Below are positions 1 to 64,000 of a stretch of DNA of 64,000 nt, one piece after another (the first letter of the stretch is position 1; every line of letters begins with the position of its first letter). The DNA is from Chloroflexales bacterium ZM16-3 (GTDB taxonomy: Bacteria; Chloroflexota; Chloroflexia; Chloroflexales; Chloroflexaceae). The notes under the pieces were generated by a model. That model made no database searches, had not been told where the DNA came from, and was given only the letters and a program-made list of their open reading frames with translations. Position numbers and translations under genes: made by a program. Location of the stretch: assembly GCA_004138175.2 (NCBI GenBank), contig RYFE02000011.1:62001-126000 (forward strand), in the 5' to 3' direction.

Positions 1-175
1 CAAGATCACCGGCGCGGGCGGCGGCGGCTTTATGGTCTTCGCCTGCCCCTTCGACCGCCGCCTCGATCTGGAGCGCGCCCTGATCGAGGCTGGTGTGGTT
101 GTGCGGCCCTTCTCCTTTGTCACGCACGGCGTGCAGTCGTGGAGCGTCGAGGAGCGGGACGAGAATAGCCGATAG
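1..175 (+). CDS. GHMP-family sugar kinase, C-terminal fragment
   Basis: This is the last 57 codons of a gene that starts before the window, open from base 2 to the TAG at 173-175. It begins KITGAGGGGFMVFAC, which matches the third conserved glycine-rich motif of GHMP kinases. The tail (RPFSFVTHGVQSWSV) resembles D-glycero-D-manno-heptose 7-phosphate kinases of the HddA type, which would place it in activated-heptose synthesis. The substrate is a guess from this short tail. The final codons and the stop lie inside a 7-bp tandem repeat, so the natural C-terminus has probably been altered by repeat growth. Confidence 0.7.
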   Translation, partial: KITGAGGGGFMVFACPFDRRLDLERALIEAGVVVRPFSFVTHGVQSWSVEERDENSR

Positions 176-195
176 CCGATAGCCGATAGCCGATA
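165..195. repeat. Heptanucleotide tandem array (ATAGCCG)4.4
   Basis: Four full copies of ATAGCCG plus three bases. The array supplies the stop codon of the upstream kinase. It belongs to the 7-bp tandem repeat class found throughout the window. Confidence 0.9.
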
Positions 196-234
196 AAGTG
201 CATCATGTGGCGATTCACCGCATCAGCAAAGGAT

Positions 235-376
235 CGCCCCCCCTCGCCCGCCGCAGCGGGAGAGGGGGCTGGGGGGTGAGGGCCAAAAGCCGCCCCAACG
301 CCATGAATCGCCTCGCCGCCCAAATCTTCTGTCCGCCCCTCTTCCTATTATGGGAGAGGGGCTGGGGGTGAGGGCC
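235..376. repeat. Two copies of a dispersed GC-rich hairpin repeat
   Basis: Two related segments (235-283 and 335-376) share a core reading CGCCCCTC..GGGAGAGGGGCTGGGGGTGAGGGC around a weak stem. A third copy in the opposite orientation lies at 3403-3441, where it encodes the tail of MrpA. No coding potential is credible in the gap 176-396. Confidence 0.7.
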
Positions 377-396
377 GTCCGGCGGCAATCAGTGCG

Positions 397-747
397 CTAG
401 GGCTCGCTGACGGTGAGCACGCCCTGCATAGCCTCGTGGCCGAGGAGCGAGCAGTAGAAGCGGTAGGTGCCCGCCTTCGGGGCGGGGAAGGCCATCACCG
501 CATCGACGCCGTCGGTGGCGGAGATCTCCCGGTCGCCCGAGGGCAGCAGGATGATCAGGTTGTGGGCCAGCTTGCCCTTATTGCTGAGGGTCAGGAAGAC
601 CTGATCGCCCACGTGGGCCTCGATCTTGTCGGGGCTGAAGCTCATCTCGGTGGCGACAACGGTGATGTGGGTCTCGCGCAGCGGCGCGCCGCAGCCGCTG
701 AGGATAACAGCCAGGGCGAGCAGGATCATAGACAATATCCAGCGCAT
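397..747 (-). CDS. Cupredoxin-domain lipoprotein (type 1 copper protein)
   Basis: A small blue-copper protein, probably an electron carrier on the outer face of the membrane. Counting from an ATG five codons further upstream, a hydrophobic signal peptide ends in the lipobox LSGC (Cys24). The copper ligands are His67 (AHNL), Cys104, His109 and Met112, in the order typical of plastocyanin, azurin and auracyanin. I place the start at the second ATG (747) because GGAG precedes it by five bases and the signal peptide then begins MRWIL; the first ATG (762) lacks a ribosome site. It is divergent from the mrp operon. Its redox partner cannot be read from the context. Confidence 0.85.
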   Translation of the reverse strand: MRWILSMILLALAVILSGCGAPLRETHITVVATEMSFSPDKIEAHVGDQVFLTLSNKGKLAHNLIILLPSGDREISATDGVDAVMAFPAPKAGTYRFYCSLLGHEAMQGVLTVSEP

Positions 748-1069
748 GCGCTCTCCATACATAGTGAGACAACAGAAACCTTTGAGAATTCAGGTACAAT
801 GGATATAGCCCTAGCAATTTGTGATATGTGGCTCTAGTGCAGTAGCGCAAACGTCACCCTATCACCCTGCGCATGCCCGGCCCGTGAACGGGCGGGCTCT
901 TGTTCGACGAAGGCCGCCTGCGCGGCCTGCCTGAGGCCGCGCAGGCGGCCTTCGCAGACCGTAGCCCGCGGCTTCAGCCGCCGGGCGACGCCGCGCCGGG
1001 CGAGTTTTGCGGTATTGCCTCTTAGTATACTCCACAAGCTGTCGCCGACTGATGATGTAGAGAGGTGAG
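748..1069. other. Divergent intergenic region with a hairpin element
   Basis: This 322-bp gap separates the cupredoxin gene and mrpA. It holds no credible gene. Bases 780-830 are AT-richer and probably carry the promoters; TACAAT at 796-801 is a possible -10 box but no convincing -35 goes with it. The remainder is the triple-hairpin element at 875-987. Confidence 0.5.
875..987. repeat. Triple-hairpin interspersed element, copy 1
   Basis: Three stems in series: an outer GCCCGGCCCGT/ACGGGCGGGC pair, a long central stem (GAAGGCCGCCTGCGCGGCC against its complement) and a third GCGGCTTCAGCCGC-type stem. The same arrangement occurs inverted at 40451-40563 and in diverged form at 50930-51041. It resembles REP/BIME elements; no REP-associated transposase is in view. 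Confidence 0.75.
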
Positions 1070-3460
1070 ATGCTCGCTTCGATCGTGTTGATTACGCTGG
1101 CCGCCGCCCCGCTGGGGCTGCTGGCTAGGCGCGGGCCGCGGCCCCTGATCGGATGGGGGCTGGCCCTGCTGCCTGCCGCAACCTTCGCCCTGCTGCTCGC
1201 CCAGCTGCCTGCGCTGTCCGGCGAGCAGCGCCTGGTCGAGGCGATCCCCTGGGCTCCCGCGATGGGCGTGGAGCTGCGCTTCACGCTCGACGGGCTGAGC
1301 CTGCTCTTTGGCCTGGTGATCAGCGGCATCGGCACGCTGATCTTCGGCTACGCGGGCCACTATATGGCGAGCGACCCCGGCCTCGGCCGGTTTATGGTCT
1401 ATCTGATCCTGTTCATGGGCGCGATGCTCGGTGTGGTGCTGGCTGGTAATGTGCTGACGATGTTCCTCTTCTGGGAGCTGACCTCGGTCACGTCGTACCT
1501 GCTGATCGGCTACAAGCACGACTACTCGGACGCCCGGCGGGGCGCGCTACAGTCGCTGCTGATCACGGCGGGGGGCGGGCTGGCCCTGCTGGTGGGCCTG
1601 CTGCTGCTGGGCGAGGCGGCCCGGCGGGCGGGCGTGCCTGCGGGCGAGGCATATACCTTCGAGGCGATCATCGGCGCGGGCGAGGCGATCAAGGCCGGGC
1701 CGCTCTACCTCCCGGCGATGATCCTGGTCTTCCTGGGCGCCTTCACCAAGTCGGCGCAGTTCCCCTTCCACTTCTGGCTGCCGGGCGCGATGCAGGCGCC
1801 CACGCCGGCATCGGCCTTCTTGCATTCGGCAACCATGGTCAAGGCCGGGATCTACCTGCTGGCCCGGCTGGCCCCCGGCCTGGGCGGCACGCCGCTGTGG
1901 AGCGGGACGCTGGTGCTGGTGGGCGGCTTCACCTTCGCCTTCGGGGCGGTGGTGGCCACGCGCAAGCTCGACATCAAGGCGCTGCTGGCCTACACCACCC
2001 TGAGCATGCTCGGCGGCCTGGTGATGCTGATCGGCCTGGGCGGCAAGTACGCGGCCGAGGCACTGGCGGTGAACATTCTGGCCCACGCGCTCTACAAGTC
2101 CTCGCTCTTTATGATCGCCGGGATCATCGACCACGAGACGGGCACGCGCGACCTGAACCGGCTGGGCGGGCTGCGCCGGTTTATGCCGGGCACGACGGTC
2201 TTTATCGCCCTGGCCCTGCTCTCGCAGATGGGCATCCCGATCTTCTTCGGCTTTGTGGGCAAGGAGATTATGATCGAGGCGGCCCTGGAGAGCCCGCTGG
2301 CCGATCCCTGGCGCTACGCCGCCCTGGCGGCGATTGTGGTGGGCGCGGTGGGCTACATCGTGGCGGCATGGCGACTCTTCAAGAACGCCTTCCTGGGCCA
2401 GCCCTCGCCCGATGTGCTCCAGCAGCATGTGACCGACCCGCACCTGGGGATGCTGGCCGCGCCTGCCGTGCCTGCCGCGCTCTCGCTGCTGCTGCCGCTC
2501 GGCCTGCTGCCCTTCGTCTCGCAGCTGCTGGCCCCAGCCGCCTCGGCGGTGTACGGCCACGGGCTTGAGCTTGACCTGGCGCTCTGGCACGGGGTGAATG
2601 TGGCCCTGGGGGTGAGCGCGGCGGCGATCCTGACCGGCGCGCTGCTGGCCCGCTTCGAGCGGCAGCTGGCCGGGCTGCCCTTGTCGCTGCCGATCTGGCT
2701 CGACGGGGCCAAGCTGTTTGAGCGGCTGACCGACGCGCTGATCGCCGGGGCCACCGTACTGACCAGGGCGCTCCAGAACGGCCAGCTGCGCCGCTACATG
2801 CTGTACACCACGGTATCCTTTCTGGTCGTGGCCGGGCTGCCCTTCATCCTCTACGGGACGGCGTCCGTGCGGCTCATCCCCGACCCGCAGCTCCAGCCCT
2901 ACGAGATCTTCGCCGCCGCGCTCATCCCGGTGGCGGTCGTGGCCACGATCAGGGCCAGATCGCGGCTGGGCGCGATCATCGCCGTGAGCGTGGTGGGCGC
3001 GATGGTCTCGCTCTTCTTTGTGCTGTTTAGCGCGCCGGACCTGGCGCTGACCCAGCTGCTGATCGAGGTGCTCTCGACCGTGTTCCTGGTGCTGGTCTTC
3101 TCGGTGCTGCCCTCCCGCTTCGAGATCCTGTCGTCGCGCTGGAAGCGCTCGCGCGACGCGGTGTTGGCCGGGCTGGTGGGCCTGCTGATGACTGGCCTGG
3201 TGCTGGCGACCTCTGGCAGCAGCGCCTTCAGCTCGATCTCGCCCTTCTTCCTAGAGAACAGCCTGGCGAAGGGCAAGGGCCACAATGTGGTGAATGTGAT
3301 CCTGGTGGACTTTCGCGGCTTCGATACGATGGGCGAGATCACGGTGCTGCTCACCGCGCTGCTGGCGATCTATGGGCTGCTGCGGATGCGGCGGGCTGCC
3401 CCTCGCCCCCCAGCCCCCTCTCCCTCTGGGGGAGAGAGGGGACAGAAGGAGGGCATATAG
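1070..3460 (+). CDS. mrpA: Multisubunit cation/proton antiporter subunit A (MrpA)
   Basis: Largest subunit of the Mrp/Mnh antiporter, which uses the proton gradient to expel sodium or other cations. The N-terminal two-thirds is a NuoL-like channel: FLFWELTSVTSYLL carries the key membrane Glu near residue 136, and LGAFTKSAQFPFHFWLPGAM carries the channel Lys near 225. The C-terminal third has the DUF4040-type segment FSAPDLALTQLLIEVLST and a final helix after NVVNVILVDFRGFDTMGE. At 796 residues the length is normal for MrpA. GAGGTG lies just before the ATG. The last ~19 residues (RPPAPSPSGGERG) come from a dispersed repeat that has overrun the 3' end. First gene of mrpABCDEFG. Confidence 0.95.
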   Translation: MLASIVLITLAAAPLGLLARRGPRPLIGWGLALLPAATFALLLAQLPALSGEQRLVEAIPWAPAMGVELRFTLDGLSLLFGLVISGIGTLIFGYAGHYMASDPGLGRFMVYLILFMGAMLGVVLAGNVLTMFLFWELTSVTSYLLIGYKHDYSDARRGALQSLLITAGGGLALLVGLLLLGEAARRAGVPAGEAYTFEAIIGAGEAIKAGPLYLPAMILVFLGAFTKSAQFPFHFWLPGAMQAPTPASAFLHSATMVKAGIYLLARLAPGLGGTPLWSGTLVLVGGFTFAFGAVVATRKLDIKALLAYTTLSMLGGLVMLIGLGGKYAAEALAVNILAHALYKSSLFMIAGIIDHETGTRDLNRLGGLRRFMPGTTVFIALALLSQMGIPIFFGFVGKEIMIEAALESPLADPWRYAALAAIVVGAVGYIVAAWRLFKNAFLGQPSPDVLQQHVTDPHLGMLAAPAVPAALSLLLPLGLLPFVSQLLAPAASAVYGHGLELDLALWHGVNVALGVSAAAILTGALLARFERQLAGLPLSLPIWLDGAKLFERLTDALIAGATVLTRALQNGQLRRYMLYTTVSFLVVAGLPFILYGTASVRLIPDPQLQPYEIFAAALIPVAVVATIRARSRLGAIIAVSVVGAMVSLFFVLFSAPDLALTQLLIEVLSTVFLVLVFSVLPSRFEILSSRWKRSRDAVLAGLVGLLMTGLVLATSGSSAFSSISPFFLENSLAKGKGHNVVNVILVDFRGFDTMGEITVLLTALLAIYGLLRMRRAAPRPPAPSPSGGERGQKEGI
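3403..3441. repeat. Dispersed repeat encoding the MrpA C-terminus
   Basis: Inverted copy of the repeat seen at 235-283 and 335-376 (CCCCCAGCCCCCTCTCCCTC and onward). It is read in frame as the non-conserved tail of MrpA. Confidence 0.7.
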
Positions 3461-3462
3461 CG

Positions 3463-3930
3463 ATGTACGACTCGGTGATTCTGCGCAGTGTGGCCCGGCT
3501 GATGCTGCCGATCTTGCTGATGCTGGCGGTGTTTATGCTGCTGCGCGGCCATAATCTGCCGGGTGGCGGATTCATCGGCGGGCTGGTGGCGTCCTGTGCA
3601 GTTATCCTCCAGATGGTGGCCTTCGGGCCGACCTTCGCCCGCCGGGCGCTGCCCGCCAACTACCTGGCCATAGCCGCCTTTGGCGTGCTCTTCGCCGGGG
3701 TCTGGGGGCTGCCGTCCCTGATCGGCGGCCAGCCCTTCCTGACCTCGCTCTGGCTGCCCCAGCCGATCCCTGGCGTGGGCAAGATCGGCACGCCGGTGCT
3801 GTTCGATGTGGGGGTCTTCCTGACGGTGGTGGGGGTGACGACGCAGATCGCCCTGCTGCTGGCCGAGGAACCGCTGCTCTTCCCCACGGAACGCGGGCCG
3901 GCTGATGGGGAGGGCGCGCCGAGAGCGTAG
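3463..3930 (+). CDS. mrpB: Mrp antiporter subunit B
   Basis: A 155-residue membrane protein with four predicted helices and the MnhB signature GHNLPGGGFIGGLVAS near residue 27. In Mrp complexes MrpB packs beside the C-terminal part of MrpA. The ATG lies two bases after the mrpA stop, so translation is probably coupled. The stop is followed directly by a perfect 26-bp palindrome. Family length is about 140-160 residues, so the gene appears intact. Confidence 0.93.
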   Translation: MYDSVILRSVARLMLPILLMLAVFMLLRGHNLPGGGFIGGLVASCAVILQMVAFGPTFARRALPANYLAIAAFGVLFAGVWGLPSLIGGQPFLTSLWLPQPIPGVGKIGTPVLFDVGVFLTVVGVTTQIALLLAEEPLLFPTERGPADGEGAPRA

Positions 3931-3940
3931 GGACGCAGCA

Positions 3941-3966
3941 TAGGGACGCAGCGCGCTGCGTCCCTA
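3941..3966. repeat. Perfect 26-bp palindrome between mrpB and mrpC
   Basis: TAGGGACGCAGCG followed by its exact reverse complement. A longer imperfect stem (3927-3980) encloses it. The identical palindrome recurs at 4340-4365 after mrpC. It could be an mRNA processing or attenuation site, because the operon continues through it. Confidence 0.9.
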
Positions 3967-4003
3967 CGCTGTGCCCCTACACCCTCTGGGATTGGAGCTA
4001 CAG

Positions 4004-4342
4004 ATGACACTCATCCTCGCAATATCTATCGGCTGCCTGTTCGCCGGGGCGATCTACCTGATGCTGCGGCGCAGCGTGGTCAAGCTTATCCTGGGGCTGC
4101 TGCTGCTCAGCCACGGGGTCAACCTGCTGATCTTTACGATGGGCGACGGGGTGCGCCGGGGCGCGCCGCCAATTGTGGACGACGCCGGGCTGCCCCCGGC
4201 CAACGTGGCCGACCCGCTGGTGCAGGCGCTGATCCTGACGGCGATTGTGATCAGCTTTGGGCTCACCGCCTTCGTGCTGGCCCTGGCCTATCGGGCCAAC
4301 CAGGCCGTGGGCTCGGACGACCTGAACGATATGATCGAGTAG
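4004..4342 (+). CDS. mrpC: Mrp antiporter subunit C (NuoK-like)
   Basis: A 112-residue, three-helix protein homologous to NuoK. The second helix carries GLLLLSHGVNLLIF and the third follows DPLVQALILTAIVISFG. An ATG at 3971 is in frame, but the one at 4004 is preceded by TTGGAGC at good spacing and begins at the conserved N-terminus MTLILAISIGC, so I use it. The TAG stop is the first three bases of a perfect palindrome. It lies between mrpB and mrpD in the standard order. Confidence 0.93.
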   Translation: MTLILAISIGCLFAGAIYLMLRRSVVKLILGLLLLSHGVNLLIFTMGDGVRRGAPPIVDDAGLPPANVADPLVQALILTAIVISFGLTAFVLALAYRANQAVGSDDLNDMIE

Positions 4343-4365
4343 GGACGCAGCGCGCTGCGTCCCTA
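4340..4365. repeat. Perfect 26-bp palindrome at the mrpC stop codon
   Basis: Identical to the palindrome at 3941-3966. Its first three bases are the TAG stop of mrpC, and it ends nine bases before the mrpD ATG, so it may occlude the mrpD ribosome site when folded. Confidence 0.9.
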
Positions 4366-4374
4366 TGGGGGAAT

Positions 4375-5892
4375 ATGAACAACCATCTTTTTCTTCCTTT
4401 AATCGTGCCGCTGATGGGTGCGGCGCTGGCGGTGCTGCTGGGCCGGCGGCGGACGCTGGCCCGCGCGGTTGTGCTGGCCGTCGTGCTTTTTAGCACCGGC
4501 TATGGCGGCTGGCTGCTCTGGCTGGTGAGCGTGGCCGGGCGCCAGGCGACCCAGGCATCGAACTGGCCGGCGCCCTTCGGCATCTCGCTGGTGGCCGACC
4601 TGCTGGGCGCGACCATGCTCTTCGTCTCGTCGCTGCTGATGCTGGGCGCGGTGGCCTACAGCCTGGCCACCATCGAGGCCGACTACGAGCAGCACTTCTA
4701 CTACCCGCTGCTGCTCCTGCTGCTGCTCGGCGTGAGCGGGGCATTCCTCACCGGCGACCTGTTCAACCTGTATGTGTGGTTCGAGGTGCTGCTGATGTCG
4801 TCGTTTGGGCTGCTCACCCTGGGCGGCACGCGCGGGCAGCTGGTGGGCGGCCTGAAGTACGTGGTGCTGAACCTGGTCGGAAGCACCGTCTTCCTGATCG
4901 GCGGCGGCATGATCTACGGGCTGGCAGGCACGCTGAACATGGCCCACCTGGGCGAGCGCCTGGCTACGCTGCGCGAGCCCGGCCTGGCCACCGCCATCGC
5001 CGGGCTGTTCCTGTTCGCCTTCGGCAGCAAGGCCGCCATCGCGCCGCTGTTCTTCTGGCTGCCCGAGAGCTACCACACCCCGCCGCCCGCCGTCACCGCG
5101 ATCTTCAGCGGGCTGATGACTAAGGTGGGGGTCTACGCGCTCTACCGGGTCTTCGGCCTTGTGCTGGCCAATGAGCTTGCCCGCATGGCACCGCTCATCC
5201 TGGCTCTGGCCGGGGCCACGATGGTGCTGGGCGTGCTGGGCGCGCTGGCCCAGACGGAGATGCGGCGCGTGCTCTCGTTCACCATCATCGCCGAGGTGGG
5301 CTACTGCGTGATGGGGCTTGGGCTGGCGAGCGCGGCGGGGCTGGCGGCTGGCCTGCTCTTCACCGCCCACGTGATGATCGTGAAGGCGGGGCTGCTCTTT
5401 CTGGCCGGGGCCATCGAGCGGTCGGCGGGCACCGGCGACCTGCGGAAGCTGGGGGGCATGGCCCGCCGCGAGCCGGTTCTGGCGACCTTCTGGTTTCTGG
5501 GCATGCTATCGCTGGCCGGCGTGCCGCCCATGAGCGGCTTCTTCGGCAAGCTGGCCCTGCTCCAGGCGGGCGTGGCCCAGGGCCAGTATGTGATCACCGG
5601 GGTGGCGGCCACCGTCAGCCTGCTGATCTTCCTGGCGCTGCTGAAGATCTGGAACGAGGTGTTCTGGAAGAAGTCCTACGAGGACCAGAGCAAGCTGCCG
5701 AGGGTGAGCGTCGCCGCGCTGGCCCCGGGGGCGCTGCTGGTGGTGCTCAGCCTGGTGATCGGTGTGGCCGCCGGGCCGATCTCCGAGCTGAGCGCGCTGG
5801 CTGGCGCGCAGGCGCTCGACCTGACGGGCTACGCTCAGGCCACCTGCGGCGCGGGCGGCTGCGAGGCGGCCATGTCGGAGCTGATGAAGTGA
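4375..5892 (+). CDS. mrpD: Mrp antiporter subunit D (NuoN/NuoM-like)
   Basis: Second channel-type subunit of the Mrp antiporter, 505 residues with about 14 membrane helices. FNLYVWFEVLLMSSFGLL carries the conserved Glu of helix 5. The channel segment reads LFAFGSKAAIAPLFFWLPES, with the Lys typical of antiporter-like subunits, followed by HTPPPAVTAIFSGLMTKVGVYA. The length is typical of MrpD. GGGGGAAT before the ATG serves as ribosome site, and the palindrome at 4340-4365 lies just upstream. Confidence 0.95.
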   Translation: MNNHLFLPLIVPLMGAALAVLLGRRRTLARAVVLAVVLFSTGYGGWLLWLVSVAGRQATQASNWPAPFGISLVADLLGATMLFVSSLLMLGAVAYSLATIEADYEQHFYYPLLLLLLLGVSGAFLTGDLFNLYVWFEVLLMSSFGLLTLGGTRGQLVGGLKYVVLNLVGSTVFLIGGGMIYGLAGTLNMAHLGERLATLREPGLATAIAGLFLFAFGSKAAIAPLFFWLPESYHTPPPAVTAIFSGLMTKVGVYALYRVFGLVLANELARMAPLILALAGATMVLGVLGALAQTEMRRVLSFTIIAEVGYCVMGLGLASAAGLAAGLLFTAHVMIVKAGLLFLAGAIERSAGTGDLRKLGGMARREPVLATFWFLGMLSLAGVPPMSGFFGKLALLQAGVAQGQYVITGVAATVSLLIFLALLKIWNEVFWKKSYEDQSKLPRVSVAALAPGALLVVLSLVIGVAAGPISELSALAGAQALDLTGYAQATCGAGGCEAAMSELMK

Positions 5893-5899
5893 GGCCGCA

Positions 5900-6400
5900 A
5901 TGCTTGTGCTAAATCTGACACTCGCGATTGTCTGGATGGTGCTCCAGACCTCATTCACCTGGCCGGACTTTGTGGTGGGTATGGCCGTGGGCTTCGCGAT
6001 CATCGGGGTGAGCGAGCCCGCCCTGCGCCCGCAGCACCCCGACCTGTCCGTCGGCCGCGCCCGCACCAGCTATGTGAGCCTGACCCTGCGGGCGATCAGT
6101 CTGGTCAGCTTTATGATCGTGGCGATCATCAAATCGAACCTGGACGTGGCCCGAATCGTGCTGAACCCGCGCCACGTCTTCCGGCCGGGGATCGTGGGCG
6201 TGCCGCTGGATGTGCAGAGCGACTCCGGGATCACCCTGCTGGCGATCATGGTGACGATCACGCCGGGCACGGTGGCCCTCGACGTGTCGAGCGACCGGCA
6301 CACGATGTATATCCACGCGATAGACGTGCGCGACGCGGCGGCGCTGCGCGATGAGATCAAAAACGAGTTCGAGCGTCGCGTGATGGAGATCTTCCCATGA
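5900..6400 (+). CDS. mrpE: Mrp antiporter subunit E
   Basis: A 166-residue subunit with two N-terminal helices and a soluble C-terminal domain. The MnhE signature is present: VGVPLDVQSDSGITLLAIMVTITPGTVALDV in two parts near residues 96-127. GAGG precedes the ATG by five bases, and the gene starts seven bases after mrpD. It overlaps mrpF by four bases (ATGA), indicating translational coupling. Confidence 0.93.
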   Translation: MLVLNLTLAIVWMVLQTSFTWPDFVVGMAVGFAIIGVSEPALRPQHPDLSVGRARTSYVSLTLRAISLVSFMIVAIIKSNLDVARIVLNPRHVFRPGIVGVPLDVQSDSGITLLAIMVTITPGTVALDVSSDRHTMYIHAIDVRDAAALRDEIKNEFERRVMEIFP

Positions 6401-6666
6401 GCCTATTTGCAACCCTGATGGGCGGACTGATGGCGGTGCTGGTGATCTCGCTCGCTCTGACCATGGCCCGCCTGCTGATCGGGCCGAGCATCCCCGACCG
6501 GGCGATGTCGTTCGACATGGTGATGATCCATGTGGTGGGCCTGGGGGCGATCAGCGCCGTGCTCACCAACGAGTCGATCCTGATCGACGCGGTGATCATC
6601 GTGGCGGTGCTGGGCTTCCTGGGGACGGTGGCCCTGGCCCGCTACATCGAGGAGGGGGGCGTCTGA
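6397..6666 (+). CDS. mrpF: Mrp antiporter subunit F
   Basis: An 89-residue, three-helix subunit with the MnhF pattern: LTMARLLIGPSIPDRAMSFD near residues 21-40 and DAVIIVAVLGFLGTVALARY near the end. It overlaps both neighbours, sharing ATGA with mrpE and TGATG with mrpG. The size matches the family. Confidence 0.93.
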   Translation: MSLFATLMGGLMAVLVISLALTMARLLIGPSIPDRAMSFDMVMIHVVGLGAISAVLTNESILIDAVIIVAVLGFLGTVALARYIEEGGV

Positions 6667-7019
6667 TGACGGTCACGGAGCTGATCACGGTGGCGCTCAC
6701 CGCTATCGGCGTGCTCTTCACGCTGCTGGCCTCGATCGGGCTGGTGCGCATGCCCGACCTCTACACCCGCGCCCACGCGGTGGGCAAGGCCGGAACCCTC
6801 GGCATCGCGGGGGTGCTGCTGGGGGTGGCGGTGGCCTTCGGCGACCTGCTGACGGGGCTGAAGATGGTGGCCCTGGTGGCGTTCTTCTTCCTCACGGCGC
6901 CGGTGGCCACGCATATGCTGGACCGGGCGGCGTTCCTGACGGGGGTGCGGCCGATCGCGGCGACGAGGCCGAATGATCTTGAGGGGGGCTACGACCCGGA
7001 AAGTAAGCGGCTGCGGTAA
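6666..7019 (+). CDS. mrpG: Mrp antiporter subunit G
   Basis: Last gene of the seven-gene antiporter operon, 117 residues. The family core VLFTLLASIGLVRMPDLYTR and AHAVGKAGTLGIAG is present in the first half, followed by a third helix and a short hydrophilic tail. The ATG overlaps the mrpF stop by one base. The complete A-G set argues for a functional cation/proton antiporter rather than a partial Mrp-like complex. Confidence 0.93.
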   Translation: MTVTELITVALTAIGVLFTLLASIGLVRMPDLYTRAHAVGKAGTLGIAGVLLGVAVAFGDLLTGLKMVALVAFFFLTAPVATHMLDRAAFLTGVRPIAATRPNDLEGGYDPESKRLR

Positions 7020-7368
7020 GTTTTTTGCGGGCGCTGCGCCCCGCGCCCCGCCCCGGGGGCCAGCCCTCGGGAACCCCGCTGGGGGCGCTACGCCCCCCAG
7101 ACCCCCTGAATCTGATGCTGCCTTATGCGGAGCGCCCGTTGTTTGGATCGTGCGCGGTGTTGTTTGGCCTTCGTGCGGTGCGGGTAATGCCGTGCCATCC
7201 CCTTTTCCTCTGCCGGGTAGCGGCATTGCCGCTGAGGTGCGACCTCCCGCACCTGCGCAGCTGTCATGACAACGGGCATTGCAAGAGCCGCCGGCCTAAG
7301 ATTCCAGGGTTCGAAGGGGCGGAGCCCCTCGCGGGAGGTCCAGGAGGGCGGGCCCTCCTGGCGCGGGT
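7020..7368. other. Intergenic region with GC-rich palindromes
   Basis: No credible gene. Bases 7022-7110 hold stacked short palindromes such as GGGCGCTGCGCCC and GGGGGCGCTACGCCCCC; 7312-7362 hold GGGGCGGAGCCCC and AGGAGGGCGGGCCCTCCT. They could terminate the mrp transcript. Bases 7110-7310 show nothing I can name. Confidence 0.5.
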
Positions 7369-7598
7369 CTGGGGCGCGCAGCCCCAGCATGAATACGTCA
7401 GCCCTGGGGCGCGCAGCCCCAGCATGAATACGTCAGCCCTGGGGCGCGCAGCCCCAGCATGAATACGTCAGCCCTGGGGCGCGCAGCCCCGGCATGAATA
7501 CGTCAGCCCTGGGGCGCGCAGCCCCGGCATGAATACGTCAGCCCTGGGGCGCGCAGCCCCGGCATGAATACGTCAGCCCTGGGGCGCGCAGCCCCGGC
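7369..7598. repeat. 35-bp tandem array, 6.6 copies, ending at a stop codon
   Basis: Units start at 7369, 7404, 7439, 7474, 7509, 7544 and 7579 (partial). Each has a 15-base hairpin GGGGCGCGCAGCCCC plus a linker with GCATGAATACGTCAG. The first three units read CCCCAG and the last four CCCCGG, a single-base difference that tracks how the array grew. The partial unit ends one base before the stop codon of the CHAT gene (7600-7602). It is not CRISPR: the whole period is repeated with no unique spacers. Confidence 0.95.
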
Positions 7599-7599
7599 G

Positions 7600-10500
7600 C
7601 TATAGCCCGATCTCCTGCTGCAGCTCGTCGGACAGCTCCGGCGCGTAGCGGTTCGCCGCGACCCAGTCGAGCAGCCCATCCAGGCTGTCGAACCGCCAGA
7701 TCCGCGCCGCGCCGCTGTCGCTCCCCGTCAGGATGTTGCCCGAGCTACGGTCGATCGCCAGGCTGGAGATCGTCCCGTCGGTCACGTCGATGTTCTGTAC
7801 TTCCGTGTCTGTATCTAGCCCCCAGAGCGAGATACGCCTGTCGGCGGCGGCCGAGATCACCTGCGTGCCGTCGGCGCTGAAGGCGACCCCCTGCACTGGC
7901 CCACGGTGCGTGAACGTGTTTAGGATCTCTTGGCTGCTGGCGTCAATCACCGTCACGACGCGGTCGGTGCCGCCCACAACGAACGTACTACCGTCGGGGC
8001 TCCAGGCCACCGTCAGGACCATTCCGATCGGCCACGTATCCCCGATCTGTGCCGCGCTCTGGGCGACATCCCAGAGCCAGGGGCCATCGTTGGTGCCCAG
8101 GAGCAGCGTGCTGTTATCGGGGCTCCAGGCCACCGCATCAAGCGTCACCGGGATATTCGGGTCGTTGGGGTCGGTCAGGTTGATCGTCTGCTCCAGGCTC
8201 TGGCTAGCCACATCCCAGATCCGCAGCGTCTGGTCAAATGAGCCCGAGGCCAGCTGCGTGCCCGCCTGGTTGAAGGCCAGGCTGAGGATCTGGTCGGTGT
8301 GGCCGTCCAGCTCGCCCAGCGTCTCGCCGCTGCGCGGGTTCCATAGGGTGATCGCACCGCTCTGCCCGCCGATGGCCGCCAGGTTGCCGTCGGCGGACAG
8401 GGCGGCCACCGCCGGCTGGGCAGGGCCGTTGATCGTGATCCGCTGGAGCGGCTGTCTGGTCGAGAGCGAGATCGACCCAACCCCCTCTGTCGAGGCGAAC
8501 AGGGCCAGGCTGCCATCGTCGCTCAGGGCGACCATATCGATCGATCCGGTGGCGTAGAAGCGATCAACCTCACGACCGTCGACCAGATCCCACAGCCGTA
8601 GCGTGTAGTCGTAGCCCACCGAGATGGCCTGGGCGTTCCCGCTCCCTGGCCGGAAGAGGGCGCTCAGGACGCCGGTATTGTGGGCCTCAAGGCGCTGCTG
8701 TTCCTGCTGGCCGAGCAAGCTCCACAGGCGCACGGTGCCGTCGTCCGAGGCCGAGATGATCTGCTGGCTGTCATCGCTGAACTCGACGCTGCTGACCGAC
8801 GCGGTGTGGCCGCTGAGGAATCCGAGGGCCGCCGGATCCCGCCGGGCCACATCCCAAAGCCCGATCGTCTTGTCGGACGAGCCGGTGATGGCGAGATTGC
8901 CGTCGGGGCTGAAGGCCACGCTGACCACCTGGTCGGTGTGGCGCACGCGTGAGCCGCCCTCGGTGCGGCTGCCACCGTTCAGCCCGCCGTCGAAGCGCAC
9001 GATCTCGGCCCCGCTGTTCACATCCCAGAGAGTCGCCGCGCCGTCGAAGCCCCCGGTCAGCAGCTCGGCCGCGTTCGGGCTGAAGGCCACGCTGCTCACC
9101 GGCCCCCGGCTGTCGATCTGGCTGCTCACGCTGAGGCTGGCGGTTTCCCAGAGGGTGATCCGGTTGTTCTCGCCGACCACAGCCAGCAGCTCGCTGTCGG
9201 GGCTGTAGGCCAGGATGGTCGCCCGCTCGCCGCCCCTGGTCGCCCCCAGGCTGCGCTCGCTGCCGAGGCCCTGGATCCTCACCCCGCTCTGGGAGCGGCC
9301 CACAGCGAGGCTGCTACCGTCGGGGCTGTAGGCGAGGGCGATGATGGCGTCGTCCGCACTACCCATCGTGATGCTGGCCTGGCTGCCGTCGCCCAGATTC
9401 CACACCCCCAGAGCGCCGTTGTAGCTGCCGATGGCGGCCAGCTTGCCGTCTGGGCTGAGGGCGAAGGCGCTCACCTCCAGCGTGAAGACGTTTGGGTCGA
9501 GGCTGATCTGGGCGCGCACGCCGGGGGCATAGGCCACCTGGCTGAGGGTTTGCAGGGCGGTGTTGTCCTTAGGCCCGCGCGCGACGAGCTCACGGTCGAG
9601 GGTGATCGCCAGGCTTAGGTTGCCCGCGCTCATGGCCGCCTGGGCCGCCGCCTCAAGGGCGTTGTCCGTGGCCAGCTCGCTGGCTACCTCGGCGGTCGCC
9701 TGCTGGGCCTGGGCCAGCTCGTTGGCCACCTCAGCGGTCGCCTTCTGGGCCTGAGCCAGCTCGTTGGCCACCTCAGCGGTCGCCTTCTGGGCCTGAGCCT
9801 CGACGGCGGCCGTCTGGGCCTGCTGGGCGTTCAGATCCGACCGGCCTTGCTGGTAGTTGGCCTGGCCCCAGAAGCCTAGTGCGGCGATGGCGGCCGCGCC
9901 GGCCACGGCGGCGATCCCGGTCATAAAGCGCGAGAGCTGGCGCTGGCGGGTGGCGGCTGCGGCGGCCTCGTCGGCACGGCGCTGCTGCTCGTCGGCCAGC
10001 TCTCGGGCTGCCTGAAGCTCGCGCTGGCGGGAAGCCTCCCGCTCGGCGGCCTCGCGGCCGCGCAGGGCCGCCGCCGCGTCCAGGAACTGTTGCTCCTGGG
10101 CATTCAGGGCGAAGCGCGACAGCGCCGACAGAGACAGGGCCTCGTCCAGGCGGGCACCCCGGAAGAGGAATGCCTCATCCTGGCCGCTGGCCGCCCACTC
10201 GCGGGCCGCACTGTGGATGGCTTCGTGCAGCAGCAGGCCCTGGCGGTCATCGGTCAGCCATGCCCGCAGGCGCGGCCAGCCACGAATGAGCGCCTCGTGG
10301 GCCACCTCGGCGGTCTCCTCGCCGCCCGGCCCGACGCCCGTCACCAGCAGGCGGGCGTCGGCCAGAAGGCCGACCAGCGCGCGGGTGGGCGCGGGATCGG
10401 CCCCGGCGGGCACTAGCTCGGCTATGGCCACCCGCTGGCGGGTGTCACGCTGCTCGCCCTCGGCCCGCTCGCTATCCAGGCGAGTCAGCCGCACAAAGAT

Positions 10501-12639
10501 CGCCCGCAGCCGCTCTTTATCCTCGGGCGGCGCCTTGTCGAAGATCTGGTCGGCGCTGTGGGCTATCGCCTGCTGGATGCCACCGATGGCTCGGTACTCG
10601 GCCCCGCGCAGCCACGCGCCGCGCCTGCGCGCCCAGAGCTCCTGGAGGGCGTGCTGGAGCAGCGGCATAGCGCCAGGCTCGCCGCGCACATCGTCGAGGA
10701 TCTGGCCGCCCAGGTCGGCCTCAAAGCGCAGGCCAACGGCGGCAGCCTGGCGCTCCATCGCCCGGCGCAGCTCCTCGGGGGTCATCGGGGCGATCAGCTC
10801 CTGATGAGCCGTGACCATCTCGCGCAGGGTTGGGTAGGGGGCCACCTCGCCCAGAAAGTCGGCGCGCAGAGTGATGATCACCAGCAGCGGGCCGACCTGG
10901 CGCAGCAGCTCGTCGAAGAACTCGCGGCGCTCGTCGGCGTCCTGGCAGAGGGTAAAGACCTCCTCAAACTGGTCGATCACCAGGATGGCGCGGGCCACCG
11001 GCGGGCCGCCGTCGCTCGTCGGCGCGGGGCCAGCCTGCTCTAGGGTGGCGAGCAGGCTGGCCAGGGGCAGCTCGCCCGGCGTCATCGTCAGCAAGGGCAG
11101 CTCGGGCCGACGAGCCTGGAGGGCTGGCACCAGCCCGGCGAAGACCGCCGACGACTTGCCGCTGCCGCTGGGGCCGAGCACCGCCAGGAAGGGCGAATCG
11201 GCCACGCGGGCCAGCAGGCGGGCGACCAGGGGCTCACGACCGAAGAAGAAGTCGCGCAGGTCGGCCTGAAACGCGCGCAGGCCGGGGAAGGGGCAGCGCG
11301 CATCGTAGGGCGGCAGCTCCTGGCCGAGGCAGAGGCTCTGGAAGCTAATGCCCGTCGCCTCGCCACAGATCGTCTCGATCATGGCCAGCGCCTCGGCCTG
11401 CTGGTGGCGAACCTGATCGTCCATCAGCTCGGGCCGAGTGGCCAGCGTGCGCCGCAGGCCAGCGGCGGCGCTGCCAAACTCATCGGCCAGCACAGGAGCG
11501 CGCACGGGGATGCAGGATGCCAGAGAGTCGAGGCCAGCCGCCATCTCGGCTGCGGTCAGCGCGCGATCAAGCGTGTCGCTAAACAGCGGCTGCCCGCCGA
11601 GTCGGCTGAACAGCACCGGCACCATCACATCGCCCCGCTCGGCCAGGCGCACCGACCCCTCAACCAGCGCCCTATCCGGCTCGCCGTGCTCGCGCAGCCG
11701 GGCGTAGATCGCTGCCGAGAGCGCGTTGGCCGTGAGGATGCTGACCTTATCGGTCATGGCCACCACGGCGGGCATGCCCAGCTCGCGCACCAGGCGCTGG
11801 CCCAGGCCGCCCATGGCCTCATCGGCGTCGGGGCTAGCGCTCTCACATGTCGAGAGAAAGGCGAAGTGCGGCAGTCCGCGCGCGCCCTCCAGACTGCCCA
11901 GCCGCTCCAGCAGCCGCGTGCCCGTCACCGGCTCCACCGTGCCGGGGCCAGCGTCCCCGGCGAGGTAGAGCACCGACTCGCCATCCTTGAGCACGCGCCC
12001 ATGGCAGACAAGGTGCAGGATGGTGTGGGGGTCGGCGGTGATGCGGGCGCAGATCTCGTCGAGGGTGGGCCGCCCATCCGCGCCGTCGATGTCGGCGAGA
12101 AGGGTGGACGGGATGGGGCCAAGCGCCTCGCGGACACCGGCGGTGGCGGCGGTCACATCGAAGGGCTCCAGCTGGAAGCGGTTGTCGGGGGCGGGGCTGG
12201 CGGCCACAATCAGAGCGCGCAGATCGCGTCGGCCAATCGGCGGGAATCGCCGGTCGGTCAGGCTAGGCATATAGCGCGAGAAGGGCGCGCGCTGGAGAGT
12301 GGCGAGCAGCTTCCAGCCGCCGTCGATCGGCGCGTAGAGGCGCTCCCAGCGCACGGCCCGCATGGGCACATCCTCGATGAAGAGCAGGATGCGCAGCAGG
12401 TCGTCGGCGCGAGCCAGCGCCTCGACAAAGCCATCGCGCACATCGCCGCTGAAGAGGGCCGCACCGAGCAGCTTCCCATAGCCCACCCGGTCGATCTCGG
12501 CGGCCAGGAGCTCGCTCTGGTCGATCCGCAGCTCGCCCTCGACGCGGATGGGCAGCTGGCCGCCGTCCTGATGCTCCTCGGCGATCACCGGATAAACCCC
12601 ATCGCTCTGGCGCTGAATGGTGATCTCAAAGGTGTGCAT
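7600..12639 (-). CDS. CHAT protease - STAND ATPase - WD40 double-propeller protein
   Basis: A 1679-residue conflict-system-type protein. The N-terminal CHAT domain (caspase-like peptidase) has the His in LVCHG (~213) and the catalytic Cys in STCESA (~265). A STAND NTPase follows CPFPGLRAF, with Walker A GPSGSGKS (~489), Walker B ILVIDQFEEVF (~552) and the sensor TLRADF. A coiled coil of three 14-residue repeats and a membrane-like helix (TGIAAVAGAAAIAALGF) precede about 14 WD40 repeats, enough for two seven-bladed propellers. I infer that ligand sensing by the propellers opens the STAND switch and activates the protease. The start at 12639 has GGGAG six bases upstream; the longer frame does not. 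Its target is unknown. Confidence 0.92.
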   Translation of the reverse strand: MHTFEITIQRQSDGVYPVIAEEHQDGGQLPIRVEGELRIDQSELLAAEIDRVGYGKLLGAALFSGDVRDGFVEALARADDLLRILLFIEDVPMRAVRWERLYAPIDGGWKLLATLQRAPFSRYMPSLTDRRFPPIGRRDLRALIVAASPAPDNRFQLEPFDVTAATAGVREALGPIPSTLLADIDGADGRPTLDEICARITADPHTILHLVCHGRVLKDGESVLYLAGDAGPGTVEPVTGTRLLERLGSLEGARGLPHFAFLSTCESASPDADEAMGGLGQRLVRELGMPAVVAMTDKVSILTANALSAAIYARLREHGEPDRALVEGSVRLAERGDVMVPVLFSRLGGQPLFSDTLDRALTAAEMAAGLDSLASCIPVRAPVLADEFGSAAAGLRRTLATRPELMDDQVRHQQAEALAMIETICGEATGISFQSLCLGQELPPYDARCPFPGLRAFQADLRDFFFGREPLVARLLARVADSPFLAVLGPSGSGKSSAVFAGLVPALQARRPELPLLTMTPGELPLASLLATLEQAGPAPTSDGGPPVARAILVIDQFEEVFTLCQDADERREFFDELLRQVGPLLVIITLRADFLGEVAPYPTLREMVTAHQELIAPMTPEELRRAMERQAAAVGLRFEADLGGQILDDVRGEPGAMPLLQHALQELWARRRGAWLRGAEYRAIGGIQQAIAHSADQIFDKAPPEDKERLRAIFVRLTRLDSERAEGEQRDTRQRVAIAELVPAGADPAPTRALVGLLADARLLVTGVGPGGEETAEVAHEALIRGWPRLRAWLTDDRQGLLLHEAIHSAAREWAASGQDEAFLFRGARLDEALSLSALSRFALNAQEQQFLDAAAALRGREAAEREASRQRELQAARELADEQQRRADEAAAAATRQRQLSRFMTGIAAVAGAAAIAALGFWGQANYQQGRSDLNAQQAQTAAVEAQAQKATAEVANELAQAQKATAEVANELAQAQQATAEVASELATDNALEAAAQAAMSAGNLSLAITLDRELVARGPKDNTALQTLSQVAYAPGVRAQISLDPNVFTLEVSAFALSPDGKLAAIGSYNGALGVWNLGDGSQASITMGSADDAIIALAYSPDGSSLAVGRSQSGVRIQGLGSERSLGATRGGERATILAYSPDSELLAVVGENNRITLWETASLSVSSQIDSRGPVSSVAFSPNAAELLTGGFDGAATLWDVNSGAEIVRFDGGLNGGSRTEGGSRVRHTDQVVSVAFSPDGNLAITGSSDKTIGLWDVARRDPAALGFLSGHTASVSSVEFSDDSQQIISASDDGTVRLWSLLGQQEQQRLEAHNTGVLSALFRPGSGNAQAISVGYDYTLRLWDLVDGREVDRFYATGSIDMVALSDDGSLALFASTEGVGSISLSTRQPLQRITINGPAQPAVAALSADGNLAAIGGQSGAITLWNPRSGETLGELDGHTDQILSLAFNQAGTQLASGSFDQTLRIWDVASQSLEQTINLTDPNDPNIPVTLDAVAWSPDNSTLLLGTNDGPWLWDVAQSAAQIGDTWPIGMVLTVAWSPDGSTFVVGGTDRVVTVIDASSQEILNTFTHRGPVQGVAFSADGTQVISAAADRRISLWGLDTDTEVQNIDVTDGTISSLAIDRSSGNILTGSDSGAARIWRFDSLDGLLDWVAANRYAPELSDELQQEIGL
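9673..9798. repeat. 42-bp coding minisatellite, 3 copies
   Basis: Three tandem copies of a 42-base unit inside the CHAT gene encode the 14-residue repeat ELAQAQKATAEVAN, with small changes. The unit is two heptads, so it lengthens a coiled coil between the ATPase and the propellers. Confidence 0.85.
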
Positions 12640-12664
12640 GGCTATCTCCCGCTGATCTGAATCG

Positions 12665-12817
12665 GCTAGGGAGATAGTAACATGCCAACTCCTCGTCTGC
12701 TGCCCCGAGGGCTTCTGGCGCAAAGGCAACGTCGATGTGGTCTGCGCGCGCTACGAGGTGCCCCAAGTGGCCGACTTGGGCGCACTGATCGACCGAATCA
12801 GGCAGCGCGCGCGCTGA
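12665..12817 (+). pseudogene. Possible remnant of a gene's 3' end
   Basis: A reading frame without its own start runs to the TGA at 12815-12817 and encodes LVCCPEGFWRKGNVDVVCA, then YEVPQVADLGALIDRIRQ. The composition looks protein-like and is not a shadow of a neighbour. It overlaps the likely promoter region of the CHAT gene. I do not recognise the family firmly; it may be the end of a deleted gene left by a rearrangement. Confidence 0.35.
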
Positions 12818-12855
12818 TGAGCACCATAGCGAAGATAGATGCTGATGATCGACAC

Positions 12856-13476
12856 TTACCCCTCGACGGGCATGCGGTGGCGGGCCTTCTCATACTTCTC
12901 GCGGGCGCGGCGGGCCAGCGCGAGCGCGCCGCGATCGCCGTGCTTGGCGATCGAGTAGGAGGTGCGCCGGATGCGGTTGCCGTCGCGCCAGGTGGCCTCA
13001 TACACCTCGCGGCCATCCTTGACGGTACGCCGCACGCCTACGATCCCGGTGCTGGTGCGCGAGACGCCGATCACCTGGCGCTCGGTGCGCGGCTTGCCAA
13101 GCTCGCGCTCAGCCTGGTTGCGCCACTCCAGAGCCGCGCTCAGGGCGGCCAGCCGGTCGCCATGCACCGAGTCCGAGAAGAACTTGCTGCGCCGCTGCTT
13201 GTTCCAGGTGACGCGCACAAAATAGCCGAAGGTGCGCTTGGCCGGGTGGTCGATCCGGGTGATGCCTTTGTGCTTGGTAGTCTTCGGGCGCAGGCGGGCC
13301 GGCAGGCTCTTCGGGTCGGGCATGGCGCTAGCCCGCAGCGCGGCCAGAGCCTCGTCGTGGCTGCTGGTGCTGCGCTCGGCGCGCAGGCTGGCCAGGGCAT
13401 CCTCCGCAACTATCGGCGGCGCCTCGTAGCGCAGCGAGGCCATGTGGTCGTCGAGCGGCGTGTACGGCTCATGCAT
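12856..13476 (-). CDS. AP2-like DNA-binding protein, two domains
   Basis: A basic protein of 206 residues. Two segments of ~55 residues have the beta-beta-beta-alpha look of AP2/ERF domains: GITRIDHPAKRTFGYFVRVT with a following helix, and GVSRTSTGIVGVRRTV...YEATWRDGN with RRAREKYEKARH. In bacteria such domains occur in homing endonucleases and stand-alone DNA-binding proteins; no nuclease motif is visible here. I chose the ATG at 13476 because AGGAG lies ten bases upstream; the longer frame begins in AT-rich non-coding sequence. It is transcribed toward the CHAT gene 216 bp away, so it could be a regulator, but that is inference. Confidence 0.6.
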   Translation of the reverse strand: MHEPYTPLDDHMASLRYEAPPIVAEDALASLRAERSTSSHDEALAALRASAMPDPKSLPARLRPKTTKHKGITRIDHPAKRTFGYFVRVTWNKQRRSKFFSDSVHGDRLAALSAALEWRNQAERELGKPRTERQVIGVSRTSTGIVGVRRTVKDGREVYEATWRDGNRIRRTSYSIAKHGDRGALALARRAREKYEKARHRMPVEG

Positions 13477-13824
13477 CGTCACAGTACTCCTGTGGTGTGA
13501 TAGTTTTGAGCGATAATCTTTCCGATCATAAGAATAACATGGTTCCTTTATTTGCACAATATTTGCAAAGTAAATGTTGACCATTTATTTTAACTATCTC
13601 GTAACAACTACGTAGCACCGTGGGTCTATACTCTAGTTCCGTAGAACCATGATCGTTCCCCGGGGGCGGCGAGGGTCAATGAAGATCGGCACCGACCCGT
13701 TCCACGTAAAGAACCAAAGCGGCGAGGCGGCGCGAACAGTGTTCGCGCCGCCTCGCCGCTTCTTATGTCAATCCGCCCCGACTCCCGACTCCCGACTCCC
13801 GACTCCCGACTCCCGACTCCCGAC
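13477..13824. other. AT-rich promoter region, hairpin and repeat
   Basis: Bases 13490-13630 are strikingly AT-rich for this genome (AAAATAAATGGTCAAC on the minus strand) and probably hold the promoter of the AP2-like gene. The remainder holds the inverted repeat at 13717-13761 and the GACTCCC array at 13780-13826. No gene is apparent. Confidence 0.5.
13717..13761. terminator. Perfect 21-bp inverted repeat, terminator-like
   Basis: AAGCGGCGAGGCGGCGCGAAC, loop AGT, then the exact complement. On the minus strand it is followed by TTGGTTCTTT, so it probably ends the transcript of the membrane-protein gene at 13825 and shields the AP2-like gene. Confidence 0.65.
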
Positions 13825-13826
13825 TC
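13780..13826. repeat. Heptanucleotide array (GACTCCC)6
   Basis: Six tandem copies of GACTCCC ending at the TGA stop of the membrane-protein gene (13825-13827 on the minus strand). The same heptamer fills the linkers of the synthase at 29086-38430. Confidence 0.93.
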
Positions 13827-14421
13827 ACCGGCGGAACCAGCCGAGGTAGAGCCCGGCCCCTATCAGCAGCAGCGGCCCCCAGATCATGCCGAGGCCCAGG
13901 ATCGAGGGCAGGTTCGCCGCCGCCACGATCAGGCCCACGGCAAAGAGCGGCACCGCCGGGTAGATCGGCCACTGGGTTCGCATCCCGAACAGGCCGCGGC
14001 CCAGGGCGAAGATGCCCAGGAAGCCCAGCGACAGCCCCCACAGCACCGAGACGCCGTCCGTCAGGTCGGCGAAGGTGACGCCGACGCTCAGGCCGGCCAG
14101 GATGCAGGCGGGGATGATCAGGCCGTAGATATGCTTCCAGAGCCCGAAGAAGAAGAAGCACGAAGAGATCGTCAGCAGCACCATGCCGCCAGTCAGCTCC
14201 AGCGGCACTGTTGCCCCCCTGGCCAGCAGCAGTAGCACGCCGAGGACGATCATGCCCAGGGCCAGCGGGTTGGCGCGCTGCGCCGGGGCGGCGCTGATCT
14301 GCCCCGCCGGGGCGTAGCTCAGCCCCTCGGGCAGATGGAGCTGCTGGGTCTGCACGCCAGCCGATGATCGCTCGGCCTGGCGCGCGCGCTCGGTATCCTG
14401 ATCGGTATAGTCGGGCTGCAT
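13825..14421 (-). CDS. Small multi-pass membrane protein
   Basis: A 198-residue protein of unknown function. The first ~60 residues are hydrophilic and rich in Gln and charged residues (MQPDYTDQDTERARQ), followed by about six hydrophobic helices beginning LALGMIVLGVLLLLARGAT. I see no catalytic motif. The overall plan resembles small Chloroflexi membrane proteins with a soluble N-terminal tail. GGAGGAG five bases before the ATG at 14421 fixes the start; an upstream in-frame ATG (14469) has no ribosome site. Its stop codon touches a heptamer array and a strong inverted repeat follows. Confidence 0.75.
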   Translation of the reverse strand: MQPDYTDQDTERARQAERSSAGVQTQQLHLPEGLSYAPAGQISAAPAQRANPLALGMIVLGVLLLLARGATVPLELTGGMVLLTISSCFFFFGLWKHIYGLIIPACILAGLSVGVTFADLTDGVSVLWGLSLGFLGIFALGRGLFGMRTQWPIYPAVPLFAVGLIVAAANLPSILGLGMIWGPLLLIGAGLYLGWFRR

Positions 14422-14746
14422 CTTCACTCCTCCACGCTCGTTATTGCAGGCTGCAGATTGCTCTGCCACCTACGACGAGGAGCAGTGGGCGAGTGTTGCA
14501 CGCCGCTGGCCGAGATTGCAGGATCGTTGCCCTTTTCCTTTGCTAGTGAGTAAATTGAACGCTATACTAATGTATGATCGCAATAGAGCATAAGTAACGC
14601 TGTCACCCTGAGCGAAGCGAAGGGTCCCGGCCGGGATTCTTCGCTTCGCTCAGAATGACAGGACGCCTCACAGCGTTACTTCTGCGGTATTGCGTATGAT
14701 CGTATGCCCATACACCATCGCTCAGTATAGAGTAAGGATCTACCAC
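14422..14746. other. Divergent promoter region with MITE copy A
   Basis: This gap between divergent genes holds a degenerate GCAGATTG heptamer remnant (14447-14466), AT-rich promoter-like sequence (14540-14578) and the MITE-like element (14579-14694). No coding potential is seen. Confidence 0.5.
14579..14694. mobile_element. MITE-like element, copy A, with 6-bp target duplication
   Basis: A 116-bp element with imperfect terminal inverted repeats (CGCAATA...TATTGCG, then AGTAACGCTGT/ACAGCGTTACT) and a long internal palindrome (GAGCGAAGCGAAGGGTCCCGGCC region). It is flanked by the direct repeat TATGAT (14573-14578 and 14695-14700). Its reverse complement occurs at 26596-26711 with one mismatch. 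No transposase is encoded, so it would need one elsewhere. Confidence 0.85.
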
Positions 14747-15592
14747 ATGGGCGCTCAGGATGATCTACATCAACTGCCTATCGCCGCATTCGCCGACATC
14801 TTTGAGCAGCTGCCGATTGCGGTCAGCGCTTACGATTCAACCGGGCTGCAAGTTGCCATGAACGAGGCCCAAGCCAAGCTCTGGGGCCTCCGCCGCGAGG
14901 AGTGGGTCGGCCACTTCAATATGGTCACCGACTCGCAGCTGGCGTCGCAGGGGAGCGGCGAGATGTTCCGCAAAGTGATGCAGGGCGAGACAGTGGTGCT
15001 CCCCCCCCACTCCTACGACGGCACCGCGACCGGCCTGCAATCCGACGCCACCGCCCCGGTCTGGATCGAGGCATCCTACTTCCCGATGCGGGCCAAAAGC
15101 GGCGAGGTGACGCACCTGATCGCCATCTTGCGCGATGTCTCTCGCGAGATCTTGCAGCGCCAGAACGCAGACAAGGCCCAGGAGGAGATCGCCAACCAGC
15201 GCATGATCATCGAGACGCTCTCGAACCCAGTGATCCAGATCTGGCAGGGCATCCTGACCCTCCCGCTGATTGGCGCGATCGACAGCCGGCGGGCGATGAA
15301 CATCACCGAGGGATTGCTGATCGCGATCGCTGAGCGGCAGGCCAGCTGTATCATCATCGATATCACCGGCGTGCCCATGGTCGACACGCAGGTGGCGCAG
15401 CATTTGGTGCAGACCGCGCGCGCCTGCCAGCTGCTCGGCTGCGACGTGGCCCTTGTCGGTATCAGCCCCGAGATCGCGCAGACCCTGGTTCAGCTCGGGG
15501 TCGATCTGAGCAAGCTGAAGACGCTGGCCAACCTCCAGGCCGGCATCGCATGGGCCTTCGCCCAGCAGCGGCTGCGCGTCGTCTCGATATAG
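14747..15592 (+). CDS. PAS-STAS protein, RsbR-like stress sensor
   Basis: A 281-residue signalling protein. An N-terminal PAS domain (about 15-125; FADIFEQLPIAVSAYDSTGL through EASYFPMRAK) is joined by a short helix to a C-terminal STAS domain (about 150-275; SNPVIQIWQGILTLPLIGAI). This is the layout of RsbR paralogues in stressosome complexes. The STAS core has IIIDITGVPMVDTQVAQHL, where RsbR proteins carry phosphorylatable Ser/Thr. No kinase or RsbT partner is adjacent, so the pathway is open. AAGGA lies nine bases before the ATG at 14747; the longer frame starts in the gap next to the MITE. Confidence 0.85.
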   Translation: MGAQDDLHQLPIAAFADIFEQLPIAVSAYDSTGLQVAMNEAQAKLWGLRREEWVGHFNMVTDSQLASQGSGEMFRKVMQGETVVLPPHSYDGTATGLQSDATAPVWIEASYFPMRAKSGEVTHLIAILRDVSREILQRQNADKAQEEIANQRMIIETLSNPVIQIWQGILTLPLIGAIDSRRAMNITEGLLIAIAERQASCIIIDITGVPMVDTQVAQHLVQTARACQLLGCDVALVGISPEIAQTLVQLGVDLSKLKTLANLQAGIAWAFAQQRLRVVSI

Positions 15593-15612
15593 CGCCCGGC
15601 GAGGGTGCGGGG

Positions 15613-16572
15613 CTAGTTTGTCCCGCCGTAGGCGCTGCCCTGGGTGACGCGCATAAAGATGTCCTCCAGGTCGTTCACCTGGCCCGCGAAATGCGTCACC
15701 ACGGCGCCGCCCGCAATCAGGCGGGCCAGCAGCTCGCCCACCGCAGGGTCATCACCGTCCACGTCGATCTCGATCTGGGGCGGCTCGCCCTCGGGCAGCA
15801 GGCGCACGTCGAGCACGTGAGGCACCCCGCGCGCCAGATCCGCCGCCTGGGCTAGGTCGCTCAAGAGGTGTACCGAGAAGGTGCGGTGCGGCTGGATCGA
15901 CCGCATGATCGTCGCCACATCGCCGGAGGCCAGCAGGCTCCCGCGCTCGACGATCCCGATATGGGTACACATCTCGGCCAGCTCGGTGAGGATGTGCGAG
16001 CTGATCATAATCGTCTTGCCCATGCTGCGCAGCTCCTTGAGCAGCTCGCGCAGCTCGACGCGGGCGCGCGGGTCGAGCCCGCTGGCCGGCTCGTCGAGGA
16101 TGAGCAGGGCCGGGTCGTGCAGCATCGTGCGGGCCAGGCTGAGCCGCTGCTTCATGCCGCGCGAGAGCCCCATCACCTCGGACTCCCGCTTGTGGCCAAG
16201 GTCAACCAGCCCCAGCAGGTCGTCGATCAGCTTCGGTCGGCGGGCCGAGGGGATGTTGTACGAGGCCGCGAAGAAGTCCAGGTACTCCCAGGACTTCATA
16301 GACTCATAGACCCCAAAGAAGTCGGGCATGAAGCCGACCGAGTGCCGTACGGCGGCGCGGGCATGCACCACCGAGTTGCCGGCCACCCATGCCTCGCCGC
16401 TGCTCGGCAGCAGCAGGGTGGTCAGGATGCGCATCGTCGTCGTCTTGCCGGCCCCGTTCGGCCCGATGAACCCGTAGACAGCGCCCTGTGGGATCTGGAG
16501 GTTCAGGCTGCTTAGGGCGGTGGTGTTCCCGTAGCGCCTGGTCAGGTCCTTCGTCTCGACAATAATTGTCAT
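15613..16572 (-). CDS. ABC transporter ATP-binding protein
   Basis: A 319-residue ATPase with Walker A GPNGAGKTTT (~38), signature LSRGMKQRLSLAR (~138), Walker B LLILDEPASGLD (~158) and a C-terminal DUF4162-type extension. Such ATPases pair with ABC-2 or gliding/NosY-like permeases. AAGGAG eight bases before the ATG at 16572 supports the start; the longer frame adds low-complexity sequence. The gene follows the 638-residue membrane-anchored protein with a 75-bp gap. No permease with the usual six helices lies in the cluster, so the membrane partner must be the upstream protein or be encoded elsewhere. Confidence 0.9.
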   Translation of the reverse strand: MTIIVETKDLTRRYGNTTALSSLNLQIPQGAVYGFIGPNGAGKTTTMRILTTLLLPSSGEAWVAGNSVVHARAAVRHSVGFMPDFFGVYESMKSWEYLDFFAASYNIPSARRPKLIDDLLGLVDLGHKRESEVMGLSRGMKQRLSLARTMLHDPALLILDEPASGLDPRARVELRELLKELRSMGKTIMISSHILTELAEMCTHIGIVERGSLLASGDVATIMRSIQPHRTFSVHLLSDLAQAADLARGVPHVLDVRLLPEGEPPQIEIDVDGDDPAVGELLARLIAGGAVVTHFAGQVNDLEDIFMRVTQGSAYGGTN

Positions 16573-16647
16573 GCGCTGCGCTCCTTGCCCCTGGGGATTC
16601 TCCCCAGATCCCCAGAGGCGATTGCGGGCGGCCATTCAGCATTCGCG

Positions 16648-18564
16648 CTACGTGTTCAGCCGGATCAGGTAGAGCGTCATACCCTGCTGAAGGCTGTCTT
16701 TGCCATCTAGCGACACCTCAATCATCGGCGCGGATCGCCAGGCCAGAAGGTAGACGGCGTCGCGCTCGGGGAGGCCCTGCTGGCCCTGGAAGGTCGGCCC
16801 GCCGAAGGTGAATCGGTCGTAGCTGAACAGGGTCGATAGCACCTGGCGCTGGTTGAAGAGGCCATCGGAGGGCGTGCCGATCAGGTCGGGGAATGACTGG
16901 AGGTTGCGGGGCAGGTTCGCCTCGACCGTCGCGCCAGGGCCGATGTCGCCGAGCGACTGCGCGGCGTCACCCGAGACGATCAGCGCGTTATAGAGCATCT
17001 CGCCGCTCGTGTTGCGCAGGCTCCCCGTCACGCGTGAGGCGTCGCGGGCGAGCTGGCTCTGCACAGCGGGCACATCCACCACCGGCTGCTCGACCAGCAG
17101 CGTGCGCAGCGACGAGACATCGACTAGCAGGTCGCGTACCTGCACTGTGCTATCGCTGATCGTCACCAGGCTCGTGCTAAACTCGAAGCCCTCGAAGGTG
17201 CCGGGCGAGACGAGGGCGTCCAGACCAAACCCCATGGTGTAGCTGCGGCGCTGGGGCGAGAAGATGCTCACAAAGACAGTCGCCTGGCCGCCGGGCGCGC
17301 CCTCGAAGCTCTGGACAAGGGCCAGCTGCGAAACCTGGGGGCGCGTGCCGCGCAGGACAAAGCTTGCCCCATAGGTCGCCAGCAGAAAGATCGCCACCAG
17401 GGCCGGCGTCGTGATCCAGGCCAGATCAACCCGGCGCATACGGCGCAGCACCAGGAAGTTTACCGGGCCGATGACCACGATGTAGACGACCATCAGCAAC
17501 AGCAGCAGGGTCGGCGAGGGCAGGCTCAGCGCGGCCAGCTGAAGCGTATCGCGCACCAGATTCTCGCTCCGCCAGCGGAACGAGGAGGCTATCTGCATAC
17601 GACTATTGAGCGTGAGGATGGGAGCCCAGAGGTCAGGCTCAGCCTGCCAGGCGCGCAGGATGGACAGGTCGAAGGCGGCGAAGATCACCCGGCCGGTGCC
17701 CACATCACCGACGCTGATCAGGCTCTCGCGGTCGAGGGCGCGGGTGCCCGGCAGGAGCGTGATCTGGTTGGCGGTGATAGCCGGGACGATATTCCTGAGC
17801 CCATTGCTGTTGGCCAGGCGCTCCAGCGACTCGGCCGGCACGTCCGTCCGCAGGCCGGGGCCGATCTGAACCGGCAGCAGGTCGCCCAGGCCGCCGACAA
17901 CCCGCCCGGCGTCGGGGCCGCCGCTCAGCAGAAGCGTGCCGCCCAGGCGCACCCAGCGATCAAGGGCAGCGCGCTGGCCTAGAGTGAACGCCGCCGTGTC
18001 CACATCGTGAATGACGATCACGTCTAGGCCATCGAGGATCATGGCATCCTCGGGCAGCAGGTCCGCGCTCAGCCTGCTCAGCACCGTCGTGTAGCCGCTC
18101 ACCAGCTGCGCGGTGCTTAGGCTATTGAGCAGGGTCTGGTCGCTGCTCAGCACGCCAACAAGTATCTCGCTGCTATCGACCGGCACAAGGCGCACATTGC
18201 GGTTGAGGATCAACGCGCCGTTTGCCACCAGGCTCAGCTCGATGAGGCGCGCATTCGCATCGGTGATGGCGGGGAGAAACACCTGCTTGCGGGCGCCCCT
18301 GGGCAGATCGATCTCGTAGCGAAAGGAGGGGCTGCTATCGCCGGGGAAGCGCAGCTCAATGGTGCCGCGCAGGTCGCCGCCATCGTTGGCCGCCACCAGG
18401 CTCAGGGGGAACCAGTGGCCGACGTGGTACTGGCCGCTGCCATCGTAGCCAGCCCGGACATCGAGCGAAACCGGGCTCTGCTGAGCGGCCCGCGACACCC
18501 CCGCTTGGGACATGGCGAGCAGGGCGAGCAGGGCGAGCAGGAGAAATCGGGGTAAGCGGCTCAA
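16648..18564 (-). CDS. Membrane-anchored protein with a GATase1-like domain
   Basis: A 638-residue exported protein: signal peptide (LLLALLALLAMSQAGVSRAA), then a beta-rich domain, then a middle region with DVIVIHDVDTAAFTLGQRAALDRWV and GGTLLLSGGPDAGR, typical of the glutamine-amidotransferase-like fold used non-catalytically in ABC-linked proteins. Two membrane helices follow (TLLLLLMVVYIVVIGPVNFL and WITTPALVAIFLLATYGASF), with a beta-rich C-terminal part. It lies between the PH-domain protein and the ABC ATPase on one strand. The gene may be the accessory partner of that ATPase, by analogy with GldG-type proteins; this is inference. Confidence 0.7.
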   Translation of the reverse strand: MSRLPRFLLLALLALLAMSQAGVSRAAQQSPVSLDVRAGYDGSGQYHVGHWFPLSLVAANDGGDLRGTIELRFPGDSSPSFRYEIDLPRGARKQVFLPAITDANARLIELSLVANGALILNRNVRLVPVDSSEILVGVLSSDQTLLNSLSTAQLVSGYTTVLSRLSADLLPEDAMILDGLDVIVIHDVDTAAFTLGQRAALDRWVRLGGTLLLSGGPDAGRVVGGLGDLLPVQIGPGLRTDVPAESLERLANSNGLRNIVPAITANQITLLPGTRALDRESLISVGDVGTGRVIFAAFDLSILRAWQAEPDLWAPILTLNSRMQIASSFRWRSENLVRDTLQLAALSLPSPTLLLLLMVVYIVVIGPVNFLVLRRMRRVDLAWITTPALVAIFLLATYGASFVLRGTRPQVSQLALVQSFEGAPGGQATVFVSIFSPQRRSYTMGFGLDALVSPGTFEGFEFSTSLVTISDSTVQVRDLLVDVSSLRTLLVEQPVVDVPAVQSQLARDASRVTGSLRNTSGEMLYNALIVSGDAAQSLGDIGPGATVEANLPRNLQSFPDLIGTPSDGLFNQRQVLSTLFSYDRFTFGGPTFQGQQGLPERDAVYLLAWRSAPMIEVSLDGKDSLQQGMTLYLIRLNT

Positions 18565-18612
18565 GATTGCTCCATGGGTGCCAGTGTTGCGTGTTACGTG
18601 TGATACTCAACA

Positions 18613-20121
18613 CTACGGTGCCTTCAGCTCCTGGTGGCGCTGCTGGGCATCGTGATAATGCTTAAGCAGGCTAAGCGTATCATTCAGGTTCTTCTCCTTC
18701 TCGCCGCGCTTGAAGGTGAGCTGATAGTCATTAATCTTCTGCATCACATCGCGCGGGCGCGGCACGTTGTCGAAGGTAAACTTCCCGCCGCCGCCGGCCG
18801 TCTCCAGCACCACATCGCCATAGCCAAGCAGGTTGCTGATAAAGGTCGTCTCGAAAGAGATATTCGTGACCGCGCCGAGGCTGGCCTGGCGGCGGTCCTC
18901 AGGGCCAAAGGGCTTCTTCTCAATATCGATCACATTCGTGGGGTTGAGGATGTAGAGGTCGTTGCGATGATCCTCGATCTCCCAAGCCGCCCAGGCCACA
19001 AAGGAGATGATCAGAGCGGCCGTGGCCACGCCGATCAGGGCCGGGCCAGGCTGAAGCAGGCTCGTGCCGATAGCGATCACCAGCAGGCCGCCAAAGAGCA
19101 TGAGCACCGGGCCGATCAGCGCGCGCACGGCAAAGATCCAGTGGGCGCGCCATGTGATCGTCCCGTTATCCTCGTTGATCTCGGGGTTATCGTGGAGGAG
19201 CCAGCGCAGCCAGTTAATGCCCTGCGATGTCTTGATGTCCTTCTTGAAGACCTTCTTCTCGCCCTTAGCGCTATAGACCTTCGTCTCGATCATGCGGTCG
19301 AACTCCTCGGCCGTGTGCTGCTTACGGTAGGAGTTCACCTCGCCCATAATCTTCTGCTGCATGATCTTGGGGTTCGCCGCCGAATCGAAGGTGATCTGGG
19401 CGCCGATACGGGCCGACTTAACGATCACGACGCCATAGCCGAGCCAGTGCTGGCTGTAGGTCTTCGTCGAGGCCACCACATCCTGAATGTCCTCAATGTA
19501 GATCTGCTCCTGCACGCGCCGCTCAAACAGCTTTGGGATAAAGACCTCGTCGTTATCATAGACGACGCGCTTCGTCGTGAGGATCAGTTCATCGTTCAGC
19601 CAGTCGTAGGTGCTGAAGAAGACGAAGAGCAGGCTGATCCCGGCCAGGATCATCATGACAATATTCACCGGATCAAATGTCTGGCGCACAAACATAACCG
19701 GGTCAATATAGAACAGTCGGCCACCCCTATAGCGGTAGTAGACCACCAGCAGGATCACCGCGCCGACGCCGAGCAAGATGTTGCGCGTGCGCAGATCATC
19801 GGCCTTCGGATTCTTCTTGCCCGAGGTGCGCACCCACAGCGATGTCCAGAGCAGCAGGAGCACCAAGGTGACGCCAATCAGCAGCAAATTGAAGAAGTCG
19901 AGCCCGACCGACTCGCCGGTTTCGGTAACGAGGAAGCCGCCGCCGATGCTGCGGTAGAAGGCGAGGCCGCCGAAGAAGAGCATGCCGAGCACCGGGAGGA
20001 TCAGGCGGGCCAAGAGGACAATCCAGTGCCTCCCAGTCACGTGCAAGATCCGCTCACCCTCGCTCAGATCCAGCGCCTCAGACGCATCTTCGAGCAGCAG
20101 GTCTTTAAGCGCGTTCAGCAT
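18613..20121 (-). CDS. Membrane protein with two bacterial PH domains
   Basis: A 502-residue protein built as a duplicated unit: membrane helices followed by a bacterial PH-like domain. The first PH-like segment spans roughly 185-290 (NDELILTTKRVVYDNDEV, QIYIEDIQDVVAST) and the second roughly 390-480 (DLYILNPTNVIDIEKKPFG, GAVTNISFETTFISNLLGYG). Such domains occur at the bacterial membrane but their ligands are largely unknown. AGGAG seven bases before the ATG supports the start. It follows cytidylate kinase on the same strand with a 66-bp gap and precedes the ABC-associated protein by 48 bp, so the four may share a transcript. Confidence 0.8.
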   Translation of the reverse strand: MLNALKDLLLEDASEALDLSEGERILHVTGRHWIVLLARLILPVLGMLFFGGLAFYRSIGGGFLVTETGESVGLDFFNLLLIGVTLVLLLLWTSLWVRTSGKKNPKADDLRTRNILLGVGAVILLVVYYRYRGGRLFYIDPVMFVRQTFDPVNIVMMILAGISLLFVFFSTYDWLNDELILTTKRVVYDNDEVFIPKLFERRVQEQIYIEDIQDVVASTKTYSQHWLGYGVVIVKSARIGAQITFDSAANPKIMQQKIMGEVNSYRKQHTAEEFDRMIETKVYSAKGEKKVFKKDIKTSQGINWLRWLLHDNPEINEDNGTITWRAHWIFAVRALIGPVLMLFGGLLVIAIGTSLLQPGPALIGVATAALIISFVAWAAWEIEDHRNDLYILNPTNVIDIEKKPFGPEDRRQASLGAVTNISFETTFISNLLGYGDVVLETAGGGGKFTFDNVPRPRDVMQKINDYQLTFKRGEKEKNLNDTLSLLKHYHDAQQRHQELKAP

Positions 20122-20187
20122 ATGCTGGCTCCTGAAACTTCTACGGGGCAGGGGGCGAGCAGACAGGTATCGCTGCGCCCACTGTCC

Positions 20188-20865
20188 TCACGCCGAGTCA
20201 TTCCGCGCGATGTAGTCGATGATCCAGTCGATCTCAGCCTCGGGCGAGAGCCCGTCGTTCTTGAGCACCACCGCATCGTCGGCGGGGCGCAGCACATGTC
20301 CGTCCATCTCATCGCGGCGGGCCAGGTCGAAGCGCACCTCATCGAGTGGCCGCATGTCGCGCTGCTGCTGCCGCTCGGTGGCGCGCCGACGGGCGCGCTC
20401 GTCGAGCGACGCCTCAAGGTAGATCTTCAGCGGGGCGTCGGGCATCACCACCGTGCCGATATCGCGCCCGACCATCACCACGCGCCCGCGATGGCCGATC
20501 ACCTGCTGCTGGCGCACCATCTCGCGGCGGACGCCGGGGTAGCGGGCGACAACTGAGACGCCGCGCTCGACCTCGGGGCTGCGGATGGCCCACGTCACAT
20601 CGGCGCCATCGGCGAAGATGGTGTACTGTCGTCCGTCTGGCTCAGTGGGCGGGGCGACCTCGATGACGATCCGCTCCGCCAGATCCTCCACGGCCTCGGG
20701 CGCGTCGAGATCGACGCCGCCCTGCAAGGCGACCAGCGTGAGGGCGCGATACATCACGCCCGTGTCGAAGTAGAGGTAGCCGAGCCGCTCGGCGAGCAGC
20801 GCGCCGAGAGTGCTCTTCCCCGCGCCTGCGGGTCCATCGATCGCGATCACGAGCGGTTGCTGCAT
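20188..20865 (-). CDS. cmk: Cytidylate kinase
   Basis: Phosphorylates CMP and dCMP with ATP in pyrimidine salvage. The 225-residue length is right for Cmk. The P-loop IAIDGPAGAGKSTL is near the N-terminus, followed by LGYLYFDTGVMYRALTL, the family's CMP-binding region. VVMVGRDIGTVVMPDA and the lid segment KIYLEASLDERARRR are also present. No clear ribosome site precedes the ATG. A well-formed promoter lies 78-108 bases upstream. Confidence 0.95.
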   Translation of the reverse strand: MQQPLVIAIDGPAGAGKSTLGALLAERLGYLYFDTGVMYRALTLVALQGGVDLDAPEAVEDLAERIVIEVAPPTEPDGRQYTIFADGADVTWAIRSPEVERGVSVVARYPGVRREMVRQQQVIGHRGRVVMVGRDIGTVVMPDAPLKIYLEASLDERARRRATERQQQRDMRPLDEVRFDLARRDEMDGHVLRPADDAVVLKNDGLSPEAEIDWIIDYIARNDSA

Positions 20866-20943
20866 ACAGTTTACAGGTGGGGCATGGCTCCGCCCTTACA
20901 CGTGGGCAGGCGCATCTATCTTCTGAGGCATAAGGCAGGCTTT

Positions 20944-20973
20944 ATTGTAGCATGCCGTGCTAATATGTGGCAA
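20944..20973 (-). promoter_or_regulatory. Sigma-70-type promoter of cmk
   Basis: On the minus strand TTGCCA (20973-20968), an 18-base spacer and TACAAT (20949-20944), with TGC ahead of the -10 as an extended element. The predicted start is about 70 bases before the cmk ATG. Confidence 0.6.
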
Positions 20974-20988
20974 GTGTTTTCTCCATAG

Positions 20989-21032
20989 CAGCACAGCGAC
21001 ACCCGCGCCATGGCGCGGGTGTCGCTGTGCTG
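20989..21032. terminator. Perfect 44-bp palindrome downstream of a DUF4388 gene
   Basis: CAGCACAGCGACACCCGCGC, then CA and the exact reverse complement, without a loop. It lies 24 bases beyond the DUF4388 stop and just ahead of the cmk promoter, so it probably separates the two units. No U-run follows. Confidence 0.6.
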
Positions 21033-21056
21033 TGTGGCAGAGCTTTATTGTGTACG

Positions 21057-21776
21057 CTAGCTGCGCAGGACGCGCAGCACCATCTCCTCGGACGAGAGCG
21101 TCGGGCGCTCTACGGCGGGCTGCCGGGGTGCGTCCCCAGGGCGCGACAGCAGCCGGTTGAAGAGCCCGCCGCGCGCGACGCTGCTCGGCGCTAGCTCCGG
21201 CTCCTGCGCATCGCCTCGCAGATCGGCCAGAGCATCATGCACCATCTTCGCGATCGCCTCAGCGACATCGATCTCGGCCCAGCCCAGATCCTCGGTGATC
21301 GCCTTGATCGTGTGCTGCCCGTCGACCTGCTCAAGCACCTCGTGATGCGAAGGGCCGACCCGGCGCATCGCCGTGTCGAGGGGGACGATCAGCACCGGGA
21401 GGAGGTCGAGCGAGGTGATCGAAGAGCGGATATTCTTCCAGCGGTAGGCTAGGCGCTCGGCCGTCTGCATATGGTAGTCGAGGTCGCCCCAGAGTGACTC
21501 CTGGTCGCTCGTAATATCGCTCACGAAGCTAAACCTGGCCTCACTGAGCTCAAACATGCTCGCCAGGGCATCGATCCCTATCACAGCGCCAGCGTCACAG
21601 TGGTAGAGGTGCCCATCGCGGAAGTAGAGGTGCCCAGCGGAGGATGCGGTGTAGATGTTGAGCGCGCCCGTCACAGAGCTGTACGAGATCATCTCAATCA
21701 GCTCACGTAGCGGGATGGTGTTGATGTTACCTTCAAGCTTCACGTGGATGCTCCCTGGCTGTGATGCTGTGTACAT
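21057..21776 (-). CDS. DUF4388-domain protein
   Basis: About 239 residues. The N-terminal ~100 residues form a DUF4388 (PatA-like) domain: IHVKLEGNINTIPLRELIEM then SSVTGALNIY and GHLYFRDGHLYHCDAGAVIG. Such proteins are linked to GTPase and two-component signalling in myxobacteria and Chloroflexi. The middle has a winged-helix-like segment (LEQVDGQHTIKAITEDLGWA) as in other DUF4388 proteins. The start is uncertain: an in-frame GTG at 21812 and the ATG at 21776 both lack a good ribosome site; the ATG sits closer to the domain. A second DUF4388 protein lies at 58246. Confidence 0.75.
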   Translation of the reverse strand: MYTASQPGSIHVKLEGNINTIPLRELIEMISYSSVTGALNIYTASSAGHLYFRDGHLYHCDAGAVIGIDALASMFELSEARFSFVSDITSDQESLWGDLDYHMQTAERLAYRWKNIRSSITSLDLLPVLIVPLDTAMRRVGPSHHEVLEQVDGQHTIKAITEDLGWAEIDVAEAIAKMVHDALADLRGDAQEPELAPSSVARGGLFNRLLSRPGDAPRQPAVERPTLSSEEMVLRVLRS

Positions 21777-21895
21777 TAGGTATGGAGCAGGGTTCTCATG
21801 AGATCGTATCACGGTGCTATAACCAGCGCAGTGTGATGAAAGTTCGTACAGGTGAATAGCTCACTGTGAGGTCTGGCCATCCGTTTGACCAGAAG

Positions 21896-21923
21896 AGTAT
21901 AGCATTGCCTTAACGAAAAACAA
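21896..21923 (-). promoter_or_regulatory. Promoter of the DUF4388 gene
   Basis: Minus strand TTGTTT, 16 bases, TATACT, with TGC directly before the -10 (extended form). It lies in AT-rich sequence between the MutS-like gene and the DUF4388 gene, giving a leader of about 110 bases. Confidence 0.5.
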
Positions 21924-21946
21924 ACCATTACTTTTGGCGAAGTCTA

Positions 21947-23794
21947 CTAGCCCATATCGTAGCCGTCATCGCCGACGGGCAGCCCGACAATCTCCATGAG
22001 GCGCAGGGCATTTGTGGTGGCCGCGAGCCCAGGGCGCAGCGTGTAGTCGAAGCGCATGGTGACGCCGCCCTCCTCCTCGACGATCTGCTCGCGGAAGTGG
22101 CCAAGACGCGCCGAGCTGGCGATCAGGCCGTCGTCGGCCAGGGTGAGGTCGTGGGTGGAGACGGCGCCGATCGCCTGGAGCGAGACGAGGTGGCGGATCA
22201 CGCGGCGGGCGGCGATCTGGCGCTCGGCGCTGTTTGTCCCGTGGAGGATCTCGTCAAGCAGGTAGCAGATAGTCGGCCCACCAGCGTCGCGGGCAGCCTC
22301 GGCCGCATTGACGATCTCACGCAGACGCCGTAGCTCGGCCATAAAGTATGAGACCCCCTGGGCGAGCGAGTCCTGGACGCGCATGCTGGTTGCCAGGATC
22401 ATGGACGACAGGCGCAGCTCGGCAGCGCACACCGGCCCGCCGGCCTGGGCCAGCACCACGTTCATGCCCACGGCTCGCAGGAAGGTGCTCTTGCCAGACA
22501 TGTTCGACCCGGTGATCAGCAGGAAGCTGCCGGGCGGGCCGATCTGCACATCATTGGCCACGCACTGATCGGGGGGGAGCAGCGGGTGGCCCAGGCCACG
22601 GGCGACGATCTGCGGCTGGCCGCCCTCGACAATGGTGGGGAAGGCCCACGCCGGGTGGTCGTGGCGCAGCGCGCCCAGGGCGGCCAGGGCCTCCAGCTCA
22701 CCTACGACGGACAGCCATGGGCCGAGGCGCGGCCCGGCGACCCGCCGCCAGCCCTCGGCCAGGGCGATCACCTGGAAGCTCCAGAGCAGGCCGAACTGGA
22801 GCAGCGGGTAGAGGATCGAGCGGCTATACTCGGCGAAGGTGGCGATGGCGCTGAGCCTACGGATCTGGGTATCGGCGCGCAGCTCGCCAGCGACAAGCTC
22901 GCCCTGGAGGCGGCGCAGCTCGGGGGCGGACACCGGCGCGTCGGCAGCGAGCCTGAGCAGCCGACCATAGGCGTCCAGCAGGTCGTGCCGATCATAGAGC
23001 TGGGCCAGCGGCTCAAGCGTGTGGGCGCCGAAGGCGAGGGTGAGCGTAATATTGAGGGCGAGGAAGGCCAGCCAGATCGGCCAGGGGGTGAGCCCGGCCG
23101 CCTGGGCGACCACGGCAAGTACCAGCAGGGTCGGCGAACCGATTGTCAGGGCGCGGATGGCCGGGCGGTCAAGCAGCGAGGGCGGGCTGACGGCCCATGC
23201 GGTGAATCGCTCGTAGGCGGCCTGGCCCTCGGCGGCGAGCCGACACAGCAGAGCGATCTCGTCGCGCAGATCGATGGCCTCGGCCAGCTCGGACACCGCC
23301 TCCTGGCGCGTACGGATCGTGGCTGGGGGTGCCGGACGTAGCAGCCAGCCCTGGAGCATCGCCTGGCCAACGTGTGTCTGCGGCGTACACAGCAGGTGCT
23401 GGAGCGATGCCTGACCGAGCAGGTCAAGGTCAAACGCAGTCGCGTCAGGCGTAGCAGCGGGCGGCGGGCGGCGCAGAGGCAAGCTGCCCCAGTCGCGCTT
23501 GAGGCGCAGCAAGCCATCGGCGTTAAGGTCGTGCAGAATCGTGTAGCGCTGGCGTCTATCGCCGAGGTAGCGGTGGTAGACAACCAGGGCGAGGAAGACG
23601 ACCCCGCCGGCCGCGCCGAGCCAGAGCAGCCAGGGCGCATCGCGCCACCAGCCAGTGGCGGCGACAGCCAGGGCGACGACAAAGGCGAGCAGGCGAAGGT
23701 TGGCGACTCGCCCCCAGCGCGCCGCGTAGAAGTCGCGGCTGGCGGCAAATTGTGCGGCGCGCTCGGCGTAGACGTGATCGGGACGCTCAGGCAT
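21947..23794 (-). CDS. MutS-family ATPase, membrane-anchored
   Basis: A 615-residue protein with the MutS ATPase at its C-terminus: Walker A ITGSNMSGKSTFLR, AQAGGPVCAAELRLS, Walker B YLLDEILHGTNSAER and the switch AVSTHDLTLA. The mismatch-recognition domain of MutS is absent. Two hydrophobic helices near the N-terminus (VANLRLLAFVVALAVAATGW, LLWLGAAGGVVFLALVVYH) suggest a membrane location, as in other MutS-like proteins of unknown role, so classical mismatch repair is unlikely. The frame continues upstream to a TTG within a heptamer repeat; I use the ATG at 23794, although it lacks a clear ribosome site. Confidence 0.85.
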   Translation of the reverse strand: MPERPDHVYAERAAQFAASRDFYAARWGRVANLRLLAFVVALAVAATGWWRDAPWLLWLGAAGGVVFLALVVYHRYLGDRRQRYTILHDLNADGLLRLKRDWGSLPLRRPPPAATPDATAFDLDLLGQASLQHLLCTPQTHVGQAMLQGWLLRPAPPATIRTRQEAVSELAEAIDLRDEIALLCRLAAEGQAAYERFTAWAVSPPSLLDRPAIRALTIGSPTLLVLAVVAQAAGLTPWPIWLAFLALNITLTLAFGAHTLEPLAQLYDRHDLLDAYGRLLRLAADAPVSAPELRRLQGELVAGELRADTQIRRLSAIATFAEYSRSILYPLLQFGLLWSFQVIALAEGWRRVAGPRLGPWLSVVGELEALAALGALRHDHPAWAFPTIVEGGQPQIVARGLGHPLLPPDQCVANDVQIGPPGSFLLITGSNMSGKSTFLRAVGMNVVLAQAGGPVCAAELRLSSMILATSMRVQDSLAQGVSYFMAELRRLREIVNAAEAARDAGGPTICYLLDEILHGTNSAERQIAARRVIRHLVSLQAIGAVSTHDLTLADDGLIASSARLGHFREQIVEEEGGVTMRFDYTLRPGLAATTNALRLMEIVGLPVGDDGYDMG

Positions 23795-23871
23795 AGAGTG
23801 GGGGCGAGGTAGGATGCTGTATTCCAGCGCTCTACAACGATATTTCGATGCAGAACCAATCTGCAATCTGC

Positions 23872-24321
23872 TTACGCCGCGTGGTAGGGCGGGATCGTAT
23901 AGATATAGCTCTCAAGCTGCTCGATCAAGAACGCCTTCTCGGCGATCAGCTCGGCGATCACATCGCGGATGGAGATCATGCCGATCACCTGCTCCTCCAC
24001 GATCACCGGCAGGTGGCGCATGCGGCGCTCCGTCATCAGCGTCATACACTCGGTGATCGTGTGGTCGAGGCCGACATAGATCACCCGCTCGGTCATAATC
24101 TCGCGCACAGGCGTGCTGTCACTCGGGCGGCCCTGTAGCACCATCTTGCGGGCCACATCGCGCTCGGTGATGATGCCCGCGAGGTGGCACCCATCCTTGA
24201 CAAGCAGGGCACCAACGTCCTTCTCAGACATCAGGCAAAGCGCGTCGGTCACTGAGCTGTCGGGCGTTGTCGACCAGATCATCGGCGGCCTGGATTCCAG
24301 GAGTCTGCGCACGGTCTTCAT
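23872..24321 (-). CDS. CBS-domain pair protein
   Basis: A 149-residue protein consisting of two CBS domains, which bind adenine nucleotides and act as energy or redox sensors. The first runs from PPMIWSTTPDSSVTDALCLM to AGIITERDVARKMVL; the second from IMTERVIYVGLDHTITECM to IGMISIRDVIAELI. A C-terminal helix and a short aromatic tail follow. AAGGAGGG lies eight bases before the ATG. No target enzyme is fused or obviously adjacent, so it probably regulates in trans. Confidence 0.88.
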   Translation of the reverse strand: MKTVRRLLESRPPMIWSTTPDSSVTDALCLMSEKDVGALLVKDGCHLAGIITERDVARKMVLQGRPSDSTPVREIMTERVIYVGLDHTITECMTLMTERRMRHLPVIVEEQVIGMISIRDVIAELIAEKAFLIEQLESYIYTIPPYHAA

Positions 24322-24371
24322 TGGCGGTGCCCTCCTTGTTGTACTGAGAACGATATCTCTATCTTATGTAT

Positions 24372-24377
24372 ATTATA
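24372..24377 (-). promoter_or_regulatory. -10 box of the CBS gene
   Basis: A perfect TATAAT on the minus strand in an AT-rich stretch, 51 bases before the CBS ATG. No good -35 hexamer is visible at 16-18 bases, so the promoter is tentative. Confidence 0.4.
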
Positions 24378-24466
24378 ACTGCACCTCATCGGTTCGATGC
24401 AGCGATCTATACAAGAAGGTACAACTGTTGCAAGATCACCACTCGGCGGGATGTGGTTACGCCAAC

Positions 24467-24488
24467 GGGGCGGCTCGTGAGCCGCCCC
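24467..24488. terminator. Inverted repeat after the biotin-carrier gene
   Basis: GGGGCGGCTC, GT, GAGCCGCCCC: a 10-bp stem just past the stop of the last carboxylase gene. It may end the long lipid operon. No U-run follows. Confidence 0.5.
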
Positions 24489-24504
24489 TATGCCAATGTG
24501 CGGG

Positions 24505-25002
24505 CTAGACGATCTCAGCGATCTGCTCGTGCAGCTTCACGCTCTGGCCGGGCCGGACGCTCAGGCTCGCCACCCGCCCGGCGCGCACCGCGCGGATCTC
24601 GTTCTCCATCTTCATCGCCTCAAGCACCAGCACGGGCTGGTCGGCGACAACATCCTCGCCCACCTCAACCAGCACGCGGACGACCACGCCGGGGATGGGT
24701 GCCTTGATCCGAGTGTCAGCGCTGACCGGGCGGGAGACCCGCACATCGAGGTCACGCACGTCGATCTTGTGTCGCCCGCGCCAAGACTGGATCCAGCGCA
24801 GGTCAGGGTCAACCTGAAGCTCATAGGCGCGCGTATCCACCACGGCCCACTGGATGGTGTCGGGGGTGGACAGCGAGGAGAGCGAGACGCGGGTCGGCGT
24901 GCCATTCACCAGCACATTCACGAAGCCATCGGGGCCAGGCGCATCGCCAGCCTCAACCGTAAACTCGGCCCCGTCGATTGTGATCAGAAGCTTACGCATC
25001 AT
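24505..25002 (-). CDS. Biotin carboxyl carrier protein of acyl-CoA carboxylase
   Basis: A 165-residue carrier that shuttles CO2 from the biotin carboxylase to the carboxyltransferase. The C-terminal biotinyl domain has IKAPIPGVVVRVLVEVGEDV and the biotinylation motif LEAMKMENEI, with the Lys in EAMKM. The N-terminal half matches the extension of propionyl/acyl-CoA carboxylase carriers rather than the short Ala/Pro-rich linker of E. coli AccB. Its AGGAG overlaps the stop of the biotin carboxylase gene, 11 bases away, so the two are translationally coupled. It is the last gene of the lipid operon. Confidence 0.92.
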   Translation of the reverse strand: MMRKLLITIDGAEFTVEAGDAPGPDGFVNVLVNGTPTRVSLSSLSTPDTIQWAVVDTRAYELQVDPDLRWIQSWRGRHKIDVRDLDVRVSRPVSADTRIKAPIPGVVVRVLVEVGEDVVADQPVLVLEAMKMENEIRAVRAGRVASLSVRPGQSVKLHEQIAEIV

Positions 25003-25013
25003 ACACCCTTCTC

Positions 25014-26492
25014 CTACGAGAGCTTGCGGCTATCGTGATACCAGCCGCTCGTGAAGGCGGGCGGCGTGACGGGGCTGGCCGACTGGGCGCGAGCGAGGAA
25101 GGCCAGCGCGGCCACTGCGGCCATATCGCCAATGTTGTCGTCGGCGGGGGGCGTATCGATCAGGTGGTGCTGGCTCGAGTCGGTGGTGTAGGTGCCGGTC
25201 ACAAACTCATCGTCGTTGATGATCAGGCGCAGCAGGCCCAGGTTGGTGCGCACCCCGTTGATCTGGAACTCCTGAAGGGCGCGGTGAACCCGATGCAGGC
25301 ACTCGGCGCGGGTGGCCCCCCAGACCACCAGCTTCGCCAGGAGCGAGTCATAATGCACCGGCACCTCGGCCCCAGCGTAGGCGTAGGTGTCCACGCGCAC
25401 GTTCGGCCCGCCGGGGATGCGGAAGGATGAGATGTGCCCCGGGCTGGGCAGGTAGCCGTGCCAGGGGTCCTCGGCGTTGATCCGGCAGAAGATCGAGACG
25501 CCGCTCAGGCGCACCTGCTCCTGAGTGTAGCCGAGCGGCTCGCCCGCCGCGATCCGCAGTTGCTCGCGCACCGTGTCGATACGTGTGACCATCTCGGAGG
25601 CCAGGTGCTCAACCTGGATGCGCGGCTTGATCTCGGTGAAGTAGTGCTGGCCCTCGCGATCAACCACAAACTCAACGGTGGCGACCCCGCAGATAGTGAA
25701 GAGGTGCGCGATCTGGAGGGCGGTCGCCCAGATCGCCTCGCGCTGAGTCTGGCTGATACCGGGGGCCGGCGACTCGCCGATCACCTTGCGGGTGTTGCGC
25801 TGGATGGAGCCGTCGCGCTCGCCGAGATGGATGATCGTGCCCTGGCAGTCGCCAAGCACGGGCACCTCGATATAGCGCGATCCCGGCATGGCCGCCTCCA
25901 TATAGACGTGTGCGTTCCCATAGAATGCTTGGGCCGCGCCGGATGAGCGCCGGACGACGGCCAGGAGCGTGTCGCGGTCGTAGACCACATGGGTGCCGCG
26001 CCCGTGGCCACCGGCGTGCGCCTTCACCACCAGCGGGAAGCCGATGACCTCAGCCTCGGCCAGCATGGCCTCGCCCTCGTCGGGGGTGAAGGCGCGAGAG
26101 GATGGGCGGGTGGTGAGAATGCCGGCGGCGCGCACCCGCTCCAGCGTATCGATCTTGTTGCGCACCTGCTCCAGGGTCTCGCTGCCTGGGCCGATCACCA
26201 CGATCCCCTCCGCCTCGCAGGCGCGCACAAAGCCGGGGTGCTCAGAGATAATCCCATAGCCAGGGTGAACGGCGTCCACCCCGGCGCTGCGGGCCACATC
26301 GAGCATGGCCTGGGGGTTGCGGTAGTCGCCCTGGGCAGGAAGGGCGTGGGCCTCATCGGCCAGGCGCACATGGAGGGCGCCCATATCGCCCGGCTCGTAC
26401 ACAGCCACGGCGGCGATGCCCATATCGCGGCAGGCCCGCACAATGCGGACGGCGATCTCGCCACGGTTGGCAACCAGTACTCTTTTGAACAT
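25014..26492 (-). CDS. accC: Biotin carboxylase subunit of acyl-CoA carboxylase
   Basis: ATP-dependent carboxylation of biotin, 492 residues. The N-terminal FKRVLVANRGEIAVRIVRA, the ATP-grasp glycine loop VKAHAGGHGRGTHVV (~160), the EIKPRIQVEHLASEMVT metal and catalytic region (~288), and INAEDP near 340 are all typical. In the VEH motif Lys replaces the usual Asn (EIKPRIQVEH rather than EMNxRxQVEH), a change worth checking. The ATG at 26492 has a GAGAGGG ribosome site; the frame extends upstream into a palindrome and a MITE that lie between this gene and the carboxyltransferase. Confidence 0.92.
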   Translation of the reverse strand: MFKRVLVANRGEIAVRIVRACRDMGIAAVAVYEPGDMGALHVRLADEAHALPAQGDYRNPQAMLDVARSAGVDAVHPGYGIISEHPGFVRACEAEGIVVIGPGSETLEQVRNKIDTLERVRAAGILTTRPSSRAFTPDEGEAMLAEAEVIGFPLVVKAHAGGHGRGTHVVYDRDTLLAVVRRSSGAAQAFYGNAHVYMEAAMPGSRYIEVPVLGDCQGTIIHLGERDGSIQRNTRKVIGESPAPGISQTQREAIWATALQIAHLFTICGVATVEFVVDREGQHYFTEIKPRIQVEHLASEMVTRIDTVREQLRIAAGEPLGYTQEQVRLSGVSIFCRINAEDPWHGYLPSPGHISSFRIPGGPNVRVDTYAYAGAEVPVHYDSLLAKLVVWGATRAECLHRVHRALQEFQINGVRTNLGLLRLIINDDEFVTGTYTTDSSQHHLIDTPPADDNIGDMAAVAALAFLARAQSASPVTPPAFTSGWYHDSRKLS

Positions 26493-26541
26493 ATGTACCC
26501 TCTCTGATCTTTTCGATTGGGGTTTGGGGCTCCGCCCCAGC

Positions 26542-26590
26542 TCTTTTTGTTGCTGGCTGGCGGCTCTGCCGCCAGCCAGCAACAAAAAGA
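26542..26590. repeat. Perfect 23-bp inverted repeat, TCT loop
   Basis: TCTTTTTGTTGCTGGCTGGC plus GGC, loop TCT, exact complement. It lies in the gap between the carboxyltransferase and biotin carboxylase genes, 50 bases before the biotin carboxylase ATG in minus-strand terms. The T-run is on the 5' arm and the A-run on the 3' arm, so it is not a textbook terminator. Confidence 0.8.
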
Positions 26591-26595
26591 AAGAT

Positions 26596-26711
26596 CGCAA
26601 TACCGCAGAAGTAACGCTGTGAGGCGTCCTGTCATTCTGAGCGAAGCGAAGAATCCCGGCCGGGACCCTTCGCTTCGCTCAGGGTGACAGCGTTACGTAT
26701 GCTCTATTGCG
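26596..26711. mobile_element. MITE-like element, copy B, with 6-bp target duplication
   Basis: Inverted copy of the element at 14579-14694 with one substitution. It is flanked by AAAGAT on both sides (26590-26595 and 26712-26717), different from the TATGAT of copy A, so both arrived by separate insertions. It separates the carboxyltransferase gene from the biotin carboxylase gene. Confidence 0.85.
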
Positions 26712-26719
26712 AAAGATCA

Positions 26720-28255
26720 CTACATCGGCGAGATGCCGTGCTTCTTGGGCACGTGGCGGTCGCGCTTGGCGAGGGTCACATGCAAGGCGCGGATGAGGAC
26801 GCGGCGGCTATCGCGCGGCTCGATCACGTCGTCGATCAGGCCGCGGGCGGCGGCGACGTAGGGGTTGTTGAACTTCTGCTGGTACTCGCCCACCAGCTCG
26901 GCGCTGCGGGCCTGCGGGTCCTCGGCGGCCTTCACCTCGTTGCGGAAGAGGATGTTGACCGCGCCGGCCGCGCCCATCACCGCCAGCTCGGCGTTCGGCC
27001 AGGCGTAGAGCAGGTCGCCGCGCAGGCCCTTGCTGCTCATCACGCAGTAGGCACCGCCGTAGCTCTTGCGCAGAATCAGCATCAGCTTGGGCACGGTGGC
27101 CTCGCTGTAGGCGTAGATCAGGCGCGCGCCGTTGCGGATGATCCCGCCGTACTCCTGGCTGGTGCCCGGCAGGAAGCCCGGCACGTCCTGGAGGGTGATC
27201 ACCGGGATGTTGTAGGCGTCGCAGATGCGGATGAAGTGGGTGGCCTTGATGCTGGCCTTAATGTCGATCGTACCGGCGAGCACCATGGGCTGGTTGGCCA
27301 CGATCCCCACCACAAAGCCGTCGAGCCGGGCGAAGCCGACCACCATATTCTGCGCCCAGAGCTCGTGGATCTCCAGGAAGCGCCCGTCGTCCGCGATGCT
27401 GCCGATCACCTGGCGCACATCGTAGGGCTTGTGCGGGTCCACCGGCACCAGGTGCTCAAGCTCGGGGCAGCGGCGCTCCGGGTCGTCGCGCGGGGGGATG
27501 TAGGGCGGGTCGTTCAGGTTGTTGGAGGGCAGGTAGCTGAGCAACTCGCGCACCTTCAGCAGGCACTCGCGGTCGTCGCTAGACAAGAAGTGGGCCACGC
27601 CGCTCTCGGTGGCGTGGATACGCCCGCCGCCAAGCTCCTCCTGGCTGACGCTCTCCTGCATCACCGAGCGCACCACGTCGGGGCCGGTGATGAACATGTA
27701 GCTGTTCTCGGTCATAAAGATAAAGTCGGTGAGCCCCGGCGAGTAGACCGCGCCGCCGGCGCATGGGCCGAGGATGACCGAGAGCTGCGGGATAACGCCG
27801 GAGGACTCGCAGTTGGCGTCGAAGATACGGGCGTAGCCGCCCAGGCTGTCCACGCCCTCCTGGATGCGCGCCCCGCCCGAGTCGTTCAGGGCGACGAAGG
27901 GGCAGCCGTAGCTGAGGGCCATGCGCATGGCCTTGACGATCTTGTTGGCGTGCATCTCGCCGAGCGAGCCGCCCATGACGGTGGCGTCCTGGGCGGCGGC
28001 GAAGACCTGGCGGCCCTGGACGAGCCCGAACCCGGTGATCACGCCGTCGCCGAGGCGCGAGCCCTTCCCGCCCATATAGCTATCGTAGCGCGGCGTCACC
28101 AGGGTGTCGATCTGGTTGAAGCTGCCGGGGTCGAAGAGCAGGTCGATCCGCTCCTGGGCAGTCAGCCGACCGCGCTTGTGCTGGGCCGCAACATCTTTGT
28201 CCGAACCTGCGGCCTCGGCCTTGAGTGCGCGCAGCCTGTCGATATGTTCCTGCAT
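26720..28255 (-). CDS. Acyl-CoA carboxylase, carboxyltransferase (beta) subunit
   Basis: A 511-residue PccB/AccD5-type subunit that moves CO2 from carboxybiotin to an acyl-CoA. It has both crotonase-like halves: GGSLGEMHANKIVKAM and NDSGGARIQEGVDSLGGY in the first; DVPGFLPGTSQEYGGIIRNG and KSYGGAYCVMSSKGLRGDLL in the second. Substrate choice is set partly by a residue near RGDLLYAWPNAE; the Asp there is what I recall for propionyl-CoA enzymes, so methylmalonyl-CoA is possible, but malonyl-CoA cannot be excluded. It starts five bases after the phosphopantetheinyl transferase, which ties extender-unit supply to the synthase. Confidence 0.92.
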   Translation of the reverse strand: MQEHIDRLRALKAEAAGSDKDVAAQHKRGRLTAQERIDLLFDPGSFNQIDTLVTPRYDSYMGGKGSRLGDGVITGFGLVQGRQVFAAAQDATVMGGSLGEMHANKIVKAMRMALSYGCPFVALNDSGGARIQEGVDSLGGYARIFDANCESSGVIPQLSVILGPCAGGAVYSPGLTDFIFMTENSYMFITGPDVVRSVMQESVSQEELGGGRIHATESGVAHFLSSDDRECLLKVRELLSYLPSNNLNDPPYIPPRDDPERRCPELEHLVPVDPHKPYDVRQVIGSIADDGRFLEIHELWAQNMVVGFARLDGFVVGIVANQPMVLAGTIDIKASIKATHFIRICDAYNIPVITLQDVPGFLPGTSQEYGGIIRNGARLIYAYSEATVPKLMLILRKSYGGAYCVMSSKGLRGDLLYAWPNAELAVMGAAGAVNILFRNEVKAAEDPQARSAELVGEYQQKFNNPYVAAARGLIDDVIEPRDSRRVLIRALHVTLAKRDRHVPKKHGISPM

Positions 28256-28260
28256 CAGCG

Positions 28261-28983
28261 TTATTCTTCCTCGTACTCGTAGACAATGGTGATCACACAG
28301 CCGTCGAGCTCGCGCCAGCAGCCAGTGAGGGTTGTGCTGGCCAGATCAGTGCAGATAACGAGCGGCGCCCACTGGCCCGCGACCGGCGGGGCGGGCAGGC
28401 ATGTGACGGCCCGCGTGTCAACGCGCAGCCCGTGATGGGTGAGCTTAAGCGTCGCCTCCTTGGCGCTCCAGATCGCGGTGGAGAGCAGCTCGTAATGATC
28501 TGGCGGTGTAGCGGCGAGCAGAGCTAGCTCGTGCTCGGTGTCATACGCCTCGGCGAAGGCCGCCCCCCTCGGCTTAACCTGCTCGATATCGGCGCCCACT
28601 GCGATTGCAGGTTGCAGATTGTAGATTGCAGATTGGGCTCTCGTCAACATGGCGCAGAGCGCCAGGCCCTCGGTGTGGCTAATGCTGATCTGAAGCGCCC
28701 CCAACTCCGCGCCGATATGGGGGATGGACAGCGCCATGCCCCAGGGCACAACTCGCGGCGCACCATCGTGGTCGCTCATAATCATGATCGCGTCAAGGGG
28801 TAGATCCACGCCGCGCCGGGCTATGTGCCTGCGCAGCAGCCGCTTGGCCGCCCAGCGGCCGAGCAGCCAGTCGTCCCGGCGCTTCGCGAAGCGCAGCCTG
28901 TCGTAACAGTCCTGCTCGGGCGGGGCGAGGATTCGCCCCGGCGGTGGGATGGTGTCGCGCTCAGCGATCAGCCAGTCGATCAT
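28261..28983 (-). CDS. Sfp-type 4'-phosphopantetheinyl transferase
   Basis: Transfers the phosphopantetheine arm of CoA to carrier proteins. The 240-residue length and motifs fit the Sfp class: AVGADIEQVKPRG (Mg/CoA site) near residue 125 and WSAKEATLKLTHHG near 170. LQISISHTEGLALCAM precedes them. Just before VGADIE is an unusual segment, RAQSAIYNLQPAI, encoded by an in-frame GATTGCA heptamer array (28602-28637). The ATG at 28983 has AGGT seven bases upstream; the longer frame runs into the palindromes behind the synthase. Location between the synthase and carboxylase genes makes the five carrier domains its likely substrates. Confidence 0.9.
   Translation of the reverse strand: MIDWLIAERDTIPPPGRILAPPEQDCYDRLRFAKRRDDWLLGRWAAKRLLRRHIARRGVDLPLDAIMIMSDHDGAPRVVPWGMALSIPHIGAELGALQISISHTEGLALCAMLTRAQSAIYNLQPAIAVGADIEQVKPRGAAFAEAYDTEHELALLAATPPDHYELLSTAIWSAKEATLKLTHHGLRVDTRAVTCLPAPPVAGQWAPLVICTDLASTTLTGCWRELDGCVITIVYEYEEE
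28602..28637. repeat. Heptamer array inside the phosphopantetheinyl transferase gene
   Basis: About five imperfect copies of GATTGCA (GATTGCAGGTTGCAGATTG and onward), in frame and encoding AQSAIYNLQPAI directly before the conserved VGADIE motif. Confidence 0.85.
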
Positions 28984-29007
28984 GCGTTGTACCTGCCGGT
29001 GGGCTAC

Positions 29008-29080
29008 GGGGCGGCGTAGCCGCCCCAGACGCTTTATATGATGGTGCATCGTGGCGGCTACGCCGCCACGATGCACCATC
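29008..29080. repeat. Two hairpins between the synthase and transferase genes
   Basis: GGGGCGGC/GCCGCCCC with loop GTA (29008-29026), and a perfect 19-bp stem GATGGTGCATCGTGGCGGC with loop TAC (29040-29080). They fill the 102-bp gap after the synthase stop and could attenuate or process the operon transcript. Confidence 0.75.
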
Positions 29081-29085
29081 GTATA

Positions 29086-38430
<9,345 letters not shown>

Positions 38431-38445
38431 TGGTCGACTCCAATA

Positions 38446-38494
38446 TTTGCCTATTGCGGGATTGCCGCTTCGCGGCAATCCCGCAATAGGCAAA
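38446..38494. repeat. Perfect 23-bp inverted repeat ahead of the synthase gene
   Basis: TTTGCCTATTGCGGGATTGC plus CGC, loop TTC, exact complement. It fills the 72-bp gap between the acyl-CoA dehydrogenase stop and the synthase ATG and ends 15 bases before that ATG, so it may affect synthase translation or transcript processing. Confidence 0.85.
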
Positions 38495-38502
38495 AGTTAT
38501 AT

Positions 38503-40137
<1,635 letters not shown>

Positions 40138-40210
40138 GGGCGCCCTCCTGCGCTGCGCGTAACAAGTCCTCAGTGCATGCTAGTATGTTTTGGTTGGGGT
40201 ATGAAGTAAG

Positions 40211-40239
40211 ATTATCATATATTGCCTGGCGCGGTGCAA
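40211..40239 (-). promoter_or_regulatory. Sigma-70-type promoter of the lipid operon
   Basis: Minus strand TTGCAC (40239-40234), 17 bases, GATAAT (40216-40211). The predicted transcript starts near 40204, about 67 bases before the acyl-CoA dehydrogenase ATG. No other promoter of this quality was seen upstream of the synthase. Confidence 0.6.
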
Positions 40240-40450
40240 AAGAAACAGGCTGATTATATTTAGGTAAGGCATCACCAGTAAGTTGCGCGCCATAACAACA
40301 CTCAGTGTACGCGGCACAACAATTCTAGACCCGGTCGTACTACCCCAGGAGCAAAACACAATGGGAGTAACAGGGCCGCATGGTGATGACGGCGATCTTT
40401 AAGCGGCCAGTCGAGGGGTTCAAGGCTGTTGCAATGTTGGCGGATGCCGC

Positions 40451-40563
40451 CGCCCGGCGACTGAAGTCGCGGGCTCTCGTTTACGAAGGCCGCCTGCGCG
40501 GCCTGCATGAGGCCGCGCAGGCGGCCTTCGTAGATGAGAGCCCGCCCGTTTACGGGCCGGGCG
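40451..40563. repeat. Triple-hairpin interspersed element, copy 2 (inverted)
   Basis: Reverse-complement arrangement of the element at 875-987, with the same long central stem GAAGGCCGCCTGCGCGGCC and matching flanking stems. Differences between copies fall mainly in loops and spacers. Confidence 0.8.
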
Positions 40564-40631
40564 CGTGACGTTGCAACAGGCAGATCGAGGGGTTCGGTAT
40601 CCGTGCGCGGGCACAACCTGACAGTTGCAGA

Positions 40632-41969
40632 TCAGGACTCGGGCACATACACAATGATCGGCGTCTGCACGCCAAGCGGGATGCTCTGCCCGGCGGTATG
40701 AGTCCGCACATCATAGGTGGCGAGATGCGCCGCCTCGCCCTGGTAGCTGATCATGAGCAGGCGCAAATCATTGGTGAGGTGAAGCGCGCCGGTGTCGGCG
40801 GGTAGATCAACCCGCTCGACCAGCGCCCCGTCGCCGGTGCGGAAGATCAGTGCATCCTGTGGCGCGCCCGGCTCATCGGGCTGCGGCAGCGTGCGCACCA
40901 GCAGGTAGGCGCTGTCTGGCGACCAGGCGTAGATCTCGCCGATGTATTGCCGCTCCCCATACTCCCAGATATCCCAGGGGATGAGCGCCGGATCAAGGAT
41001 GCGCGGCGGGCCTGGCTGGCTCAGATCGTAGAGCCGTAGCTCATGGGGGGGGCGATCATCCTTGTCGCGCTGCAGGCAGGCGAAGTATCGCCCGTCCGGC
41101 GAGAGCGAAAGATCGGTGAACTGCATGCCCTGAGCTTGGGGCCATGGATCGCCCGCGCCGATCTGGCGGGTCTCATCCGTGCGCGTGTCGTACAGCATGA
41201 GCGTCGTCGTCACCAGCGCTAAGTGCATGTCAGGCTGCCAGGTGTAGACAAAGGTGTCCGTCTGGGCGTTAAACACAAGTTCGTCGGTAAATGTATCCAC
41301 ACCATACGGGAACGACTGGCGCTTAGGGCTTGGGCTGTCGGGGTCGATCCACCAGAGCGAGTAGACCCTCGTGTGCTCGTAGGTCTGCCCATAGATAAAG
41401 TGTGGCCCCCAGCCGAGCAGCACGTCTGTGTAGCGCAGATTGTAGTTATCAAAGATATCAATGGTGGAGGTGATCCCCGTGGTGATATCGGTGATCTGCG
41501 TTACATCCAGGTATTGGTCTGGTGGAGAGGGGATGTCCACTCGCGCGGCAAAGCGCGTGCCAGCGGGGGAGATGACGCCACCGCGCTCGATCTGGCGGTC
41601 GCCCACAACCGCGCCGCTGGCCGGATCGATCAGCGCCAGCTGATTGGTCGGCGAGATCGGCAGGGTCGCCAGCGGCGAGCCGCCGGGCCGCTCGATGATA
41701 TCGGTCACGCCCCGGCCGAGCGGCCGCAGTTGCCCAGATTTCGTGACCGCGACCAGATCGCCGGAGATGATCCGCCAGGGGTCGCCGCGGCGCCATGCCA
41801 AGAGCAACTCCGTGTCGCTAAGGCCGTTCGCGGGCAGCCACAGCCATGCCAGATCCTGCACCGACGGCGCGGGCGACGGCGTGGGGAGTGGGAGTGGCGG
41901 GGCCGCGCATGAGACCGTCAGGCAGATCATGCAGATCAGGATTGTGAGCGTGCGTATGCGCTGACTCAT
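40632..41969 (-). CDS. Beta-propeller lipoprotein
   Basis: A 445-residue predicted lipoprotein of unknown function. A signal peptide ends in the lipobox TVSC (Cys21), followed by a Pro-rich spacer (PPLPLPTPSPAPS). The remainder is beta-rich with blade-like repeats typical of TolB or WD40-like propellers, for example DLSLSPDGRYFACLQRDKD and YAWSPDSAYLLVRTL. No catalytic residues stand out. It lies 74 bp past the histidine kinase gene on the same strand and could be co-transcribed with the two-component system. Confidence 0.75.
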   Translation of the reverse strand: MSQRIRTLTILICMICLTVSCAAPPLPLPTPSPAPSVQDLAWLWLPANGLSDTELLLAWRRGDPWRIISGDLVAVTKSGQLRPLGRGVTDIIERPGGSPLATLPISPTNQLALIDPASGAVVGDRQIERGGVISPAGTRFAARVDIPSPPDQYLDVTQITDITTGITSTIDIFDNYNLRYTDVLLGWGPHFIYGQTYEHTRVYSLWWIDPDSPSPKRQSFPYGVDTFTDELVFNAQTDTFVYTWQPDMHLALVTTTLMLYDTRTDETRQIGAGDPWPQAQGMQFTDLSLSPDGRYFACLQRDKDDRPPHELRLYDLSQPGPPRILDPALIPWDIWEYGERQYIGEIYAWSPDSAYLLVRTLPQPDEPGAPQDALIFRTGDGALVERVDLPADTGALHLTNDLRLLMISYQGEAAHLATYDVRTHTAGQSIPLGVQTPIIVYVPES

Positions 41970-42045
41970 AGGTGTATCGCACTGCTATTGAAAGCCTCCC
42001 AATGGACCAATGATCGGCGTTGTGGGCGGACACGTTGGCCCGCCC

Positions 42046-43497
42046 CTACGGCCCCACCGGGATTGTGAACGAGACCGTCGTCCCCGCGCCGGGGGCGCTC
42101 TCGGCGCGAATCTCGCCGCCGTGGGCCTCGACCATGCGCCGGGCGATGGCCAGCCCCAGCCCGGCCCCGCCGCTGCTGCGGGTGCGCGCCCGGTCGGCCC
42201 GGTAGAACCTGTCGAAGATATGCGGCAGGTCCTCGGCGGCGATCCCGCCGCCGGTGTCGCTCACCCGGAACACGATTTCAGATTGTTGATTGTTGATTGT
42301 TGATTGTCCACCCGAATCTGCAATCTGCAATCTGCAATCTGCAATCTCCGCCGAGAGCGTGACGCTGCCCCCGGCGGGCGTGTGGCGCAGGGCGTTGCCG
42401 AGCAGATTGCCGAGCACCTGGGCGATCCGCTGCGGGTCCACCGTGATCTCGGGCAGGTTGTCGGCAATCTCCAGGCGCAGCCCCACGCCGCGACCGGCGG
42501 CCTGCTGGGTGAAGGAGCTGCCAGCGTCGCGGGCGAGCTGGGCGGGCTCCACCGACTCGGGATAGAGCGGCAGCTGACCGGCCTCGGCCAAGGCCAGCAG
42601 GCGCAGGTCATCGATCAGGCGCTCTAGCAACGCCACCTCGCTCAGCAGCCCATCGATCTGCGGGGCGTCCGGCGCATACACCCCGTCCTGGATGCCCTCC
42701 AGACGGCCCTTGATGATCGAGAGCGGCGTGCGCAGCTCGTGGGCCACATCGGCGGTGAGCTGGCGGCGCTGCTGGTCGGCCTCCACCAGGGTCTCGGCCA
42801 TGCGGTTGAAGGCCACAGCCAGCTCACCCACCTCGCGCAGCGCCGAGGGTCGCACCCGCGCCGTCATATCGCCAGCGGCGAGGGACTGGGCCGCGCGGGT
42901 GAGCTGGCCCATGGGCCGGCTGATCTGCCGCGAGAAGAAGGCTGCCAGGGCCAGCAGGATCGCGGCCAGGGCCAGGCCCGCGCTGGCGAAACCCTGCACC
43001 AACCGTCGGCCATCGAACATCGCCCCAGATGAGTCGGCCCGCCCGCCGTCGTAGGAGATCAGCAGCGAGCCCACCACCCGCCCGCCGCTGCTGATCGGCA
43101 TGCTCTGGGTGAAGTTGCCGTAGCTCGCGCCAGAGAGCTGCGGGGGCACCGGCGGTGCCGATGGCCCCGCGATGACGACCGGGTCGGCCTGCGTGCTGGC
43201 CAGCACCCGGCCGTGGTCATCGACCAGGGTCACGGCCTGCCAGTCGGAGAGGTCACGCCTGCGCTCAATAGTCGAGAACCACTCCCCGACGCCGTCCCAC
43301 GAGCCGCGCCGCCCATAGAACGCCTCGATCTGGCGCACCTCATCGCGGGCGGTCATCTGAGCCTTCATGCTCCACTCGCCCGTGCGGCTCTCAAAGTTCG
43401 CCACCGCCAGCCCAAAGAATCCAAGCATACCGCCGACGCCCAGAATGATCACCAGGGCGAATGCGGTCAGCATCAGAATAAAGATTCGTGGGCGCAT
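42046..43497 (-). CDS. Sensor histidine kinase with a repeat-derived insertion
   Basis: A 483-residue membrane kinase: N-terminal helix, extracytoplasmic sensor (~30-165), second helix, HAMP (SRQISRPMGQLTRAAQSLAAG), HisKA (TADVAHELRTPLSII with the phospho-acceptor His) and HATPase with NLLGNALRHTP, VSDTGGGI, FDRFYRAD and GAGLGLAIAR. Between the N and G1 boxes an extra ~25 residues (EIADCRLQIADSGGQ then STINNQQSEIV) are encoded by two inverted heptamer arrays. The start at 43497 is chosen because everything upstream in frame is heptamer sequence; no ribosome site is visible. It partners the response regulator encoded just upstream on the same strand. Confidence 0.9.
   Translation of the reverse strand: MRPRIFILMLTAFALVIILGVGGMLGFFGLAVANFESRTGEWSMKAQMTARDEVRQIEAFYGRRGSWDGVGEWFSTIERRRDLSDWQAVTLVDDHGRVLASTQADPVVIAGPSAPPVPPQLSGASYGNFTQSMPISSGGRVVGSLLISYDGGRADSSGAMFDGRRLVQGFASAGLALAAILLALAAFFSRQISRPMGQLTRAAQSLAAGDMTARVRPSALREVGELAVAFNRMAETLVEADQQRRQLTADVAHELRTPLSIIKGRLEGIQDGVYAPDAPQIDGLLSEVALLERLIDDLRLLALAEAGQLPLYPESVEPAQLARDAGSSFTQQAAGRGVGLRLEIADNLPEITVDPQRIAQVLGNLLGNALRHTPAGGSVTLSAEIADCRLQIADSGGQSTINNQQSEIVFRVSDTGGGIAAEDLPHIFDRFYRADRARTRSSGGAGLGLAIARRMVEAHGGEIRAESAPGAGTTVSFTIPVGP
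42278..42348. repeat. Paired heptamer arrays within the HATPase domain
   Basis: ATTGTTG-type units (42279-42307) and inverted CAATCTG units (42314-42348). They are read in frame and lengthen the ATPase domain between its N and G1 boxes. Confidence 0.9.
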
Positions 43498-43500
43498 GAC

Positions 43501-43557
43501 GATTGCAGATTGTAGATTGCAGATTGCAGATTGCAGATTGACCTGCAATCTGCAATT
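43501..43557. repeat. Paired ATTGCAG heptamer arrays between regulator and kinase
   Basis: About five GATTGCA units, a short centre and two inverted CTGCAAT units fill the whole gap between the response regulator stop (43556-43558, overlapped by the array) and the kinase ATG. The transcript can fold into a hairpin directly ahead of the kinase start. Confidence 0.92.
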
Positions 43558-44251
43558 ATGTGGGTTCGGCGAACTTATAGCCGACGCCGTAGATAGTGAT
43601 GATGTACTGGGGGGTGTGGGTGTCGGGCTCGATCTTGCGGCGCAGGTTCTTGATGTGGGCGTCCACGGTGCGGTCGTAGCCAGCGTAGCTCACGTCGTAC
43701 ACCAGATCAAGCAGCTGGGCGCGGGTGAAGGGGCGGCCGGGCTCGCGGGCGAGGACGGCCAGCAGGTCAAACTCGGTGGCGGTGAGGTCGATCAGCTCGC
43801 CGTCGCGGCGCACGCTGCGCCGCTCCAGATCAACGCTCAGTCCGCCGATATGGATCACCCCGCCGGGCGCGGCGTCGCCCTCGCTGCGGCGGAGCACGGC
43901 CCGCACGCGGGCAACTAGCTCGCGCGGGCTGAAGGGCTTGGTGATATAGTCGTCGGCGCCGAGCTCCAGTCCGACCAGGAGATCAGCCTCCTCGACGCGG
44001 GCGGTGAGCATAATGATCGGCAGCTTGCGGGTGGCCGGGTCCTGGCGCAGGGCGCGGGTAACATCGAGGCCATCGACGCCGGGGAGCATCAGGTCGAGCA
44101 CCACCAAGCTAGGGCGCTCGGCGCGGGCCAGGCGGATGGCCGCGTTTCCATCCCCGGCGGTGATCACCCGGAACCCGGCCCGGTCGAGGTAGTCGCGGGC
44201 GATCTGCACGATGCCGGGCTCGTCATCGACAACCAGGATTGTCCGGGTCAT
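43556..44251 (-). CDS. OmpR/PhoB-family response regulator
   Basis: A 231-residue DNA-binding regulator. The receiver domain has VVDDEPGI at the N-terminus, the phospho-acceptor Asp in VVLDLMLPGVDGLD (~52), TAR near 82 and the conserved Lys in DDYITKPFSPRELVAR. The C-terminal winged helix has DLTATEFDLLAVLAREPGRP and the recognition end DRTVDAHIKNLRRKIEPD, VGYKF. GGAAGG precedes the ATG. It is encoded directly before the histidine kinase, and its stop codon lies in a heptamer array. Confidence 0.95.
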   Translation of the reverse strand: MTRTILVVDDEPGIVQIARDYLDRAGFRVITAGDGNAAIRLARAERPSLVVLDLMLPGVDGLDVTRALRQDPATRKLPIIMLTARVEEADLLVGLELGADDYITKPFSPRELVARVRAVLRRSEGDAAPGGVIHIGGLSVDLERRSVRRDGELIDLTATEFDLLAVLAREPGRPFTRAQLLDLVYDVSYAGYDRTVDAHIKNLRRKIEPDTHTPQYIITIYGVGYKFAEPT

Positions 44252-44274
44252 GTCTTACCTTCCCCAACATACTG

Positions 44275-44303
44275 GTAGAGACGCCCCGGCGGGGCGTCTC
44301 TAC
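44275..44303. repeat. 13-bp inverted repeat upstream of the response regulator
   Basis: GTAGAGACGCCCC, loop GGC, exact complement. It lies between the small membrane-protein gene and the response regulator gene on the same strand and may be a weak terminator. It is related to the palindrome at 33405-33432. Confidence 0.6.
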
Positions 44304-44335
44304 GCTACATTCTAGGTTCTACCTTCCGGCACCCC

Positions 44336-44830
44336 CTACTCAATCGTCGGGTCGTGCCCGGCGGGGGTCGTCTGGACGGGGGTGATCGGCGCGGCGTTGC
44401 GGCGCTGGCTGAACATGCGCAGCAGCAGCCAGGCCAGCAGGCCGAGGCCGATGAGCTTGGCCAGGCCAAAGAGCATTCCGAAGATCCCAAAGATCCCGAA
44501 GGTGCCGGGGCGGCTGTGGCGATCCATCATACCCATCGGGCCGGAGCGGAAGTCGTCATGGCCACGCTGGCCCATCATTGATCGCGGGTCGCGCTGGCTG
44601 GGCACGAAGCCCTGGCTATTCTGGTCGCGGCCAAAGCTCCGCCCGCCGGAGGCGTCCGGCGCCTGCTGCGCGTTCGGCGCCTGCGGCATCGCCCGCATCG
44701 ACTGCTGCCCCGACCACATCGGCATCTGCTGCTGGCTCCCCCACGGCGAGCGCCCGCCAATCGCCACCATCAGCGCCAGCCCGGCCAGCGCGATCGCCAC
44801 CCAGCCCTGCCAGTTCCAGTTACGATTCAT
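44336..44830 (-). CDS. Small membrane protein, Met/Gln-rich middle
   Basis: A 164-residue protein of unknown function with one N-terminal helix (GWVAIALAGLALMVAIGG), a hydrophilic middle rich in Met, Gln, Arg and Gly (QQQMPMWSGQQSMRAMPQ), and a C-terminal helix (MLFGLAKLIGLGLLAWLLL). The Met/His-rich middle could bind metal ions, but that is speculation. GAGGAG seven bases before the ATG at 44830 fixes the start; the longer frame runs back into a heptamer array. It lies upstream of the two-component pair on the same strand. Confidence 0.7.
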   Translation of the reverse strand: MNRNWNWQGWVAIALAGLALMVAIGGRSPWGSQQQMPMWSGQQSMRAMPQAPNAQQAPDASGGRSFGRDQNSQGFVPSQRDPRSMMGQRGHDDFRSGPMGMMDRHSRPGTFGIFGIFGMLFGLAKLIGLGLLAWLLLRMFSQRRNAAPITPVQTTPAGHDPTIE

Positions 44831-44926
44831 CGTTATCTCCTCATAGTGTCTCGGATATCCATTTTCAGTAGACTCAGAATACCGAAACTCTGTGAAGACA
44901 CTATGAAGAGCCTGGGGAGAGATATC

Positions 44927-44998
44927 TGAATGTTGAATGTTGAATGTTGAATGTTGAATGCCGGACATTCAACATTCAACATTCAACATTCAACATTA
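44927..44998. repeat. Long hairpin of paired TTGAATG arrays
   Basis: Nearly five TGAATGT units, centre CCGGA, then inverted ACATTCA units giving a nearly perfect stem of about 32 bp. It follows the stop of the SCO1664-family gene by two bases, so it may serve as its transcription terminator. Confidence 0.93.
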
Positions 44999-44999
44999 C

Positions 45000-45743
45000 C
45001 TACACCGGCGGCCAGGGGACGTTGGGGCCGGGACCGGGGGGCGGGTAGCAGCCGTCGGAGATAAGGCTGTTGAGGCGGCGGCGCAGGGCGCGCAGCTCGG
45101 CCTTCTCCAGCAGGCCGGAGAGCCTCTCGGCAAGCGAGTCGTTCGCGTCGAGGCGCTCGCGCAGGCCGCAGAGCGCCCGCTGCACATCGGCGGGCAGCGG
45201 CTCGCCGACAAAGTCCCAGAGCACCGTGCGCAGCTTCGGCTCGAAGTGGAAGCAGATCCCGTGGTCGATTGCCCAGAGCCGACCATCGAGTGCCTTGAGT
45301 GCGTGGCCGCCCTTGCGGTCGGCGTTGTTCACCAGCACATCGAAGGCGCAGAGCCGACGGATCACATCATCGTAGCCGCCATCTTTGAGCATCGTGAAGA
45401 GGTGCGACTCCTCATCGTTCTCGATGAAGAGCTGGAGCATGCCCACGCCGTAGGGGCCATCGCGTATCACCGTGGGCGGCACCAGGCCGAATCCGAGCGC
45501 CTCACTGATCAGGTAGGCGGCCACCTCGCGCTGGTAGAGCGTGCCGCGCGGGAAGTCCCACAGCGGGCGCTCGCCGCGCCTCGGCTTGTAGATGCCGAGC
45601 AGGCGCACGTCCTCGTAGACCACCGAGCTGAGCAGCGTGTAGTTGCTGCTGTAGGGCATCGACGCCTCGATGGACATGTCGCCACGGGCGAGAACCTCAA
45701 GGACGCGTGCGCTGTCGATCTGACGGTGCTGCTGCTCGTCCAT
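45000..45743 (-). CDS. SCO1664-family kinase-like protein
   Basis: A 247-residue protein of the SCO1664 family, distantly related to PI3/PI4-kinase and HipA-like folds. LLGIYKPRRGERPLWDFPRG near residue 49 resembles the nucleotide-binding Lys region, and RRLCAFDVLVNNADRKGGHAL with LWAIDHGICFHFEPKLRT near 130-170 resemble the catalytic (NxxDR) and metal-binding (DHG) loops. Activity is unproven. It is last in a three-gene set with DUF3090 and a histidine phosphatase, an arrangement I know from Actinobacteria. GAGAAGG lies seven bases before the ATG. Confidence 0.85.
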   Translation of the reverse strand: MDEQQHRQIDSARVLEVLARGDMSIEASMPYSSNYTLLSSVVYEDVRLLGIYKPRRGERPLWDFPRGTLYQREVAAYLISEALGFGLVPPTVIRDGPYGVGMLQLFIENDEESHLFTMLKDGGYDDVIRRLCAFDVLVNNADRKGGHALKALDGRLWAIDHGICFHFEPKLRTVLWDFVGEPLPADVQRALCGLRERLDANDSLAERLSGLLEKAELRALRRRLNSLISDGCYPPPGPGPNVPWPPV

Positions 45744-45762
45744 GGCTATGCCTTCTCGCGCT

Positions 45763-45823
45763 ATTGCAGATTGCAGATTGGGCAGGGCCGCGAAGTCGCA
45801 ATCTGGAATCTACAATCTACAAT
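45763..45823. repeat. Paired ATTGCAG heptamer arrays between DUF3090 and SCO1664 genes
   Basis: GATTGCA units (45763-45780), a GC-rich centre and inverted CAATCTA-type units (45799-45823). They occupy the gap between two genes of one operon. Confidence 0.88.
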
Positions 45824-45826
45824 CGG

Positions 45827-46354
45827 TCAGGCGTTATAGATCGGCCCGTGGCCATTCCGCTGGGGGCAGAAGTGCCCGCTTGGGTCGATCGGGCGGCCGC
45901 AGTTGCCACAGATCGGCCGACCGGCCGCCACCACCTGCGCGGCGTGGCTGCTGAGGGCGCGCATCTGCGGGCGCGAGGCAGAGAAGCGCGCCCGCAGAGG
46001 ATCATCGCCATCCTCGGCGGCACTCTGCACCAGTAGGATGACCATATCACGCTCGGTGTCGTAGCCGAGGCCCATCTGGCCGATCCGAAACTCCGGCTCG
46101 ATCGGCTCCTCCAGGCTCATATCAGTAATGAGCATATCGTCCGATGTGGTGAGCCGTGGGTTCTTCTCAGCAAGGCTATCGAGCAGGCGGGCCACAGCGT
46201 CGGCCAGGGCGCGCACCTGTTCCTTCTCCGCGATCAGCGTGATCAGGCGGTTGCCCCGGCGCACCTGCACATAGAAGACGCGCTGGCCGCGCGGGCCGAC
46301 CGATCCGGCAGTAAGCCGCTGAACCGCCTCCAGATCGATGTTGAATTCCGACAT
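45827..46354 (-). CDS. DUF3090-domain protein
   Basis: A 175-residue protein of the DUF3090 family. The N-terminal core reads LEAVQRLTAGSVGPRGQRVF and VRRGNRLITLIAEKEQVRAL. The C-terminus is a small zinc-ribbon-like motif, CGNCGRPIDPSGHFCPQRNG, with three Cys and a His. Function is unknown; the constant linkage with the phosphomutase-like and SCO1664-family proteins suggests a shared pathway. The start lies three bases after the phosphatase stop, so the two are probably translationally coupled. Confidence 0.88.
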   Translation of the reverse strand: MSEFNIDLEAVQRLTAGSVGPRGQRVFYVQVRRGNRLITLIAEKEQVRALADAVARLLDSLAEKNPRLTTSDDMLITDMSLEEPIEPEFRIGQMGLGYDTERDMVILLVQSAAEDGDDPLRARFSASRPQMRALSSHAAQVVAAGRPICGNCGRPIDPSGHFCPQRNGHGPIYNA

Positions 46355-46357
46355 GGG

Positions 46358-47056
46358 CTACTCTGGTTTCTCCGTGGCGGTCGTCGCCGCCACATCATCG
46401 GCGGTCGAGACATCGGCGGGCTGCTCAGGCGTCGGCTCCTCGGGGCGTGGCCGCAGATGCGCAAGCGAGCCGGTATCGTTAAAGGCCAGCAGGCGCGGGC
46501 CCATGCGCTCGAAGGCCAGGGCCGTGAGTGAGCATGGGTTGATCGTCAGCCGCTGGAAGAGGTCGATGTGCATCCCAATATAGTAAGAGATCGCCAGCTT
46601 GATCAGGTCGGCGTGTGAGAACACGGCGATGATCTGCTTCGGGTGCTGTGCGCGCAGCCCATCGAGCGCCAGGACGACCCGCATCTGGGCCTCGCCAAGG
46701 CTCTCGCCGTTGGGGAAGCGGGTGCCGCTCGGGTAGTATTGCACGCCCGGCCAGAGCTCGTGCTTGTAGAGCTCCTTCAGCTCGGCACCCTGCCACTCGC
46801 CATAGCGCACCTCACCGATCTGCTCAACCAGCCGCAGGTTTACCCCACGGGGCTGGGCCACGGCGGCGGCCGTCTCCACGCAGCGCTCCAGGGGGCTGCT
46901 ATAGATCGCGGCAATCGGCAGGTCGCCCAGGCGATCACTCAAAGCCGCCGCCTGGAGCCGACCCTCCTCGTTCAGGTGGACACCAGGAGTCCAGCCGGCC
47001 AGCCGCCCATGCACCCAGTCATTCGTGCCGTGGCGGATCAGCAGCAAGAGCGTCAC
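46358..47056 (-). CDS. Histidine phosphatase, MSMEG_4193-type phosphomutase family
   Basis: A 232-residue histidine-phosphatase-superfamily protein. The catalytic LIRHGTNDW lies at the N-terminus (phospho-His after Arg), with YSSPLERCVETAAAVA near 56, YGEWQGAELKELY and IIAVFSHADLIKLAISYY (second catalytic His) near 155. The C-terminal ~40 residues are Pro/Glu/Thr-rich. The start is a GTG at 47056 with AAGGAG six bases upstream; the ATG further up lacks a site. First gene of the phosphomutase-DUF3090-SCO1664 operon. Confidence 0.9.
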   Translation of the reverse strand: MTLLLLIRHGTNDWVHGRLAGWTPGVHLNEEGRLQAAALSDRLGDLPIAAIYSSPLERCVETAAAVAQPRGVNLRLVEQIGEVRYGEWQGAELKELYKHELWPGVQYYPSGTRFPNGESLGEAQMRVVLALDGLRAQHPKQIIAVFSHADLIKLAISYYIGMHIDLFQRLTINPCSLTALAFERMGPRLLAFNDTGSLAHLRPRPEEPTPEQPADVSTADDVAATTATEKPE

Positions 47057-47141
47057 GCGCTTCTCCTTATGCAACCATCTTCGCCTGCATGATACCACAA
47101 GTACCAAAGATCTGAGTGCTATGAGGCGCTGTAATAGACCT

Positions 47142-47170
47142 TTGACAGCCGGGCGGGCGGTTGCTATACT
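47142..47170 (+). promoter_or_regulatory. Consensus sigma-70-type promoter
   Basis: TTGACA (47142-47147), 17-base spacer, TATACT (47165-47170), the best promoter in the window. It drives the acyl-CoA dehydrogenase gene at 47275 and leaves a leader of about 98 bases that holds a heptamer hairpin. Confidence 0.75.
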
Positions 47171-47192
47171 TTATGACGCAGTGTGTAATAAA

Positions 47193-47257
47193 GTTGAATG
47201 TTGAATGTTGCGTGCAATGAAGCATTCAACATTCAACATTCAACATTCAACATTGAA
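47193..47257. repeat. Paired TTGAATG heptamer arrays in a 5' leader
   Basis: GTTGAAT units (47193-47210), a 12-base centre and inverted ACATTCA units (47223-47257). The hairpin ends three bases before the AAGGAGG ribosome site of the acyl-CoA dehydrogenase gene. Confidence 0.92.
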
Positions 47258-47274
47258 TCAAGGAGGCCACGACG

Positions 47275-48450
47275 ATGGAGTACGAGCACACCGACGAGAT
47301 CAAAATGCTGCGCCAGACCGTCCGCGAGTTTGTGGACAAGGAGATCCGCCCGATCGCCCGCGAGATCGATGAGGAGGAGCGGGTGCCCTTCGAGGTTATC
47401 AAGAAGGCCGGCGAGCTTGGCCTGCTGGGCGTGCCCTTCCCCGAGCAGTACGGCGGGCTCGACATGGGCATCACCGGCTACTGCGTGCTGATGGAGGAGC
47501 TGAACCGCGTCTGCGCCAGCACCGCCACGATCATCGGAGCCCACGCCCAGCTCGCGTCCATGAGCATCTTCATCGGCGGCACCCCGGCCCAGAAGGAGCA
47601 TTACCTCAAGGCGATGAACGAGGGCCGCATGATCGGCGCGTGGGCGCTCACCGAGCCAAACGCTGGCTCCGACGCCGCCCACCTTGAAACCACCGCCGAG
47701 CACCAGGGTGACGAGTGGGTGATCAACGGCCAGAAGATGTGGATCACCAACGGCAGCTTCGCCGATGTGATCATCGTCCACGCCGTCACTGATCCGAACA
47801 AGGGCGCACGCGGCGGCATCACCGCCTTCATCGTCGAGAAGGGCACCCCCGGCTTCCGCGTCGGCAAGGTCGAGCACAAGATGGGCCTGAAGGCGTCGCA
47901 CACCGCCAGCCTGTTCTTCGAGGACTGCCGCATCCCCGCCGATAACGTGATCGGCGGAGCCCACGGCGTCGGCCACGGCTTCCCGATCGCCATGAAGACC
48001 CTCGACATCGGCCGGGTGGGCCTGGGCGGCAGCAGCGTGGGCGCGGCCAAGGAGGCGTTTGAGATCAGCCGGAAGTACGCGATCGAGCGCCACCAGTTCG
48101 GCCGCGCCATCGCCGACTTCCAGGCCATCCAGTTTAAGCTGGCCGAGATGGCCGTCAAGATCTACACCATGGAGCAGATCGTCTACGACTGCGCCAAGCG
48201 GGTGGACAACCACAAGCACGCCACGCTGGAGAGCAGCATCGTCAAGCTCTACTGCACCGAGATGGCCAGCCAGGTGATCGATGAGGCCATCCAGATCCAC
48301 GGCGGCATGGGCTTCTCGCGCGAGCTGCCCCTGGAGCGCATGTACCGCGACGCCCGCGTCACCCGCATCTTCGAGGGCACCAACGAGATCCAGAAGAATG
48401 TGATCGCCCGCGAGCTGCTCAAGGAGGTTGGCCACAAGATGAAGATGTAG
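47275..48450 (+). CDS. Acyl-CoA dehydrogenase
   Basis: A standard-length (391 residues) acyl-CoA dehydrogenase of fatty acid or branched-chain amino acid breakdown. It carries the FAD-binding AWALTEPNAGSDAAHLETTA, KMWITNGSFADVIIVHA, and the C-terminal QIHGGMGFSRELPLERMYRD and FEGTNEIQKNVIAREL. Catalytic Glu placement suggests the SCAD/butyryl-CoA group, but the substrate cannot be fixed by eye. AAGGAGG lies seven bases before the ATG. The gene stands alone under the consensus promoter at 47142. Confidence 0.93.
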   Translation: MEYEHTDEIKMLRQTVREFVDKEIRPIAREIDEEERVPFEVIKKAGELGLLGVPFPEQYGGLDMGITGYCVLMEELNRVCASTATIIGAHAQLASMSIFIGGTPAQKEHYLKAMNEGRMIGAWALTEPNAGSDAAHLETTAEHQGDEWVINGQKMWITNGSFADVIIVHAVTDPNKGARGGITAFIVEKGTPGFRVGKVEHKMGLKASHTASLFFEDCRIPADNVIGGAHGVGHGFPIAMKTLDIGRVGLGGSSVGAAKEAFEISRKYAIERHQFGRAIADFQAIQFKLAEMAVKIYTMEQIVYDCAKRVDNHKHATLESSIVKLYCTEMASQVIDEAIQIHGGMGFSRELPLERMYRDARVTRIFEGTNEIQKNVIARELLKEVGHKMKM

Positions 48451-48461
48451 GGTTGGCGCGC

Positions 48462-48492
48462 TGCGATTTGGCGGCGCTGCCGCCAAATCGCA
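48462..48492. terminator. 14-bp inverted repeat after the acyl-CoA dehydrogenase gene
   Basis: TGCGATTTGGCGGC, loop GCT, exact complement, 12 bases past the stop codon. No U-run follows. Confidence 0.55.
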
Positions 48493-48598
48493 ACATATGG
48501 ACGCGATATTACTACCCACAGTGGGAGTAAATCGCAGTATGCTCTTGGGGTGTGTAACAACATCGCACTCGCATAGCACACACTACGGAGTACCCTCA

Positions 48599-49156
48599 AT
48601 GAAGCCCGAAGACCTCAATCTCCAGCAGTCCCTCCAGTTCGACCCGAAGCGCGGTATTGTCAAGCTCGGAAACAGCCGCATGGTCCTCAGCGGTGTCGAG
48701 GCAACAGGGGCGCTCTTCCAGGAGCTGATCAATATCGGCGACACGCCCACCGCCCAGGTGGTGATGCGCCGCTTCGGCGAGGCCAGCGGCTACGAGCGCG
48801 CCCGCACGGTGATGGCTGAGTTTAACCCCTCCGATAAGATGGAGTGGCTGGCCTTCGGCCCGGCACTGCACGCCTGGGAGGGCATCGGCCTGCCGAAGCT
48901 CACCTCGTTCGACTACGACCCGGCAACCGAGAAGTTCCACCTGATCGTCGAGTTCCGCGACAGCTACCTGGCCGAGCAGTACGTGCGCGTCCTCGGCCCT
49001 GCCACCGAGCCGGTCTGCTGGCAGCAGGCCGGCTACATCGCCGGCTACTGCAGCGAGGTGTTCGGCATGCAGCTGCACTGCCGCGAGACAAAGTGCGTGG
49101 CGAAGGGCGACGATCACTGCGAGTTTGACACGCGCCCGCGCGGCGATTGGCTCTAG
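48599..49156 (+). CDS. V4R-domain protein (XylR N-terminal/V4R type)
   Basis: A 185-residue small-molecule-binding protein. The C-terminal V4R (4-vinyl reductase) domain has the typical end: CWQQAGYIAGYCSEVFGMQL, HCRETKCVAKGDDHCEF, with conserved Cys, Glu and the GD..C.F motif. The first half (GIVKLGNSRMVLSGVEATGA, ARTVMAEF) matches the activator-XylR N-terminal sensor module. No DNA-binding or ATPase domain is attached, so it is a free-standing sensor. GGAG lies eight bases before the ATG at 48599; the longer frame has no ribosome site. A strong inverted repeat follows. Confidence 0.85.
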   Translation: MKPEDLNLQQSLQFDPKRGIVKLGNSRMVLSGVEATGALFQELINIGDTPTAQVVMRRFGEASGYERARTVMAEFNPSDKMEWLAFGPALHAWEGIGLPKLTSFDYDPATEKFHLIVEFRDSYLAEQYVRVLGPATEPVCWQQAGYIAGYCSEVFGMQLHCRETKCVAKGDDHCEFDTRPRGDWL

Positions 49157-49212
49157 CCAGTGGGCCTGTCAAGCACCTGAGTGCGCCAAATAGCTCACGC
49201 AAAGGGTCGAAC

Positions 49213-49251
49213 AAAGGCCACTGCCCTGGTATAACCAGGGCAGTGGCCTTT
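49213..49251. terminator. 17-bp perfect inverted repeat after the V4R gene
   Basis: AAAGGCCACTGCCCTGG, loop TATAA, exact complement ending CCTTT. Probably a terminator, 56 bases past the stop. Confidence 0.7.
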
Positions 49252-49276
49252 CACTGTCTGCGCCCCGGAGATCTCC

Positions 49277-50839
49277 ATGACCAGCCTGCGCGCTCCCAAC
49301 ACCCTGCTCGGCGTCGCCCTGCTGCTCGGCATCTGCGCCGACCTGCTCTTCTACGGGCGGGGCGTGGGCGTCTCGGCACCAATCTTTGTGGCCCTCGGCC
49401 TCGCCGCCCTGCTCATGATCAGCCGGAGCGAGGGCCGGCCTGGGGGGACGAACCTCTGGCTCGGAGCCGCAGCCCTTAGCTTTGCGGCCTGGCTGGCCGT
49501 GCGCGACGAGCCAATGCTCGTCGCCCTCAACTGGCTGGCCCTGATCAGCCTGCTCCTGCTGCTCACCGTCGGCTTCCGCAGCGACGCCCTGCACCGCCTG
49601 CCGCCCGTCCGCCTGGCCAGCAGAGCCTTCCTGGCCATCTTCGAGATCGGTGCGTACCCGATTGTCTTGGCGGTAAACCAGATCGGGCAGATCCCCCTGC
49701 GCGGGGGCCAGATCCGCAAGCTCGCGCCGATCATCCGGGGTCTGCTGCTGGCCGCGCCGCTGCTGCTGATCTTCGGCGGGCTGCTCGCATCAGCCGACAG
49801 TATCTTCGCCAGCTATGTCAATCAGATTCTCAGGCTGCGCCTGCCTTTTGATTTCGCAACCAGCGTGACCCACTTGATCATGGTCGGCTTCTTCACCTCC
49901 ATCGTCGGCGGCGGCATGATCGTCTCGCTGGCCGAGGGCATGCGCGTGGCCCCAGCGCTGCCCGCCGAGGGCGACACAGAGCGGCTCGACCGCAGCGGCC
50001 TGGCATGGCGCGTCCTCGGCAGCACCGAGGCGATTACCGTGCTGATGCTACTCGACCTGCTCTTCGCCGGATTTATGGTCATTCAGGGTGCCTACCTCTT
50101 CGGCGGGCTCGACTCGCTGGCCCTTACCGGCATGAGCTTCGCCGACAATGCCCGCCGGGGCTTCTTCGAGATGCTCACCGTGGCCATGCTGTCCCTGGGC
50201 CTGCTCTGCGCTCTCGCCGTCGTCACCCGCCGCGAGAGCCCGGCCCGCCGCCAGGTATTCAATGCGGCCAGCGCGGCCATGGTGCTGCTGGTACTCGGCA
50301 TCCTGGCCTCAGCCTTCCAGCGCATGTGGCTCTACGAGCTGGCCTACGGCTTCACCCGCCTGCGCATCTACACCCACAGCTTCATGATCTGGCTGGCCGT
50401 GGTGCTGCTGCTCTTTGTGGTCGCCCTCGTCGCCGCCCGCCCGCAGATCTTCCTGGCAGGCGGCTTCGCCTCGGCCCTGGTCTACCTGACCATCCTCAAC
50501 ATCGTCAGCCCCGACGCTCTGATCGTCCGCGAGAACATCGCCCGCTACCAGGCGGCCCTATCCGCCCTGACGGTGACGCCGGGCGACGACCTTTTTGGTC
50601 GGAGCAGCTATGATGAGAATGTCGATCTGAACTACCTGCTCTCGCTATCGAGCGATGCCGTGCCCGATCTGGTGAAAGCCCTGCCCATACTCAACCCGAC
50701 GCAGCGCACCGAGGCGATGAGCCAGCTTGTGGCGATGAATCATCAGCTGTACCTGGCAAATCAGCGCGACGGCTGGCAGGGCTGGCATATGAGCCACTTT
50801 GATGCCAGCATGGCGATCCTAAGGGCGGTGTCGCCGTAG
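49277..50839 (+). CDS. DUF4173-type multi-pass membrane protein
   Basis: A 520-residue integral membrane protein with about 11-12 hydrophobic helices and a soluble C-terminal segment (RSSYDENVDLNYLLSLSSDA, then VPDLVKALP), the pattern of DUF4153/DUF4173 family proteins. GFTRLRIYTHSFMIWLAVVL near residue 365 is a conserved-looking stretch. The biochemical role is unknown. GGAG lies six bases before the ATG. It stands between the V4R gene and the glycosyltransferase, with no clear functional link. Confidence 0.78.
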   Translation: MTSLRAPNTLLGVALLLGICADLLFYGRGVGVSAPIFVALGLAALLMISRSEGRPGGTNLWLGAAALSFAAWLAVRDEPMLVALNWLALISLLLLLTVGFRSDALHRLPPVRLASRAFLAIFEIGAYPIVLAVNQIGQIPLRGGQIRKLAPIIRGLLLAAPLLLIFGGLLASADSIFASYVNQILRLRLPFDFATSVTHLIMVGFFTSIVGGGMIVSLAEGMRVAPALPAEGDTERLDRSGLAWRVLGSTEAITVLMLLDLLFAGFMVIQGAYLFGGLDSLALTGMSFADNARRGFFEMLTVAMLSLGLLCALAVVTRRESPARRQVFNAASAAMVLLVLGILASAFQRMWLYELAYGFTRLRIYTHSFMIWLAVVLLLFVVALVAARPQIFLAGGFASALVYLTILNIVSPDALIVRENIARYQAALSALTVTPGDDLFGRSSYDENVDLNYLLSLSSDAVPDLVKALPILNPTQRTEAMSQLVAMNHQLYLANQRDGWQGWHMSHFDASMAILRAVSP

Positions 50840-50872
50840 CGAGGGCGACACCCGAGTATAATGGGCGCGCCC

Positions 50873-50899
50873 GCAATCTGCAATCTGCAATCTGCAATC
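50873..50899. repeat. Heptamer array (GCAATCT)3.7
   Basis: Tandem GCAATCT units in the gap before the glycosyltransferase gene. Two further units lie at 51075-51089. Confidence 0.9.
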
Positions 50900-50929
50900 G
50901 GGTGCGTCGTATTGTTTCGGGCTGCCAGC

Positions 50930-51041
50930 ACCGCCCGCCCGTAAACGGGTGGGCTGATCTACGAAGCCCCTGCGGGGCTGCCGCCATCAGCCCGCGAAGC
51001 GGGCTTTGTGGATCAGCCCGGCCGTTTACGGCCGGGTGCCT
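50930..51041. repeat. Triple-hairpin interspersed element, copy 3 (diverged)
   Basis: CCGCCCGTAAACGGGTGGGC, a central GAAGCCCCTGCGGGGCT pair, CAGCCCGCGAAGCGGGCTTTG and a closing GGCCGTTTACGGCCGGGTGC stem. The layout matches copies 1 and 2, but the central stem is a different sequence. Confidence 0.7.
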
Positions 51042-51102
51042 CGCGTATGCACCGAAAACATACGTCCCACCCTCTGCAATCTGCAATCCCAACGGATCGC
51101 CC

Positions 51103-53592
51103 ATGCTCGCCCGCACGGCCCTGCGCGCCGCCCAGATTGGCCTCGCCATCCTAGTGGCGGCATACCTGCTCTCCTTCGCCGACCACGCCCGCCAGCTGCT
51201 CGGCTTCACCCACCCGCTCGACTACGGCGAGGGGCCGCTGCTGGCCCAGGTGGATCAGCTGCGGACGGGCACGCCGATCTGGCGTCTCTACGCCGACCCC
51301 TCGGCCCCGCCCTACCTGATCGTCAACTACCCGCCGCTCTACCTGCTGCTCTGCGCCGGGCTCGCCGCGCTCACCGGCTCGGCCCTGCTCGCCGGTCGGC
51401 TGATCTCGCTGCTCTCAGCCCTCGCCGCCACGGCGGCAATCGCCGCACTGGCAGGGAACCACAATCAATGTGGTAAAAAGATTTTCGGGGAGGGACAAGC
51501 CCTCCCCGAGCCCCTCCCATCGAACACTCGTGGCTATCGGCTATTCCCCCTGCTCTTCCTCACCATCCCGATCGTGCGCGAGTGGGCCGCCCTGATGCGC
51601 GTCGACATGCTCGGGGTGGCCCTCGGCCTGTGGGGGCTGGTGGCCCTGGGCAGGCCGGGCGGGCGGCGACGGCCGCTGCTCGCTGGGCTGCTCATGCTCG
51701 CCAGCCTCTTCACCAAGCCCTCGCTGCTCGCCGCCCCCGCCGCCGCCGGTCTCTGGCTGCTCTGGGATCTGCTGCGGGCGCAACGGGGCGAGCGTGGGCC
51801 ACATCTGCGCAACCTGATCGCCCTCGGCGGCACCCTGGCACTCGGCGGCGGGCTGCTCTTCGGCCTGCTCCAGTGGGCCAGCGGCGGATGGTTCGCCCTG
51901 CATGTGGTGGCAGCCAACGCCAACCGCTGGGACGCCGGGCTGGCCCAGGGGTTCTGGGAGGCCCAGATCCGCCTGCGCTGGCCCCTGGCCGCCGCCGCCC
52001 TGCTGGCCCTTGTCGCCGCGATCATACACCGGGGCGAACACCATGTCCCCCTCGCCCCCGCGCTGATCTACACCCTCGCCGGCGCCCTCACCGCCGCCGG
52101 GGTCGGCAAGGTGGGTGCCTACAGCAACTACTTCCTGGAACTGTACGCCGGCCTGGTCTGGATTGTGGGGGTTGGGGGTTGGGGGTTGGGGGTTGGGGGT
52201 GCGGCGGAGCGCCAACCCCCAACCCCCAACCCCCAACTCCCGATCACCCTGCTCCTCATCCTCTCCCTGATCTACTACCCGCCCCTGTGGGACACAACAT
52301 GGCCGAGGGTGGCCGGCCTGCTCACGCCCAGCCCGCCTCGGATGGCCATCGGGGGCTACGGGCTCTGGGCCGACGCCGCCCGCGAGCGCGACCTGCTGGC
52401 CGCATTCGGTCGGGTGGACACCGCCCTGGAGCGCGAGGCCCGCGCCGCTGGCCCGGTGATCTTCGCCGATATGCCCGGCGTCGCCGCCGCCGCCGGGGTC
52501 GTGTCGCGCGCCCAGGTCTTCGAGTACCGCCAGCTGCTCGACCAGGGGCTGGCCGACCAGTCGGCCATGCTGGCTGATCTGGCCGCCGGTGAGCCGCCCC
52601 TGGCGGTGATCGACTACCTGGGCAACTGGCTCACCCCCGAGATGATCGCGATCCTGCGCCACCGCTACGCCCAGGACGGATCGCTGGGCACCTTCGACCT
52701 CTATCGGCCGGTGGACGCCGGGCCACCGCAGGTGATCGCCCCCCCGACGGGGCTGGGCGGCGGTCTGGAGCTGAGCGCTTACGCTCTGGCCGCCCCCGTC
52801 AGCGCGAGCTACGAGCCGGGCGAACTGCTGACCCTGGCCCTTAGCTGGCGACACATCGGTGACGCGCCGGGCGACATAACCGTCACCGTGCGCCTCACGA
52901 CGCCGGACGGCGCACCGCTGCTAGAGAGCGAGCTGCCCCTGATCTACGGCGCGCTCCCGCCGGATCACTGGCCCGAGGGTGCCGCCGTCCAGCACCTCCA
53001 GACCCTGGCCCTGCCCGATGAGCTGCCGCCGGGGCGCTACGGGCTGGCCGTGGAGCTGCGCGCCGGGGGCGAGTCGCTCGGGCCGCGCTATCGGCTGGCC
53101 GAGATCGATGTGCGCGGCGCGGGCGGGCGCACCTTTGAGGAGACCGGCCGCTTCGTCCCGGCGCCGATCATGCGCGCCTGGGCCGAGATGGGCGCGCTGG
53201 AGCGCGTGGGGCTGCCGCTCACCCCGGCGGTGCCCTTCGCCTGGGGGCAGCTCCAGTGCTTCGAGATCGCCTGCCTGGAACTACGCGATGGCGCGGTGAC
53301 GCCCCGCCCGCTGGGCGCACAGCTCTACCTGATCGAGACAAACCGCAGCGAGAGCTGCCCCGATGGCGCGCTAGAGAGCGGGGTCTGCGCGGGGTTCGCC
53401 GATCTCGCCGGGCGCTACGGCGTGAGCCTGGGGCCGCCGGTGAGCGGCGAGCTGCTGCGCAACGGCTGGCTGGCCCAGTGGACAGAGGGCGCGCGCCTGG
53501 AGCGCTGGCCCGACACGGGCGAGCAAGGGCTAGGCCGCCTCGGCGAAGAGAGCCTGCGCCTGCCGCCGGGGGGCAGCTACCGCTGGCCGTAG
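51103..53592 (+). CDS. GT39-like membrane glycosyltransferase
   Basis: An 829-residue protein with about ten N-terminal membrane helices and a large C-terminal extracytoplasmic part. The first loop LDYGEGPLLAQVDQLRTGTP and VNYPPLYLLLCAGL fit polyprenyl-phosphate-sugar mannosyl/arabinosyl transferases (GT39/ArnT-like). Two repeat-derived inserts interrupt the helical part: HNQCGKKIFGEGQALPEPLP (from a GGGGAGGG hairpin) and [12 protein letters not shown]...PPTPNPQLP (from inverted GGGGGTT heptamers). The C-terminal ~350 residues are beta-rich with no motif I recognise. The upstream ORF extension is repeat sequence, so I take the ATG at 51103, which has only a weak ribosome site. The acceptor is unknown. 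Confidence 0.82.
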   Translation: MLARTALRAAQIGLAILVAAYLLSFADHARQLLGFTHPLDYGEGPLLAQVDQLRTGTPIWRLYADPSAPPYLIVNYPPLYLLLCAGLAALTGSALLAGRLISLLSALAATAAIAALAGNHNQCGKKIFGEGQALPEPLPSNTRGYRLFPLLFLTIPIVREWAALMRVDMLGVALGLWGLVALGRPGGRRRPLLAGLLMLASLFTKPSLLAAPAAAGLWLLWDLLRAQRGERGPHLRNLIALGGTLALGGGLLFGLLQWASGGWFALHVVAANANRWDAGLAQGFWEAQIRLRWPLAAAALLALVAAIIHRGEHHVPLAPALIYTLAGALTAAGVGKVGAYSNYFLELYAGLVWIVGVGGWGLGVGGAAERQPPTPNPQLPITLLLILSLIYYPPLWDTTWPRVAGLLTPSPPRMAIGGYGLWADAARERDLLAAFGRVDTALEREARAAGPVIFADMPGVAAAAGVVSRAQVFEYRQLLDQGLADQSAMLADLAAGEPPLAVIDYLGNWLTPEMIAILRHRYAQDGSLGTFDLYRPVDAGPPQVIAPPTGLGGGLELSAYALAAPVSASYEPGELLTLALSWRHIGDAPGDITVTVRLTTPDGAPLLESELPLIYGALPPDHWPEGAAVQHLQTLALPDELPPGRYGLAVELRAGGESLGPRYRLAEIDVRGAGGRTFEETGRFVPAPIMRAWAEMGALERVGLPLTPAVPFAWGQLQCFEIACLELRDGAVTPRPLGAQLYLIETNRSESCPDGALESGVCAGFADLAGRYGVSLGPPVSGELLRNGWLAQWTEGARLERWPDTGEQGLGRLGEESLRLPPGGSYRWP
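52166..52238. repeat. Paired GGGGGTT heptamer arrays inside the glycosyltransferase gene
   Basis: About five GGGGGTT units (52166-52200), a 12-base centre and nearly four inverted CCCCCAA units (52212-52238). Read in frame as a Gly-rich then Pro-rich loop between two membrane helices. Confidence 0.93.
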
Positions 53593-53594
53593 AA

Positions 53595-53637
53595 AGGAGG
53601 GTTTTAGGGAGGACGTTGTCCTCCCTAAAACCCTCCT
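53595..53637. terminator. Perfect 20-bp inverted repeat between convergent genes
   Basis: AGGAGGGTTTTAGGGAGGAC, loop GTT, exact complement. It begins just past the glycosyltransferase stop and overlaps the stop codon of the facing kinase gene, so it probably acts in both directions. Confidence 0.7.
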
Positions 53638-55657
53638 ACTCCGCCACGGGCAGCCGAATGCGGAACGTCGTCCCCTGGCCCAGCTCGGAGCGCACCGCCA
53701 TCTCGCCGTGGTGCTGCTCGACAATGCTGTGGCTCAGGGCCAGGCTTAATCCCGTGCCCTTGATCCGCGTCGTGTAGAAGGGCTCAAAGATCTTCGGCAG
53801 ATCCTGCGATGGAATGCCCGCCCCGGTGTCGCCGATCTCCACCACCACCGACGGGCCAGTCACCGGCTCGGACATACGCCCGCCCGCCACCACCGTGAAC
53901 GTCTCCCCGTCGGCCTCGCCCCCATCTGTGGCCATATACGCCCGCACCCGCAGGGTGCCGCCCTCGGGCATGGCCTCGATCGCGTTGAAGATCAAGCTCA
54001 GGCAGACCTGCTTGATATGGCCGCTCACCGCCAAAACTGGCGACAGAGCTGGCTCAACCTCGCGGATCAGCTCGACGCTGTGCTCATGGAGCTGGTTCGC
54101 CGTCAGCGTCAGCACCGCGTCGAGGATATCGCCCATATCGGCGGGCCGCATGCCCTCGCGGGTCGGGCGGTAGAAGTCGAGGATGCGCTGCACAATACTG
54201 ATCAGCCGATCCAGCTCCTCGCGGGTCATCTCCAGGTAGCGCTGGCGTTTCTCGTTGGGGAGATCCCGGCTGAGCAGCAGATGCACCGAGTTATGAATCG
54301 CCTGAAGCGGGTTGTTAATCTCATGGGCCATCGAGGCGGAGAGGCGGCCAAGCGCGGCCAGCTTCTCTGTCTGGAGCAGCTGACGGGTGATCCGCTGCCG
54401 CTCACTGATATCGCGAGCGATCACCAGCAGCAGGTGCTGGCCAGCGTAGGGCACCATGCTAACGCTCACCGCCACCTGGGTCGGCTGGGCGTCGCGCGTC
54501 TGAAGCACCGTCTCAATCTCCTGAGAATCGCCGGGGCCGTGGCCGTTCGAGGCACCGCTATGCGCAGACTGAGCGAGGCTGCCGACATCGGGCAGCAGGT
54601 CGACCGGGCGCAGCGCCAGGATCTCGTCCCGGCGGTAGCCGCTGAGCTGCTCAAGAGCCAGGTTCGCCTCCAGGATGGTGCGCCCGCTCGCATCAAGCAG
54701 CAGCACCGAGTCATTCGCGTGCTGGAGCAGGGCGCGGTAGCGCTCCTCCGAGTGGGCCACCTCGCTATAGAGCCGGGCGTTAGTGATCGCCGTGGCCGCC
54801 TGACCGGCGAGCAACAGCAGCATATCCTGGTCGGCCGCGCTGAAGGACGCCTTTGAGCGCACCTTGGCCGCGTTCAGCACCCCAAGCACCTGGTCGCCGG
54901 CCATCACTGGCACCGCCAGCGACGATGTCATTTGATCTTCAAAGAACACCCCGCGGATATCCGCGTTGGGCGGGGTGACCTCGCCGCCGGCATCGATGCT
55001 GAGCGGGGTGCGGTTCGAGGCGACCCACCAGGCCAGGCCGTGCGACGCCTGCACCCGGTGGCCGACCGTCACGCCAGAGGGCAGCCCGGAGCAGGCGACG
55101 ATCCGCAGGCTCTCGGCATTGTCCTCTAGGAGCATCAGCGAGGCCCGGTCGGCCGCCAGCTCGCTGCGCACCGTCTCGATAATCAGATCCTGGAGCCGAG
55201 GCAGGTCGAGCTCGGCGTAGAGGCGCTGGCTCACCTGGAGCAGCGGGCGCAGGGCGGCGACACGATCACGAGCGCGCGTATCGCGGCGCTTCGCCACAAC
55301 CTCGCGGGCCACATCACGCAGCTCGCCAGGGGAGAAGGGCTTCAAGAGCAGCCCCTCGACGCCAAAGCGAATCACCCGCGCAAGCTGCGCAGCCGTTACG
55401 GCATCGCTCAGCAGCAGCACCGGCAGACTCGCATCCTCGGCGCGGATCTGCGCGAGCAACGGCGGATCGCCACTCTCAGGCACAACGACATCCAGCAGCA
55501 CAAGGTCAAACGATGTCTCGCGGAGGAGATCCAGGGCAGATTGATCGGCCATCGTCGGCACAACATCAAAGCCGACGCTGCGCAGCGTCTGAGCGCAAAT
55601 GTCGCGCGTGCCCTGATCGTCATTGATTACCAGGACTCGGCCAGCTTGCTCTGTCAT
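53636..55657 (-). CDS. Receiver-GAF-PAS histidine kinase
   Basis: A 673-residue cytosolic signalling protein. Domains in order: receiver (1-125; LVINDDQG, phospho-Asp in DLVLLDVVVPESGD, Lys in LLLKPFSPGEL), GAF (~150-310; TVRSELAADRASLMLLEDNA), PAS (~315-430; YRALLQHANDSVLLLDASGR), HisKA (SMAHEINNPLQAIHNSVHLL with the acceptor His) and HATPase (LIFNAIEAMPEGG, IGDTGAGIPSQ, FYTTRIKGTGLSLALS). No membrane helices. Having the receiver at the N-terminus suggests it is itself a target of another kinase. Its stop codon is inside the inverted repeat at 53595-53637. Confidence 0.92.
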   Translation of the reverse strand: MTEQAGRVLVINDDQGTRDICAQTLRSVGFDVVPTMADQSALDLLRETSFDLVLLDVVVPESGDPPLLAQIRAEDASLPVLLLSDAVTAAQLARVIRFGVEGLLLKPFSPGELRDVAREVVAKRRDTRARDRVAALRPLLQVSQRLYAELDLPRLQDLIIETVRSELAADRASLMLLEDNAESLRIVACSGLPSGVTVGHRVQASHGLAWWVASNRTPLSIDAGGEVTPPNADIRGVFFEDQMTSSLAVPVMAGDQVLGVLNAAKVRSKASFSAADQDMLLLLAGQAATAITNARLYSEVAHSEERYRALLQHANDSVLLLDASGRTILEANLALEQLSGYRRDEILALRPVDLLPDVGSLAQSAHSGASNGHGPGDSQEIETVLQTRDAQPTQVAVSVSMVPYAGQHLLLVIARDISERQRITRQLLQTEKLAALGRLSASMAHEINNPLQAIHNSVHLLLSRDLPNEKRQRYLEMTREELDRLISIVQRILDFYRPTREGMRPADMGDILDAVLTLTANQLHEHSVELIREVEPALSPVLAVSGHIKQVCLSLIFNAIEAMPEGGTLRVRAYMATDGGEADGETFTVVAGGRMSEPVTGPSVVVEIGDTGAGIPSQDLPKIFEPFYTTRIKGTGLSLALSHSIVEQHHGEMAVRSELGQGTTFRIRLPVAE

Positions 55658-55728
55658 AGGCTATAGATCGTGTGGGCGTGCGGCGGCCCGACCGGCATGA
55701 GGCGACATCGCCTCAGTCTAGGCATCGC

Positions 55729-56340
55729 TCACAGATGAAATCGACGCTCCAACTCCACCCAGACATCCTCAGGAGTCACGCCCTGGTTTTCCAGCAGCAC
55801 CAAGCTGTGGTAGATCAGGTCGGCCATCTCGTAGGTCAGCTCCGCAGGCGAGCCGTTCTTGGCCCCAATGATCACCTCGGCGGCCTCCTCGCCGATCTTC
55901 TTGCCGATCCGGTCAACCCCGCCACGGAGCAGCTTCGCCGTGTACGAGCTCTCGTCCTGCTGCGCGCCGCGCTGGTGGATGAGGTCGGCCAGGCGAGCGA
56001 CGATGCTGCCGGGGACGGCGGGCGCGGCCAGCGGTGTGTCGGACAGATCGCGGAAGAAGCAGCTGCGCTCGCCGGTGTGGCAGGTCGGCCCGGCCGGCTC
56101 CGCCAGCACCAGCAGCGCATCGCCATCACAATCCTCGCGGATGGCGACCAGGCTCAGCGTATTCCCGCTGGTAGCACCCTTCTGCCAGATCTCGCTGCGC
56201 GAGCGGCTCCAGAACGTCACCAGCCCGCTCTCGTGGGTGAGGCGCAGGGCCTCCTCGTTCATATACCCGAGCATCAGCACCTCGCCGCTGCGGGCGTGCT
56301 GCACAATCGCCGGGATCAGGCCGTTGTCATCGTATTTCAT
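55729..56340 (-). CDS. hisIE: Bifunctional histidine biosynthesis protein HisIE
   Basis: A 203-residue fusion catalysing steps 2 and 3 of histidine synthesis. The N-terminal HisI (phosphoribosyl-AMP cyclohydrolase) has [16 protein letters not shown], the metal-binding [11 protein letters not shown] and [13 protein letters not shown]. The C-terminal HisE (phosphoribosyl-ATP pyrophosphatase) has [20 protein letters not shown] and [13 protein letters not shown]. The start is the ATG at 56340 ([12 protein letters not shown]); upstream in-frame sequence is palindrome-derived. No other his gene is nearby. Confidence 0.94.
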
Positions 56341-56350
56341 CGGTGGGGGT

Positions 56351-56448
56351 GTGGGGGCGGCTTCGCCGCCCCCACGATATCTGTGTTGTTGGGTTTGGCC
56401 AGCGAAGCTGGCCAAACCCAACAACACGCTGGTCTGGGGCTCCGCCCC
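56351..56448. repeat. Three palindromes between purH and hisIE
   Basis: GTGGGGGCGGC with loop TTC (56351-56375), a perfect 21-bp stem GTGTTGTTGGGTTTGGCCAG plus C with loop GAA (56383-56427), and CTGGGGC with loop TCC (56432-56448). They fill the gap between purH and hisIE, which are on the same strand. Confidence 0.8.
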
Positions 56449-56455
56449 AGCCTAT

Positions 56456-57973
56456 TTAATGTCGGAAGTGCCGCCGCCCAGTGAAGACCATCGCCGCGCC
56501 AGCCGCGTCGGCCGCAGCGATCACATCAGCGTCGCGCACCGAGCCGCCGGGCTGGATGATCGCCGTCGCCCCCACGGCGAATGCCGCCTCAACCCCGTCG
56601 GCGAAGGGGAAGAGCGCGTCGGAGGCAACCACCGAGCCAGCCAGCGAGAGGCCGGCATTCTGCGCCTTCCAGACAGCCAGGCGCGAGCTATCGACCCGGC
56701 TCATCTGGCCAGCGCCGACGCCCAAGGTGCGGTCGGCACCAGCGTAGACGATGGCGTTCGACTTGACGTGCTTCACCACGCGCCAGGCGAAGCGCAGAGC
56801 CTGCCACTCCTCCTCGCTGGGGGTGCGCTTCGTCACCACGCGGGCCTCCTCATCGGACAGAGACGCGCGGTCGGCGATCTGGGCCAGGATACCGCCAGGG
56901 ACGCTGCGCAGGGTCAGCTCACCAGCCCGCGTGACCGGGCGCAGCGACTTGAGCAAGCGGCGGTTCTTCTTCTTACGCAGCAACTCCAGGGCTTCGGGGG
57001 CGAAGTCGGGGGCGATCACAATCTCAGAGAATATCTCGTCGATGGCGCGGGCCAGATCCAGATCGATGACCCTGTTGGCGGCGATGATCCCGCCGAATGG
57101 TGCCTCGCGGTCGGTGGCGAAGGCCCGCTCCCAGGCATCGAGCAGGCTAGCCCCGGTGCCAACGCCGCAGGGATTGGTGTGCTTGATGATCGCCACAGTG
57201 GCCGGACCATCGGACGGGAACTCTTCGATCAGCTCCTGTGCCGCCCCGGTGTCGAGGATGTTGTTGTAAGAAAGCTCCTTGCCGTGGAGCTGCTCAAACA
57301 GGCTGTGGAAGTCGCCATAGAGCGCGGCGGGCTGGTGCGGGTTCTCGCCGTAGCGCAGGGGCTGGGCCTGCGGCCAGCCCAGCGGCAGCGTCTGCGGCAG
57401 CGGCTCCTCGCTCAGGTAGCCAGCGATCGCCGCATCGTAGGCCGCAGTGTGGGCGAAGGTCTTGGCAGCCAGACGGCGGCGCAGCGTGACAGGGAGATCA
57501 CCAGAGCGCAGGCCATCCAGCACCTCGGCGTAGTCGGCCGGGTCGACCAGCGGCACAACATGGTGATAGTTCTTACCAGCGGCGCGCAGCAGCGCCACCC
57601 CGCCGATATCGATCTGCTCGATCGCCTGCTCCAGAGTTGTCTCGGGACGAGCGACCGTCTCCTGGAAGGGGTAGAGGTTCACCACCAAGATATCGATCGG
57701 CGACAGGCCGTGCTCAGCGAGCTGGGCCATATGGGCCGACAGGTCGCGGCGGGCCAGCAGGCCAGCGTGGATGGCAGGGTGAAGCGTCTTCACCCGACCG
57801 TCGAGGATCTCGGGGAATCCGGTGACATCGCTGACGGCGAGGGAATCGATCCCGGCCTCGGACAGGATGCGCTTCGTATTGCCAGTCGAGACGATCTCGA
57901 CGCCGAGGGCGGCCAGATCGCGGGCCAGATCGACGACGCCGGCCTTATTGTAGACACTAATCAGTGCGCGCAC
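56456..57973 (-). CDS. purH: Bifunctional AICAR transformylase/IMP cyclohydrolase
   Basis: Catalyses the last two steps of IMP synthesis. Normal length of 505 residues. N-terminal IMP cyclohydrolase: [54 protein letters not shown]-terminal transformylase: [27 protein letters not shown] (catalytic Lys-His) and [32 protein letters not shown]. The start is a GTG at 57973 with a GGGGGG ribosome site; the longer ORF to 58216 is palindrome sequence and not protein-like. Confidence 0.95.
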
Positions 57974-58041
57974 GAGAGCCCCCCTACGCAGAACAGCAGA
58001 AGACCCCACCCCATGGCGACGGGCAGGGTCGCAGCGGGCGT

Positions 58042-58050
58042 ATTGTACCA
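58042..58050 (-). promoter_or_regulatory. Extended -10 promoter of purH
   Basis: Minus strand TGGTACAAT (TGn plus TACAAT), 69 bases before the purH GTG. The -35 region is weak, as is common for extended -10 promoters. Confidence 0.45.
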
Positions 58051-58130
58051 CACCTCGCAGGAATGGTTGTGTCGCTGGCGACTGAGCGCAGGGCTGTTGC
58101 AACGTCCTGGGGCGAAGCCTCAAACCCTGC

Positions 58131-58206
58131 TTTTGTTGGGATTTTGGCGGCTTCGCCGCCAAAATCCCAACAAAAAATCTTTGGAGGTGGCTTCGCCACC
58201 TCCAAA
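58131..58206. repeat. Two perfect inverted repeats upstream of purH
   Basis: A 21-bp stem TTTTGTTGGGATTTTGGCGG plus C, loop TTC (58131-58175), and a 12-bp stem TTTGGAGGTGGC, loop TTC (58180-58206). They lie between the DUF4388 gene and purH, both on the minus strand, and probably separate their transcripts. Confidence 0.85.
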
Positions 58207-58245
58207 CCCCCGCCAAGCGGCGACCCGCCCCCGGAGGGCAGCATG

Positions 58246-59046
58246 CTAGCCAAGCACCTCGTGCATACGGGCGCGCAGCTCATCGGCGGCGTGGCTGGCC
58301 CGGTCAGCGCCCACGAGGCGCGTAGCGCCCACCTGGAAGTACTCGACTACCGCGAGCATCTGGTCGCTGGTGGCATTGCTCGTATCAAAGACACCCGCCC
58401 GCTTATATGCCTCATGGAGAGCAGCTGCCGCGTTCGTGCCAAGCAGGCCCGAGGCGATACGCTCAAACTCAGGGGCGAGCGCCTCGCCGGGGGCCATCTC
58501 GCGGTTCTCGATCAGGCCGCTCTGGAGCAGCTGGGCGATAATCTCGCAGGTACGAAGCTCGCCAAGGCCACTGCGCTGGGCGATCTGGCCGATCGTATTC
58601 TTCCCATTGACCATAGTGAGGATGCGCCACTCCTCAGCCTCAAGGTTGATCTCGCTATTGCCAGTGGCCGGGTTCGGCACCAGGCGCGGCACCAGGGTGA
58701 GCGAGGGGACGTTCTCGTGGATCTGCGCCCACTCGTCCTGGCGCATGATCCCCTCCATGATGATCACCTCATTGCTGACCGTGATCGTGGGCTGGGAGAG
58801 GGTGCGGTCATCGTGGAACTGGAAGGGGCCGGAGGAGAGGGTGAAGAAGGTGTAGACTGCGTCGAGGGGCGCGTGGCCGGCCATCTCGGCACCGACGATC
58901 TTACCGTCGCGGAAGTAGAGCCAGCCATCAAAGTGCTGGCCGCCACGCAGACCCTGGATAGACACCCCGCCCGTCTTCTTGCTCAGGTCGACGAGCTGGA
59001 TGATATCCGTCAGCGGAAACTCGCTCAGATCACCTTCAAGGGCCAT
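58246..59046 (-). CDS. DUF4388-domain protein of the MglA operon
   Basis: A 266-residue protein with an N-terminal DUF4388 domain (MALEGDLSEFPLTDIIQLVD, TGGVSIQGLRGGQHFDGWLY, FRDGKIVGAEMAGHAPLDAV). A middle winged-helix-like segment reads EEWRILTMVNGKNTIGQIAQ, RSGLGELRTCEIIAQLLQSG. A C-terminal helical part follows, ending ADELRARMHEVLG. It probably interacts with the MglA-like GTPase encoded 86 bp upstream on the same strand. GGTGAG precedes the ATG at 59046; the longer ORF adds repeat-derived residues. Confidence 0.82.
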   Translation of the reverse strand: MALEGDLSEFPLTDIIQLVDLSKKTGGVSIQGLRGGQHFDGWLYFRDGKIVGAEMAGHAPLDAVYTFFTLSSGPFQFHDDRTLSQPTITVSNEVIIMEGIMRQDEWAQIHENVPSLTLVPRLVPNPATGNSEINLEAEEWRILTMVNGKNTIGQIAQRSGLGELRTCEIIAQLLQSGLIENREMAPGEALAPEFERIASGLLGTNAAAALHEAYKRAGVFDTSNATSDQMLAVVEYFQVGATRLVGADRASHAADELRARMHEVLG

Positions 59047-59132
59047 AGTCTCACCGTAGGCAACAGGGAGATGACAACAGGCAACGGCCCGCAACAGGGA
59101 CATCGAACCGGTTGCCCGTTGCCTGCTACCTC
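59047..59132. repeat. Degenerate GGCAACA/GGCAACG heptamer pair
   Basis: Units such as AACAGGC and AACGGCC, then inverted GTTGCCC and GTTGCCT copies around a short centre. A decayed member of the paired-array class, lying between the MglA-like and DUF4388 genes. Confidence 0.5.
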
Positions 59133-59720
59133 CTAAAGCTTGCTAATCACCACACGGCTGATGGCGCGCAGCGTCTCGAAGACGCCAGGCCCCTTTGTGG
59201 CCACCGCCTCGATCCGCGGCCAGTTCATCTTCGTGACCCCGAGGAAGTGATCCATCGTCTGCACCGAGGCGACCACATCCTTCGGCAGGTCGCGCTTATT
59301 ATACTGGAGCACAATCGGGAACTCGGCGAACTTCTTATTTTGCCGGGTGATATTCTGCGCCAGCTCACGCAGGCTGTTCACATTCTCCTGCATCTTGTTC
59401 TTGTTCGAGTCTGCGACAAAGACGACCCCATCGGCACCGTTCAGCACCGCCACACGGGTGCGCTCATAGAGCACCTGGCCGGGCACCGTATAGAGATGGA
59501 ATCGGGTCTGGAAGCCCCGAACCTTGCCGAGATCAAGGGGGAGAAAGTCGAAGAACAGCGTGCGTTCCGTCTCCGTCGCGATCGAGAGCAGATCACCTTT
59601 TACGTCTTTGGGCACCTGGCTATGGATGTACTGCAGGTTCGTCGTCTTGCCACACATGCCGGGGCCATAGTAGACGATCTTGCAGTGGATCTCACGCGCC
59701 GCAACATTGATCAGAGCCAT
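59133..59720 (-). CDS. MglA-like small GTPase
   Basis: A 195-residue Ras/Arf-like GTPase of the MglA type, which sets cell polarity and motility in myxobacteria. P-loop GPGMCGKTTNLQYI (~19-28), effector region GDLLSIATETERTLFFDFLP, switch II LYTVPGQVLYERTR (MglA-typical TVPGQ in place of DTAGQ), and specificity loop LQYNKRDLP near 140. GAGG lies just before the ATG. It is preceded by two roadblock-domain genes, which fit the GAP role of MglB, and followed by a DUF4388 gene. Confidence 0.93.
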   Translation of the reverse strand: MALINVAAREIHCKIVYYGPGMCGKTTNLQYIHSQVPKDVKGDLLSIATETERTLFFDFLPLDLGKVRGFQTRFHLYTVPGQVLYERTRVAVLNGADGVVFVADSNKNKMQENVNSLRELAQNITRQNKKFAEFPIVLQYNKRDLPKDVVASVQTMDHFLGVTKMNWPRIEAVATKGPGVFETLRAISRVVISKL

Positions 59721-59838
59721 AGGTCCTCTCGCATGCCTGCCTATACGAAAGCGTTCAGTGGCCAGCGCTCAACACGCTAGGTCCCTGAGTGTCCGGATGC
59801 GCCACTGGCGCACGGCGAGACGGCTGACGCCTGACATC

Positions 59839-60333
59839 TTAGTCGCGGAAAAGCAGATCGATCGTATCTTCCATCGAGGTGCGGAACGACGAGCCAAGAA
59901 CCTCATCGCGAGCCTTGTGCTGCTGGCGCACCCGGTCGAGCACAGAGGCCAGTTCATCGGTAGCCTTCTTCGTCAGCACCTTGACGAGGCCGATATGTGT
60001 GCCCTTGTTGAAGATAATGCACAGGATCCACTGCTCTTCGATCATCGCGATGAAGATATTTTCGCGGACGCCCTGCTGAAACGAGGCGCGGAAGTCGCGC
60101 TCACGCAGGAGCTTTGCGACCTCTCGCGAGGACGCGAAGACACCGGCGATCAGCGCGCCGAGGGCGGTAATATCCTGACGATCGCCATCACCCTTCGAGG
60201 AGATAACCTGGCCGCTTTTATCGAGCAGAAGGGCGTAGTCGCTCCCCGTATCTTCTACGAGTCGACCGAGGCACTCCTCAATCTGGTTAATCTCTTCGGT
60301 GGGAACAATGATGCTTGTCAGCTGTGGATCCAT
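59839..60333 (-). CDS. Roadblock/LC7-domain protein
   Basis: A 164-residue protein with a roadblock/LC7 fold: NQIEECLGRLVEDTGSDYAL, LLLDKSGQVISSKGDG, DITALGALIAGVFASSREVA and ENIFIAMIEEQWILCIIFNK. MglB, the GTPase-activating partner of MglA, has this fold. A C-terminal helical extension follows. The start is the ATG at 60333 with AGGT upstream; the codon before it is a TTG. It lies between another roadblock gene and the MglA-like gene. Confidence 0.88.
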   Translation of the reverse strand: MDPQLTSIIVPTEEINQIEECLGRLVEDTGSDYALLLDKSGQVISSKGDGDRQDITALGALIAGVFASSREVAKLLRERDFRASFQQGVRENIFIAMIEEQWILCIIFNKGTHIGLVKVLTKKATDELASVLDRVRQQHKARDEVLGSSFRTSMEDTIDLLFRD

Positions 60334-60408
60334 CAATACCTACCTTACACGTGATCAGCTCGGGGAGCCTGCGGCCGCACGCTGTGTGGATTATAGCATA
60401 TAGAAGGA

Positions 60409-64000: not shown

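Follow-up and report, generated by a model that had tools for sequence, protein, structure and literature searches.

An in-frame heptamer hairpin at a turn of the ATPase domain of a Chloroflexales histidine kinase, and differing hairpins at kinase turns of sister species

Palindromic DNA within protein-coding genes has been described in Rickettsia, where palindromic elements of ~150 bp, belonging to defined families with a conserved peptide, lie in frame within unrelated conserved genes (Ogata et al. 2000, 2002, as summarised in PMC10969869). In the accessible text of PMC4692102, the GGGAATC and GGGGA(C/T)T heptamer repeats of Xanthomonas and Nostoc form genome-wide arrays; the Xanthomonas arrays often occur as facing inverted pairs (70 and 75 cases) whose type is usually kept between two species, and these G-tract repeats, which have been studied for quadruplex formation, are under-represented in coding DNA. 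Seven is a favoured repeat length (Mrazek 2007, as cited in PMC4679880), and an abundant GATAGRA heptamer family is described for Chloroflexus aurantiacus in the portion of PMC6749651 consulted.

The kinase and its insert

The window (the whole stretch of DNA that was analysed, 64,000 nucleotides of Chloroflexales bacterium ZM16-3, contig RYFE02000011.1) contains a sensor histidine kinase gene with facing heptamer arrays in its ATPase domain. The host bacterium is photosynthetic. The features of the locus are the following.

42046..43497, minus strand: sensor histidine kinase, 483 aa, with HAMP, HisKA and HATPase_c domains
42055..42438, minus strand: HATPase_c domain match, 384 nt (profile match G000:C13:104055-104438)
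42278..42348, minus strand: heptamer hairpin insert, residues 384-407, in the beta turn leading from the N box to the G1 box
42281..42307, minus strand: second sense-strand arm, AACAATC units (GATTGTT on the plus strand), 3.9 copies
42308..42314, minus strand: gap separating the two arms, kept in the sister species
42315..42347, minus strand: first sense-strand arm, GATTGCA units (AATCTGC on the plus strand), 4.7 copies, identical in the sister species
43501..43558, no strand assigned: intergenic heptamer hairpin of the GATTGCA type, in the gap between kinase and response regulator
43556..44251, minus strand: response regulator (Response_reg, Trans_reg_C), adjoining the kinase and likely its partner

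The initial annotation had read ATTGTTG and inverted CAATCTG arrays in the ATPase domain, and Tandem Repeats Finder indeed returned two perfect arrays face to face across a 7-nt gap, GATTGTT (x3.9, 42281-42307) and AATCTGC (x4.7, 42315-42347), both with 100% matches. Chance is ruled out as their source, because their period-7 match runs cover 20 and 26 positions and 20 order-1 Markov sequences, each 64 kb long, reached no more than 10. The segment 42278-42348 encodes 24 residues (384-407, EIADCRLQIADSGGQSTINNQQSE), close to the figure of about 25 given beforehand, with the N box (NLLGNALRH, residue 364) on one side and the G1 box (DTGGG, residue 414) on the other. The statement that kinases normally have a short turn here also holds, in that homologues are shorter at this point; the close uninserted relative L006, for example, has 10 residues between the strands against 28 in the window kinase, a net gain of 18. 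The remainder of the domain is intact, as had been claimed: the HATPase_c match scores 111 bits (E 5e-32), HAMP 58.2 and HisKA 47.4, all above the cut-off, and the residues of the N and G1 boxes belong to invariant columns of kinase alignment A1. Many full-length HATPase_c domains in the window genome measure 324-350 nt. The term hairpin needs qualification, since inverted pairing is present but weakened: the RNA of the window copy folds at -28.4 kcal/mol (z -3.1) into short helices with one break per unit, and that of the sister copy, on the strand antisense to the gene, at -55.3 kcal/mol (z -12.2).

A protein search for the kinase in 61 genomes (the window's own and 60 relatives) found a close orthologue (87%) in the sister species G004, taken as Oscillochloris sp. 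ZM17-4 (contig C139, 196,319 bases, NZ_JAIEWN010000006.1), which falls in one genus with the window genome; other full-length homologues stood at 56-63%. In the alignment with the closest kinases, the check that had been suggested, the segment was absent from all except this orthologue, so that 2/22 aligned homologues carry it. At the turn position of homologue L029 there is an insert unrelated in sequence. Below, contigs of the window genome are marked own and those of Oscillochloris sp. ZM17-4 sister.

An alternative kinase ORF with a TTG start (500 aa) extends into the upstream array at 43501-43540, and a start at the ATG of 43497 is more likely. The TTG start would add MQVNLQSAICNLQSAIV out of the 43501-43558 hairpin, and this extension is probably spurious.

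Hairpins at the same turn and in other slots

HATPase_c matches numbered 123 in the own genome and 129 in the sister, and 83 of these 252 domains (51 own, 32 sister), picked for unusual length or because their contig was already part of the analysis, were examined for inverted repeats. A score of at least 12 was reached by 8/83, and in 8/8 the repeat lay in the turn, at nucleotides 90-172, ending before G1; sister C161:34524 is a marginal member of the eight, and the window copy, with its pairing broken, scores 11 at the turn position. Judged from these sequences, the kinase turn before G1 appears to be a recurrent landing site within the genus, occupied as listed here.

GATTGCA hairpins at the kinase turn: the window kinase and sister C139, own C60, sister C1:327278
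further GATTGCA-type kinase turns: G005 C592, and G001 C452, decayed
AAGGATG hairpins at the kinase turn: sister C113, sister C161, G003 C440, and G003 C261, partly decayed
half element at the kinase turn: sister C35
non-heptamer palindrome at the kinase turn, GAGGGTCTCAGGGAGGG and its inverse: own C1:271640, sister C1:300828
what look like decayed remains at the kinase turn: own C40, own C1:380602, sister C1:428168, G003 C309

The initial annotation had named homologues with such an insert made of unrelated DNA as the case that would count against it. This case was found in other kinases of the same genus and not in the kinase's own orthologue; because unrelated DNA at the turn of other kinases means that the site is reused, the finding stands.

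Orthologous turns differ between the two species in two ways. Hairpins have been swapped in two syntenic pairs, own C60 (GATTGCA) against sister C113 (AAGGATG), with matched blocks at 73-89%, and own C1:271640 (the GAGGGTCTCAGGGAGGG palindrome) against sister C1:327278 (a GATTGCA hairpin). In two other pairs a filled turn faces an empty one: sister C161 and own C93 share 90.5% identity over the compared stretch, matched across the kinase and not across wide flanks, and sister C35 and own C54 share 92.8% over theirs. A possible further pair of orthologues, own C40 and sister C1:300828, matches at 74% with no flanks in common. In the filled-versus-empty alignments the turn codons are replaced and there is no clear target duplication. 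A sequence-specific target site was considered and rejected, as the flank sequence in common is only what the conserved strands encode.

A single origin of the hairpins in kinases was considered with a kinase tree of 83 rows, comprising the 80/83 domains in which a G1 box was found (those lacking one were left out of the tree only) and 3 from G003, with the turn removed. The hairpin label, set for 14 rows of which two are marginal (own C57 and sister C161:34524), requires 3 changes, which is not clearly fewer than in shuffles, and the tree has too few columns for counting origins. Patterns running from array to G1 box matched at 8 places in 7/61 genomes (CTGCAATC) and at 3 places in 2/61 (TTCATCCTT); these patterns miss the window copy and the decayed copies, and the matches that convince by eye belong to the window's genus. 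A rare palindrome with GGGAGGGT...ACCCTCCC arms was seen in kinase turns of two species and in three other places (L254 11840-11920; L278 about 11050; L035, L041, L047).

Heptamer arrays extend far beyond the kinases. Period 7 dominates the arrays in 1.1 Mb of the two genomes, with 37 arrays on own C13 against 0-5 for each other period, and the same 1.1 Mb contains 55 facing array pairs (orthologous pairs counted twice), of which 51 have the G-richer strand first, 0 the C-richer strand and 4 are ties. In a census of stems on own C13, C36 and C51 and sister C139 and C106, heptamer hairpins were 69 G-first, 1 C-first and 7 ties, and hairpin density was 25-38 per 100 kb, with none in one shuffled contig; non-heptamer hairpins numbered 160 G-first, 32 C-first and 67 ties. 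The dominant unit varies with the species: three-unit GATTGCA matches numbered 144 in the own genome, 522 in the sister and 6 in G003, and three-unit AAGGATG matches 8, 55 and 62. The control pattern, three AAGGATG units reversed, gave 75 matches in G016, which has another heptamer dialect. A terminator role was rejected as the main reason for the arrays: it explains little, as there is only a mild deficit between divergent genes (by a home-made gene caller, 95 intergenic arrays are tandem, 27 convergent and 19 divergent, whereas gaps of 40 bp or more number 401, 96 and 112).

Slots outside the kinases likewise change their content. For 61 own array clusters the sister slot could be located (23 further clusters could not be placed), and it held the same unit, within one change, in 29, another heptamer unit in 11, another hairpin in 10, other sequence in 5 and nothing in 6. 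Control own intergenic sites without a hairpin had a sister hairpin in 20 of the 75 that were locatable (28 more were not), and the comparison of 21/32 with 20/75 gave P = 2e-4; given these control sites, slot reuse is in part background. The 71-nt GAATGTT hairpin at 44927-44997 is identical in the sister, unlike most arrays.

Several other proteins contain such hairpins in frame. A xanthine-dehydrogenase-type subunit has GCTGAGG units in the own genome and GATTGCA units in the sister, and an 896-aa ORF lacking a Pfam match has a GGGGTTG hairpin at 52166-52241 and GGCTATC units in its sister slot. A LeuA-like enzyme (L041 16860-18482) has a GATTGCA hairpin directly before a GIHTHNDGALAVANA stretch in the sister only (C139:57450-57517), absent in the window genome; a CobN/Mg-chelatase-type protein has hairpins in the sister, and in a CheB-like protein the slot lies in a linker. 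Among slots of differing length in genes of both species, the difference was a multiple of 3 in 15/16 rows, corresponding to 10/11 distinct slots (P = 1.3e-4), a suggestive count, since four of the 11 were paired with an antisense gene call in the other genome (three in a PKS-like gene and a CobN-like one) and 6/7 remain once these are dropped. A very long ORF in the window, 29086-38493, which we take to be PKS-like, has five 330-bp tandem repeats and arrays at 31587-33553, and the linkers between its repeated domains are GAGTCGG/GAGTCAG heptamer arrays.

The reading frame limits which units an arm can hold. Between window and sister the first arm and the loop are unchanged and the second arm differs, being of GATTGCA/GATTGTA type in the sister, whose hairpin is near perfect with a 32-bp stem; in the window the GATTGCA units of this arm have drifted to GATTGTT. 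GATTGCA is free of stops in all six frames, whereas the G-strand of GATTGTT contains a TGA, which is in frame in any array of at least three units, and its complement AACAATC is open. The window kinase reads the sense arm as GATTGCA and the other as AACAATC. Because of the TGA the sense arm is barred from GATTGTT, and translation thus accounts for the uneven arms, in that only the arm read as AACAATC could drift. In the AAGGATG kinase hairpins the TGA-giving unit is swapped for AAGGGCG (sister C161), AAGGGAG (sister C113) or AAGGCGG (G003 C440), and by eye the facing arm of each shows a matching or near-matching change, as either copying from arm to arm or selection on pairing would give. An excess of mirrored variants points the same way (in 66 elements 55 variants were mirrored and 111 were not, where shuffles gave a mean of 16.5 and a maximum of 29; for the 31 elements of the own genome the figures were 37 and 65, with 11.1 and 19 in shuffles), an excess that is biased upward because elements were picked for good pairing.

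Origin of the insert and its consequence for the kinase

The insert is absent from more distant homologues, present in the sister and in frame, and slots swap one hairpin for another. It is probably one member of a genome-wide class of small elements built from facing 7-bp arrays, which came to lie in frame in an exposed turn and is translated as a flexible loop. We propose that such hairpin DNA frequently forms or lands, that the element would have come in as inverted-repeat DNA already formed, through template switching or through short tracts of gene conversion among paralogous kinases, and that most gene-borne copies are presumably lost, those in frame in exposed turns and linkers surviving. 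Units may then spread within an arm by slippage and may partly be copied between arms, within the limit that the sense arm has no stop. The element would persist because the turn tolerates changes of length and GATTGCA is stop-free in six frames. The moving step of the hairpin is one that we infer rather than see.

It is possible, if on balance doubtful, that hairpins pass from kinase to kinase by gene conversion across the conserved DNA flanking the turn and not by a fresh insertion in each kinase. The kinases of own C1:271640 and sister C1:300828, about 75% identical where they match, share a palindrome and short flanks; two different kinases, own C60 and sister C1:327278, have a common loop between their GATTGCA arms; and many occupied kinases form one subfamily. 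That subfamily does not include the window kinase, C161/C440 or C35, however, and genes other than kinases also show swaps and in-frame copies. Gene conversion is compatible with insertion of a genome-wide element and is plausible for the one subfamily.

The initial annotation had left it that the kinase either tolerates the insertion or is altered by it, and our results favour tolerance, an effect on activity being possible. The dN/dS ratio between window and sister is 0.25 over all kinase codons except the insert and 0.14 over HisKA and HATPase with the insert left out, indicating purifying selection, at a kinase dS of ~0.29. A structure model of the window kinase has a mean pLDDT of 78.7, with strands at 378-386 and 407-414 flanking the insert and a pLDDT below 50 at 396-403, and it predicts that the insert forms a loose flexible loop joining two intact strands. 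Because the core is under purifying selection, the motifs are intact and the low-confidence loop lies between well-predicted strands, the kinase most likely still works with its insert, the effect of which is most likely none or slight.

That the loop is instead functional, changing dimer contacts, ATP binding or the choice of partner, and that selection keeps a hairpin at the turn, seems unlikely. The insert interval is 70 nt in both species, and a length unchanged at this dS could mean a useful loop; since only two species share the window kinase's insert, a single comparison underlies any estimate of its age and stability. Related kinases also hold several kinds of hairpin at the turn, and 2/5 copies of the GAGGG palindrome lie in kinase turns (in 1.4 Mb examined, partly chosen for containing a kinase). 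Conversely, the encoded peptides are unrelated (IADCRLQI, KDEGRRMKDE, REGLREGSTLPETL), the loop is predicted at low confidence, two orthologue pairs differ in the presence of a hairpin and several copies have decayed.

We consider it quite unlikely that a dedicated process writes or swaps hairpins at fixed slots regardless of their sequence, with the arms changing together and the G-rich strand leading; protein turns would then count among its slots. Such a process could take the form of templated heptamer addition at the two ends of a break, which are then joined; this would yield the facing, G-first architecture, as in fused telomeres.

It is highly improbable that the insert is a phase-variable repeat in which slippage adds or drops units and toggles the kinase on and off. 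Dropping a single 7-nt unit would throw the gene out of frame, 7 not being divisible by 3, and 7 is the dominant tandem period here, but the kinase interval is equal in the two species, 10/11 of the coding slots that differ in length do so by multiples of 3, and the arms are short (3.9 and 4.7 units) with different units. A simple phase-variable repeat is not supported, as frame-shifting changes of unit number were not encountered between the two species compared. Lastly, repeats are prone to misassembly, but an assembly or chance artefact has next to no probability, since a second, independent genome, that of Oscillochloris sp. ZM17-4, carries the insert at the identical codon and random period-7 runs never exceeded 10 matches.

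These genomes offer countable cases of repeat DNA turned into the sequence of a conserved enzyme, with filled, empty and swapped versions in sister species, and related kinases with different hairpins at one loop are a natural experiment in the conversion of selfish DNA into protein. Two matters are directly testable: whether the inserts are neutral passengers or useful loops, and the process that copies, converts and replaces hairpins in bacterial chromosomes. There is also a warning for annotation: in these genomes the words CRLQIAD, CNLQSAI, NIQHSTF, HPSSFIL and ESGVGSR are translated repeats, and upstream of a gene such words can mislead start calling, as with the window kinase.

Comparison with described repeats

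In phase-variation tandem repeats the in-gene unit is not a multiple of 3, and this is so here, but length differences here keep the frame. In comparison with MITEs, filled and empty sites show turn codons replaced and no clear target-site duplication. Period seven is common to these arrays and to heptanucleotide repeats and satellites, and an abundant heptamer family is reported in the relative Chloroflexus aurantiacus, whereas inverted pairing, exchange of units and in-frame coding use are not described in the accessible parts of PMC6749651 and PMC4679880. Facing inverted pairs, 55 in 1.1 Mb here, recall the Xanthomonas heptamers as presented in PMC4692102. In contrast to the Xanthomonas and Nostoc repeats of that account, GATTGCA, GATTGTT and AAGGATG lack a run of three G, which GGGGTTG and GGGAGTC of the window genome possess, and many copies here lie inside genes.

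The resemblance to the Rickettsia palindromic elements, as the summary in PMC10969869 presents them, is that palindromes (the window copy itself being imperfect) lie in frame in unrelated genes and add a peptide without destroying the protein. Unlike those elements of ~150 bp, the hairpins described here measure about 40-80 nt and consist mostly of 7-bp units, their peptides vary with the unit, and many unrelated sequences replace each other at one site. A description of exchangeable in-frame heptamer hairpins was not found in the accessible open-licence literature. In-frame palindromes (Rickettsia), heptamer arrays and facing pairs (Xanthomonas) and heptamer satellites (Chloroflexus) are already known from the sources cited, and on sequence grounds the heptamer-built hairpins appear to be a distinct variant of their closest known kind, the protein-coding palindromes of Rickettsia.
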